NCBI GenBank assembly: GCA_026418195.1
Contig: JAOABU010000010.1
Span: forward strand, 1-44,420
Length of the DNA stretch: 44,420 nt
Direction: 5' to 3'
DNA from: Spirochaetota bacterium
GTDB lineage: Bacteria; Spirochaetota; Spirochaetia; DTKZ01
A program made the translations under genes and the position numbers. The notes under the pieces are model-generated. The model had not been told where the DNA came from, searched no databases, and worked only from the letters and a program-made list of their open reading frames with translations. This document shows, one piece after another, positions 1 through 44,420 of the stretch; the first letter of the stretch is position 1, and each line of letters opens with the position of its first letter.

Positions 1-4
1 TCGC

Positions 5-37
5 TCGTCGGCAGCGTCAGATGTGTATAAGAGACAG
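5..37 (+). other. Illumina Nextera adapter plus Tn5 mosaic end (assembly artefact)
   Basis: Positions 5-18 read TCGTCGGCAGCGTC, the Nextera Read 1 adapter. Positions 19-37 read AGATGTGTATAAGAGACAG, the 19-base Tn5 mosaic end used in tagmentation kits. This is library sequence at the end of a contig, not genomic DNA. An ATG at position 23 inside it opens a false N-terminal extension starting MYKRQ on the first gene, a familiar sign of adapter contamination in predicted proteins. The four bases before position 5 are probably also non-genomic. Confidence 0.98.
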
Positions 38-82
38 GTCTTACACCTATTGTATAGTGTGCTTGTTCTGGAGGAAATCGGT

Positions 83-1081
83 ATGCGTGTCTTATTCGTT
101 GGAGGTACAGGCAATATTTCCCGCGCTTGCACTGATGCATGTCTGGCATCAGGGTGGGAGGTGTATCACCTGAATCGGGGGAAGCGAAAGGAAGAGGTTC
201 GGGAGGGTGTTATTACCCTTACTTCTGATATAAACGATACAAACCGGGTTAAGGACCTTCTTAAAGATCTTCAGTTCGATGTTGTGGTGGATTGGATCGT
301 ATTTAAGGAAGAGGATGCAAAGAGGGACCTAGATCTATTCCAAGGAAAAACCAACCAGTATATTTTCATTAGTACCGCTTCTGCGTACGAAAAACCGCCT
401 CGATCGTTACCGATCACCGAATCTACTCCCCTCAAAAACCCCTTCTGGCAGTATTCACAGGACAAAATTGTATGTGAAGAGGTGTTTCTCGATGCCTTCA
501 AACAGAAGGGGTTTCCGGTAACCATTGTTCGGCCTAGTTACACGTATGGGGATGGGTGGATTCCTTCCCAGTTTGGCTCGGCTGAGTATACAATAGCCCA
601 GAGGATCCTTTCTGGAAAACCCATTGTCGTTCCTGGGGATGGAACGAACTTCTGGACCCTTACGCACAATTCTGATTTTGCCAAGGGTCTACGGGGACTG
701 TTAGGGAATCATCGAGCCATCGGAGAAGCTTTTCACATTACCAGTGAGGAAGCCTACAGCTGGGATGAGATCTATCGCACCTTGGGGAGAGCCCTGGGGG
801 TAGAACCCAAGCTGATCCACATCCCTTCGGAGGTGATTGTGGATCGATACCCCGATTGGACCGGAAACTTATTGGGGGACAAGTCCTATACGGCCTTGTT
901 CGACAATTCAAAAATTAAGCGCTTTGTTCCGGATTTTATATGCACGACTCCCTTCTCCGTAGGGCTCCGTTCTTCACTGGAATGGTTCGAAAGACATCCA
1001 GAAAAGAAAGGAGTGAACTCCGAGACAGATAAGCGTCTGGATGCTCTGGTAGAAGCGTTTTCCCTTATTCGGGGCCGATAA
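83..1081 (+). CDS. NAD-dependent epimerase/dehydratase family protein (extended SDR)
   Basis: A 332-residue extended short-chain dehydrogenase/reductase, the family that epimerises, dehydrates or reduces nucleotide-linked sugars with bound NAD(P). The N-terminus carries the Rossmann motif GGTGNIS (residues 7-13). The catalytic YxxxK is YSQDK (Y124, K128), with serines in the preceding strand (ISTAS, about 96-100). A nucleotide-binding region with VRPSYTYG follows. The start at 83 is chosen because GGAGGA at 70-75 lies seven bases upstream. An in-frame ATG at 23 lies inside adapter sequence and is rejected. A possible -10 box TATAGT is at 53-58, but its -35 would fall in the adapter, so the true upstream region is missing. 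The gene converges on ackA. Substrate cannot be named. Confidence 0.85.
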   Translation: MRVLFVGGTGNISRACTDACLASGWEVYHLNRGKRKEEVREGVITLTSDINDTNRVKDLLKDLQFDVVVDWIVFKEEDAKRDLDLFQGKTNQYIFISTASAYEKPPRSLPITESTPLKNPFWQYSQDKIVCEEVFLDAFKQKGFPVTIVRPSYTYGDGWIPSQFGSAEYTIAQRILSGKPIVVPGDGTNFWTLTHNSDFAKGLRGLLGNHRAIGEAFHITSEEAYSWDEIYRTLGRALGVEPKLIHIPSEVIVDRYPDWTGNLLGDKSYTALFDNSKIKRFVPDFICTTPFSVGLRSSLEWFERHPEKKGVNSETDKRLDALVEAFSLIRGR

Positions 1082-1090
1082 ATCGGCCCC
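1071..1090. terminator. GC-rich hairpin between converging genes
   Basis: GGGGCCGAT (1071-1079), AA, ATCGGCCCC (1082-1090) is a perfect 9-bp inverted repeat that overlaps the epimerase stop codon and precedes the end of ackA on the other strand. No T-run follows on either strand, so it is not a canonical intrinsic terminator. It may act as a weak bidirectional terminator or a 3' end stabiliser. Confidence 0.4.
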
Positions 1091-1113
1091 TGCTAAGGAT
1101 ATTCCCTATAGGA

Positions 1114-2325
1114 TCATTCAACATTTCCTTTCCCAAAGGCGATCAGATAGGTGTCCCTGGCAATCTGGAGTTCTTCGTTGGTAGGTATTACCAGGATTGC
1201 AATGGGGGAGTATTCGTGGGAAACGATTCCTTCCCGGTTCCCCAATTCTCGATTCTTCTCATAATCCATGAAGATCCGAAGGTTTTCTAGATTGCGACAG
1301 ATCCTTTCCCGCATCCTCACGTTATTCTGTCCCACTCCACCGGTGAACACGATAGCATCCACTTTGATGAGGTTGGCAGCATAGGCTCCTATATATTTCC
1401 GCACCCGGTAGGCATAGACCTCCAGAGCTTGCTGGGCGTGAACATTTCCTTCTGCAGCTGCTTTTTCCACATCCCTCATGTCGTTGGAAACACCAGACAA
1501 ACCTAAGATACCACTTTTCTTGTTGAGTATCGTGTCCAAATCCTGCGCAGTGTACCCCCGTTTCATCAGATAGAGGAGAACGGCAGGGTCGAGGTCCCCT
1601 GAACGAGTGCCCATCACCAAACCTTCCAAAGGGGTAAACCCCATAGAGGTGTCGATGGATTTTCCGTGGTAGATGGCAGTTATGGAAGCGCCATTTCCTA
1701 AATGGCAGGTAATGAGGTTCGTATTGTCCTCAGAGCGTTTCAATAGTTGGAGTGCCCGTTCAGCCACATACCGATGACTGGTCCCATGGAAACCGTACCG
1801 ACGGATTTTGTACTTTTCATAGAACTCCCTAGGAAGTCCATAAAGGTATGCGGCAGGTGGCAGGGTCTGGTGGAAAGCCGTATCGAATACTGCTACCTGA
1901 GGTTTGCCTTTCAGTAATCGAACCGCTTCTCGGATTCCCAATAGGTTTGCGGGGTTGTGCAGGGGGGCAAGTTCAGATACCTCCTCCACCGTACGGATCA
2001 CATTCTCGTCGATGAGAACAGAGGAAGCATACGCTTCTCCCCCATGAACTACCCGATGCCCGGCAGCTGAAATCTCACCAATGTCAACGAGCATTCCAAC
2101 CTTTGGATCGGTCATGGCTTTTCGCACTAGTTCCATTGCCTCTCCATGATGAGGAATGACCCGTTCTTCTTCGTAAACTCCCCGGGAGGTTTCCTGTTTG
2201 ATCTTTCCTTTCGCCTCTCCGATCCGTTCCACTAGACCCTTGCCCAAACTGATCCCTTCGGGCATCTCGTATACTTCGTATTTTAGGGAAGAACTCCCAC
2301 AGTTGATCACTAGAATCTTATGCAT
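1114..2325 (-). CDS. ackA: Acetate kinase
   Basis: A 403-residue cytoplasmic acetate kinase, of normal family length. It makes ATP from acetyl phosphate and ADP, the last step of acetate fermentation. Visible family signatures in order are VINCGSSSLKYEVY at the N-terminus, GHRVVHGG, FDTAFHQTLP, YGFHGTSHRYV, CHLGNGASITAI, the segment from GKSIDTSMGFTPLEG to GTRSGDLDP, and VFTGGVGQN. The start ATG at 2325 follows AGGAG by about five bases; nine more residues upstream are in frame but have no such site. Phosphotransacetylase (pta), the usual partner, is not next to it. A weak promoter (TTCAAA-N17-AACTAT on the minus strand) can be drawn in the gap shared with the divergent phoH-like gene. Confidence 0.97.
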   Translation of the reverse strand: MHKILVINCGSSSLKYEVYEMPEGISLGKGLVERIGEAKGKIKQETSRGVYEEERVIPHHGEAMELVRKAMTDPKVGMLVDIGEISAAGHRVVHGGEAYASSVLIDENVIRTVEEVSELAPLHNPANLLGIREAVRLLKGKPQVAVFDTAFHQTLPPAAYLYGLPREFYEKYKIRRYGFHGTSHRYVAERALQLLKRSEDNTNLITCHLGNGASITAIYHGKSIDTSMGFTPLEGLVMGTRSGDLDPAVLLYLMKRGYTAQDLDTILNKKSGILGLSGVSNDMRDVEKAAAEGNVHAQQALEVYAYRVRKYIGAYAANLIKVDAIVFTGGVGQNNVRMRERICRNLENLRIFMDYEKNRELGNREGIVSHEYSPIAILVIPTNEELQIARDTYLIAFGKGNVE

Positions 2326-2374
2326 AGCGTCTCCTGCAATATGGTTTTGCATAGTTTACACCTGTTTGTTGGGT

Positions 2375-2403
2375 TTGAAAACGAGAATTGTGAATGGTAC
2401 AAT
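2375..2403 (+). promoter_or_regulatory. Sigma-70 promoter, predicted to give a leaderless mRNA
   Basis: TTGAAA (2375-2380), 17-base spacer, TACAAT (2398-2403). Only six bases separate the -10 box from the ATG at 2410, so transcription should start at or next to the A of the start codon. No Shine-Dalgarno sequence is present. Confidence 0.7.
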
Positions 2404-2409
2404 ACGAGT

Positions 2410-3714
2410 ATGGTAAACTCACCCATCAAGACGTTCGTAATTGATACCAATGTATTCATCCATAGACCGGATGCCATCCTGAGTTTCCGGGATAATGAAA
2501 TCGTCATTCCTCTATGGGTACTGGAGGAACTGGATCACTTGAAAAGTTATAGCGATGAACGAGGAAGGAACGCTCGGAGGGCGATTCGTCTACTGGATGA
2601 AATCAGCCGGAAGGGGAAGTTGTACGAAGGAGTCAAACTGGAGAATGGATCGGTTTTATCCGTAGCTCTCCAGTATGCGAAGGATGCTCCCATCGATTTT
2701 CCAGCCGATAAACCCGACAACAAGATCATCCTTACCGCTTATGAGCTACAACGGAGAGGAAAGCAGGTATTTTTCGTATCAAAGGATATCAACGCTCGAG
2801 TGAAAGCGACGGCATTAGGAATCCGGGCAGTCGACTATGAAAAGCAGAAGGTTAATATCGAAAAACTGTATTCTGGTTATACGGAATTGAATGTTTCAAT
2901 CGAGGTATATCGCACAGTTCTCTCGGAAGGAGAAATTCCGTGGGGGGAAGAGTTCTTCCCCAACCAGTTCGTGGTGATGAAATCCAAGGATGAACCAGGA
3001 CCCCTGGTGGCTAGATACTTGAAGAGAAAGGGAGTCCTCAAACGAGTTTCATTGGAGGCATCACCTGTCTGTGGAGTAAAAGCATTGAACCTTCAACAAC
3101 GAATGGCTTTTGAACTACTCCTGGACCCAGAAGTCTCCCTTGTCACTCTTGTGGGAAAGGCGGGTACAGGAAAGACTCTCCTGGCCATTGCCGCAGGATT
3201 GAAAACCGCCATTGAAGAGCAGGCATTTTCACGGGTGCTGGTCAGCCGTCCCGTGATTCCGTTGGGAAAAGACATTGGGTATTTGCCGGGTGCGAAGGAA
3301 GAGAAACTCTCTCACTGGATGCAACCCCTCTTCGACAATCTAGACTATATCCTCAGTGTATACAAGCGGCCCAACCTGAAAAATCTTGACCAATTAATGG
3401 CTAGTAAATACATCGAGATAGAAGCTATCACCTATATTCGGGGGCGTTCGTTACCGGGGCAGTACATCATCATCGATGAGGCTCAGAACCTCTCCCCCCA
3501 TGAAGTAAAAACCATCGTGAGTAGAGCAGGGCAGGGAACCAAGGTAGTGCTTACAGGGGATCCCTACCAGATCGATAGCCCCTATTTGGATGCCAATTCC
3601 AACGGATTGTCTTATCTAGTGGAAGTGTTCAAGGGGCAAGAACTGTTTGGTCACGTGACTCTGCAGAAATCCGAGCGGAGTGTGCTGGCAGAGTTGGCGG
3701 CTGAATTGCTCTAA
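2410..3714 (+). CDS. PIN domain-PhoH family ATPase
   Basis: A 434-residue protein joining an N-terminal PIN ribonuclease domain (about residues 7-130, with VIDTNVFIHRP and the acidic cluster LEELDHLK) to a PhoH-type P-loop ATPase domain (about 230-430). The ATPase shows Walker A VGKAGTGKT, Walker B IIIDEAQN, and LTGDPYQID. Proteins of this PhoH2/YlaK type are thought to be ATP-driven RNA-acting enzymes; cellular targets are not established. The start at 2410 is chosen because a promoter -10 box ends at 2403, and the protein then begins MVNSPIKTFVIDTN as family members do. An upstream in-frame ATG at 2320 lies before the promoter, overlapping the ackA start. It converges on the MinD-like gene with four bases between them. 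Confidence 0.9.
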   Translation: MVNSPIKTFVIDTNVFIHRPDAILSFRDNEIVIPLWVLEELDHLKSYSDERGRNARRAIRLLDEISRKGKLYEGVKLENGSVLSVALQYAKDAPIDFPADKPDNKIILTAYELQRRGKQVFFVSKDINARVKATALGIRAVDYEKQKVNIEKLYSGYTELNVSIEVYRTVLSEGEIPWGEEFFPNQFVVMKSKDEPGPLVARYLKRKGVLKRVSLEASPVCGVKALNLQQRMAFELLLDPEVSLVTLVGKAGTGKTLLAIAAGLKTAIEEQAFSRVLVSRPVIPLGKDIGYLPGAKEEKLSHWMQPLFDNLDYILSVYKRPNLKNLDQLMASKYIEIEAITYIRGRSLPGQYIIIDEAQNLSPHEVKTIVSRAGQGTKVVLTGDPYQIDSPYLDANSNGLSYLVEVFKGQELFGHVTLQKSERSVLAELAAELL

Positions 3715-3718
3715 AAAG

Positions 3719-5407
3719 CTATACTACCAGTTCCTTTTGTACACTACCTTTTTGGCTAAGTTCTGCTAATAGGGTTCTAGCCCCTTGCTTAATTGCTTCG
3801 GATGCGGTGTTGAATTTGAATCCGATGAATACTCCTAGGCCTGCATGGATGGCATCATGCACAAAGCCGGTTAGGAGTTTTAAGTATGCGACGCGGTTTG
3901 CACCTCCGCTACGATCCTTCAAAATCCAGGTTTCCAGAGAGGGATAGGTTCGAACCAGAACAGAGAGTTGGGTAAGCACCACAGGGAACAACTTCTTAAT
4001 AAGGAGAAAGTATCGTTTGTGATACTCCAGGTCTTTTTCAACCAGATAATGGATCTGCCGGTTTCTATCTCGAACCCAAACCCCTTTGGAGTTCTTTCGC
4101 TTGGGAATGAACTCGAAGAATAACTGCTGTACTGAAGGGGAAACAATGATCTTGGAAAGAGCGAAGTAGAAGAGGATCAATCCCAACAGATTCCGATCGA
4201 AAGGTTCTACCAATTTTTCCTGAACAGCCTCGGAGAGGAGAGTAACCATCTTATCGTGGATTCGTTTCGAATGGGATCGAGAAGGAGCCATTGCAAACAA
4301 CCTGCCTGCGTCTTTCAGAGATTCGAGGGATTCCTCCAATAGGGGAATCACCTCTAGTAACCGGTTCCGCAATCGGTGACGACGCATCTGTTCAATGTAT
4401 TGAAAGAGTTCTTTTCGTAGAGGATCAGAGAATTCTGCCAATTTCTTCTTGGCCAAGAATTTCCCTATCGTTGGAGAACTAGTACTTCGATAGAAAGCAC
4501 CGTAGTATTCCTCTACCTGTCGCACCGTTTCTTGGGAAGTGGGAAATTTTCTTAAAGAACCGAGGTAATGTTTGATTAAATTCTTCCCATTCTCATCAAG
4601 GGAAAGGTGTTCAGGAATTTCTGCTAGAAGTTTCTTCTGTAATACTTCACAGGATTCAAGCAATTTAAGAAGAGTACTTCCTTCGAGGGAAAGATTGTTT
4701 TGGAGTAGATCCAGGGAGGGATCGTGGGGGATAAATGCAATGTCTTTCACGGTATGGAGCTTAGAGCGGTCAATCTGTAGTTCTTCTGGAACGTGTCTAT
4801 TGTAGTTTTCAATCACCTGCCGTGGATTGAACCCATTCTCCTGTATTAGGGAATACTTGTTATGCCAGAAGTAGAGTTTAAGGTGAGGGGCAACTTCTAG
4901 GGCTGCCCGTATGTATCCACCTGCAGATACATGGGAAGTAGGTTCGGCATTGGTGACAATAACAAGTTTGTCCACATACGCGAGAAAGACAAGGTTCTCC
5001 TCCTGCCCAATACCAGCCGGCAAATCGTAGATTAAAAGATCGTACTTCTGGTTCCAAACTTCTCCTTCCTGTTGGAGGGCTTTCTGGAGAAGCTTTTGTG
5101 ATTCTCCTCGATGGAGTTTCGATCGAGGAAAGAGTAAATCTAGATTAGTAAAAACCGGTTGAATATAAGAGGAAACGGCAGATTCTGCTCGCTCCTTTTT
5201 CAGGGTATCTTCCGGTGACTCCAGATCCAGGATTGTGGCAATGTCAGATAAGGGGTCCATGTCTAGAAGGGCCACCCGGATACCCAGCTTGGCATAGTAG
5301 ATAGCTAAGTTCAATGCGGTAGTGGATTTCCCCACGCCTCCCTTTCCTGATGCGATGGCGATGGACTTTTGTCTCAGGGTATCCAGGAGTTCTGCCTTTA
5401 TATCCAT
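3719..5407 (-). CDS. MinD/ParA-family ATPase with a large uncharacterised C-terminal region
   Basis: A 562-residue protein. About residues 14-260 form a ParA/MinD-type ATPase with the deviant Walker A SGKGGVGKST (20-29), the switch-like LLDMDPLSDIA, and Walker-B-like LLIYDLPAG. Such ATPases dimerise on ATP and position flagella, division sites or chromosomes. Residues of roughly 265-562 match nothing I recognise. They are helix-rich with hydrophobic helices (around LLGLILFYFALSKIIV), and the total length is about twice that of ordinary MinD or FlhG. The start ATG at 5407 has GAGGAG nine bases upstream; a longer in-frame version reaching 5485 would run over the divergent gene. No ParB or MinE homologue is nearby, so the role is open. 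Confidence 0.8.
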   Translation of the reverse strand: MDIKAELLDTLRQKSIAIASGKGGVGKSTTALNLAIYYAKLGIRVALLDMDPLSDIATILDLESPEDTLKKERAESAVSSYIQPVFTNLDLLFPRSKLHRGESQKLLQKALQQEGEVWNQKYDLLIYDLPAGIGQEENLVFLAYVDKLVIVTNAEPTSHVSAGGYIRAALEVAPHLKLYFWHNKYSLIQENGFNPRQVIENYNRHVPEELQIDRSKLHTVKDIAFIPHDPSLDLLQNNLSLEGSTLLKLLESCEVLQKKLLAEIPEHLSLDENGKNLIKHYLGSLRKFPTSQETVRQVEEYYGAFYRSTSSPTIGKFLAKKKLAEFSDPLRKELFQYIEQMRRHRLRNRLLEVIPLLEESLESLKDAGRLFAMAPSRSHSKRIHDKMVTLLSEAVQEKLVEPFDRNLLGLILFYFALSKIIVSPSVQQLFFEFIPKRKNSKGVWVRDRNRQIHYLVEKDLEYHKRYFLLIKKLFPVVLTQLSVLVRTYPSLETWILKDRSGGANRVAYLKLLTGFVHDAIHAGLGVFIGFKFNTASEAIKQGARTLLAELSQKGSVQKELVV

Positions 5408-5457
5408 AACCCAAAGCTCCTCTATCGGGCAGTATGGTACTCTAGATACTTTTCGGC

Positions 5458-5463
5458 TATAAT
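5458..5463 (+). promoter_or_regulatory. -10 box of the acyl-CoA ligase gene
   Basis: A perfect TATAAT lies nine bases before the ATG at 5473, and no ribosome binding site lies between them. The -35 region (TGGTAC at 5435-5440 for a 17-base spacer) is poor. The predicted transcript would have a leader of only a few bases. Confidence 0.5.
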
Positions 5464-5472
5464 GTACACGAT

Positions 5473-7398
5473 ATGAAGCGAACAATCACGGCTTGTCTGG
5501 CCAAGGCAGCAGAAGAGTTTCCAGATAGAGTGTACGTTGCCCGTAAAACGGATCAAGGGTGGAAAACGTACGGGTTTCGGGATGTGTACCAGCAGGCTTG
5601 TGCAATGGCTACCTGGTTTCGTGCTCAGGGGATCGAAAAGGGAGATCGGGTAGCTATCCTTGCGGAAGGTAGCCCCCAATGGGTGATTACAGAGTTTGGA
5701 GCTCTTTTAGCCGGTGCTATTGCTGTACCCCTTTCGATTAAACTACTTTCGGAAGAAATCGCCTTTCGGTTGAACCATTCAGAAGCAAAGTTTGTGGCTC
5801 TTTCCCATCTCACGCTGGGGAAATTCCTGGATGCCCTACCTGAAGTAGGCCATCCACTGAGAATCCTCTACCTGGATGAGACAGAGCAAGAGTTTTTTCA
5901 ACAGCTAGATCAACGGGGGGTGGACCGAGCAAAGGGATACTTGTTTTTCCATGCGGTGGAAAAAGGGATGTCCATAAGTTCCGAGGCTAGCTCCTTCGAA
6001 GAAAGTATCTCAGAGGAGGACGTAGTAACTATCTCGTATACATCAGGTACCACCGGCAATCCCAAAGGCATCATGCTTACCCATAAGAACTACTATACCA
6101 ATACACAGGATTCAGTGGAGATCTTTCAGGTTCCCTATCTTCAGTACCAGACATTGCTGATTCTTCCCTGCGATCACTCCTTTGGGCATACGGTAGGACT
6201 TTTCTGTGCCATAGTACGGGGTATTTCCCTGTATTTCGTGGATTCCAGGGGAGGGAGTGTGGGGATGGTCCGCAATATTCCTGTAAACTTGTTAGAGACC
6301 AATCCTGTATTCCTTCTTACGGTACCAACTCTGTCAGGAAACTTCATGAGGAAAATCCTGCAGGGGGTCCAGGAAAAAGGCCCAATCGTAAAAGCCTTGT
6401 TCGATGCAGGGATTCAAGCGGGAATCAAGTACTATGGGGATGGCTTCAATCGTCCCCCCTTTCATGTTCGGGCAAAGTATTTTTTTATCCATCGGTTGGT
6501 GGACCTTCTTATCTTCCGAAAGGTTCGGAGAATATTTGGGAATAAGATGCAATTTTTCGTTGGCGGAGGTGCTCTCTTGGATATCCGACAGCAGGAGTTC
6601 TTTAACGCTTTAGGAGTTCCGATCTACCAAGGATATGGACTGACCGAAGCGGCTCCTGTGATATCCTCCAATACTCCCTTTCTTCATAAATTTGGAACCG
6701 CCGGTAAGGTTTGCCCTTCTGTTACCTGTAAGATCATTCGGGAGGATGGCAAACCTGCAGGAATCGGTGAATTAGGAGAGATATGTGTGCAGGGTGAGAA
6801 TGTAATGAAGGGGTACTTCAGGAATGAAGAAGCTACTCAGGCGGCCCTACGAGAGGGATGGCTCCACACAGGGGATCTTGGATACATTGATGAGGATGGA
6901 TTTCTGGTAGTGGTTGGAAGGGAAAAAGCCCTTCTCATTTCTTCTGATGGGGAGAAGTATTCTCCAGAAGAGATCGAAGAGGCTATTCTGTCCCTTTCCC
7001 CATTCGTTTCCCAGATTATGCTGTACAACGATCACCGGAAGTACACCTCGGCGCTAGTGGTACTGGACGAGGGAGCAGTACGCAATTTCGTCGCACAGGA
7101 AAAGATCAAATCCGAGATTTTTCTTCTAGATCGAATCACAGAATCGATCCTATCTTTAAAGAAAGATCCATACTATGGGAAAAGGTTTCCTTCCTACTGG
7201 TTACCTTTAACCTTTGCGATCCTTCCAGAGCCGTTTACCGAACAGAACCGGATGTTGAATTCCACTCTTAAAATGGTCCGCTATCGTATCATAGAGGTTT
7301 ACCGGGACATGATTGAATACCTTTATACCGAGGAAGGGTCTCGTCCCAAGAATCGGCGGAACCTGGAAATCCTGAAACGCTACCTCGTTGAGGGATGA
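5473..7398 (+). CDS. Long-chain fatty-acid--CoA ligase-like AMP-binding enzyme
   Basis: A 641-residue AMP-forming synthetase of the ANL superfamily, which adenylates a carboxylic acid and transfers it to CoA. Visible motifs are the P-loop-like ISYTSGTTGNPKGIMLTH (A3), YQGYGLTEAAP (A5), and LHTGDLGYIDEDGFLVVVGR (A7/A8 hinge) followed by KALLISSDGEKYSPEEIEE. The length and the long insertion before A5 fit the FadD15-like long-chain group that is common in spirochaetes. Activation of a host- or environment-derived fatty acid for phospholipid synthesis is the likely role. Substrate chain length is not visible. The start at 5473 follows a TATAAT box closely. It converges with aspartokinase with one base between the stop codons. 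Confidence 0.9.
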   Translation: MKRTITACLAKAAEEFPDRVYVARKTDQGWKTYGFRDVYQQACAMATWFRAQGIEKGDRVAILAEGSPQWVITEFGALLAGAIAVPLSIKLLSEEIAFRLNHSEAKFVALSHLTLGKFLDALPEVGHPLRILYLDETEQEFFQQLDQRGVDRAKGYLFFHAVEKGMSISSEASSFEESISEEDVVTISYTSGTTGNPKGIMLTHKNYYTNTQDSVEIFQVPYLQYQTLLILPCDHSFGHTVGLFCAIVRGISLYFVDSRGGSVGMVRNIPVNLLETNPVFLLTVPTLSGNFMRKILQGVQEKGPIVKALFDAGIQAGIKYYGDGFNRPPFHVRAKYFFIHRLVDLLIFRKVRRIFGNKMQFFVGGGALLDIRQQEFFNALGVPIYQGYGLTEAAPVISSNTPFLHKFGTAGKVCPSVTCKIIREDGKPAGIGELGEICVQGENVMKGYFRNEEATQAALREGWLHTGDLGYIDEDGFLVVVGREKALLISSDGEKYSPEEIEEAILSLSPFVSQIMLYNDHRKYTSALVVLDEGAVRNFVAQEKIKSEIFLLDRITESILSLKKDPYYGKRFPSYWLPLTFAILPEPFTEQNRMLNSTLKMVRYRIIEVYRDMIEYLYTEEGSRPKNRRNLEILKRYLVEG

Positions 7399-7399
7399 T

Positions 7400-8740
7400 T
7401 CAATGTTCAAAGAACTCCCGATGCAAGCAACGAATAGCTTCCTCGCAGTTCTCCTCTTCCACCACTAAGGACAGGTTTATATGAGATCCGCCGTAACTGA
7501 TCAACTTCACGGGGATAGAACGGAGAGCGGTGAAAGCCCGGATAAACCACTCCCCATTGTCCCAGATATTCTTGCCTACTAGACATACGATGGCACGACT
7601 TCGACGGACATCCACTTCACCGTACTGCTGGAGTTCGTGGGTGATCTCCTTCAAACGGCTGGTATTATCCACACTCATGGTCACTGAGACCTCCGAGGTA
7701 GCGATGAGGTCCACGGGAGTGCGGTGTTTTTCGAAAATGGAGAAGATCTTGCTTAAGAACCCGTACGCATTCAGCATGCGGGAAGAAACCACGTTAATCA
7801 AGGTGATGGATTTTTTGGCTGCAATAGCTCTTAGACCCGATGATTCCACATCAGGGAGTATCACGGTACCTGGATGATCGGGGTTATGGGTATTCTTTAC
7901 CCAGACCGGTATTTTCTGTTCGATGGCTGGTTGTATGGAAGAAGGATGAACAACTTTCGCTCCAAAATAAGCCAACTCTGCCGCTTCTTGGTAACTGATC
8001 TCTGGGATGCTTCGGGCGTTCGGGATCACTCGAGGGTCGGTTGTCATGATTCCATCCACGTCAGTCCAGATCTCTACAGAGGAGGCACCGATGGCTGCTC
8101 CGATCAATGTGGCAGAATAGTCGGATCCCCCTCTTCCTAAAGTTGTAGTTACACCTTCAGCGGTGGAGCCTATGAATCCTTGGCATACAATGATTTTACC
8201 AGGTACTGGTTTCAGATATTTTTTTGCCAGCTTCCGAATTTCCTTCATTTGGGGAGCAGCATTGGAAAAGGAGTCGTCGGTCCGCATGAACAGGCGGGAA
8301 TCGACATACTCGGATGGAATACCCCGTTCTTTAGCTCGATAAGCAAGGAGGGTGGTGGACAATAATTCTCCGAAAGCTAGTATCGTATCGAGGGTTCGTT
8401 TGGAACATTCTTTCAATAGGGAAACTCCCTTGACGAGAGAGTATAGTTCCTGCTTAAAGGTTTCCAGTCTCCGGATAGCTTCCTCCAGGTTAGAACCCGT
8501 GAGGAACTCTTTTGCTACATGGGTATGCCGTTTCATGATTTCTTCCAATAGGGCGAGGGCTGTTTCTCCATCCCCATCTGCTGCAGCGGCCGACATCTTG
8601 ATTAGGGTGTCTGTGATCTTGGCCATTGCTGAAGCTACTAGGATAGGGGCATCGTTGATGCGGTTAGACGTGATATCCAGGGCACGATCCATCATTGTGG
8701 CATTCTGAACAGAAGTGCCGCCGAATTTGAGAACAATCAT
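7400..8740 (-). CDS. lysC: Aspartate kinase
   Basis: A 446-residue monofunctional aspartokinase, the first enzyme of the aspartate pathway to lysine, threonine and methionine, acting in the cytoplasm. It opens with the kinase signature VLKFGGTSV and contains GRGGSDYSATLIGAAI and SVEIWTDVDGIMTTDPR of the amino-acid-kinase fold. The C-terminal part (about residues 310-446) holds tandem ACT-type repeats (for example TLINVVSSRMLNAYGFLSKIFSIFEKHRTPVDLIATSE), so feedback control by an end-product amino acid is likely. Two adjacent ATGs occur at 8743 and 8740. The second is six bases from GGAGG (8747-8751) and is preferred. No other pathway gene lies next to it. Confidence 0.95.
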   Translation of the reverse strand: MIVLKFGGTSVQNATMMDRALDITSNRINDAPILVASAMAKITDTLIKMSAAAADGDGETALALLEEIMKRHTHVAKEFLTGSNLEEAIRRLETFKQELYSLVKGVSLLKECSKRTLDTILAFGELLSTTLLAYRAKERGIPSEYVDSRLFMRTDDSFSNAAPQMKEIRKLAKKYLKPVPGKIIVCQGFIGSTAEGVTTTLGRGGSDYSATLIGAAIGASSVEIWTDVDGIMTTDPRVIPNARSIPEISYQEAAELAYFGAKVVHPSSIQPAIEQKIPVWVKNTHNPDHPGTVILPDVESSGLRAIAAKKSITLINVVSSRMLNAYGFLSKIFSIFEKHRTPVDLIATSEVSVTMSVDNTSRLKEITHELQQYGEVDVRRSRAIVCLVGKNIWDNGEWFIRAFTALRSIPVKLISYGGSHINLSLVVEEENCEEAIRCLHREFFEH

Positions 8741-8775
8741 CATCTTCCTCCGAAGAAATCTGTATATTTAACAGA

Positions 8776-8804
8776 AGAATCGCATATTTATGCAAAAATG
8801 TCAA
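8776..8804 (-). promoter_or_regulatory. Possible aspartokinase promoter
   Basis: On the minus strand TTGACA (8804-8799) is followed after 17 bases by GATTCT (8781-8776), a weak -10. It lies in the gap shared with the divergent dinG gene and would give a leader of roughly 30 bases carrying the GGAGG site. Confidence 0.35.
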
Positions 8805-8816
8805 TGGATGGGTCCC

Positions 8817-8845
8817 TTGACCCCTTGGGTGGCTTTCTGTATGTA
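8817..8845 (+). promoter_or_regulatory. dinG promoter, predicted leaderless
   Basis: TTGACC (8817-8822), 17 bases, TATGTA (8840-8845), then seven bases to the ATG at 8853. No Shine-Dalgarno sequence is present before that ATG. The arrangement repeats that of phoH, the HAD gene and rpoZ. Confidence 0.5.
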
Positions 8846-8852
8846 TACCCTG

Positions 8853-11372
8853 ATGAAGGCGGGAGAAAGATCAAGGGTAGAGGAGCGATTTCATCCGCAG
8901 GTAGTGACTCGTCTTCGTCAGGAGATAGAAGAAGCTGGGGGAAGAGAGATCCTCTGCACGGGAAAGGTGGATTCTGAAGGAAGGGTGGTTTCCGTGGTTG
9001 CCGTAGCCCACGGAAATGAAACTGCTGTCCCTGCTCTGTACCCTTACATGGAGCGGGGAGACGTTGTGATCCACAACCATCCAAGAGGACGATTGTTCCC
9101 CAGTGATGCAGACATTGGAGTTGCTTCCCGATTGGGAAACGAAGGAATCGGTTTTTTCATCATAGACAATGCTGTCCAGCATGTGTACGTCGTTGCAGAA
9201 CCCGTGCACCTGGCCGAACGAGTTTTGTTGAACCTAAAGGAACTCCGAAACATACTCCAACCCAATGGTAAGTTGTCGAGCACCATCCCCTTCTATGAAC
9301 CACGGCCTGTGCAGGAGGAAATGTTAGAAGCGATTGGAGAAGCGTTCAATGAAGGGGGAATCTGTATCGTGGAGGCCGGTACAGGAGTCGGGAAGTCCCT
9401 TGCCTATTTACTCCCTGCGGTGGAATGGGTAGCCCACAATGATGAACGAGTAGTGGTCTCCACTGCTACGATAAACCTCCAGGAACAACTTTACGAAAAG
9501 GATCTGCCCCTTGTACTTCGGCTTTTACACTCGGATGTCCCTGTTGCGTTGGTAAAGGGGAGGGGGAACTATCTGTGCTGGACACGGTTGGAGGAGATCC
9601 GGGAAGAGGCTACTCTGTTCGAGGAGGACCCCTCAACTTGGGATTCTCTGCGAACATGGGCCGAGACTAGCCCAACTGGCGCTCGATCAGATTTACCCTT
9701 TCCGATCGAGGATGCCCTATGGAGTCAGGTCTGCTCAGAGTCGGACATATGCACCGGATTGAGGTGTCCTAACCGGGAACGATGCTTTTTTTTAAAAGCC
9801 AGAAAGCAAGCAGCCTCTGCAAAGCTCCTCGTGGTGAACCATCATCTATTATTCTCTGATTTGGCTTTTCGAATCCAAGGGATCGGATTTGAGAGCGCAG
9901 CCGTGCTTCCACCCTTTCGAAAGGTGGTATTCGACGAAGCACACAATATAGAGCAGAGTGCTACGGATCTTTTCTCCGAGACCCTGAATCGATTTCTCGT
10001 ATTCCGAGTCCTGTATCGGTTGTTGCGGACCAAGGGGATACGGCGGTTAGGGTTAGCGGTCAAACTAGCGAATCGTGGAACTTCGGGTGCTTTAATTGTT
10101 CGGATGAGCGAAGAAGTGCTTAGGGTGCGGGAAACATACTTAACCCTTGAACAAGAGGCCAATCGGTTCATGGGAGAGGGAGGTTCCTTTCGGATTTCTT
10201 CCAATCTGGAGGATCAATCTTCGAAGGCTTTTAAGAAATTATTGGAGAGCCTAGAAGACTTCCAACGGGAAGCCCTTTCCTTAGCCGAGACTCTCGAGGA
10301 GATCCTTCAATCCCTGTCTGAGGAGGATTCAGAAACACCCGAGGCATACGAAGGAAGAATGATCCTTTACCGCCTGAAACAGATAGCGAGCCTTTGTCAA
10401 CAATTCCAAGCCTTCTCCGATATTCGGGATCGAGTTCTATGGGGGGAGCGGAGACGGATGGGTACTGGGGAGCCCATTGTGGAGTTTCACTCTACTCCTT
10501 TGGATATAACCCAGATCATGCAAGAGGCGGTATATGAACCTTTCGATACGGTTGTGTTTACCAGTGCTACCCTTACGGTAAATCGAAGCTTTGCGTTCTG
10601 GAAGGGAAGGGTAGGATTGAAAGAGGGCCTATCTCGTTCCTTAAAAGAGTACCGCTTCGATTCTCCATTTGATTATCGTAACCGAGTATTGATTGGTGTG
10701 CCTACCGATGCTCCTTCTCCGGATACGGAAAAATATATCACCTTCCTCCATTCTTTTCTTGTGGAAGCTTGTCAACTGACCGAGGGTCGAGCTTTGGTGT
10801 TATTCACCTCCTACGATACTCTCTCAAAGGTGTATGCGTTGGTGAAACCAGAGCTTGCGTTGAGGAGAATCAGTACTTATCGTCAAGGGGAAGAGGAGAG
10901 AAGTAGACTTCTTAAGCGATTCAATGAGGAAGTGAGCAGTGTACTATTCGCCACCGATAGTTTTTGGGAAGGGATCGATGCTCCTGGAGAGACTCTAGAA
11001 ATGGTTGTCCTTTGCCGTCTACCTTTTAAAGTCCCTACCGATCCTGTTCAGGTAGCCCGAATGGAAGCGATCCAAACTAAAGGGGGTAACCCATTTCTGG
11101 AATTGTCTTTGCCTGAGGCAGTAATGAAATTTCGTCAAGGGTTTGGGCGACTCATGAGACGGAGTACCGATCGGGGAATCGTCTTGATTCCCGATGTGCG
11201 AGTGGTGAAGAAGAGTTATGGCAAACTCTTCCTCTCGTCCCTTCCCGAAACTTGTCGATCATTGAAAGATTCTAGTGCCCTATTGATGGATGTGGAAAAT
11301 TTCCTCGCCCGCGTGTCCGCTCCAACTAGTAGAACGGTTAAGTCATCAAAAGAATCTAACATGACAGAATAA
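8853..11372 (+). CDS. dinG: DinG-family helicase with N-terminal JAB/RadC-like domain
   Basis: An 839-residue fusion. Residues of about 25-125 resemble the JAB/MPN domain of RadC: E56, then HNHPRGRLFPSDAD with H74, H76, S84 and D87, the metal-binding JAMM residues in RadC spacing. Residues of about 145-820 form an XPD/Rad3-type 5'-3' DNA helicase. It has Walker A EAGTGVGKS (174-182), a Cys-rich iron-sulphur insert ending CTGLRCPNRERC, DEAH box FDEAHNIEQ, SFWEGIDAPGE, and motif VI QGFGRLMRR. DinG unwinds R-loops and forked DNA. No DEDD exonuclease domain is visible. The start at 8853 is placed by the promoter; an in-frame ATG at 8790 precedes that promoter. The last bases overlap the A-run of the groES terminator. 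Confidence 0.9.
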   Translation: MKAGERSRVEERFHPQVVTRLRQEIEEAGGREILCTGKVDSEGRVVSVVAVAHGNETAVPALYPYMERGDVVIHNHPRGRLFPSDADIGVASRLGNEGIGFFIIDNAVQHVYVVAEPVHLAERVLLNLKELRNILQPNGKLSSTIPFYEPRPVQEEMLEAIGEAFNEGGICIVEAGTGVGKSLAYLLPAVEWVAHNDERVVVSTATINLQEQLYEKDLPLVLRLLHSDVPVALVKGRGNYLCWTRLEEIREEATLFEEDPSTWDSLRTWAETSPTGARSDLPFPIEDALWSQVCSESDICTGLRCPNRERCFFLKARKQAASAKLLVVNHHLLFSDLAFRIQGIGFESAAVLPPFRKVVFDEAHNIEQSATDLFSETLNRFLVFRVLYRLLRTKGIRRLGLAVKLANRGTSGALIVRMSEEVLRVRETYLTLEQEANRFMGEGGSFRISSNLEDQSSKAFKKLLESLEDFQREALSLAETLEEILQSLSEEDSETPEAYEGRMILYRLKQIASLCQQFQAFSDIRDRVLWGERRRMGTGEPIVEFHSTPLDITQIMQEAVYEPFDTVVFTSATLTVNRSFAFWKGRVGLKEGLSRSLKEYRFDSPFDYRNRVLIGVPTDAPSPDTEKYITFLHSFLVEACQLTEGRALVLFTSYDTLSKVYALVKPELALRRISTYRQGEEERSRLLKRFNEEVSSVLFATDSFWEGIDAPGETLEMVVLCRLPFKVPTDPVQVARMEAIQTKGGNPFLELSLPEAVMKFRQGFGRLMRRSTDRGIVLIPDVRVVKKSYGKLFLSSLPETCRSLKDSSALLMDVENFLARVSAPTSRTVKSSKESNMTE

Positions 11373-11397
11373 AAAAACCGCTCCTTCTGGGAGCGGT
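11371..11397 (-). terminator. Intrinsic terminator of groES
   Basis: On the minus strand an 8-bp stem ACCGCTCC/GGAGCGGT (11397-11390 with 11384-11377, five-base loop) is followed by a run of seven T residues (11377-11371). It lies just after the groES stop. On the plus strand no T-run follows, so it should act on groES alone. Confidence 0.9.
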
Positions 11398-11417
11398 CTC
11401 ACAGGGTTCTATCTGCT

Positions 11418-11684
11418 TTATTGAATGATGGCCAGGATATCCTGCATCTTCACGATCAGATGATCTTCCCCATCAATCTTAACTGAAGTACCTGCATACT
11501 TGTCATACATAACGCGATCATTGGGTTTCACTTTGATGGCTTCTTTGTCGTCACCTACTGCAATAACTTTTCCAATCTGAGTCTTTTCCTGAGCAGTCTG
11601 GGGGATGTAGAGTCCGCTGGCCGTTTTCTGTTCCCCTTCCTCTACCTTGAGGAGCACACGATCACCAAGGGGTTGTAGTTTCAT
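11418..11684 (-). CDS. groES: Co-chaperonin GroES (Cpn10)
   Basis: An 88-residue Cpn10, of normal size, that caps the GroEL ring during ATP-driven folding in the cytoplasm. It begins [13 protein letters not shown], has the mobile-loop region [14 protein letters not shown], and ends with the family pattern [43 protein letters not shown] sits a few bases before the ATG. The gene stands alone with its own promoter and terminator. groEL is not adjacent on either side. No CIRCE inverted repeat (the HrcA operator) is visible upstream. Confidence 0.98.
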
Positions 11685-11745
11685 ACGTATTCCTCCTGTG
11701 CATTTAAATGTATTGAATAAAGGTTCTGTCTCTTAATTTGATAAA

Positions 11746-11774
11746 AATATAAAAATAGAATTGTCCAGGGTCAA
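11746..11774 (-). promoter_or_regulatory. groES promoter
   Basis: On the minus strand TTGACC (11774-11769), 17 bases, TATATT (11751-11746), about 60 bases before the start codon, in a very AT-rich leader. This is a good vegetative promoter. Neither CIRCE nor a heat-shock sigma motif was seen. Confidence 0.7.
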
Positions 11775-11788
11775 GGGAATTCCATTTC

Positions 11789-11817
11789 TTGTCCAATGAC
11801 TCAGAAATTAGTACATT
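11789..11817 (+). promoter_or_regulatory. Promoter of the SEC-C protein gene
   Basis: TTGTCC (11789-11794), 17 bases, TACATT (11812-11817), nine bases before the ATG at 11827. No Shine-Dalgarno sequence is present, so a leader of at most a few bases is expected. Confidence 0.5.
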
Positions 11818-11826
11818 TACTTGGGT

Positions 11827-12507
11827 ATGGAAAGGGGCAAGAAACAACCATTATCCTGGAAAGCAAATCTTCGTAAAGGACTTCAGCGGCTAAGTGAGCA
11901 TGATCCATCCGGAGCGTTAAAGTACCTTCAGGTGGCGTTGGAAGCCTGTCCTGTAACAGAGCGAAAAGCATTGGCGAGAATTCTCTATTTTACGGGAATC
12001 ACCTTGCGAAAAATTGGTCTGTACGATAGTGCAGTAAAAAGCTGGAATGCGGCTAGACGGGTATGTAAATCTCCTCTGTATATTGCCTATGTAAAACGAT
12101 TTTCCAACGAGTATGGGATGGCTAAACAGGCACATCCTGAACTGGACGATTGGAGAGCCTTCTATTCCATACAAATTGGAAAATACCTGAAAACCAAGAA
12201 ATCCCATTCTTTTGGAACCCTGGCAGAGCAAGACATGATTCGAGATCTGATCTTTGATGCTTGGCAGCAGTTAATCAGATCGGGACGTTTAACGGGAAAA
12301 ACCTCAAAGGAAAAAGTAAAAGTATTTCACAACCATGAAATCATTTTCCCTTACTTTATGGTTCCACAAACCGTATCCATGTCGTTAGGGGAGGTAGCGA
12401 AAGAGAGAATCCGGGAGAAACTTTGCCCCTGTGGGAGCGGCTTACCTCTTCATCTGTGTTGTGGTCGCAGGCAGGGGGGGTGGAGCGCTCTGACTGGGAA
12501 ATTATGA
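11827..12507 (+). CDS. SEC-C motif protein of unknown function
   Basis: A 226-residue basic protein. The N-terminal half is helical and TPR-like (LSEHDPSGALKYLQVALEACP, then ALARILYFTGITLRKIGLYDSAVKSWNAARRV). The C-terminus has CPCGSGLPLHLCC, matching the zinc-binding SEC-C motif (CxCx8CC-type) found at the end of SecA and many stand-alone proteins. A TPR-like body plus SEC-C suggests a protein- or ribosome-binding adaptor, but that is inference. The start at 11827 is preferred over an in-frame TTG at 11821, which would sit three bases from the -10 box. It lies immediately upstream of the sigma factor gene but is separated from it by an AT-rich region with its own promoter. Confidence 0.75.
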   Translation: MERGKKQPLSWKANLRKGLQRLSEHDPSGALKYLQVALEACPVTERKALARILYFTGITLRKIGLYDSAVKSWNAARRVCKSPLYIAYVKRFSNEYGMAKQAHPELDDWRAFYSIQIGKYLKTKKSHSFGTLAEQDMIRDLIFDAWQQLIRSGRLTGKTSKEKVKVFHNHEIIFPYFMVPQTVSMSLGEVAKERIREKLCPCGSGLPLHLCCGRRQGGWSALTGKL

Positions 12508-12639
12508 TCCAGTTTGTATGGTTTTTTATAGAGTTGGGTAAAAATGACACAATTTTTACTTGATTCTGATTTCTCTATATTAAAAATTATATATTTATAT
12601 ACAGCACAAACAATTATTTTCTAAGTAATCTAAATTAGT

Positions 12640-12655
12640 TGGCATGTCTTTTGCA
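12640..12655 (+). promoter_or_regulatory. Sigma-54 (-24/-12) promoter of the sigma factor gene
   Basis: TGGCATG (12640-12646), four bases, TTGCA (12651-12655) matches the RpoN consensus TGGCAYR-N4-TTGCW with the invariant GG and GC in the right spacing. Transcription would start about 12 bases past the GC, near 12666, directly at the ribosome binding site AGGAGG (12668-12673) of the gene whose ATG is at 12679. The stretch upstream (about 12540-12640) is unusually AT-rich, as expected for DNA bent between an enhancer and the promoter; no enhancer sequence could be identified. Confidence 0.75.
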
Positions 12656-12678
12656 TTAATGTGTTGCAGGAGGCAGCC

Positions 12679-13569
12679 ATGACCAAGACTGCAAGAAAAA
12701 AAGCTCAGAAAGTTCCTGTAGAGAAGAGTACTCATTCCGACGAAAATATTCTTTCTCTCTATTTGAAAGAAATTAACAAGATCCCCCTTCTGACCCGCGA
12801 GGAAGAGGATCGATATGCGCGTCTAGCAGCTCAGGGAGACAAAGAGGCAAGGGAGAAGTTGTTGAAAGGCAACCTGCGGTTTGTAGTCAATGTGGCGAAA
12901 AAGTATCAGAATCAAGGTTTGCCCCTCTCAGATCTCATCAGTGAAGGGAACATTGGGCTACTCAACGCTATCGAACGGTACGATGTAAATAAAGGGTACC
13001 ATTTTATTTCCTATGCGGTATGGTGGATCCGTCAGGCGATCCTGAAAGCAATTTGCGAAAAATCTAGAATGATTCGGTTACCTTTGAACCGGGCAAACGA
13101 ACTGGTGCAGATCGAGAAGGCTCGCAAACTAGTTCAGAACTCTTCCAAGAGCGAAGATGCAGAAATGAAGGAGATCGCTCGTCTGTTGAACATGGACGAG
13201 ACCCATGTGGCAGAACTGGTGAACATCAGTAGGGACTTGGTTTCCTTGGAGACGCCTGTATATGCAGAGAAGGATTCTTCCTCTTTAGGGGATTTTGTCG
13301 AGGATGTGGGTTTCAAGCATCCGGAGGAGGTGGTGATTCAGGAATCCCTTAAGGAAGACATCAACAAGATTCTAAAAACTTTGTCAGAAAAAGAAGCCGA
13401 AATCATTCAATACCGATTCGGGTTGAACGGAAGGACTCCCCTTTCCCTGAAAGAAATCGGGGAGAAGTATAATCTTACCAAGGAACGAATCCGACAGATC
13501 GAGAAAAAAGCATTGAAGAGGATGCAGCATCCTTCTCGGAGTGAGATTCTGAAAGCCTATTTACAGTAA
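12679..13569 (+). CDS. RNA polymerase sigma factor, sigma-70 family group 2 (RpoD/RpoS-like)
   Basis: A 296-residue sigma factor. It lacks region 1.1 and begins with a short basic tail, then region 1.2 (DENILSLYLKEINKIPLLTREEE). Region 2 follows (GNLRFVVNVAKKYQNQGLPLSDLISEGNIGLL and YAVWWIRQAILKAI), then region 3, and region 4 (EAEIIQYRFGLNG to LTKERIRQIEKKALKRMQ). Size and domains are those of alternative group 2 factors such as RpoS. Start ATG 12679 follows CAGGAGG by five bases. An upstream GTG at 12661 would place the ribosome site inside the gene. Control by RpoN is predicted from the -24/-12 promoter. Transcription ends at the terminator at 13627-13653. A second RpoD-like factor near groES is, from memory, also present in Treponema. 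Confidence 0.93.
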   Translation: MTKTARKKAQKVPVEKSTHSDENILSLYLKEINKIPLLTREEEDRYARLAAQGDKEAREKLLKGNLRFVVNVAKKYQNQGLPLSDLISEGNIGLLNAIERYDVNKGYHFISYAVWWIRQAILKAICEKSRMIRLPLNRANELVQIEKARKLVQNSSKSEDAEMKEIARLLNMDETHVAELVNISRDLVSLETPVYAEKDSSSLGDFVEDVGFKHPEEVVIQESLKEDINKILKTLSEKEAEIIQYRFGLNGRTPLSLKEIGEKYNLTKERIRQIEKKALKRMQHPSRSEILKAYLQ

Positions 13570-13626
13570 AAAGGGGCTCCATAGAAGGCTGAAAGACGAT
13601 TTTATTTGAAACAGTCTGAACATCTG

Positions 13627-13653
13627 ACCGGCCTAAACAGAGGCCGGTTTTTT
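13627..13653 (+). terminator. Intrinsic terminator after the sigma factor gene
   Basis: ACCGGCCT (13627-13634), loop AAACAG, AGGCCGGT (13641-13648), then a run of T to 13653. A perfect 8-bp GC-rich stem with a U tail. It separates the sigma factor gene from ppdK. Confidence 0.93.
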
Positions 13654-13657
13654 AATC

Positions 13658-13686
13658 TTGACGGAACCCCCACATTTCGGTACGCT
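13658..13686 (+). promoter_or_regulatory. ppdK promoter
   Basis: TTGACG (13658-13663), 17 bases, TACGCT (13681-13686), beginning five bases after the preceding terminator. It leaves a leader of about 50 bases that carries GGAGGAG before the ATG at 13744. Confidence 0.65.
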
Positions 13687-13743
13687 AAGTCTCATTATAC
13701 GAAATTATTGGACATGCCACTAGGGCAAGGAGGAGAAAGTAAC

Positions 13744-16407
13744 ATGGGAAAATTGGTGTATTTTTTTGGGAATGGAGAAGCAGAGGGTGACGCCAAGCAA
13801 CGAGACCTCTTAGGTGGAAAAGGAGCGAATCTCGCAGAGATGACCAACCTAGGGATACCTGTTCCTCCGGGATTCACCATCGCAACCGATGTGTGCGAAG
13901 CGTACTATTCGAATAATAAACAACACCCTGCAGGTCTGAAAGAGGAAGTGGAGGCGAACCTTGCCCGCTTGGAGCAGGTGATGGGAAAGAAACTGGGGGA
14001 TCCGGAAGATCCGTTACTTGTTTCCGTCCGATCCGGAGCAGCGGTATCCATGCCTGGGATGATGGAAACCGTCCTCAACCTGGGACTGAACGATAGAGCG
14101 GTGGAAGGATTGGCTAAGAAATCAGGCAATCCACGATTCGCCTACGACGCGTATCGAAGGTTCATTCAGATGTTCGGAAATGTTGTGATGGGGGTTCCCG
14201 CTGAACATTTCGAACAGGAATTGGAAAAACTGAAGAAGAAACGAGGAGTGAAAGAGGATACTGAGTTGACTGCAGAGGACCTAAAGGGTTTGGTGAAAAC
14301 CTTCAAAGGGATATATTCTAAACATACAAAAAAGCCCTTTCCGCAGGATCCGAAGGAACAGCTTTGGGCAGCCATCGATGCGGTATTGGAGTCATGGAAT
14401 AGTCCGAAAGCGGTAAAGTACCGAAGCATCCACAGTATTCGGGGCTTGAAAGGAACTGCTGTCAACGTTCAAGCGATGGTGTTTGGAAACTATGGAAACG
14501 ACTCGGGTACAGGGGTCTGCTTCTCTAGGGATCCCTCTACCGGAGAGAACAAGTTCTATGGAGAATACTTGATCAATGCCCAGGGTGAGGATGTGGTAGC
14601 GGGTATCCGGACTCCAGAGAAAATTTCTCAGCTGGAAAAGAAGAATCCCGAAGTGTATCGACAACTTCTAGAAATCAAGAACCGTCTGGAATCTCACTTC
14701 AAAGACATGCAGGACATCGAGTTCACCATCCAGCAGGGGAAATTGTACATTCTTCAGACTCGAACGGGAAAGCGAACGGGGCCTGCAGCCGTGAAGATGG
14801 CAGTGGACATGGTGAATGAAGGTCTCATCACGAAAGAACAAGCGGTGAAACGAATCGATCCTGAACAGTTGAATCAGTTGTTCCATCCTCAGGTAGATGC
14901 AAAAGCAAAGAAGAGTGCCACCCTACTCGCCAAAGGGCTCAATGCGTCGCCGGGAGCTGCCAGTGGCCAGATCGTGTTTACAGCGGAAGATGCCGAAGCG
15001 TGGGCGGCTGATAAGAAGAGTGTGATTCTGGTACGTAAGGAAACTTCCCCTGAAGATATAGGCGGAATGCATGCAGCGAAAGGGATATTGACTGCAACGG
15101 GTGGGATGACGAGTCATGCAGCCGTAGTAGCCCGGGGTATGGGGCGTCCCTGTGTAGCGGGTTGTAAGGATATTACCGTGTCGGGGAAAACGATGCGGGT
15201 AAAGGGAAAAACCTTCAAAGAAGGAGATTACATTACCATAGATGGAAATACGGGAGAGGTGTTCGAGGGATCCCTCAAACTGATTCAACCTAAGCTTTCC
15301 GAAGAGTATCACACCCTCATGTCATGGGTAGACGAGATCCGGTTGGAAGCTACCCGGGAGGGAGTGATGGAAAAGGGATTCCGGGTTCGTACCAATGCGG
15401 ATACCCCCTACGATGCAAAGGTAGCCCGGGAGTTCGGTGCGGAAGGGATCGGACTCTGCAGAACCGAACACATGTTCTTCGAGGAAGGGAAACTAGTGAT
15501 CTTCCAGGAAATGATCGTAGCAGAGGATAGTGAAGCCAGGAAAAAAGCATTACGTAAGCTCTTGCCCCTTCAGAAGAAGGATTTCGTGGGCATTTTTAAG
15601 GAAATGCATGGTCTTCCTGTAACGATCCGATTACTGGATCCACCCCTCCACGAGTTTGTTCCTAAAACAAAAGCAGAGATTCGGGAACTTGCCCAGACAC
15701 TTGGGGTGTCTCCTGCAAGATTGGAAGAGAAGGTACATTCCCTTCATGAGTTCAATCCCATGCTAGGGCATCGGGGATGTCGGTTGGGAATTACCTATCC
15801 GGAGATCTATGATATGCAGGTGGAAGCCATCATTACCGCGGCCTGCGAGGTGGCTACCAAGGGAATTCAGGTGATCCCTGAGATTATGTTTCCCCTTGTG
15901 GGTACTGTAAAGGAAATGGCTCTACTGAAAGAGCGGGCTGAACGAATCATCCAGGAAATCTTTCAGAAGAAAAAGACTCGAGTTGACTATAAAATCGGTT
16001 CGATGATCGAGCTCCCTCGAGCAGCCATCATTGCCAATAAATTGACTCCTTTGGTGGATTTCTTCTCCTTTGGTACTAACGATCTTACTCAATGCGTGTA
16101 TGGATATTCCCGAGACGATGTAGGGACCTTCCTGCCTGTATACTTGGAACAGAACATTCTGGAGGAGGATCCCTTCAAGAGCTTGGATCAGGAAGGGGTT
16201 GGAGAATTGGTACGGATGGCTGCAGAGTCCAGCAAGAAAGTAAAGCCAGAGATCAAGCTTGGGATCTGCGGTGAACATGGCGGTGATCCTAAGTCCATCG
16301 ATTTCTGTTACCGGGTTGGGATGAACTATGTATCTTGCTCACCTTATAGGGTTCCTGTGGCTCGATTGGCTGCTGCTCAGGCGGTTCTCCAGAGTAAGAT
16401 GAAGTAA
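13744..16407 (+). CDS. ppdK: Pyruvate, phosphate dikinase
   Basis: An 887-residue PPDK, normal length, interconverting pyruvate + ATP + Pi with PEP + AMP + PPi in the cytoplasm. In anaerobes it often runs toward pyruvate with PPi-linked glycolysis. The N-terminal nucleotide-binding part starts LVYFFGNGEAEGDAKQRDLLGGKGANLAEM. The central phosphohistidine domain has GGMTSHAAVVARGMGRPCVAGC with the catalytic His. The C-terminal TIM barrel contains LGHRGCRLGITYPEIYDMQ and ends GICGEHGGDPKSIDFCYRVGMNYVSCSPYRVPVARLAAAQA with the active-site Cys. The start at 13744 follows AAGGAGGAG. A longer in-frame reading from 13606 would run through the preceding terminator and promoter and is rejected. It forms a single-gene transcript. 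Confidence 0.97.
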   Translation: MGKLVYFFGNGEAEGDAKQRDLLGGKGANLAEMTNLGIPVPPGFTIATDVCEAYYSNNKQHPAGLKEEVEANLARLEQVMGKKLGDPEDPLLVSVRSGAAVSMPGMMETVLNLGLNDRAVEGLAKKSGNPRFAYDAYRRFIQMFGNVVMGVPAEHFEQELEKLKKKRGVKEDTELTAEDLKGLVKTFKGIYSKHTKKPFPQDPKEQLWAAIDAVLESWNSPKAVKYRSIHSIRGLKGTAVNVQAMVFGNYGNDSGTGVCFSRDPSTGENKFYGEYLINAQGEDVVAGIRTPEKISQLEKKNPEVYRQLLEIKNRLESHFKDMQDIEFTIQQGKLYILQTRTGKRTGPAAVKMAVDMVNEGLITKEQAVKRIDPEQLNQLFHPQVDAKAKKSATLLAKGLNASPGAASGQIVFTAEDAEAWAADKKSVILVRKETSPEDIGGMHAAKGILTATGGMTSHAAVVARGMGRPCVAGCKDITVSGKTMRVKGKTFKEGDYITIDGNTGEVFEGSLKLIQPKLSEEYHTLMSWVDEIRLEATREGVMEKGFRVRTNADTPYDAKVAREFGAEGIGLCRTEHMFFEEGKLVIFQEMIVAEDSEARKKALRKLLPLQKKDFVGIFKEMHGLPVTIRLLDPPLHEFVPKTKAEIRELAQTLGVSPARLEEKVHSLHEFNPMLGHRGCRLGITYPEIYDMQVEAIITAACEVATKGIQVIPEIMFPLVGTVKEMALLKERAERIIQEIFQKKKTRVDYKIGSMIELPRAAIIANKLTPLVDFFSFGTNDLTQCVYGYSRDDVGTFLPVYLEQNILEEDPFKSLDQEGVGELVRMAAESSKKVKPEIKLGICGEHGGDPKSIDFCYRVGMNYVSCSPYRVPVARLAAAQAVLQSKMK

Positions 16408-16413
16408 ATTTTA

Positions 16414-16441
16414 TACCCTTCTATAAAGGGAAAGAAGGGTA
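16414..16441 (+). terminator. Hairpin after ppdK
   Basis: TACCCTTCT (16414-16422) and AGAAGGGTA (16433-16441) form a 9-bp stem with a ten-base loop just past the ppdK stop. No T-run follows, so intrinsic termination is doubtful; it may instead protect the mRNA end. Confidence 0.35.
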
Positions 16442-16473
16442 GAAGCCGATCTTGTTGTCATGAGAGGTGAACA

Positions 16474-17511
16474 ATGAAACTCACAAGGACTACCTTTGGA
16501 AAAACCTCCCATGGACAAGATGTGGAGTTGTTTTCTTTGCAATCCGTAAATGGACTCGGGGCAGAGATCATTTCCTATGGGGCTGCCCTGAAGTCCTTTC
16601 GGATGCCTGACCGAACAGGGAAAGTACAGGAAATCACCCTAGGATTCGATACCTTAACAGAGTACGAAGCAAATCGTCGGTTCTTCGGAGCTACCATCGG
16701 GAGGGTAGCAAACCGAATTGCGGGCGGTAGATTCTTCCTCTATGGGAAAGAGTATAGACTAGCGGTGAACAATGGCCCCAACCATCTTCACGGAGGGTTG
16801 AATGGGTTTGACCGGGTAGTCTGGAAGGGAGAAACTTTCCTTCAATCCGACAGGGCAAGTGTTGTTTTTACCTATACAAGCCCAGACGGCGAGGAAGGGT
16901 ATCCCGGGGAGTTGAACGTGGTGGTCACGTATACCCTCTCAGATGAAGGGGAGTTGTCCATTACCTACGAAGCAGAGACCAACGAGCCTACTCCCGTGAA
17001 CCTGACCAACCATACTTTTTGGAACCTAGGAGGGGTAACTTCGACGATTGAATCGCTGGAATTGGAACTCCGCTGTCCTTTTTACTTACCTGTGGATGAT
17101 ACGCTCATCCCTACGGGGGAAATCCGTTCTGTGAAGGACACTCCCATGGATTTTTTAACTCCCAAACGAATTGGGAGGGATATCGATCAGGTAAAACCGA
17201 ACGGGTACGATCATTGTTTCGTTATCGAGGGAGGTAAAGAACCCTTGCGGACTGCAGCGATCCTTCGGGATCCGGAAAGTGGTCGTACTATGGAAGTGTT
17301 GACAGATTTACCGGGGATCCAGTTCTACTCAGGTAACATGATCAAGGAGATCCGGGGAGCCGGGGGGGTATGGTTCAAGCGGCGTAGCGCTCTGTGCCTT
17401 GAGACAGAGCTATTCCCAGATTCGGTACACCGGCCCCATTTCCCTTCTACGATCCTGCATCCCGGTACTGTGTTTCGCACCTTAACCATACATCGGTTCC
17501 GGGTGGAGTAG
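16474..17511 (+). CDS. galM: Aldose 1-epimerase (galactose mutarotase)
   Basis: A 345-residue mutarotase that interconverts the alpha and beta anomers of aldohexoses. Family signatures in order are ATIGRVANRIAGGRF, NNGPNHLHGG (catalytic/binding His), PVNLTNHTFWNLGG (second conserved His), NGYDHCF, PGIQFYSGN, and LCLETELFPDSVHRPHFPS with the catalytic Glu. No signal peptide is seen, so it should be cytoplasmic. GAGAGGTGAAC provides a ribosome binding site. No other galactose-pathway gene is adjacent; it opens the carbohydrate region of the window. Confidence 0.95.
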   Translation: MKLTRTTFGKTSHGQDVELFSLQSVNGLGAEIISYGAALKSFRMPDRTGKVQEITLGFDTLTEYEANRRFFGATIGRVANRIAGGRFFLYGKEYRLAVNNGPNHLHGGLNGFDRVVWKGETFLQSDRASVVFTYTSPDGEEGYPGELNVVVTYTLSDEGELSITYEAETNEPTPVNLTNHTFWNLGGVTSTIESLELELRCPFYLPVDDTLIPTGEIRSVKDTPMDFLTPKRIGRDIDQVKPNGYDHCFVIEGGKEPLRTAAILRDPESGRTMEVLTDLPGIQFYSGNMIKEIRGAGGVWFKRRSALCLETELFPDSVHRPHFPSTILHPGTVFRTLTIHRFRVE

Positions 17512-17634
17512 ATCCCCCCATACCTACGTACCCTGTGAGATAATAGAGAACGAAATCAATCTGATACCTCTCTATTGCCTTGAAAGCCATTAATCGCGCA
17601 TACTACCAACTGACACAATCAGGGGAGGTACTGC

Positions 17635-17976
17635 ATGAGCAAGGTTTTCTTTAACACGGTGGATGGACCGTGGGAGGATTTGGGCAAAGGACAGAAGAGA
17701 AAGGTCCTGCACATGAATAATCTCTCCATCATGTTGCTGAGGTTCCCTAAAGGTACGGTTACGGATTCCGAGCATAAGCATCCCCAGGAACAGGCAGCGG
17801 TGATCTTACGGGGTCGAGTTCGGATGTACGTAGGGGAAGAAGCAAAAGAACTAGGTCCTGGAGAGGGGTATCGGGTACCTGCCAATGTGCCCCATCATAT
17901 CGAGGTTCTGGAAGATGCTGTGTTAGCCGATTTCTTTAGCCCTAAGCGGGACGACTTGAAGGCTACAGAGCCTTAG
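17635..17976 (+). CDS. Small cupin protein (KdgF-like size and motifs)
   Basis: A 113-residue single-domain cupin. Cupin motif 1 is EHKHPQEQAAVILRGRV (metal-binding His, His, Gln/Glu) at about residues 46-62. Motif 2 is PGEGYRVPANVPHHIEV at about 79-95. GGGGAGG precedes the ATG by five bases. The length and motif layout recall the KdgF group, which opens unsaturated uronates, and the nearby dehydratase, aldolase remnant and UxuR-like regulator fit uronate or sugar-acid use. The same fold serves many roles, so the function is not assigned. The 123-base gap after galM holds no clear terminator or strong promoter. Confidence 0.8.
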   Translation: MSKVFFNTVDGPWEDLGKGQKRKVLHMNNLSIMLLRFPKGTVTDSEHKHPQEQAAVILRGRVRMYVGEEAKELGPGEGYRVPANVPHHIEVLEDAVLADFFSPKRDDLKATEP

Positions 17977-18025
17977 AAGTATAAAATGTCCCTGTGAATG
18001 GCAACCTTCTTCGACCCGGTAATCA

Positions 18026-18208
18026 TTAGGATAAAGGAACGATCTTTTCTTGCGTGTGATTGGGCGGTTGTTCCACGATAGAAACAGAAATCCTGTACCG
18101 CATATCTGCAAATTGTTCGCGCAGAAGGTTTGTGAGCAGTAGAGTGCTTTCAAGCCATTTTTTATCCTTTTCATTCCTTTTAATATTCTTCAGTGAGTTG
18201 ACTACCAT
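18026..18208 (-). CDS. Possible small protein downstream of the dehydratase
   Basis: A 60-codon reading frame that follows the dehydratase gene on the same strand after 55 bases. It has a good ribosome binding site (GGCAGGAG, six bases before the ATG). The product starts MVVNSLKNIKRNEKDKKW, is basic and shows no known motif. It could be a genuine short gene or the remainder of a longer one. Otherwise the 287-base gap between the cupin and dehydratase genes (17977-18263) shows nothing recognisable. Confidence 0.35.
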   Translation of the reverse strand: MVVNSLKNIKRNEKDKKWLESTLLLTNLLREQFADMRYRISVSIVEQPPNHTQEKIVPLS

Positions 18209-18263
18209 CTTCTACTCCTGCCAAATCGTCCCATGTAAACCTTTCTACGAAGAGGTTGAAATC

Positions 18264-19370
18264 TCATTCTTGATCTTTGATATAGTCCATATTCAATGTT
18301 AATCCAAGTCCCGGCAAATCTGGAATCGTGATGTATCCTTCCACAGGCATAGGTGGATTGATGAAAACATTCGAGGTAAGGGTTTCGAATATTCTCAGTC
18401 TTTCTAGAAAAAGCCCGTTTGGCATCGCGCATAATAGATGGATGTGGATATTCTCCATGGCATGAGGGGCGAATTTCAAGTTCCATGCTTGAGCGATTGC
18501 CGATATCTTTAACATCTCAGTGTAACCCCCTGCTCTTGCGATGTCGAATTGAACAATATCCACGGCTTCGTGCAATACCAGCTCTCGGATTCCATATTTT
18601 GTGTATTCGTGTTCCCCAGTGGCAAGGGGTAGATCTGTACCACGACGATACTTTGCCAGGCCGGGAATATCATCAGCAAAAACAGGTTCCTCTAGGAAGA
18701 AGACATCGTATTCTTTCACGTAATTGGCAAAACGAATGGCCGTAGCAGCATCCCAACAGTTGTTTGCGTCAAGCATGATGATGACTTCTGGACCTAAAGC
18801 TTCCCGTACTTTGCGTACGCGTTCAAGATCGCGGTTCGGTTTTTTACCCCCAGCATAACCGACTTTAAATTTGACCATTTGATAGCCTTCCGCCACCATG
18901 CTCTTCATTTCTTCGACCAGTTCCTCATCTGTAAAAGTCGTCCAGCCACCGCTTGCATATACCGGGACTCGAGTATCCCCTCCACCTAGAAGTTTATACA
19001 GAGGCATTTGAAGTATTTTACCTTTTAAATCCCATAACGCGATATCAATCGCGCTCAATGCGCAGAAAGATAAGCCTTTTCTCCCTACACCTCTGAGGTA
19101 GGAGGATAGTTCTTGCCAAATACGTTCAGTATCGAAAGGATCCCGACCAATAAGTTTATGCTTTATGCTGTGGAGGATCAATGCTTTTATTGCCTCTCCC
19201 CCCACTTCATTGTATGTGATTCCGATTCCTTCCTGTCCATTTTTAGTGAGGATCCTAACGATGATATAACCAATCGACTCGACCTGCCTTGTGGCGTCTC
19301 CAATATTGGTCTGAATCCGCTCCGAAACCATGTGAACGTTTACTTCTGCTATCGTGTCCTCTCTTTTCAT
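18264..19370 (-). CDS. Mandelate racemase/enolase-superfamily sugar-acid dehydratase
   Basis: A 368-residue member of the mandelate racemase group of the enolase superfamily. The active-site residues are all in place: K167 and K169 (KFK), metal ligands D201 (LDANN), E227 (LEEP) and E253 (GEHEY), then the D276/H303 dyad (IVQFD and APHA). The intact KxK plus His-Asp set suits dehydration or racemisation of an acid sugar by abstraction of the alpha proton. GAAGGAGAG precedes the ATG. The gene follows a truncated DapA-family aldolase by 30 bases, the usual pairing of dehydratase with 2-keto-3-deoxy-acid aldolase. Its promoter must lie beyond that remnant, near the GntR operators. The substrate is not deducible. 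Confidence 0.9.
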   Translation of the reverse strand: MKREDTIAEVNVHMVSERIQTNIGDATRQVESIGYIIVRILTKNGQEGIGITYNEVGGEAIKALILHSIKHKLIGRDPFDTERIWQELSSYLRGVGRKGLSFCALSAIDIALWDLKGKILQMPLYKLLGGGDTRVPVYASGGWTTFTDEELVEEMKSMVAEGYQMVKFKVGYAGGKKPNRDLERVRKVREALGPEVIIMLDANNCWDAATAIRFANYVKEYDVFFLEEPVFADDIPGLAKYRRGTDLPLATGEHEYTKYGIRELVLHEAVDIVQFDIARAGGYTEMLKISAIAQAWNLKFAPHAMENIHIHLLCAMPNGLFLERLRIFETLTSNVFINPPMPVEGYITIPDLPGLGLTLNMDYIKDQE

Positions 19371-19400
19371 CTGTTACTCTCCTTCATCCATACAGTAAGA

Positions 19401-19805
19401 TTACCTATAAGTTTTTATTGTTTCTGCCACCAACTGGATATCTTCATTTAGAAGAGGTTGAAATGGTTTGCGGCAATAGCCGCAAGGGAAACCCAACATT
19501 TCTAGTATAGCTTTTATGCCTTTGAAAACCCCTACCTTGATTAAAACATCTATAATTTTATTCGCATCCCTTTGGAGTTTTTGCGCCTGTTCTATTTCCA
19601 ATTGTTGGAAATGATGTTGAAGAGCAATAAATTTTTCAGCCATGAAATTGAAGGTACTCCCAATTGCTGCCTTTGCACCTATTACCAAGCCACTCAGTAC
19701 ATCTTCATCATGCCCAATGAACACTATTTTATCAGGAAAAGTAGAAATGATTCGTTGCATGTGGAATAGAATAACTGATGTTTCCCAACAGAATCCATAG
19801 CACAT
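19401..19805 (-). pseudogene. N-terminally truncated DapA-family aldolase (N-acetylneuraminate lyase type)
   Basis: The 134-codon frame matches the C-terminal part of N-acetylneuraminate lyase/dihydrodipicolinate synthase family enzymes. Landmarks are FPDKIVFIGHDE, LSGLVIGAKAAIGSTFNFM, LQRDANKIIDVLIKVGVFKGIKAILEMLGF and CGYCRKPFQPL. Intact members have about 290-305 residues and carry the Schiff-base lysine and catalytic tyrosine in the first 170; both are absent. Homology seems to begin near HMQRIIS. The 119 bases left before the divergent GntR start cannot encode the missing part. No ribosome binding site precedes the ATG at 19805. I read it as a decayed gene left by a deletion. A functional C-terminal fragment is possible but unlikely. 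Confidence 0.75.
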
Positions 19806-19821
19806 ATTTACAAAATTTTAC

Positions 19822-19850
19822 TTGACAGATAGGGAATGTGGTAGGATACT
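19822..19850 (+). promoter_or_regulatory. Promoter of the GntR regulator gene
   Basis: TTGACA (19822-19827), 17 bases, GATACT (19845-19850). A strong -35 with a fair -10, placed about 75 bases before the regulator start at 19925 and just upstream of the two operators. Confidence 0.75.
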
Positions 19851-19864
19851 GTTATATATGCCTC

Positions 19865-19888
19865 TGGTTAACCATATCTGGTTTACCA
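19865..19888. promoter_or_regulatory. Two tandem GntR/UxuR-like operator half-palindrome pairs
   Basis: TGGTTAACCA (19865-19874, a perfect palindrome) and TGGTTTACCA (19879-19888) lie 14 bases apart centre to centre. They resemble sites of FadR-type GntR regulators, especially UxuR/ExuR (TTGGTATACCAA). The position just after the promoter of the regulator suggests autorepression, and the divergent dehydratase operon would be controlled from the same sites. Confidence 0.7.
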
Positions 19889-19924
19889 GAAGGTGTGAAA
19901 GGGGCGTGGTTGGAAGGGGAACGC

Positions 19925-20650
19925 ATGATTAACAACCCCTTAGAGCTTTTTAAAGAAATACAGGTTCGTAAACCTACAGATCTCATTATCGAGCAAATCC
20001 GTAATCTCATAGCGAATGGGACATTGAAGCCTGGGATGAAACTTCCTCCCGAACGGGCTTTAGCAGAAAAATTCCGGGTAGGGCGAGGATACATACGGGA
20101 GGCTATAAAGAAGCTCGAGTTTTATGGAATCCTGAAAACCATACCTAAAAAGGGAACCTACGTATCCAGTTTAGGGGTGAAGGCATTGGAAGGCCTTATT
20201 TCTAACATTCTAGGGATGGAAGAACGGAACATCGAAAAATTACTAGAAACCCGGGCTATATTGGAAATCCACACAGCTAGGATGGCTGCTCGAAGGGGTA
20301 CAAAGGAAGATTTTTGTGAGATTCAGAAAAGCCACGAGGAATTTAAACGGAAGGTGACCTTAGGTCTCCCAACATTAGAGGAAGATCACGTGTTCCATCT
20401 CGCTATTGGATATGCTGCTCACAATAGTATTTCAAACTCCCTAATCGGACTCATTATTCCTGATGTGATTATTTTGAACAAAGATTATCAGGATCCGAGA
20501 TCAGACCGGGTTCAGACAGTGGCAGAACATGAAGCTGTGATACAGGCAATTCTAAAGAGGGATGCAGAAGAGGCTGCTGAAGCGATGCGATATCATATGA
20601 TCATGGCTTATAGGCGGAGATTCCCGGGAAAAGATCCGGAATGGATATAG
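19925..20650 (+). CDS. GntR-family transcriptional regulator, FadR/FCD type
   Basis: A 241-residue repressor. The N-terminal winged helix (about residues 12-80) has the GntR pattern LIIEQIRNLIANGTLKPGMKLPPERALAEKF, then REAIKKLEFYGILKTIPKKGTYV. The C-terminal FCD ligand domain (about 95-225) has LLETRAILEIHTARMAARR and HEAVIQAILKRDAEEAAEAMRYHM, supplying the usual metal/ligand histidines. Start 19925 follows GGAAGGGGA; an earlier in-frame start at 19838 lies within the promoter. Family members sense sugar acids or their aldolase products. It sits between the sugar-acid genes (divergent) and the transketolase/ABC genes (downstream), so it may control both. Operators are seen at 19865-19888. 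Confidence 0.93.
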   Translation: MINNPLELFKEIQVRKPTDLIIEQIRNLIANGTLKPGMKLPPERALAEKFRVGRGYIREAIKKLEFYGILKTIPKKGTYVSSLGVKALEGLISNILGMEERNIEKLLETRAILEIHTARMAARRGTKEDFCEIQKSHEEFKRKVTLGLPTLEEDHVFHLAIGYAAHNSISNSLIGLIIPDVIILNKDYQDPRSDRVQTVAEHEAVIQAILKRDAEEAAEAMRYHMIMAYRRRFPGKDPEWI

Positions 20651-20691
20651 GGAGCGGAGCATAGGAATAAATACAGTGCATGGGGAGGAGA

Positions 20692-21615
20692 ATGGTGGAT
20701 TCAACAGTAGAGAGGAAGATTGATATCGATGGGATAAAGGATTTGGCGACCCAGATTCGTAGGGATGTGATTCGAATGATCGTGGGTGTAGGTTCTGGGC
20801 ATCCAGGGGGTGCCTTGGGTGCAGCTGAACTATTTGCCCTCCTGTATGGGGGAGTCTTACACATAGATCCAAAAAACCTAATGGATCCCCATAGGGATCG
20901 ATTTGTGTTGAGCAACGGTCATATCTGTGCGGCCTTCTATTCAGCCTTAAGCCTTGCAGGTTTTTTGCCCCGAGAAGAACTGAATACCTTTCGGCGGATC
21001 AATAGCCGATTGCAGGGACATCCAGCTCGGGTGAAACTCCCAGATCTAGTAGAAACGAGTTCCGGTCCTCTCGGACAAGGGTTTTCAGTGGCTAATGGAA
21101 TTGCCATGGCCATGAAACTGGATGGTAGCCGAGGTCGGGTTTATTGTTTGGTAGGGGATGGAGAAATGCAGGAAGGGCAGGTATGGGAGGCGATCATGAC
21201 GGCAGCCCACCATAAATTGGCAAACCTTACCCTCATCGTGAGTTACAATGGCCTACAGATTGATGGTGAAGTAAGGACGGTAAAAAATCTTATGCCTCTA
21301 AGAGAGAAGTTCGAAAGCTTTGGCTGGGAATGCGTAGAGGCCGACGGACATGATGTGGTTTCCCTATACCGGGCTTTCACTGAGCTTTCTGTGATGAATA
21401 AGACAGACCAGGACAAACCAAAGGCTGTGATCGCTCACACGGTGATGGGGAAAGGAGTCCCCTTCATGGAGAATAAGGCGGTCTGGCACGGGAGTTGCCC
21501 TACGCCAGCCCAGGCTGAGGAAGCCCTTCTATCCATTGGGAAATCGAAAGGGTTTGAAGATTATCCTCCCCTCTCGAAGCAGACTCTATCGAGGAAAAAA
21601 GGAGGGCTAAAATGA
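20692..21615 (+). CDS. Transketolase, N-terminal (thiamine-binding) subunit
   Basis: A 307-residue stand-alone N-terminal half of transketolase. It carries the TPP pyrophosphate/Mg motif from GDGEMQEGQVWEA to NLTLIVSYNG (about residues 156-190), the early GSGHPGGALGAAEL, and SSGPLGQGFSVANG. It works with the next gene as a two-chain enzyme transferring two-carbon ketol units. GGGGAGGAG (20682-20690) lies close to the ATG at 20692; the next codon is GTG at 20695, which would be better spaced, so the start is uncertain by one codon. A further ATG at 20680 has no ribosome site. It follows the GntR gene by 41 bases, probably in one transcript. The same layout is found in DXS-like and sugar-specific two-chain enzymes. 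Confidence 0.9.
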   Translation: MVDSTVERKIDIDGIKDLATQIRRDVIRMIVGVGSGHPGGALGAAELFALLYGGVLHIDPKNLMDPHRDRFVLSNGHICAAFYSALSLAGFLPREELNTFRRINSRLQGHPARVKLPDLVETSSGPLGQGFSVANGIAMAMKLDGSRGRVYCLVGDGEMQEGQVWEAIMTAAHHKLANLTLIVSYNGLQIDGEVRTVKNLMPLREKFESFGWECVEADGHDVVSLYRAFTELSVMNKTDQDKPKAVIAHTVMGKGVPFMENKAVWHGSCPTPAQAEEALLSIGKSKGFEDYPPLSKQTLSRKKGGLK

Positions 21616-22574
21616 TCTTTGATAAACCGACACCTATACGGGACGGATTCGGAAAGGCTCTCCTCGAGTTAGGAGAAAAGAATCCTCAAGTGGTTGTCCT
21701 CACAGCGGATCTATCTGAAGCGATACGGGTGCACTGGTTCGCTGAAAAGTTCCCCAAACGGTTCTTCCAAATGGGGATTGCGGAATCAGACATGGTAGGA
21801 ACGGCTGCTGGCCTAGCAGTGGGAGGGAAGATCCCCTTTGTTACTACCTTTGCCGCATTTGCTACTAGTTTGGCAAATACTCCTGTACGGGTATCGGTGG
21901 CTTACAATCAGGCGAATGTGAAAATTGCTACGAGTCATGGAGGAGTCTGTGTGGGCGGAGATGGGGCTACTCACCAGAGCATAGAAGACATTGCCCTGAT
22001 GCGAGTGTTGCCGGGGATGACCATCGTGGTTCCCTGTGATGCGAACGAGGCTTATAAAGCAACTCTGGCTGCAGCCGAATTCCGAGGCCCTCTCTATCTA
22101 CGACTGGGACGGATCGCTACTCCCGTGTTTACAAAGAGGAACTCCCCCTTTCGAATAGGGAAAGCTCAGGTGCTGGAACAAGGGTCGGACCTCGCCATCA
22201 TCGCCTGCGGAGCTATGGTTGGTCTTGCGCTGGAGGCTTCTAGGCAGTTGCGTTCAAAGGGGATTTACATTCGGGTGATCAACATGCACACGGTAAAACC
22301 CCTGGATCAGTCCGCAGTTCTGAAAGCTGCCCGGGAATGTGGGGCAATCGTGACACTGGAAGAGCATTCTGTCATAGGAGGCCTCGGCTCTGCTGTAACA
22401 GAAGTGGTATCAGAAAAGTATCCTGTTCCTGTCGAACGGGTGGGTATACAGGATGTGTTTGGGGAGTCAGGGGAACCTGACGAAATCCTTTCAAAATATG
22501 GGCTCACTACAAAAGATTTGCTAAGAGCATGTAAGCGCGTTTTGGAACGAAAAGATGTAAAAAATAGGGCATAG
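21612..22574 (+). CDS. Transketolase, C-terminal (pyrimidine-binding) subunit
   Basis: A 320-residue partner chain, overlapping the previous gene by four bases (ATGA), which implies coupled translation and equal amounts. The PYR domain includes FQMGIAESDMVGTAAGLAVGGKIPFVTTFAAF with the conserved Glu that activates the thiamine ring. The transketolase C-terminal domain holds LAIIACGAMVGLALEASRQL and VINMHTVKPLDQ, then LEEHSVIGGLGSAV. Split transketolases in sugar-use operons usually feed pentoses or dedicated ketoses into central metabolism. The co-location with an importer and a sugar-acid regulator suggests a catabolic, not housekeeping, role here. That is inference. Confidence 0.92.
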   Translation: MIFDKPTPIRDGFGKALLELGEKNPQVVVLTADLSEAIRVHWFAEKFPKRFFQMGIAESDMVGTAAGLAVGGKIPFVTTFAAFATSLANTPVRVSVAYNQANVKIATSHGGVCVGGDGATHQSIEDIALMRVLPGMTIVVPCDANEAYKATLAAAEFRGPLYLRLGRIATPVFTKRNSPFRIGKAQVLEQGSDLAIIACGAMVGLALEASRQLRSKGIYIRVINMHTVKPLDQSAVLKAARECGAIVTLEEHSVIGGLGSAVTEVVSEKYPVPVERVGIQDVFGESGEPDEILSKYGLTTKDLLRACKRVLERKDVKNRA

Positions 22575-22627
22575 AGTTACAAGTCCGATGGGAACTACTG
22601 GGAGGGGTGCGAGGGTATGGCGATGGA

Positions 22628-22648
22628 CCTCTCGTAGAGGGGTATAAT
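22628..22648 (+). promoter_or_regulatory. -10 box and small inverted repeat before the ABC importer genes
   Basis: A perfect TATAAT at 22643-22648 lies 22 bases before the ATG of the binding-protein gene and has no convincing -35. Immediately upstream CCTCT-CGT-AGAGG (22628-22640) is an inverted repeat that could be an activator or repressor site. AAGGAG precedes the start codon. Confidence 0.5.
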
Positions 22649-22670
22649 AAACGTTGAAAAGGAGTCAAGT

Positions 22671-23924
22671 ATGAAGAGATGGATGATGGTTCTCTTTTTT
22701 GGGTTGGTGCTACCGGCTCTGATCTTTTCTGGTGGTGCCAAGGAACAGAAGGCAGAGGTGAAATCCGTCAGGTTCTGGTATCACTTCGATAATCCTGAAA
22801 CATCCGTGAAACCCCTGATCGAAAAGTTTGAACGAGAGAATCCGGGAGTCAAGATTCAAGCTGAAATGGTAGCATGGGACGCTTACTTCCAGAAACTGAT
22901 GACGTCCATTGCTGGGGGGAACCCTCCAGATGTATCCCAAATCAAACTTTGGTGGCAGCCCCAGCTAGTAGAAATGAAAGCTCTAACTCCCCTCGATGAC
23001 TACATTGCCAAATGGCCGGGAAGAACAGACGTGTTCGAGAAGATTTGGGAACTCACTCGACATACGGATGGAAAACAGTACCTGATGCCTCTTCAGATGG
23101 TCATCCTCTACCTTTACTATCGAGCGGATATGTTCAAAGAACTAGGATTGAAGGTGCCCTCTACTCGGGATGAGTTCCTCGATGTGGCGAAGAAATTAAC
23201 CCGGGATACTAACGGAGATGGCCAAATAGATGTGTACGGTTTTGGAATCCGGGGTGGCCGAGGAGGGCATGACTTCTGGGCAACCTTCGTACTTTCCTCA
23301 GGGGCAGAGATTATTACCAAAGAAGGCAAGTCAGGCCTAACTACCCCGGAAGCTATTGCCGCCAATCAGTGGTACATCGATCTTTTCCGGGTGCATAAGG
23401 TTAGTCCACCTACTACCCCTACGGATGGGTTCAATGAAATCATTGCCAACATGAAGTCTGGCAAGACAGCTATGACAATTCATCATCTAGGAAGTGCCAA
23501 GGGATTGGTAGACGTTCTGGGGGACAGAATCTCTGCTGCTCCAGTTCCGAGGGGGACCAAGGGAGCCTGGACCAGTTTTGGCGATGAGGAGAATGGGGTG
23601 TTAGCAGCATCGAAAGTGAAGGATGAGGCGTTCAAATGGTGCGCTTTCCTGGCTACCGCAGAGAACAACGCTCTATGGCAGAAATCTAGTGGTCAGATTT
23701 CCATCAACAAGTCCAACGGACAGACGAAGGAAGCTCAGGAGAACCGATTCATGAAAGCTTCGGTTGAATCTACTCCTTTTGCGGGAGTCCTACCCGCTCA
23801 TCCCAAGGTTGCTGAGTTCGTAGAAAGTGTGTGGCCAGCTACCATGCAACGGGCCTTCTTAGGGCAGATTACCAGTGAACAGATGATGAAGATTTTCGAA
23901 GAGCATTTCTTCGGGAAGAAATAA
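22671..23924 (+). CDS. ABC transporter sugar-binding protein (family 1)
   Basis: A 417-residue extracytoplasmic solute-binding protein that delivers a carbohydrate to the two permeases encoded next. The N-terminus is a signal peptide (KR, then MMVLFFGLVLPALIF) followed by SGGAKEQ. There is no lipobox Cys, a feature of many spirochaete binding proteins. The mature part has the family 1 pattern (SVRFWYHFDNPETSVKPLIEKFERENPGVKI, GGNPPDV) and the insert DTNGDGQIDVYGFGI common in sugar binders. Aromatic residues are plentiful in the ligand region. A hairpin after the gene should raise its mRNA over that of the permeases. The ligand is unknown; the neighbours favour a sugar acid, oligogalacturonide or pentose. 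Confidence 0.92.
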   Translation: MKRWMMVLFFGLVLPALIFSGGAKEQKAEVKSVRFWYHFDNPETSVKPLIEKFERENPGVKIQAEMVAWDAYFQKLMTSIAGGNPPDVSQIKLWWQPQLVEMKALTPLDDYIAKWPGRTDVFEKIWELTRHTDGKQYLMPLQMVILYLYYRADMFKELGLKVPSTRDEFLDVAKKLTRDTNGDGQIDVYGFGIRGGRGGHDFWATFVLSSGAEIITKEGKSGLTTPEAIAANQWYIDLFRVHKVSPPTTPTDGFNEIIANMKSGKTAMTIHHLGSAKGLVDVLGDRISAAPVPRGTKGAWTSFGDEENGVLAASKVKDEAFKWCAFLATAENNALWQKSSGQISINKSNGQTKEAQENRFMKASVESTPFAGVLPAHPKVAEFVESVWPATMQRAFLGQITSEQMMKIFEEHFFGKK

Positions 23925-23928
23925 TGAT

Positions 23929-23956
23929 AAAAGAGGAGCTGAAAAGCTCCTCTTTT
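23929..23956 (+). terminator. Hairpin/partial terminator between binding protein and permease genes
   Basis: AAAAGAGGAGCT (23929-23940), loop GAAA, AGCTCCTCTTTT (23945-23956): a perfect 12-bp stem capped by a GNRA-type tetraloop with a short T tail. In ABC operons such a hairpin lets most transcripts stop after the binding-protein gene and stabilises them. Confidence 0.85.
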
Positions 23957-24048
23957 GAATCGAATAAAAAACAAGGGAAAGAGGGATGCCTCCTAGAGAG
24001 GGCGCTCATTGGAAAACTTCGCATGAATCAAGGAGAGGGTAGATCCAT

Positions 24049-24948
24049 ATGTCTCAAGAATACAGGAAGCGAGTAGACCTGTTTCCTTACTTCCTCCTTT
24101 CCCCTGCTTTGATCATAACCCTCCTTGTGATCTTCTACCCCATTATCCGTACGTTCACGTATAGTTTCATGCAGTATATCCTTTGGAAGCCTACAGAAAT
24201 CAAATTCATCGGTCTGGGCAACTACCTAAAAATTCTTGAAGATCCCGTGTTCTGGATTTCTGTACAGAACACGTTCATATGGATTGTAGGGGTGATTTCC
24301 CTCCAACTTCTCCTTGGTTTTGGTACGGCTCTCCTCCTGAATCAAAAGTTCTTCTGGAGAGGAATAGCCCGATCCCTTGTATTGATTCCATGGGTCACTC
24401 CCAGTGTGATTACTGCCCTCATGTGGCGCTGGATGTACGACGGGAACCGGGGTGTCATCAACGATCTATTGGTGAGAGCAGGAATTCTGTCTTCCTACTT
24501 TCCCTGGTTAGCCAATGATAAGACAGCCCTCTATGCCATTATCCTTGCCCTCATGTGGCAAGGGTTCCCTTTCTTTGCCATCATGATTTTGGCAGGGCTC
24601 CAAGCGATTCCCGACACTCTATATGAAGCAGCAGAGGTAGACGGAGCTTCCATGGTACAGAAGTTCACCCGTATCACCCTCCCCATGCTGGTGCCTGTCC
24701 TATTCACCTCGCTTATGTTGCGGATCATCTGGGTAGCTAACTCCTTAGACATCATCTACATTATGACGGGTGGTGGCCCTGGGTATGCTACTCACACCTT
24801 GCCTGTGTATTCCTACATTCGAGCCTACAAGGGGATGGACTTCGGGTATGCTTCCACGATCGCTGTGATACTGACCCTATTAATTACCCTTTTCGTGTCC
24901 ATCTACGTTCGTAAGGTGCTGCGTACGGAGGACCGGGGGGCGGTATGA
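24049..24948 (+). CDS. Sugar ABC transporter permease (MalF/UgpA type)
   Basis: A 299-residue inner-membrane permease with about six membrane helices, the first from PYFLLSPALIITLLVIFYPII. The ATPase-contacting EAA loop is YEAAEVDGASMVQKFTRITLPML (about residues 190-213). It forms a heterodimer with the next gene product. AAGGAGAGGG stands about 12 bases before the ATG. The 92 bases between the upstream hairpin and the gene show no strong promoter, so expression is probably by readthrough from the binding-protein transcript. Confidence 0.95.
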   Translation: MSQEYRKRVDLFPYFLLSPALIITLLVIFYPIIRTFTYSFMQYILWKPTEIKFIGLGNYLKILEDPVFWISVQNTFIWIVGVISLQLLLGFGTALLLNQKFFWRGIARSLVLIPWVTPSVITALMWRWMYDGNRGVINDLLVRAGILSSYFPWLANDKTALYAIILALMWQGFPFFAIMILAGLQAIPDTLYEAAEVDGASMVQKFTRITLPMLVPVLFTSLMLRIIWVANSLDIIYIMTGGGPGYATHTLPVYSYIRAYKGMDFGYASTIAVILTLLITLFVSIYVRKVLRTEDRGAV

Positions 24949-25790
24949 GGAAAAGAAAAAAAACGCATCGCTTCCTGCAAAGAGTATTCACCCTTCATAT
25001 TCCTCTGCTATTGATTCTAGGGTTTGCCTTAGCTCCCTATGTATGGACCTTCATCACTTCTCTTACTCCAGAGGATGATCTGTACCTTTCTGAGTTCCGG
25101 TATTTTCCCGCCCATCCAACGGGAACGAACTATCAAAGGCTCTTTAGTCGGATCGATTACGGCAGAAATATACAGGATAGTCTGATTGTAGCGGTTTGTA
25201 CCATGCTTCTAGGGCTATGCATTACGGTCCCTGCCAGTTACTCCTTTTCCCGATACCGCTTTATTGGGAGAACGGTACTCTTAGCCCAGTTCTTAGTGAT
25301 CAATATGTTTCCGGTAGTCCTGCTTCTTGTACCCCTTTTCATTCTCATGAGAGTTCTAGGTTTGATGGATACATATCTATCCTTAATCATTGCATACTCT
25401 ACTTTTACTATACCCTTTTCTACTTGGATGCTGACCGGGTTTTTCAATGCTATACCCAAAGAGTTAGACGAAGCGGCACAAATTGATGGTTGCAACCGTT
25501 TTACTACTTTGTTACGAGTAGTGCTTCCTGTAGCGTTGCCTGGAATTTCCGCCACGGGAATCTATATCTTCATTACAGCGTGGAACGAGTTTATCTACGC
25601 TGCGATTCTCACCGGTTCCAATATTCGAACTATTCCCATCGCACTACAGAATATGATAGGGGAGTTCAAGATTGCATGGGGGCTATTAACGGCAGGTGGG
25701 GTGGTGAGTGCTGTTCCTGTGATCGTGCTGTTCTTCTTCATCCAGCGTCAGTTGATCCATGGCATGACCGCTGGAGCTGTAAAAGGGTGA
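24945..25790 (+). CDS. Sugar ABC transporter permease (MalG/UgpE type)
   Basis: A 281-residue permease overlapping the previous gene by four bases (ATGA). Six helices are apparent, beginning LHIPLLLILGFALAPYVWTFITSL, with the family phrase SYSFSRYRF and the EAA loop DEAAQIDGCNRFTTLLRVVLPVALPG. The typical MalG-like AWNEFIYA follows. No ATP-binding subunit is encoded in the cluster, so the pair presumably shares a MsmK/UgpC-type ATPase encoded elsewhere, as is usual for this family. Confidence 0.95.
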   Translation: MRKRKKTHRFLQRVFTLHIPLLLILGFALAPYVWTFITSLTPEDDLYLSEFRYFPAHPTGTNYQRLFSRIDYGRNIQDSLIVAVCTMLLGLCITVPASYSFSRYRFIGRTVLLAQFLVINMFPVVLLLVPLFILMRVLGLMDTYLSLIIAYSTFTIPFSTWMLTGFFNAIPKELDEAAQIDGCNRFTTLLRVVLPVALPGISATGIYIFITAWNEFIYAAILTGSNIRTIPIALQNMIGEFKIAWGLLTAGGVVSAVPVIVLFFFIQRQLIHGMTAGAVKG

Positions 25791-25803
25791 CTGATATTCC
25801 AGA

Positions 25804-25832
25804 TTGCACAAAATCCTGTTTTCTGATATGGT
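25804..25832 (+). promoter_or_regulatory. Possible promoter of the nfnA gene
   Basis: TTGCAC (25804-25809), 17 bases, TATGGT (25827-25832), ten bases before the ATG at 25843. No ribosome binding site is present in between, so a leader of about four bases is predicted. Confidence 0.45.
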
Positions 25833-25842
25833 TTGATCAACT

Positions 25843-26715
25843 ATGCACAGGATCGTATCGAAAAAGCAGTTGTCAGAGGAAGTATTTCGGATAACGGTAG
25901 AAGCTCCCTATATCGCCGAAGCAAGAAAACCAGGGCAGTTTGTGATCGTCCAACGGAACTCCGATTATGCAGAACGAATTCCCCTTACCATAGCGGATGC
26001 AGACCCAATACGGGGAACGATTACCCTGATTTTTCAAACGGTGGGCAAATCAACCCATAAACTAGCTGAACTGGAAGTAGGGCAGTATATTCAGAACATC
26101 CTAGGCCCCCTCGGCCGACCTACCCATATCGAGAGATTCGGGAGAGTGGTGTGCGTGGGTGGAGGTATTGGGGCGGCCCCTATGTATCCTATTGCTCAGG
26201 CCATGAAACAGGCGGGGAATCACCTCATCGTGATTCTAGGTGCCCGCACGAAGGAACTCCTCATCATGGAGGAGGAGATGCGGGCAATTGCAGATGAACT
26301 GATCGTAGTAACGGACGATGGTTCATACGGAAGGAAAGCTCTCGTTACGGAGCCATTGAAGGAACTCTGTCAAGCTTCTCCTCGGCCAGATTGCGTAGTA
26401 GCCATCGGCCCTCCTATCATGATGAAGTTCTGTGCGGAAACTACTCGACCCTTTGGAATAAAAACGATTGTTTCTCTCAATACCATCATGATTGATGGAA
26501 CAGGGATGTGTGGAGGTTGCCGAGTTACTGTAGGGGAAGAAACAAAGTTCGTGTGCGTGGATGGACCTGAATTCGACGGGCATCTGGTGGACTTCAATAA
26601 CATGATGCTTCGTCTCAGTGCGTACAAGGAAATCGAACAGAAAGCCCACGAGGAGTGCCACTTGGAAATGAAACTGAAAGAAATGAACTCTGCCAAAGGA
26701 AAGGGAAACCCATGA
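25843..26715 (+). CDS. nfnA: NADH-dependent ferredoxin:NADP oxidoreductase small subunit (NfnA/SudB-like)
   Basis: A 290-residue flavoprotein of the ferredoxin reductase/PyrK-like family. The FAD domain (KKQLSEEVFRITVEAPYIAEARKPGQFVIVQ, RIPLTIADAD) is followed by the NAD-binding part (CVGGGIGAAPMYPIAQAM). The C-terminal [2Fe-2S] segment is DGTGMCGGCRVTVG to FVCVDGPEFDGH, in which three Cys and an Asp are available as ligands, as in Nfn enzymes. With the large subunit it couples NADH and reduced ferredoxin to NADP reduction by flavin electron bifurcation in the cytoplasm. A sulphide dehydrogenase (Sud) role is an alternative name for the same pair. Confidence 0.85.
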   Translation: MHRIVSKKQLSEEVFRITVEAPYIAEARKPGQFVIVQRNSDYAERIPLTIADADPIRGTITLIFQTVGKSTHKLAELEVGQYIQNILGPLGRPTHIERFGRVVCVGGGIGAAPMYPIAQAMKQAGNHLIVILGARTKELLIMEEEMRAIADELIVVTDDGSYGRKALVTEPLKELCQASPRPDCVVAIGPPIMMKFCAETTRPFGIKTIVSLNTIMIDGTGMCGGCRVTVGEETKFVCVDGPEFDGHLVDFNNMMLRLSAYKEIEQKAHEECHLEMKLKEMNSAKGKGNP

Positions 26716-28151
26716 TCGATACTACGAAAAAACTTACTCCCAAGGAACGGTTGGCGATTCCTCCACAGGAGATGCCTGCTCAGGACCCCATTGCCCGACG
26801 TCGGAACATGGAGGAAGTAGCTCTCGGGTACTCGGAGGAACAGGCTCGGTTAGAGGCTTTGCGTTGCCTTCAGTGCAAGAATGCTCCTTGCATCCCTTCC
26901 TGTCCTGTGCGGATCGATATCCCGGGATTCATTGCCCAGATTGCGGAGGGAAACTATAAAGAAGCGTTGACGATATTAAGGGAAAGCAACTTGTTTCCTG
27001 CCATCTGTGGTAGAGTCTGCCCGCAGGAGGTGCAATGCCAATCTACCTGTACCGTAGGTCGATCTTTGAAAGATATCGACAAGGCTGTTTCCATCGGCCG
27101 ATTGGAACGATTTGCAGCGGATTGGGAACGTCTCCATGGCGAATTGGAAGTTCCCCCTGTTAAACCCTCTACAGGGAAGCGGGTGGCTATCATCGGGAGC
27201 GGTCCAGCAGGGCTAGCGGCTGCGGCGGATCTAGCGAAGGAAGGACATCAAGTAACCATCTTTGAAGCTTTCCATAAACCGGGTGGGGTGATGATCTACG
27301 GAATCCCCGAGTTCCGGTTGCCAAAAGCCATTGTGCAACGGGAAATAGAAATCCTTGAACGGATGGGTGTTAAGATCATTACCAATTTCCTCGTAGGTCG
27401 TACTCGATCGCTACGGGATCTTCTAGAAAAAGATGGTTTCGATGCTATCTTTATCGGGAGCGGAGCAGGGTTGCCCAAGTTCATGGGTATCCCGGGAGAA
27501 AACTTGGTAGGTGTATTTTCGGCAAATGAGTACCTAACCCGTGCAAACCTGATGAAAGCCTATGAAAAAGGGAAAGCCGACACTCCTATTTACCCTGCCA
27601 AACGGGTAGCGGTGCTAGGAGGGGGAAACGTTGCAATGGATGCTGCGAGGATGGCAGTACGGCTAGGAGCAGAAGAGGTGTTCGTGATCTATCGCCGCAC
27701 GGAAAAGGAGATGCCCGCTCGAGTAGAAGAAGTGGCCCATGCAAAAGAAGAAGGAGTGATTTTCCGGTTCCTAGAGAACGCCAAACGGATTCTAGGAGAC
27801 GAGAAGAGCCGAGTGATCGGGATCGAATGCCTATCCTACCAATTGGGAGAACCTGACGCTTCCGGGAGAAGACGACCGGTGGAGATTCCTGGTAGCGAAC
27901 ACGTGATTGAAGTAGATTCTGTTATCGTTGCCATTGGGAATGAATCCCATCCTCTTCTCCTGCAGACAAATCCCGAGATCGCAGTAGATAAACATGGACA
28001 CATCATTACGGATGAAACGGGTAAAACTTCAATGGATCGGGTGTATGCGGGAGGAGACATTGTACTCGGTAGTGCTACAGTGATTTTGGCCATGGGACAG
28101 GGAAGACGAGCTGCCGCTTCGATTCATAACTTCCTGATGGGAAACTCTTAG
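26712..28151 (+). CDS. nfnB: NfnB/SudA-like large subunit (GltD-family flavoprotein)
   Basis: A 479-residue protein of the glutamate-synthase small-chain family. The N-terminal iron-sulphur region has CLQCKNAPCIPSCPVRIDIPGFI and CGRVCPQEVQCQSTCTVG (two [4Fe-4S] sites). Then come the FAD Rossmann motif VAIIGSGPAGLAAA, the NADPH motif VAVLGGGNVAMDAARMAVRLGA, and the second FAD motif VYAGGDIVLGSATVILAMGQGR. It starts at 26712, overlapping nfnA by four bases (ATGA); a longer in-frame start at 26655 lies inside nfnA. No glutamate synthase large chain is adjacent, and the pairing with nfnA marks it as a transhydrogenase rather than GOGAT. Confidence 0.88.
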   Translation: MIDTTKKLTPKERLAIPPQEMPAQDPIARRRNMEEVALGYSEEQARLEALRCLQCKNAPCIPSCPVRIDIPGFIAQIAEGNYKEALTILRESNLFPAICGRVCPQEVQCQSTCTVGRSLKDIDKAVSIGRLERFAADWERLHGELEVPPVKPSTGKRVAIIGSGPAGLAAAADLAKEGHQVTIFEAFHKPGGVMIYGIPEFRLPKAIVQREIEILERMGVKIITNFLVGRTRSLRDLLEKDGFDAIFIGSGAGLPKFMGIPGENLVGVFSANEYLTRANLMKAYEKGKADTPIYPAKRVAVLGGGNVAMDAARMAVRLGAEEVFVIYRRTEKEMPARVEEVAHAKEEGVIFRFLENAKRILGDEKSRVIGIECLSYQLGEPDASGRRRPVEIPGSEHVIEVDSVIVAIGNESHPLLLQTNPEIAVDKHGHIITDETGKTSMDRVYAGGDIVLGSATVILAMGQGRRAAASIHNFLMGNS

Positions 28152-28166
28152 TCTTCAAAATAATCC

Positions 28167-28195
28167 TTGAAAAAACTCGAAGCCCGACGTATTTT
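28167..28195 (+). promoter_or_regulatory. Promoter before the DHOD-like gene
   Basis: TTGAAA (28167-28172), 17 bases, TATTTT (28190-28195), followed by a 40-base leader with AGGAG before the ATG at 28236. It would allow expression separate from nfnAB. Confidence 0.55.
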
Positions 28196-28235
28196 GTAAG
28201 TAATCGGATACAAACTTTGATACTAGGAGTATCGT

Positions 28236-29249
28236 ATGGCTAATTTAACAACAAAGTACATGGGAATCGAGTTGAAGAACCCCTTGATCGTCGGTGCGTG
28301 TAGTCTGACTTCCGATCTAGACACCATCAAGCGAATCGAGGATGCAGGAGCGGGTTCCTTCGTCATTAAAAGTCTGTTTGAAGAACAAGTACAACTGAAG
28401 AGTTTTCTGATGGAGGAAGATCTCCATCGCTACGACGAATGGCATGCGGAAATGACTTCCATCTTTCCAGATCTAAAGGATGCAGGCCCTGAGGAACATT
28501 TAACCTGGGTACGAAAAACAAAGGAATCGGTGTCCATTCCCGTGATAGCCAGTTTGAACGCGGTGAACAAAGAGACCTGGGTAGAGTGGGCAAAGCTCCT
28601 TGAACAAACAGGAGTGGATGGCTTGGAACTGAACTTCTTTGCAACCCCTACTGATTTCAATAGAACCGCCAAAGAAATTGAGGATGAACAGGTTTCCATT
28701 ATCAAGGAATTAAAGAAAGCTGTTAAAATCCCCATCTCGGTTAAGTTAAGTACTTTTTATACAAATCCTCTGAACGTTATTAAACAGCTGGATACGGCAG
28801 GGGTAAACGGGCTAGTGCTTTTTAACCGATTCTTCGATCCGAGTCTGGACGTGGAAAAGGAGAAGACAGATTATCCCTTTAACCTCTCGAATCCCAACGA
28901 CCACAGGATAGCCCTACGGTATATTGGTCAGCTCTCGGGAAAGGTAAAGGCCAGCCTCTGCGCTTCCCATGGAATCCATGCATCCAGCCATGCACTGGAA
29001 GTCTTGTTGGCTGGAGCAGATGCATTTCAGGTAGTGAGTACGTTGTATCGGAACAAGCTTTCTACCATTACTCTGATCCTCCAGGAGATCGGAGCTTGGA
29101 TGGATCGCAAAGGGTACAAGAAGATCGATGAGTTCAAGGGCAAGCTCGATGCAGAGCACAATCCCGATAAGTTTACCTATAGACGGGCTCAGTACGTAAA
29201 ACTTCTCATGCGGCCCCATAATTTTCTAGCTAAACCCAAGATCATTTGA
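28236..29249 (+). CDS. Dihydroorotate dehydrogenase-like FMN oxidoreductase
   Basis: A 337-residue TIM-barrel flavoprotein resembling class 1 DHODs (TTKYMGIELKNPLIVGACSLT, then VIASLNAVNKETWVEWAKLLEQTGVDGLELNF, ISVKLS, GVNGLVLFNRF, ASHGIHASSHALEVLLAGADAFQVVSTLYRN). The orotate-binding N-x-S/C-x-P-N segment of true PyrD is replaced by NFFATPTDFN, so it probably does not act on dihydroorotate. Neither the PreA ferredoxin tail nor pyr genes are present. It sits between an Nfn transhydrogenase and a nitroreductase-like gene, suggesting a flavin-dependent reductase of unknown substrate. AGGAG precedes the start. Confidence 0.8.
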   Translation: MANLTTKYMGIELKNPLIVGACSLTSDLDTIKRIEDAGAGSFVIKSLFEEQVQLKSFLMEEDLHRYDEWHAEMTSIFPDLKDAGPEEHLTWVRKTKESVSIPVIASLNAVNKETWVEWAKLLEQTGVDGLELNFFATPTDFNRTAKEIEDEQVSIIKELKKAVKIPISVKLSTFYTNPLNVIKQLDTAGVNGLVLFNRFFDPSLDVEKEKTDYPFNLSNPNDHRIALRYIGQLSGKVKASLCASHGIHASSHALEVLLAGADAFQVVSTLYRNKLSTITLILQEIGAWMDRKGYKKIDEFKGKLDAEHNPDKFTYRRAQYVKLLMRPHNFLAKPKII

Positions 29250-29252
29250 CCA

Positions 29253-30101
29253 ATGGAATCTGGAAAGGAAAGGTTTTCGATCCTACAGGTCATACGATCC
29301 CGTTCCTCCATCCGAACCTTTGCCCGCGAATCTGTACCAAAGGAGACGATGGAGGAATTAGGTAAACTCCTGACTAGGCGCGATCGAGGGCCCTTCGGAA
29401 ACATTTGCCGGTTTGGGCTTATAGATTCCTCTCTCTATCCCCAATCGGATCTCGGTTCCATCAGTACCTACGGAGTGATCAAAAATCCGTATGGATATCT
29501 GGTTGGTGCGATTCAGAAAGCGGATCGGAGCCTTGTAGATTATGGATACCTATTCCAACGGATCCTCCTTGAAGCTACCCGATTAGGATTGGGAACCTGC
29601 TGGTTGGGTGGCACATTCCGACCTGAAAAAATTGCTTCTTTGTTCCCCCTACAGCCTGGGGAAATCATCCCTGCAGTGAGCCCTTTTGGGATTCCAGCAG
29701 AAAAACGAAGCTTGATCGATGGGGTTCTGCGATGGGGGGCCTCATCCAAGATTCGGAAGCCTTGGGGGCAATTGTTCTACGACGCTTCAGGAAGTTCGTT
29801 AAAGGAAGGAGACTGCCCTCTATTTCAGGATGCGTTGGAAGCCGTCCGGTTGGCTCCTTCTGCAATGAACCGACAGCCCTGGCGGGTGGTAATCGAGGGA
29901 CGAAACGCACATTTCTTTCTCGATACCAAGGAGGACCGAAAATACCCTGTACGGTTTACTGAATTGGATCTAGGGATTGCCATGTATCATTTCGAAGCGG
30001 TGCTTCAGGAGGAGAGTATACAAGGGAAGTGGGAGTTTAGTCCGCCGCGAACTTCCTATGGACACCCTGAATGGGAGTACACCGCCAGTTGGAGTTCGTG
30101 A
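29253..30101 (+). CDS. Nitroreductase-like FMN protein (TM1586-type)
   Basis: A 282-residue protein with two half nitroreductase repeats. The N-terminal half has IRSRSSIRTFARESVPKETMEELGKLL and the loop LLEATRLGLGTCWLGGTFRPEKIASLFPLQPGEIIPAVSPFG. The C-terminal half has LEAVRLAPSAMNRQPWRVVIEG. This is the arrangement of the putative TM nitroreductase family, which binds FMN. The ATG lies three bases after the preceding stop with no ribosome binding site, so translation must be coupled to the DHOD-like gene. The shared transcript implies the two act together. Confidence 0.82.
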   Translation: MESGKERFSILQVIRSRSSIRTFARESVPKETMEELGKLLTRRDRGPFGNICRFGLIDSSLYPQSDLGSISTYGVIKNPYGYLVGAIQKADRSLVDYGYLFQRILLEATRLGLGTCWLGGTFRPEKIASLFPLQPGEIIPAVSPFGIPAEKRSLIDGVLRWGASSKIRKPWGQLFYDASGSSLKEGDCPLFQDALEAVRLAPSAMNRQPWRVVIEGRNAHFFLDTKEDRKYPVRFTELDLGIAMYHFEAVLQEESIQGKWEFSPPRTSYGHPEWEYTASWSS

Positions 30102-30112
30102 GGTGTAGGGGA

Positions 30113-31381
30113 ATGATCCGTATTCCCATTAAAGCTATTTCGAAAGAAACCCTGGAAAAACGGTACTACACCGTAGCTCCTCTGTACGAAGGGATGCTGG
30201 ACGGTCTTTACCAAGATGTGCAACGCATTCTGAATGAAGCAGGGATGAAGGTTACCGTTCGAAAGAGACTGAAGTCCTTTGAAAGCCTATTTTCCAAAGT
30301 TCTGAAAAAAGCTCGTCAGATTCGCTTGTACTCCCATTTCGAGGGAATCGAGCCTACCGTAGTGATCACCGATTTTCTCGGAATACGGATCGTTTGCCCT
30401 TTTCTGGAAGATACTATCAAGGTGGAGGACCTTATTCGCAGGAACCTTGAAGTAGTGGAACAGGAATACAAGGGGGAAGAGTATTCCCCCCACGAGTTTG
30501 GGTACGTGTCCACCCACATTATTGTGAAGATCGGTGGCCCACAGGAGGTAGAGGGGGTTCTGCAGGAAGAAATCCTAGCAGAGATCCAGATTCGGACAAT
30601 TCTGCAGGATGCCTGGGCAGAGGTGGAACATGAGCTAATGTACAAAGCAGAGTTCACACCCTTCGATGAGCCGTTACGTCGAAAGCTATCAGCTGTGAAT
30701 GCCAACTTGAGTCTTTCGGACATTATCTTTCAGGAAATTCGGGATTACCAACGGAAACTCCAGCAGGAACTAAGAACCCGAAGGAAAAGTTTCCTGCAAA
30801 AAATCCAGGCAGAATCTATCGAAACAATCGGTGAAGATGTCTTTTTGTCGAACCCGCCTCCTGCTTCCACACCTCCGTTGGTGGTTTCCAAGGAATCTCT
30901 ATTCTATCAGACCCTGGACAATCTATTGTTGGAAGCGCTCACAGCCCATAACCAGCAACAGTATTCTAGGGCTATTGAACTGTACACCCACATTCTTCAC
31001 AGAAAACCAAAGAGATCCATACGAGCACTGGTCTATATTCATCGTGGTATGGCTTTTTTTGGTGAGTCGAATTACGATAAAGCGTTAGAGGATTTTACGG
31101 CGGCCATCAACCTGGAACCAGAGAATCCACGAATATACTTCTATCGCGGAGTAGTTCAGCGGTTCCGAAAAGATCTGAATGGGGCTTTATTGGATCTCAG
31201 CCGGTCCCTGGAACTTGATCCCTATCATTTCGATTCTCTCTATAACAGAGCCCAGGTATACTTTTCGCTTGGTAACTATGTACAGGCCGCCGAAGACTGC
31301 CGACAGGCCTTGGCGTTAAAACCCAAAATACCGGAAGCTCGGAGATTCCTTCAAGTGATCGAACAGAAGTTACGGTTTTAA
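30113..31381 (+). CDS. RelA/SpoT-type alarmone synthetase domain protein with TPR repeats
   Basis: A 422-residue protein. Residues of about 30-195 form a (p)ppGpp synthetase domain with RKRLKSFESLFSK, TDFLGIRIVC, GYVSTHIIV and EIQIRTILQDAWAEVEHELMYK, the conserved positions of small alarmone synthetases. There is no HD hydrolase domain. Residues of about 260-420 hold three or more TPR units (SRAIELYTHILHRKP, DKALEDFTAAINLEPENPRIYFYRGVVQRF, NGALLDLSRSLELDPYHFDSLYNRAQVYF). The middle is a Pro-rich linker. It starts at 30113, 11 bases after the preceding stop, with AGGTGTAGGGG upstream; an earlier in-frame start lies within the neighbour. The TPR part suggests control by a protein partner. Catalytic activity is not proven by motifs alone. 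Confidence 0.85.
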   Translation: MIRIPIKAISKETLEKRYYTVAPLYEGMLDGLYQDVQRILNEAGMKVTVRKRLKSFESLFSKVLKKARQIRLYSHFEGIEPTVVITDFLGIRIVCPFLEDTIKVEDLIRRNLEVVEQEYKGEEYSPHEFGYVSTHIIVKIGGPQEVEGVLQEEILAEIQIRTILQDAWAEVEHELMYKAEFTPFDEPLRRKLSAVNANLSLSDIIFQEIRDYQRKLQQELRTRRKSFLQKIQAESIETIGEDVFLSNPPPASTPPLVVSKESLFYQTLDNLLLEALTAHNQQQYSRAIELYTHILHRKPKRSIRALVYIHRGMAFFGESNYDKALEDFTAAINLEPENPRIYFYRGVVQRFRKDLNGALLDLSRSLELDPYHFDSLYNRAQVYFSLGNYVQAAEDCRQALALKPKIPEARRFLQVIEQKLRF

Positions 31382-31434
31382 AGAAGAACATCGTTCGTAA
31401 TTATATATTTGGGAACCATCGATGCTTCCCCAGG

Positions 31435-32358
31435 TCAGACCTCCTTCTGGGAAAACATATCGGGAAAATCCGGATCCGCATCGGTGATAATCTTAGCGGG
31501 TCTTTGAAGGGTATCTCGAATGTATGGGTATTCCACAGACATGGCATGAATGGTGTTCCCTGTAATGAGGTGTAAATTCTCAATTCCCAGTGCTTGGATT
31601 CGTCGATCAATTTCTTCCGGGGGATTGGCAGTAGGTCGCAGAGTGTCGGATGCGATGGAGATGGACCAGAATGTGGCATACATCTGGATAAAGGTGTATA
31701 GGGTTTCTACAGAGGAAAATGCTGCCTTTAGGGTTTTCCGAATACAGGCAAAGGCGATAGGCCGGGTGATAGGTGATTCTGAATGCATGACAAAAATGCC
31801 TGAAGGATCTCGGAAGCTTCGTTTTACCGCTTGGAAGAACTCTCGAGTGTACAGCATCCTTGAAGGACCAAAGGGATCCGTCATGTCCATGATTACCACA
31901 TCGTACATACCCGGATGGGATTCCACAAAAGCCCGGCCATCTTGGTAATAGAAGTGAACCCTTGGATCTTCAAAAGCTCCTCCATTGAGGGTGGGGAGGT
32001 ACGTGCGGGAGAATTTTACGACTTCCTCATCCAACTCAGCAAAGTCGACCCATTCCACCGAAGAGTACTTAAGAACTTCGCGTAGAATCCCCCCGTCTCC
32101 TCCCCCGATCACGAGGATCCGTTTAGGATTCGGATGGGTAAGAAGGGCGGGATGGGTCATGGGTTCATGGTATTGCCAGTCGTTCTTCTCAGCGACTTGG
32201 GTGATCTTGTCCAGAAGTAAAACTTTACCGAACTCTCCTGTTTCGACTAGTTCGATCTCCTGATAGGGAGTCTTTCCTTTGTAGAGGCTGCGTTCCACCG
32301 TATAGAAGAATCCAGAGGTACTGTTTAGCCATTCGTGGATGATGCGCTTTTCTGCCAT
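31435..32358 (-). CDS. speE: Spermidine synthase
   Basis: A 307-residue aminopropyltransferase making spermidine from putrescine and decarboxylated S-adenosylmethionine. It has the Rossmann-like motif RILVIGGGDGGILREVLKY, the acidic loop AELDEEVV, and the catalytic region YDVVIMDMTDPFGPSRMLYTREFF (DxTDP). It lies 12 bases after speD on the same strand, so the substrate-making and substrate-using enzymes are in one operon. The N-terminal strand domain EWLNSTSGFFYTVERSLYKGKTPYQEIELVET is typical. Cytoplasmic. Confidence 0.96.
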   Translation of the reverse strand: MAEKRIIHEWLNSTSGFFYTVERSLYKGKTPYQEIELVETGEFGKVLLLDKITQVAEKNDWQYHEPMTHPALLTHPNPKRILVIGGGDGGILREVLKYSSVEWVDFAELDEEVVKFSRTYLPTLNGGAFEDPRVHFYYQDGRAFVESHPGMYDVVIMDMTDPFGPSRMLYTREFFQAVKRSFRDPSGIFVMHSESPITRPIAFACIRKTLKAAFSSVETLYTFIQMYATFWSISIASDTLRPTANPPEEIDRRIQALGIENLHLITGNTIHAMSVEYPYIRDTLQRPAKIITDADPDFPDMFSQKEV

Positions 32359-32370
32359 GGATCACTCTCC

Positions 32371-33198
32371 TTAGAGGTTCTTGCACTCGAATATTTCCTG
32401 CATTTCCATCTTCAACATTTCCTTGATGGCTTTCTTTTCTTTAGAACTAAGATGCTCTACTTCAGGGCCAAATAGGTAGTTCTTCAATTTGATATTCTTT
32501 TTCTTCATTTTAGTATGGAAGATATTGTCCGAAATGATATTGATGTCGTATGCCAGGTACTCGGATAATACATCTTCCGAGATATAGTCCTGGATTGAGG
32601 TAATATCGTGATCGATAAACACTTTCTTTCCACGGGAGTCTCGGGTAAATCCTCGCACCCGGTAGTCCATCAGTACCACATCGGAATCGAAACTTCCAAT
32701 GAGGTAGTGGAGGGCGTTCAGGGGAGAGATCATTCCACAGGTAGAAATATCTATGTCTACTCGGAAAGTAGCGATACCGGTGGATATATTATGTTCTGGA
32801 TAGGTATGGATGGTGATATGACTCTTGTCTAGATGTCCGATCAATCCTGGAGCTACCAATTTCTGTTGACCGTCTGTAGTCTTTAAAACCCCACCTTCAT
32901 AGTGAAGTTTCTCCATGTAGGATTGGCCTTCGTTGATAAGGGCGACCACACTAGCACCCCTTGGCTCATAGTCCTGGGTAGAGATGTTTACCAGCTTGGC
33001 ATCGATGATACGACATACTTCCTCCACGATCTGCTGAAGCCGCTCCGAATTGTACTCCTCGTCCACATACTCCAGGTAATCGATCTGCGACTCTTTAGAT
33101 CGAGCGTAACAGATGTCGTAAATATTGAAACTCAGGGTTTTCGTGAGGTTGTTGAACCCTTCCAGTTTCAATTTTTGACCCTTAACTCGTTTGAACAA
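32371..33198 (-). CDS. speD: S-adenosylmethionine decarboxylase proenzyme, E. coli type
   Basis: A 275-residue pyruvoyl enzyme precursor that supplies the aminopropyl donor to SpeE. The self-cleavage site is K125-S126 in GHLDKSHITIHTYPEH; Ser126 becomes the pyruvoyl group. DIDISTCGMISPLNALHYLIGSF contains the conserved Cys154, and YRVRGFTRD is also present. Length and sequence are those of the long E. coli class, not the 120-130-residue thermophile/Bacillus class. The start is a TTG at 33198. GGAGGAG lies 12 bases upstream, which is a long gap, so the start may be inefficient or misplaced. It is the first gene of the speD-speE pair, divergent from glyA. Confidence 0.95.
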   Translation of the reverse strand: MFKRVKGQKLKLEGFNNLTKTLSFNIYDICYARSKESQIDYLEYVDEEYNSERLQQIVEEVCRIIDAKLVNISTQDYEPRGASVVALINEGQSYMEKLHYEGGVLKTTDGQQKLVAPGLIGHLDKSHITIHTYPEHNISTGIATFRVDIDISTCGMISPLNALHYLIGSFDSDVVLMDYRVRGFTRDSRGKKVFIDHDITSIQDYISEDVLSEYLAYDINIISDNIFHTKMKKKNIKLKNYLFGPEVEHLSSKEKKAIKEMLKMEMQEIFECKNL

Positions 33199-33281
33199 TT
33201 CCTTTCTTTCTCCTCCTTGGATTGATATATATGGGATTCAAGGATAAAAAGTATACCAAAAGTGTGGGGAGGGGGCAAGTA

Positions 33282-33310
33282 TTGACAGCACGGCTCTTTT
33301 CCTTCACAAA
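33282..33310 (+). promoter_or_regulatory. glyA promoter, predicted leaderless
   Basis: TTGACA (33282-33287), 17 bases, CACAAA (33305-33310), six bases before the ATG at 33317. The -35 is perfect, the -10 poor. No ribosome binding site lies before the start codon. Confidence 0.5.
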
Positions 33311-33316
33311 TACCGT

Positions 33317-34606
33317 ATGAGTGAGTTACAGAAGAAGGATCCCGAACTCTATCAGGCTATTCAGCAAGAGGAAGGGAGGCAACGAAAAAAATTGGAGCTG
33401 ATTGCCTCAGAGAACTTTGTTTCAAAAGCCGTGATGGAAGCCGTCGGTTCCGTTCTTACCAATAAGTATGCGGAAGGGTATCCTGGGAAGCGATACTATG
33501 GGGGGTGTGAGTTCGTAGATATTGCAGAAAACCTAGCCCGGGAACGAGCCTGCAAACTATTCCAATGTGATCATGCGAATGTACAACCCCACTCCGGTGC
33601 CCAGGCAAATATGGCCGTATATTTTACCCTGTTAGAACCGGGAGATACGGTCTTGGGCATGAATCTGAGCCATGGAGGGCACCTGACCCATGGATCTCCT
33701 GTGAACTTTTCTGGACGTTTCTATAAGATCGTCAGTTATGGTGTACGGAAAGATACGGAGACGATCGATTACGAGGAAGTGGAGCGACTGGCCCATCAAC
33801 ACAGGCCAAAGCTGATCATTGCAGGAGCTTCTGCGTATCCGAGGATGATCGACTTCAAGCGGTTCCGGGAAATTGCCGATGCAGTAGGCGCCTTTCTTAT
33901 GACCGATATGGCCCACATAGCGGGGCTTGTGGCAGTAGGACTTCATCCTTCCCCTCTTCCCTACTCACACTTCACCACCTCTACTACCCATAAAACTCTT
34001 CGGGGGCCAAGGGGAGGACTCATTCTGATCGGTAAGGATGGAGAAAACACATTGGGAATCACAGCCCCCAAGAGTGGAAGGTTGAAACTCTGGTCCGAGG
34101 TACTGGATGGCATGGTAATGCCGGGTGTGCAGGGAGGTCCCCTTATGCACGTGATAGCTGGAAAAGCAGTTGCCTTCAAAGAGGCTTTGGAACCTTCCTT
34201 TAAGACGTACCAGGAACAGATCCTGAAAAATGCGAAGGCTCTTTGTTCTGCTCTCCAAGAGGGAGGAGCTCGTATCGTTTCTGGAGGAACCGACAACCAC
34301 CTGATCCTGATGGATGTCACTCCCTTCAATCTTTCGGGAAAAGAAGCCGAAACGTTACTGGATCGAGCAAACATTACGGTAAACAAGAATACGATTCCCT
34401 TCGATACCAAAGGCCCTCTGATTACTTCGGGAATTCGACTCGGAACACCTGCTCTGACCACACGGGGCATGAAAGAACCTGAAATGAAACTGATTGCGGG
34501 GTACATTCTAGACGTGTTGAAACACCCGACAGAGGATACGGTCCTTTCCCGTGTGGCGCATGAGGTGGTAGCTCTGTCGGAACGATTTCCGTTGACCCAA
34601 CATTGA
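33317..34606 (+). CDS. glyA: Serine hydroxymethyltransferase
   Basis: A 429-residue PLP enzyme, normal length, interconverting serine and glycine while charging tetrahydrofolate with a one-carbon unit. Recognisable are the N-terminal [51 protein letters not shown], and the PLP-lysine segment [34 protein letters not shown] follows near the C-terminus. The start is supported by homology of [15 protein letters not shown] and by the promoter directly upstream. It neighbours speD, which consumes S-adenosylmethionine, but there is no operon link because the two diverge. Confidence 0.97.
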
Positions 34607-34642
34607 GTGCCCCTTTTCATTGACAAAGCAATGGGGGGGCAC
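34607..34642 (+). repeat. Interrupted hairpin overlapping the next promoter
   Basis: GTGCCCC (34607-34613) pairs with GGGGCAC (34636-34642), and CATTG (34618-34622) with CAATG (34629-34633), around the loop ACAAAG. It begins at the glyA stop codon and the -35 box of the downstream gene lies in its apex. There is no T tail. It may limit glyA readthrough into the next gene. Confidence 0.5.
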
Positions 34643-34649
34643 CTATACT
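34620..34649 (+). promoter_or_regulatory. Promoter of the cNMP-binding protein gene
   Basis: TTGACA (34620-34625), 18 bases, TATACT (34644-34649), 23 bases before the ATG at 34673. A short leader with AGGA is present. Confidence 0.7.
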
Positions 34650-34672
34650 TTATCAGGTAATTAGGATGGGCT

Positions 34673-35902
34673 ATGAGTAACCCGTTACAGCTATCCATTG
34701 TCAATTTCAATAAGGATGCCTACATCATCGTGGAGGGCAAGCAACGGGCAGATAATTTTTACATCATCCGGACGGGTAAGGTCAGAATCAGTAAAGAAGT
34801 GGAAGTGGTGGAAGAGGAGGGTGGAAACATTCTAGGTCCGGGGGATTTCTTTGGAGTCGTATCCACCATGTCCTCCCATAGCCATATAGAAACAGCCCAA
34901 GCTATTACCGATGTATCGCTCATCTCAGTTCATCGAGACCAGTATGGGTTACTCATCGAAAAGAATAGCCCAGTGGCAATGAAGATTATCGAAGGATTCT
35001 CCCGACGGATGCGTTATCTGGATGAAGCGTTGGCTCGGCTAACCAATAAATCCAGCCGAGAAAACGATCCTAACCATCTGTTCGAAGTAGCGGAATACTA
35101 CGCAAAGCAGAACCAGTACAACCTAGCCTACTATGCATACTACCATTATGTAAAGCTTTTCCCCAAGGGTGAATATATGCAGAAGGCGATGGAGCGGATG
35201 GCAAAGATCCAACCCTACGCCAAACCCGTGTTCCTCGATGGTAGTGACACTACCTTCACCCGCACGTATCCCAAGAACACGATGATCTTTGCCGAAAGTA
35301 TGCCGGGCAAGGAACTCTACATCATCCAGAAAGGGAGTGTTAAAATCTCCAAACTGGTGGGCGGAACAGAGGTGCTTTTAGCGGTTCTGAAACCCGGGGA
35401 TATTTTTGGGGAAATGTCATTGATCGAAAATAAACCTCGGTCCGCCTCTGCTATCGCGTATGAGGATACTGTTCTTTTAGCGGTAAATAAGGATAACTTT
35501 GCTCGAATGGTCACTACCCAACCACAGATCATCGCTCGCTTGACTCAGTTGCTGGCAGAACGAATCTGGTTCATTTACAAACAACTAGCCAATACATTGT
35601 TGAAGGACCCCGTGGCCAAGATGTACGATGCTCTCCTGATCCAGCTGGAAAAAGCACGGGTTCCCATCCGTGGAGGAGAGTCGTACACCTTCGATATTGG
35701 TCCCAAAGAACTGATCAACATGGTAGGGTTACCGATGGCGGAAGGCAACAATGCCCTCCGAGTCCTTCTTCAAAATCCGCGGATCAAAGCGGTAGACAAC
35801 CGCATCTTTACCTCCGATGTGGAGGAGATCCTTAAGCAAGCTAATTACTACCGGAAGATGCAACGAATCGAACAGGCAAGGAAAGAGCAACGGCGATATT
35901 AA
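34673..35902 (+). CDS. Double cyclic-nucleotide-binding regulator (Crp-like)
   Basis: A 409-residue protein with two cNMP-binding folds. The first (about residues 10-120) lacks the key Glu and Arg of the phosphate cassette (GDFFGVVSTMSSHSHIETA). The second (about 195-310) keeps them (GDIFGEMSLIENKPRSASA). Between them a TPR-like helix pair (HLFEVAEYYAKQNQYNLAYYAYYHYVKLFPKGEY) is found. The C-terminal 75 residues (DIGPKELINMVGLPMAEGNNALRVLLQNPRIKAVDNRIFTSDVEEI) look like a winged helix, so DNA binding is likely. It would act as a cytoplasmic sensor-regulator; its nucleotide and targets are unknown. Confidence 0.82.
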   Translation: MSNPLQLSIVNFNKDAYIIVEGKQRADNFYIIRTGKVRISKEVEVVEEEGGNILGPGDFFGVVSTMSSHSHIETAQAITDVSLISVHRDQYGLLIEKNSPVAMKIIEGFSRRMRYLDEALARLTNKSSRENDPNHLFEVAEYYAKQNQYNLAYYAYYHYVKLFPKGEYMQKAMERMAKIQPYAKPVFLDGSDTTFTRTYPKNTMIFAESMPGKELYIIQKGSVKISKLVGGTEVLLAVLKPGDIFGEMSLIENKPRSASAIAYEDTVLLAVNKDNFARMVTTQPQIIARLTQLLAERIWFIYKQLANTLLKDPVAKMYDALLIQLEKARVPIRGGESYTFDIGPKELINMVGLPMAEGNNALRVLLQNPRIKAVDNRIFTSDVEEILKQANYYRKMQRIEQARKEQRRY

Positions 35903-35904
35903 TA

Positions 35905-36243
35905 CTAAGGAATCAGGTGTTCTGGACGTCGTTCCGGGATAGGACCATATTCTTTTCCTGAAGCATAGAACGCAGGAGAAAAGAACAGAGCACAGTAGCA
36001 GTGTCCGTACTCTTGAATATCTTCTTTACTGTACAGGCAGGGACAGATCACATCTTTGTCCCGTTCGCGACTATTCCCGGAATCCCGGCAAGGACAAAGA
36101 AAGTACCCGTAACGATTGAAGTTGGTGGTCAACCCCTCTAGAAGGGTTTGTACAAACTCTCTATCTGGGTTCACTCTCCATCCCTGATGCTGGGCCACCC
36201 GTTCCACAAAGACCTTCGTTTCTTCCAGGGTTTTTTCCTTCAT
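35905..36243 (-). CDS. Ferredoxin-thioredoxin reductase catalytic chain-like protein
   Basis: A 112-residue protein with the six cysteines of the FTR catalytic chain. They are CPC (C50, C52), CPC (C67, C69) and CYC (C82, C84), which in FTR hold a [4Fe-4S] cluster beside the redox disulphide. Spacing is CPC-X14-CPC-X12-CYC against X16 and X8 with CHC in plant/cyanobacterial enzymes, so the His beside the cluster is Tyr here. The variable chain is absent. It follows the glutaredoxin gene by 11 bases. The ATG at 36243 has GAGGAGAG upstream; a TTG-started form overlapping the neighbour is less likely. Together with that gene it probably moves electrons from ferredoxin to protein disulphides. Confidence 0.85.
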   Translation of the reverse strand: MKEKTLEETKVFVERVAQHQGWRVNPDREFVQTLLEGLTTNFNRYGYFLCPCRDSGNSRERDKDVICPCLYSKEDIQEYGHCYCALFFSPAFYASGKEYGPIPERRPEHLIP

Positions 36244-36254
36244 ACCCTCTCTCC

Positions 36255-36566
36255 TCAAGGAGTAATTCCAATCAATTCATCCCATTTTTCTTTAACGAAT
36301 CCGGTAACCACCTGATTTCCATCTACTACAAGGTAGGGATACAAGAGACTGCGCTGGAAAGTGTCTCGTAAGGCGGTTTTCAATTCTTGTCGCAAGTCCT
36401 GGGGAAGGGTATCCACATATACGTACCGAAAAGCCACATTCTTTTCTTTGAGGTAGGCGATAGCTCGTTTACAAAACCCGCAGGTACTGAGGGCATAGAC
36501 CGTTACCTCATGACCCGTTGGGTTTCCAGATTCCTGGATGAAGGGGATTTTATCATACACTGACAT
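36255..36566 (-). CDS. Glutaredoxin-like protein (CGFC active site)
   Basis: A 103-residue thioredoxin-fold protein with VTVYALSTCGFCKRAIAYLKEKNVAFRYVYVDTLP. The active site CGFC sits at about residues 29-32. The second half has YPYLVVDGNQVVTGFVKEKW with the cis-Pro position. It precedes the FTR catalytic chain gene in a two-gene operon, and I infer that it is the disulphide carrier reduced by that chain. GTGAGG lies eight bases before the start codon. A glutathione-dependent role is less likely because no glutathione genes are seen. Confidence 0.88.
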   Translation of the reverse strand: MSVYDKIPFIQESGNPTGHEVTVYALSTCGFCKRAIAYLKEKNVAFRYVYVDTLPQDLRQELKTALRDTFQRSLLYPYLVVDGNQVVTGFVKEKWDELIGITP

Positions 36567-36647
36567 GGTATAACCTCACTGCTCCTTATGCATTGTAGCG
36601 TGTACATAAAGGATACTGTAGAAATGGGGGTAGAGCAATATGAGGGA

Positions 36648-37232
36648 TTACTTTGTCCGTAGGATAGGGCGATTAAACCCTAACTCGGCCAACCGGGTTT
36701 TGATTTCTTCCAGTTGTTCCGCCGGTAAATGTTCTAAAACAACTCGATGGATTCCAGTGTCTGTTTTTTCGATAGAGGGGGAAAATCCTTTATCGGTCAA
36801 TTGATTTTTTACCTTAATGGCGTTGGCTAAATTGGAAAAGGACGCTACCTGAAGGGTTACGTACGTCACTGGTTTCACTGCCTGCACTACTTCCAACCGA
36901 ACTCGGGTAACCCCCATCGGAGTAAGGCCGATAGCGTCCGCTGCTGCTTTGGACAGATCGATGATTCGATCCTGGACAAAAGGACCCCGGTCGTTGATCC
37001 GAACAATTACCGATTTATTGTTGATCAGATTCGTTACCTTCACTAGAGTTCCAAAAGGCAAAGTCTGATGGGCTGCTGTAAGGAGGTTCGTGTCGAACAT
37101 CTCCCCACTAGCCGTTCGTTGACCATGAAACTTTCCCCCATACCAGGAAGCGAACCCTTCCATAGGGACCGTTTCCCCCGATACTGATACGGACGTAAGA
37201 AAGATGAGGATAGAGCTGATCAGGTACGACAT
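36648..37232 (-). CDS. rlpA: RlpA-family septal lytic transglycosylase with SPOR domain
   Basis: A 194-residue exported protein. The signal peptide is [20 protein letters not shown] double-psi beta-barrel domain follows (about residues 25-110; [20 protein letters not shown] and [18 protein letters not shown] with the catalytic Asp). The C-terminal SPOR domain (about 120-190; [29 protein letters not shown]) binds denuded glycan strands at the division septum. The start at 37232 has AGGAAAG close upstream; in-frame ATGs farther up would delete the signal peptide's position at the N-terminus. There is no lipobox Cys, so it is probably periplasmic and not a lipoprotein. Confidence 0.9.
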
Positions 37233-37287
37233 CTTCTTTCCTATCGGCATCACTCTTGCGATTCTTGATGATGCGAGCGGTATACCC

Positions 37288-37316
37288 TTGATCCGCCAAC
37301 TGGAATCCAGTATACA
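37288..37316 (+). promoter_or_regulatory. HAD hydrolase promoter, predicted leaderless
   Basis: TTGATC (37288-37293), 17 bases, TATACA (37311-37316), then seven bases to the ATG at 37324. No Shine-Dalgarno sequence is present. Confidence 0.65.
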
Positions 37317-37323
37317 GGAATCG

Positions 37324-38013
37324 ATGGATACACGGTACCGTTTAATCCTCTTCGATGCGGATGGCACGCTCTTCGACTACGAAAAAGCGGAAGACACAGC
37401 CCTGGAAGCTGCCCTAGGAGAAGAAGGAGTCCCGTATCGACGGGAGGAGCATAGGGATGTGTACCGGGCCATCAATCAGGAACTCTGGGAATTATTCGAA
37501 AAAGGGGGTATCCAGGCAGCCGAACTGCGGGTGGAACGGTTCAAACGGTTTTCCCTTGCCACAGGAATACCGTTAGACCCTGTTTCAATCTCAAGACGGT
37601 ACCTGAAGCACCTGGCAGAGGGAGCCTATCTCTATGAGGGTGTAGAATGTCTCCTGCAGGAACTGAAAAGGAAGTACAAAATCGGGTTAGTTACCAATGG
37701 TTTAAAGGAGGTGCAAAGGAACCGATTCGCAAAGACCCCCCTTCCGCAATACATGTCCTGCATCATTGTGTCGGACGAAGTGGGATTGCAGAAACCGGAT
37801 CCTGCGATCTTTCGGATGGCTTTAATGGAAGCGGGAGAGTCCGATCCTCGACGTACCCTAGTAGTGGGGGATAGTCTTACCTCCGATATTCAAGGTGGAT
37901 GGAATGCGGGAATGGACACTTGCTGGTTCAATCCTACAGGCAAAATGAATCAGACTTCTCTTGCGCCTACCTATGAGATACGGCAGTTGAAAGAGCTCCT
38001 GGAGTTCTTATAA
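37324..38013 (+). CDS. HAD-family hydrolase, YjjG/YfnB-like nucleotidase
   Basis: A 229-residue cytoplasmic phosphatase. Motif I is [16 protein letters not shown] (nucleophile Asp and acid/base Asp). Motif II is [15 protein letters not shown]. Motif III is the Lys in [10 protein letters not shown], and motif IV is [23 protein letters not shown]. The Gln-Arg after TNG and the overall length fit the YjjG pyrimidine 5'-nucleotidase subgroup. The start at 37324 is chosen because a promoter ends seven bases upstream; the frame continues to 37204 but that part overlaps the divergent rlpA gene. The physiological substrate is unproven. Confidence 0.9.
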
Positions 38014-38056
38014 CTCCCTACTTGCGTTCTCTACTGGCCTCCTCGATCATCTAACC

Positions 38057-39235
38057 TCAGGAAGGCCGGATGACCCGACTGAACACTACCTTTAGGTACC
38101 GTCCTTCTGGGAAATCGGTCCGAATGGGATGATCCGGGGAAGCACCGGTGATTCGAAACATCTGAAGTTCCACTCGAGCCTCCCGAGCAGCATTGGATAG
38201 CACAGAGAGAAACTGCCCTTCACTTACTAAACCCGAACAAGAACAGGAGACCAGGATACCCCCTGAGCGAACCCTTCCCATCGCTAACCTGTTGATGTCG
38301 TTATAGGTTCGTAGCGCTCTGGGGATTTCTTCTCGAACAAGGGCTAGTTTTGCAGGATCTACGATAACGAGATCCGCTTGTTTCTGCATTCTCTCCATTC
38401 TGCGGAGAAAATCGAAGGAATCCTCATGGATGAAATCGATGGATACCTGATTGAGGTCTGCATTCCTTTGGGCAACTTTCAAGGCTTTCTCGTCCAGGTC
38501 TACTCCGATCACAGAGATAGCCCCTCCTAAGGCGGCGGAAATGCCGAACCCTCCCGTATAGCAAAATAAGTCCCATACTTCCTTGCCGTTGGATAGTTCA
38601 GCTACAAAAGCTCGATTGTCCCTCTGATCTAAGAAATAACCTGTCTTGTGTCCCGTAAGGAGAGACACCTCCATGGTAAGGGAGTTTTCCTTGAGAATAA
38701 CTCGTTCTGGGCAGGGGTACCGCTTTCGAAGGGATTGGAAACTTACCCCCTCTTGCTGTTCTATCTTTGGATCAGGCCGGAAACAAACGGTGCATCCGGG
38801 ATAGAGTTCTCTGAGGATGAAGACCAGGTTGTCGGCAAAGGGAATATAACCAGCGCTTGAGGGTTCGATCACCAGGAGATCGGCATACTTGTCTATCACT
38901 AACCCCGATAATCCATCCCCTTCTCCATGTACCAGACGATAGGCATTGGAACGGGTAGGAAGTTTTAAGATTTCTTCCCGTAGGGCTTTTGCCGCTAGAA
39001 GGCGGGAGCGTAAAAAGGGTTCGTCGATTTTTTCGTTAGGATTGCTAGTGAGAAGCCGGATGGCCACTGTTCGAGTTGGATGGTAAAAGCCCTTCCCTAC
39101 AAAGGATCCGGTCCGGGAAACCACCTCTACTACCGTGCCGGGAGACATCCGGGACTTTGGTCGCTGGATCATCTTACGAAAGATCCAGGGGTGATTGATG
39201 GAACGATCGATTCTTAACTGGATCCGAGGCTGCAT
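38057..39235 (-). CDS. RlmI-type 23S rRNA (cytosine-C5) methyltransferase
   Basis: A 392-residue SAM-dependent methyltransferase of the RlmI/YccW family. The N-terminal PUA domain has SINHPWIFRKMI and PGTVVEVVSRTGSFVGKGFYHP. A middle domain includes YRLVHGEGDGLSGLVIDKY. The catalytic Rossmann domain contains GYFLDQRDNR, VWDLFCYTGGFGISAALGG, DLVIVDPAKLALV and VSCSCSGLVSEGQF with the likely catalytic Cys. RlmI modifies 23S rRNA; target specificity in this organism is inferred. The start ATG at 39235 is supported by a CATACT -10 box seven bases upstream; a longer frame to 39271 crosses that box. Confidence 0.88.
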   Translation of the reverse strand: MQPRIQLRIDRSINHPWIFRKMIQRPKSRMSPGTVVEVVSRTGSFVGKGFYHPTRTVAIRLLTSNPNEKIDEPFLRSRLLAAKALREEILKLPTRSNAYRLVHGEGDGLSGLVIDKYADLLVIEPSSAGYIPFADNLVFILRELYPGCTVCFRPDPKIEQQEGVSFQSLRKRYPCPERVILKENSLTMEVSLLTGHKTGYFLDQRDNRAFVAELSNGKEVWDLFCYTGGFGISAALGGAISVIGVDLDEKALKVAQRNADLNQVSIDFIHEDSFDFLRRMERMQKQADLVIVDPAKLALVREEIPRALRTYNDINRLAMGRVRSGGILVSCSCSGLVSEGQFLSVLSNAAREARVELQMFRITGASPDHPIRTDFPEGRYLKVVFSRVIRPS

Positions 39236-39242
39236 GAGCGTT

Positions 39243-39248
39243 AGTATG
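39243..39248 (-). promoter_or_regulatory. -10 box of the RlmI-type gene
   Basis: On the minus strand CATACT (39248-39243) lies seven bases before the ATG at 39235. The -35 is weak (ATGCGA at a 17-base spacer). No ribosome binding site is seen, so a leaderless transcript is predicted. Confidence 0.4.
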
Positions 39249-39288
39249 CCATGAAAAGGGGACATTCGCATACGGTTGGACGCGGGTA

Positions 39289-39317
39289 TTGACCGAATCT
39301 ACTGCTTCGTGTATATG
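39289..39317 (+). promoter_or_regulatory. rpoZ-miaA operon promoter, predicted leaderless
   Basis: TTGACC (39289-39294), 17 bases, TATATG (39312-39317), then seven bases to the ATG at 39325. No Shine-Dalgarno sequence is present. It fixes the rpoZ start inside a longer frame. Confidence 0.65.
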
Positions 39318-39324
39318 TTTCGCC

Positions 39325-39516
39325 ATGATTCTTCCGTTGGATCTATTAATCGAATACCAGGGTAATATCTACGAACTCACCTGCGCGGCTATCCGGAGGG
39401 CCTACCAGATAACCATCACCGGGGATGAGGAGATCCAGCAGAACCAGGGAAAGGTAGTTCCCACAGCCATCAAACAGATCCTCACGAAAAAAGTGGTATT
39501 CCAGCTGGAAGAGTAG
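39325..39516 (+). CDS. rpoZ: RNA polymerase omega subunit-like protein
   Basis: A 63-residue protein, MILPLDLLIEYQGNIYEL at its start, then TCAAIRRAYQITITGDEE and KVVPTAIKQILTKKVVFQLEE. The pattern of an N-terminal helix, the ARRA-like IRRAYQ and a final KVV/AL..I segment is that of omega, which assists beta' folding in RNA polymerase. It has no C-terminal tail. Twelve more residues are in frame upstream, but they would start at the promoter -35, so the 39325 ATG is used. It leads an operon with miaA eight bases on. Assignment rests on this short match and position. Confidence 0.7.
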   Translation: MILPLDLLIEYQGNIYELTCAAIRRAYQITITGDEEIQQNQGKVVPTAIKQILTKKVVFQLEE

Positions 39517-39524
39517 CACTTCCC

Positions 39525-40433
39525 ATGGGGGGGCTTCCACTGGTACTACTTTTTGGGCCTACCGGAGTCGGAAAAACAGAGCTCATCCTTCGTTTGTTCG
39601 CCGGCATAGGGGAGGTGATCAGTGCCGATTCTATGCAGGTATACAAAGGATTAGATATTGGCACAGCCAAACCTTCCCTTGAGGTTCGCTCACAGGTTCC
39701 CCACCATCTGATCGACATCCTGGATCCTCGAGAACAGTACACGGCAGGGGAGTTCGTCCATCGAGCAGAGGAATTGATTCCCCAGATCGATGTTCGGGGC
39801 CGTATCCCGATCATATCGGGAGGAACTGCATACTATTTCAAAAACTTCCTCTATGGTCTTCCTGAAACACCGGTTGCCAATCCTTCGGTGCGGGAATGGC
39901 TGGATCAGCGGTTGGAACTAGAAGGGTTACCTCGTCTATACGAAGAACTGAAGCGGATCGATCCGGTGGCAGGGGAGCGGATTTCCCCTAGGGATACTTA
40001 CCGAATCCTTCGAGCGCTGGAGGTGTATTATTCCACAGGACGTGCTCTTTCTTCCTATGCTGTGCCGGTCAGCCCTAGATTAGGACGATCGTACCGCTTG
40101 ATTGGCTTGATACGGGATCGCAAGGAGTTGTACCAGAGAATCGATGCTCGTGTGGAAGAAATGTTTAAGCAGGGACTTCCAGAGGAAGTCGCCCGGTTGA
40201 TTGCTTTAGGGTATGGAGAGGAGGATCCGGGGATGAGAGGTATTGGGTATCGGGAGTTCTTTCAACTGGGCAAGGAGGGATGCCTTACCCTCTCTCAAGT
40301 GAAAACAGAGATACAGAAAAACTCCCGTCGATACGCCAAGCGACAGATCACTTTTTTCAAGAGCCTACCCGGTGTACAGTGGCTCCATCCGAACTCTATC
40401 CGTAGCTTGAAGGATCTAGGGATCTCTCTGTAA
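39525..40433 (+). CDS. miaA: tRNA dimethylallyltransferase
   Basis: A 302-residue enzyme that prenylates A37 of tRNAs reading U-initial codons. It has the P-loop LLFGPTGVGKTEL, the substrate Asp in EVISADSMQVYKGLDIGTAKPS, then IPIISGGTAYYFKNFLYG and RDTYRILRALEVYYSTGRALS. The C-terminal part has GMRGIGYREFF and RRYAKRQITFFKSLPGVQWL. There is no ribosome binding site; the ATG lies eight bases after rpoZ, so translation is probably coupled. MiaB, the enzyme that often follows in the pathway, is not in the window. Confidence 0.96.
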   Translation: MGGLPLVLLFGPTGVGKTELILRLFAGIGEVISADSMQVYKGLDIGTAKPSLEVRSQVPHHLIDILDPREQYTAGEFVHRAEELIPQIDVRGRIPIISGGTAYYFKNFLYGLPETPVANPSVREWLDQRLELEGLPRLYEELKRIDPVAGERISPRDTYRILRALEVYYSTGRALSSYAVPVSPRLGRSYRLIGLIRDRKELYQRIDARVEEMFKQGLPEEVARLIALGYGEEDPGMRGIGYREFFQLGKEGCLTLSQVKTEIQKNSRRYAKRQITFFKSLPGVQWLHPNSIRSLKDLGISL

Positions 40434-40442
40434 GATAAAGTT

Positions 40443-41078
40443 ATGACAGCGAGCCTTCTGCCCTATCGCAGGTTCATTAAAGAGGTAGATGCCCTTTGTG
40501 ATAGGTTAGGGGCTATCCACCGTACCCATCTTTCCTGTCGAAAAGGGTGCTTTACCTGCTGTACGGATATTTCCGTTCTGGCAGTAGAAGCGTTTTCCAT
40601 ACTCAGGGGGGTAGGGACTCCCCTTTTGGGGATACCGGAAGAGGGGAAGGCCTTTGAAAATATCAACGCTAACTACTGTGTATTTCTAGACTTAGAAGGG
40701 GCCTGCAAGATTTATCCTTATCGCCCCCTCATCTGCCGGACCCACGGATTGCCTCTCCTGTATCCGATCCTTGAATACGATGAAGCGGGAAAGGAACGAG
40801 CTTTGGAAGAACCTGCATGGCAACTGTTCTACTGTGATCTGAACTTTCAGGGGGTGGAAGATGAGGAGATGGAAAGGGTCTTTACTCCAGAGACGGTGTT
40901 GAATATGGAGGAATGGAATGAACAGCTGGTTCTCATCAATGAAGGGTTTCGAGGTTCAGCCGATGGGTCGAGTTTCCTTAAAGCCATTTATCAAGGGAAG
41001 TTTGGGGAAAGGGCCCGAAAAGAACTTTTTCAAACGGGTCGGATTCCCCTTTCATCCCTCGGTTGGGTGATTTTGTAA
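40443..41078 (+). CDS. YkgJ-family Cys-cluster (zinc/iron-chelating) protein
   Basis: A 211-residue cytoplasmic protein with the CxxCC-type cluster of the YkgJ/PF03692 family: CRKGCFTCC near residues 30-38, a lone Cys in NANYCVFLD, and GACKIYPYRPLICRTHG. These Cys residues are thought to hold a metal or iron-sulphur cluster. It starts nine bases after miaA and lacks a ribosome binding site, so it is the third gene of the rpoZ-miaA transcript. Function is not known for the family; in other bacteria it is often found beside RNA-modification genes. Confidence 0.8.
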   Translation: MTASLLPYRRFIKEVDALCDRLGAIHRTHLSCRKGCFTCCTDISVLAVEAFSILRGVGTPLLGIPEEGKAFENINANYCVFLDLEGACKIYPYRPLICRTHGLPLLYPILEYDEAGKERALEEPAWQLFYCDLNFQGVEDEEMERVFTPETVLNMEEWNEQLVLINEGFRGSADGSSFLKAIYQGKFGERARKELFQTGRIPLSSLGWVIL

Positions 41079-41090
41079 GAGTAACTAAGA

Positions 41091-43562
41091 TTAAATAAAT
41101 AGATTCACTTGACTTTTTGAGGCCTCTGATAGGTAAGTTGCCACCCCTCCGATTTCCACTCCCTCCAGGAGTTCTTCTTTTTTAACTCCCATCACATCCA
41201 TCGACATTTGACAAGCTACCAGTTTTACCCCGGATGATAAGGCACTCTGGATCATGGCTTCCAGGCTGTCTACTTGTTTTTGCTTCATTCGGAACCGCAT
41301 CATCTTGGGACCTATACCAGCAAAATGCATTTTTGAAAGCCCTAGCTTTTTGCTGTTCTTGGGGAGCATGAAACCGAACATGCTGGCCATCCAATCTTTC
41401 CGGATTTTTACTTTCTCTGGCTTCTTAATCACTGACAATCCCCAGAAGGTGAAGAACATCGTCACCCTCTTGCCTGCAGAGGCAGCTCCATTGGCAATGA
41501 CGAAACTCGCAAGGGCTCGGTCTAGATCGTTGGAAAATACGATAAGGGTCACCGCTTCTCCGGTTCCTTCGAGAACCTGTGGGGTGGTTTTTACACCCTT
41601 TTCCACGATGGCCCGAATGATTCCTCCCTCTTCCTCGACTCCAATCAGTTTGTTTCCCGTCATGGTACACCAGGCGGCTACGTCTCTTCCGAAACCTGGA
41701 TCCGAGGCCAGTGCAAGGACCCTGTCTCCTACGGATACCGATTCCATTGCTGCTTTCAATTTCATGATCGGCCCCGGGCACTGGAGACCTGTGGTGTCTA
41801 GTTTGGTGATCCGAATGGTGGAGGTTTCTGCTCTCGATCGATCCGGATTGGCTTGATAGATGAGATCATCCTTCCCAATGAAGTCTTTCTCGAAGATATC
41901 CTCGCTGGACTGTTTCTGGGTGGCGATCTGGTAGGTTTTATATCCGCCGGAGAGGTTGAAGATATCAGAATACCCATTCTCTCGAAGGATCCGTTCAGCT
42001 AGATATGCCCTAAGGCCAGCGGCGCAGAATACTACAATGGTTCGGTCTTTGGGGATCTCTGCCAACCGATGTCTCACTTCATAGTGTGGGATATTCACCG
42101 CACCTTCGATGGTTCCAAGTTGGTACTCTTCAGGGGTACGAACGTCTAGAAGGAAGAGAGTACTGAGATCCTTCTCTAGCAGTTCATGCCACTGAATGTG
42201 ACGACTCCGCCCCTTTAGGATATTCTCTGCTACGAACCCTGCCATGTTCACCGGATCCTTAGCAGAGGAGTAGGGTGGAGCATAGGCATGTTCGATTTCA
42301 GTGAGTTCCTGAACCGTTCCGCCATGTCGGAGTACGGTGGCAAAGAGATCGATTCGTTTATCTACCCCTTCATACCCTACGATCTGGGCTCCATAGAGCT
42401 TTCCTGACTCTGGGTGAAAGGTAATTTTGATACTCATTCCTTTCGCCCCTGGATAGTACCCTGCATGGGATGAGGAGTGAATGTTGATAGCCTGGTAGGG
42501 AAGCCCTTCGGATTTGAGGGTTTTTTCCGCTAGTCCCGTGGAGGCCACGGTAAGATCGAACACCTTGGCAATGGCAGTTCCAATAGCGCCCGAGTAGGTT
42601 TTTTGATTCCCATAGATGATGTTGTCTGCTACGATCCTCCCCTGCTTGTTGGCTGGTCCTGCCAAATAGGTGAGGGTAGGTTTACCGGTGATAGGATTGG
42701 GAAACTCGATTGCATCCCCCACTGCATAAATATCGGGGTCCGATGTTTGTAAATATTCGTTTACCTTAATTCCTCCCGTCGTACCAATCTGGAGCCCCGC
42801 TGCTTTGGCAAGTTTAGTATCCGGTCGTACCCCAATGGAGAGGAGAACGAAATCCGTTTCGATCTTACGACCACTTTTTAGAGTAACGGTAAGGTGATCT
42901 TTGGTTCCTTCAAAGGATGCTACCCCATCGTTCAAGTAGAACTCCACCTGTTTCGTCTTCAAGTGTTGATGCACCTCTGCCGCAATTTCATAGTCCACCA
43001 CGTTCATCACCTGTTGCGCCATTTCTACGAGGATTACCTGTAGACCCCGGTTCCTAAAGTTCTCCGCCATTTCCAGGCCAATAAACCCAGCTCCCACGAT
43101 CACTGCCCGTTTGGGTCGTCTGGTATCGATGAAGCCTTTGATTGCATCCGTGTCGGTCACACTCCGAAGGGTGAAGATCCGTTCGTCCTGGATTCCGGGG
43201 ATAGGAGGTCTTACTGGCTCTGCTCCGGGGGAAAGGACGAGCTTGTCATAGGATTCTTCGTACTCTTTTCCTGTAGAAAGATCAGTAACGGTTACCCTTT
43301 TTGCAGTTCGATCTATAGAGGTGACTTCTGAAAAGACCCGGACTTGAACACGAAAATTCCTTTCGAAAGTTTCTTTCGTTACTACAAATAGGTTATTTCG
43401 ATCCCGGATCACCTCTCCGATATAGTAGGGAAGGCCACAATTGGCGTAAGAGATGTATCCTCCCCGTTCGAAAATAAGGATCTCTGCTTTTTCTGAGTTG
43501 CGACGCAATCGCGCTGCTGTTGTCGCTCCACCGGCAACGCCCCCAACGATCACGACTTTCAT
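41091..43562 (-). CDS. CoA-disulphide reductase fused to rhodanese, TusA and DsrE-like domains
   Basis: An 823-residue four-domain sulphur-trafficking protein. Residues 1-445 are a flavin disulphide reductase with FAD motif VIVGGVAGGATTAARLRR, the single active Cys C42 (SYANCGLPYYIG), NAD motif VIVGAGFIGLEMAE and VGDAIEFPNP. Residues of about 455-550 are rhodanese (C513 in VFCAAGLRAYL). Residues of about 583-655 are TusA-like (C595 in GLQCPGPIMKLKAAME). Residues of about 668-823 are DsrE2-like (C784 in LVACQMSMDVMG). The reductase uses NAD(P)H on CoA persulphide/disulphide or polysulphide. The other three pass persulphide sulphur from Cys to Cys. GGGAGG precedes the ATG. The order suggests a sulphane-sulphur relay; direction is unknown. 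Confidence 0.92.
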   Translation of the reverse strand: MKVVIVGGVAGGATTAARLRRNSEKAEILIFERGGYISYANCGLPYYIGEVIRDRNNLFVVTKETFERNFRVQVRVFSEVTSIDRTAKRVTVTDLSTGKEYEESYDKLVLSPGAEPVRPPIPGIQDERIFTLRSVTDTDAIKGFIDTRRPKRAVIVGAGFIGLEMAENFRNRGLQVILVEMAQQVMNVVDYEIAAEVHQHLKTKQVEFYLNDGVASFEGTKDHLTVTLKSGRKIETDFVLLSIGVRPDTKLAKAAGLQIGTTGGIKVNEYLQTSDPDIYAVGDAIEFPNPITGKPTLTYLAGPANKQGRIVADNIIYGNQKTYSGAIGTAIAKVFDLTVASTGLAEKTLKSEGLPYQAINIHSSSHAGYYPGAKGMSIKITFHPESGKLYGAQIVGYEGVDKRIDLFATVLRHGGTVQELTEIEHAYAPPYSSAKDPVNMAGFVAENILKGRSRHIQWHELLEKDLSTLFLLDVRTPEEYQLGTIEGAVNIPHYEVRHRLAEIPKDRTIVVFCAAGLRAYLAERILRENGYSDIFNLSGGYKTYQIATQKQSSEDIFEKDFIGKDDLIYQANPDRSRAETSTIRITKLDTTGLQCPGPIMKLKAAMESVSVGDRVLALASDPGFGRDVAAWCTMTGNKLIGVEEEGGIIRAIVEKGVKTTPQVLEGTGEAVTLIVFSNDLDRALASFVIANGAASAGKRVTMFFTFWGLSVIKKPEKVKIRKDWMASMFGFMLPKNSKKLGLSKMHFAGIGPKMMRFRMKQKQVDSLEAMIQSALSSGVKLVACQMSMDVMGVKKEELLEGVEIGGVATYLSEASKSQVNLFI

Positions 43563-43601
43563 GCAAAACCTCCCAATAGATCTTCTTTTAACGATAAAAA
43601 G

Positions 43602-43629
43602 AGTATCATAGAAGAAATGTATAAGTCAA
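43602..43629 (-). promoter_or_regulatory. Promoter of the CoA-disulphide reductase gene
   Basis: On the minus strand TTGACT (43629-43624), 16 bases, GATACT (43607-43602), with a leader of about 35 bases containing GGGAGG. Confidence 0.55.
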
Positions 43630-43641
43630 TGGGTATATATA

Positions 43642-43663
43642 TAATTTTTTATATAAAAAATTA
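43642..43663. repeat. 22-bp perfect AT palindrome between divergent genes
   Basis: A 22-base perfect inverted repeat made only of A and T (core TTTTTTATATAAAAAA) sits just upstream of the -35 box of the CoA-disulphide reductase gene and about 50 bases before the divergent sensor-like gene. It could be an operator, an intrinsically bent element or a UP-like element. With only A and T, chance palindromes are more likely than usual. Confidence 0.5.
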
Positions 43664-43712
43664 CAAACGGAAGGTAGAATTTTTCATCAGGATCGGTAAA
43701 ATAGTAGGTAAG

Positions 43713-44420
43713 GTGAATAGGTACAGAAAGCGGAGTATTCTATTGATCTTTTTCCTAATCCTTCTATCCCTCCAGTTGGTAGGGTTACCTAAGAAAAAGG
43801 TCCTGATTCTCCATTCCTACAACATTGGGTACGTCTGGACAGACCTCATTGCCATGGGGATGCGATCGGTGTTCCAGGAACATACCCGGGATATCGAGGT
43901 GTACGAAGAGTACTGTGACACCAAGCGTTACCCACCGGATTTCGTGTTTCCCCATATTCGGCAACTCCTGCGTTCAAAATATAAGGCTGATCCACCGGAT
44001 GTAGTGGTTACTTCGGATGACAATGCGCTCGATTTTGCTTTAGGCTTGCGGAAAGAAATATTTCCCAACGCTCCCATCGTATTCTGTGGGGTGAATTACT
44101 ATCATCCTTTCCGTCTGAGGGGAGAGAGGAACATCACCGGCATTGCCGAGAACTTCAACATTCCCCGTACCCTCGATTTGATTCTCATGTTGCACCCGAA
44201 GCTTTCCTACATAACGGTAGTTTCCGATTCAACGGAAACGGGCCGCTACAACACAGCCCGTCTCATGCAAGTGATCCATAACTACGAGAACAAGGTAGAG
44301 TTTCTATTTCTCTTGGAGCGAACCAAGGAAGAGTTGGAAAGAGAACTTCGGGCTCTCCCTCCCAATGGAGTAGTGCTGAACCTATCCTTCTGGAGGGATC
44401 GGTCAGGACGAGTTTTAACG
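43713..44420 (+). CDS. Periplasmic ABC-type substrate-binding/sensor protein (cut by window end)
   Basis: The first 236 codons of a gene running off the window. A basic, hydrophobic N-terminus (MNRYRKRSILLIFFLILLS) is a signal peptide or anchor. It is followed by a two-lobed periplasmic-binding domain (KKVLILHSYNIGYVWTDLIAMGMRSVF, PDVVVTSDDNALDF, PIVFCGVNYYHPF, NITGIAENFNIPRTLDLILMLHPKLSYITVVSD). This subtype, of the ABC sub-bind group, is frequently the sensory head of membrane histidine kinases or GGDEF proteins in spirochaetes. The rest is outside the window, so kinase, cyclase or plain binding protein are all possible. The start is a GTG at 43713; AGGTAAGG just before it may serve as a ribosome site but overlaps closely. 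Confidence 0.7.
   Translation, partial: MNRYRKRSILLIFFLILLSLQLVGLPKKKVLILHSYNIGYVWTDLIAMGMRSVFQEHTRDIEVYEEYCDTKRYPPDFVFPHIRQLLRSKYKADPPDVVVTSDDNALDFALGLRKEIFPNAPIVFCGVNYYHPFRLRGERNITGIAENFNIPRTLDLILMLHPKLSYITVVSDSTETGRYNTARLMQVIHNYENKVEFLFLLERTKEELERELRALPPNGVVLNLSFWRDRSGRVLT

Follow-up and report, generated by a model that had tools for sequence, protein, structure and literature searches.

The question raised by this locus is whether a sigma-54 promoter drives a second sigma factor of the sigma-70 family, and whether the arrangement is the RpoN-RpoS cascade known from Borrelia or a different circuit. The window, meaning the whole 44,420-nucleotide stretch of DNA analysed here, is contig C118 of a 3.13-Mb assembly (158 contigs, 98.6% complete). 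Among named genomes, the closest is a MAG of an uncultured Spirochaeta (L027), in which the window sigma protein is 98% identical. A search of the window genome (G000) for the rpoN and NtrC-type activator genes implied by the preliminary description of the locus returned rpoN (PF04552, E 1.5e-60, over the cut-off) and approximately 17 AAA+ sigma-54 activator genes with strong PF00158 matches; rpoN was found in 114 of 120 Spirochaetota genomes. In addition to the window sigma, the genome encodes a separate RpoD, a FliA-type factor and two more factors of the sigma-70 type. Other genomes are referred to below as T. pallidum-like, Borrelia, Brachyspira-like or Leptospira-like, labels assigned from size, kinship class and gene content.

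The window sigma gene (12679..13569, forward strand) encodes a group-2-type sigma-70 family factor of 296 residues, hereafter the window type (A-type), in which Pfam sigma-70 regions 1.2, 2, 3 and 4 are present and region 1.1 is absent. Two other identities were rejected: the protein scored 259.2 bits against proteobacterial RpoS (TIGR02394), under the curated cut-off of 378.7, and it was also under the curated cut-off for RpoD. The sigma-54 promoter TGGCATGTCTTTTGCA (12640..12655, forward strand) matches TGGCATG-N4-TTGCA exactly and is the sole exact match in the window, all others having at least two mismatches. When the C of the -12 GC (12654) is taken as position -12, the start is predicted at approximately 12666, two bases 5' of the Shine-Dalgarno sequence AGGAGG (12668-12673) and 13 nt 5' of the ATG at 12679, giving a predicted leader of 13 nt (12666..12678, forward strand, read from the sequence). 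This start rules out the GTG at 12661 as the start codon. The 100 nt 5' of the promoter (12540-12639) have a GC content of 18%, and no sigma-70-type promoter match was found 5' of the gene. The near-consensus element, the start at the ribosome binding site, the factor without region 1.1 and the AT-rich upstream stretch are thus exactly as the preliminary description had them. Downstream, an intrinsic-terminator-like hairpin (13626..13649, forward strand) suggests a single-gene transcript; it is a consensus match, in a region where two such hairpins were found and 1.3 were expected in shuffles. The gene 5' of the window sigma gene (11821-12507) carries a C-terminal SEC-C motif.

Conservation of the element, including its GG/GC positions, was clear among orthologues. 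Scores of at least 20.5 of 24, mostly perfect, were obtained at 79 of 80 orthologues from named Spirochaetota contigs, compared to 46 of 1562 control windows from the same loci at the same threshold, and the single orthologue without the element lies 16 nt from a contig end. In the T. pallidum-like genome G056 (1.1 Mb, one contig), the window-type gene is preceded by a perfect element, TGGCATGATATTTGCT, and we take the product of this gene to be the equivalent of TP1012 in T. pallidum. When sampled across the phylum, the element was present in the class of the window and in several other families, and it was absent in Brachyspira-like genomes and in the longer-protein families f12, f21, f23 and f31. 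No orthologue of the window sigma passing 1e-66 was found in the three Leptospira-like genomes checked.

A conserved dyad approximately 100 bp 5' of the element was first seen when the closest relatives were aligned. The window contains a pair of candidate enhancer sites, neither with a strand assigned. The proximal palindrome TTGGGTAAAAATGACACAA (12534..12552) has a motif score of 21.9 and is conserved in L027-L029, and the distal site CTGGGAAATTATGATCCAG (12494..12512), 40 bp 5' of it, scores 14.0; the stop codon of the preceding SEC-C gene falls within this distal site. The palindromic motif TGKGTCATWATGACMCA was present at a score of at least 10 in 107 of 115 window-type loci compared to 0.7 expected in shuffles, a count that is optimistic since the motif was trained on sigma loci; the fair tests are the hold-out and the hsp20 genes described below. 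In the hold-out, 52 to 55 of 58 loci carried the motif compared to 0.2 to 0.6 expected, and after thinning to proteins less than 78% identical it was found in 32 of 37. Motif pairs among the 115 loci were exactly 40 bp apart in 71 cases and 41 bp apart in seven. The distance from enhancer to promoter ranged from approximately -90 to -320 and the pair spacing was fixed, as expected of an enhancer. Throughout the genome, a degenerate form of the palindrome matched only at 12535-12551 and at three other sites, one of them 5' of hsp20. Eight of the 115 loci scored below 10. The T. pallidum-like window-type promoter has a single weak site (8.3), and G010 is one of some genomes with an Rrp2 orthologue and a sigma gene that has no enhancer. 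Autoregulation was also considered; the best scores 5' of enhancer-protein genes gave no clear case.

The window genome contains 17 sigma-54-type sites compared to seven for a reversed-pattern control. The genes 3' of these sites include three hsp20 genes, amtB, a type III glutamine synthetase gene, TRAP-transporter genes and two sigma genes, the window gene and a second one treated below, and the sigma-54 consensus therefore appears to work in this genome. A membrane-fusion protein, an HpcH-type aldolase and others also belong to the candidate regulon (L196-L212). All three sigma-54-type hsp20 promoters carry the enhancer pair at 40 to 41 bp, whereas the enhancer was absent from the other twelve non-sigma sites of the genome, which all scored below 10. 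The motif had been trained on sigma genes alone, with no hsp20 sequence included. Among 20 other hsp20-bearing spirochaete genomes, 18 had an hsp20 gene with both a -24/-12 element and an enhancer scoring at least 10, and the enhancer-bearing hsp20 was usually the first gene of its cluster. A Borrelia genome with intact rpoN has the hsp20 element TGGTATGGTTTTTGCA and the enhancer GTGTGTATTTATTATACAT. In the two Borrelia genomes with an interrupted rpoN frame (L334, L335), the hsp20 element is one spacer base short or disrupted. The T. pallidum-like genome has no hsp20. As a separate observation, the sigma gene of the Brachyspira-like genome G118 (L136, L322) lacks the element, and its hsp20 has TGGTACAATTCTTGCA and a weak enhancer (8.0).

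The preliminary description had named an enhancer-binding protein as the trigger, and this is supported as likely. The best candidate is a receiver-AAA+-HTH protein (L008, on G000:C63) whose gene adjoins a kinase gene. It is the best match both to the T. pallidum-like protein (63%) and to Rrp2 of Borrelia (57-58%), and reciprocal best matches were obtained with Treponema-like, Borrelia and Brachyspira-like genomes, which identifies it as the Rrp2 orthologue. The window genome, G081 and Borrelia also have the gene order holB, kinase, rrp2 in common. In G081, a strong enhancer pair (24.6 and 16.6) is accompanied by only two enhancer-protein genes, one encoding a protein without helix-turn-helix and with GAYTDA for GAFTGA, and the other the Rrp2 orthologue. 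By elimination, the only HTH-bearing enhancer protein of G081 is the likely binder, so the palindromes are likely bound by the Rrp2 orthologue. Activator-like proteins in which GAYTDA replaces GAFTGA and a helix-turn-helix is missing (L015, L300) may be unable to engage sigma-54.

Binding of the palindromes by another enhancer protein, for example the GAF-type activator group of L021, is unlikely, though it is the strongest of the alternatives. That group is widespread, with members in most treponemes as well as in G006, G063, G005 and G041; the T. pallidum-like genome, where the enhancer is weak, has none. Against it, G081 combines its very strong enhancer pair with the absence of any L021-type gene.

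The assumption that the window gene is itself rpoS of the Borrelia cascade was improbable once the second sigma gene of the window genome (L005, on G000:C133) was compared. The two systems share their logic, namely a sigma-54 element, a group-2-type sigma factor and an Rrp2 orthologue in the genome. L005 has its own element, TGGTATGTTTATTGCA, starting 31 nt before the ATG, and lies between flgG with the rod-binding gene flgJ and tsaD, a gene we take to be COG0533. In Borrelia-like genomes, rpoS is flanked by the same rod-binding gene on one side and by tsaD on the other, except that an additional gene precedes tsaD. In a tree of 56 proteins, Borrelia RpoS grouped with the L005 type (support 99/97). 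The T. pallidum-like protein fell among the window-type proteins (100/97), and a topology joining Borrelia RpoS to the window type was rejected (p-AU 0.03). The enhancer architecture is not alike either. Orthology of the window gene to Borrelia rpoS thus failed on clade and on gene neighbourhood, and, judged by phylogeny and gene order, the orthologue of Borrelia RpoS is the L005-type gene and not the window gene. The Borrelia-like layout first proposed holds insofar as sigma-54 is predicted to drive a sigma-70-family factor, and does not hold as to the identity of that factor or its enhancer. A third alternative sigma-70-type factor of 336 residues is encoded approximately 3 kb from L005 (L004, G000:C133, 1480-2490); its gene adjoins a flagellar rod gene and has no -24/-12 element.

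Across the phylum, -24/-12 elements were found at nearly all of 30 L005-type loci. The enhancer was essentially absent from L005-type (Borrelia-RpoS-type) promoters, with 2 of 31 scoring at least 10, and a different dyad, TGTAT-N8-ATACA, was present at 7 of 30 (L214-L242 upstream regions), which suggests another activator for this relay. Only the window-type sigma is present in the T. pallidum-like genome and only the L005 type in the Borrelia genomes, so that the distribution of the two types, as read from gene content, is a pattern of reciprocal loss. These findings indicate that two paralogous sigma-54-to-sigma-70 relays, as predicted from their promoters, coexist in the window genome. They also support a sigma-54-to-sigma relay much older than Borrelia, in two paralogous forms, in agreement with the earlier suggestion that the cascade might be older. 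In two Borrelia-like genomes (L334 in G106, L335 in G076) the -24/-12 element of rpoS (L147, L148) is intact although rpoN is interrupted.

A role of the palindrome outside the sigma-54 system, as an operator for a conventional repressor or activator, is very improbable. Operators commonly take the form of palindromes of such a size, but the sites described here lie approximately 90 to 320 bp upstream at a variable distance and in fixed 40-bp pairs, co-occur with the -24/-12 element at sigma and hsp20 genes, and are missing from the other sigma-54 promoters of the window genome; the decay of the hsp20 element in Borrelia with interrupted rpoN also argues against it. The remaining possibility, that the -24/-12 match is due to chance and the window gene is read from an ordinary promoter, has practically no probability, given its retention in 79 of 80 orthologues and a strand bias in which TGG[CT]A[CT][GA]N4TTGC[AT] had 65 occurrences on the gene strand and none on the opposite strand over 599 kb from 80 orthologous loci.

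Our preferred reading, to which we give a probability of roughly 75%, is an ancient spirochaete stress circuit in which the Rrp2 orthologue and the tandem enhancer would drive sigma-54 transcription of both the window-type sigma gene and hsp20. Its promoter, enhancers, their conservation, the sharing with hsp20, rpoN, the Rrp2 orthologue and the paralogy could all be demonstrated at the level of sequence. The Hk2-Rrp2 orthologue (G000:C63) would bind as two dimers at 12494-12512 and 12534-12552 and loop across the AT-rich stretch to sigma-54 polymerase at 12640-12655, which it would open by ATP hydrolysis. The product would be a very short-leader mRNA for the group-2-type sigma factor, which would then steer core polymerase to targets of its own. 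The Rrp2 orthologue would also switch on hsp20, by way of the same enhancer together with a -24/-12 promoter, so that the outputs would be an immediate chaperone and a broader second-tier sigma factor. Protein damage or another stress would presumably be the signal. The window sigma factor presumably has a regulon of its own; no target genes of the window-type factor were found. This circuit would be a separate paralogue of the relay from which RpoN-RpoS in Borrelia arose.

As to the history of the two relays, we lean slightly towards an ancestor that had both, with different enhancers, and in which Rrp2 acted enhancer-bound at hsp20 and at the window-type sigma gene. Borrelia would then have lost the window-type sigma, kept the hsp20 enhancer and come to use Rrp2 enhancer-free at rpoS, and the syphilis treponeme would have kept only the window-type sigma. 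In B. burgdorferi, Rrp2 activates rpoS enhancer-free and does not bind to the 238 bp upstream of rpoS (PMC1976401), which fits this picture because rpoS belongs to the other relay, without the shared enhancer.

Sigma-54 control of a second sigma factor has hitherto been regarded as peculiar to Borrelia. In much of the phylum it seems to be an ancestral trait with two paralogous forms, one of which has an enhancer pair at a strict spacing and hsp20 as a shared target. The palindrome is a concrete candidate operator for Rrp2, for whose DNA-binding domain no site at rpoS is known, and may explain what Borrelia Rrp2 bound originally. It is also predicted that hsp20 is an RpoS-independent Rrp2/RpoN target in Borrelia, and the window-type relay hints at what the little-studied sigma-54 system of treponemes, the syphilis agent included, may control.

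Among known systems, proteobacterial RpoS (TIGR02394) shares the group-2-type domain layout with the window sigma. The tandem enhancers of NtrC-type proteins are likewise paired palindromic dimer sites 5' of a -24/-12 promoter; those of the glnA type have another sequence, whereas the window enhancer has a 40-bp spacing and sigma and small heat-shock targets. The L005-type relay resembles that of the window in its sigma-70 family factor, its own -24/-12 element and its phylum-wide occurrence, and differs in its locus among flagellar rod genes and tsaD and in lacking the window enhancer. In Leptospira, EbpA is also a spirochaete enhancer protein acting with sigma-54, with amtB and lipoproteins as reported targets (PMC12655853). 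The available part of a 2025 survey of sigma-54 regulons (PMC12316311) reports COG0533 as enriched in Spirochaetia and sigma-factor genes (COG0568) generally, and describes no window-like relay. The open literature, to which the search was confined (subscription papers lay outside its scope), held no description of the window-type relay, its enhancer or a spirochaete sigma-54 link to hsp20. The Rrp2-RpoN-RpoS pathway of B. burgdorferi is already well known (PMC1976401, PMC4014564, PMC11109971) and is the closest comparison: there too, sigma-54 drives a sigma-70-family factor without region 1.1 from a near-identical -24/-12 element, and an orthologous activator is encoded beside a kinase. It differs in that the window sigma is a paralogue at another locus with predicted co-regulation of hsp20, and in that the window type has a conserved tandem enhancer, whereas Borrelia needs none (PMC1976401).
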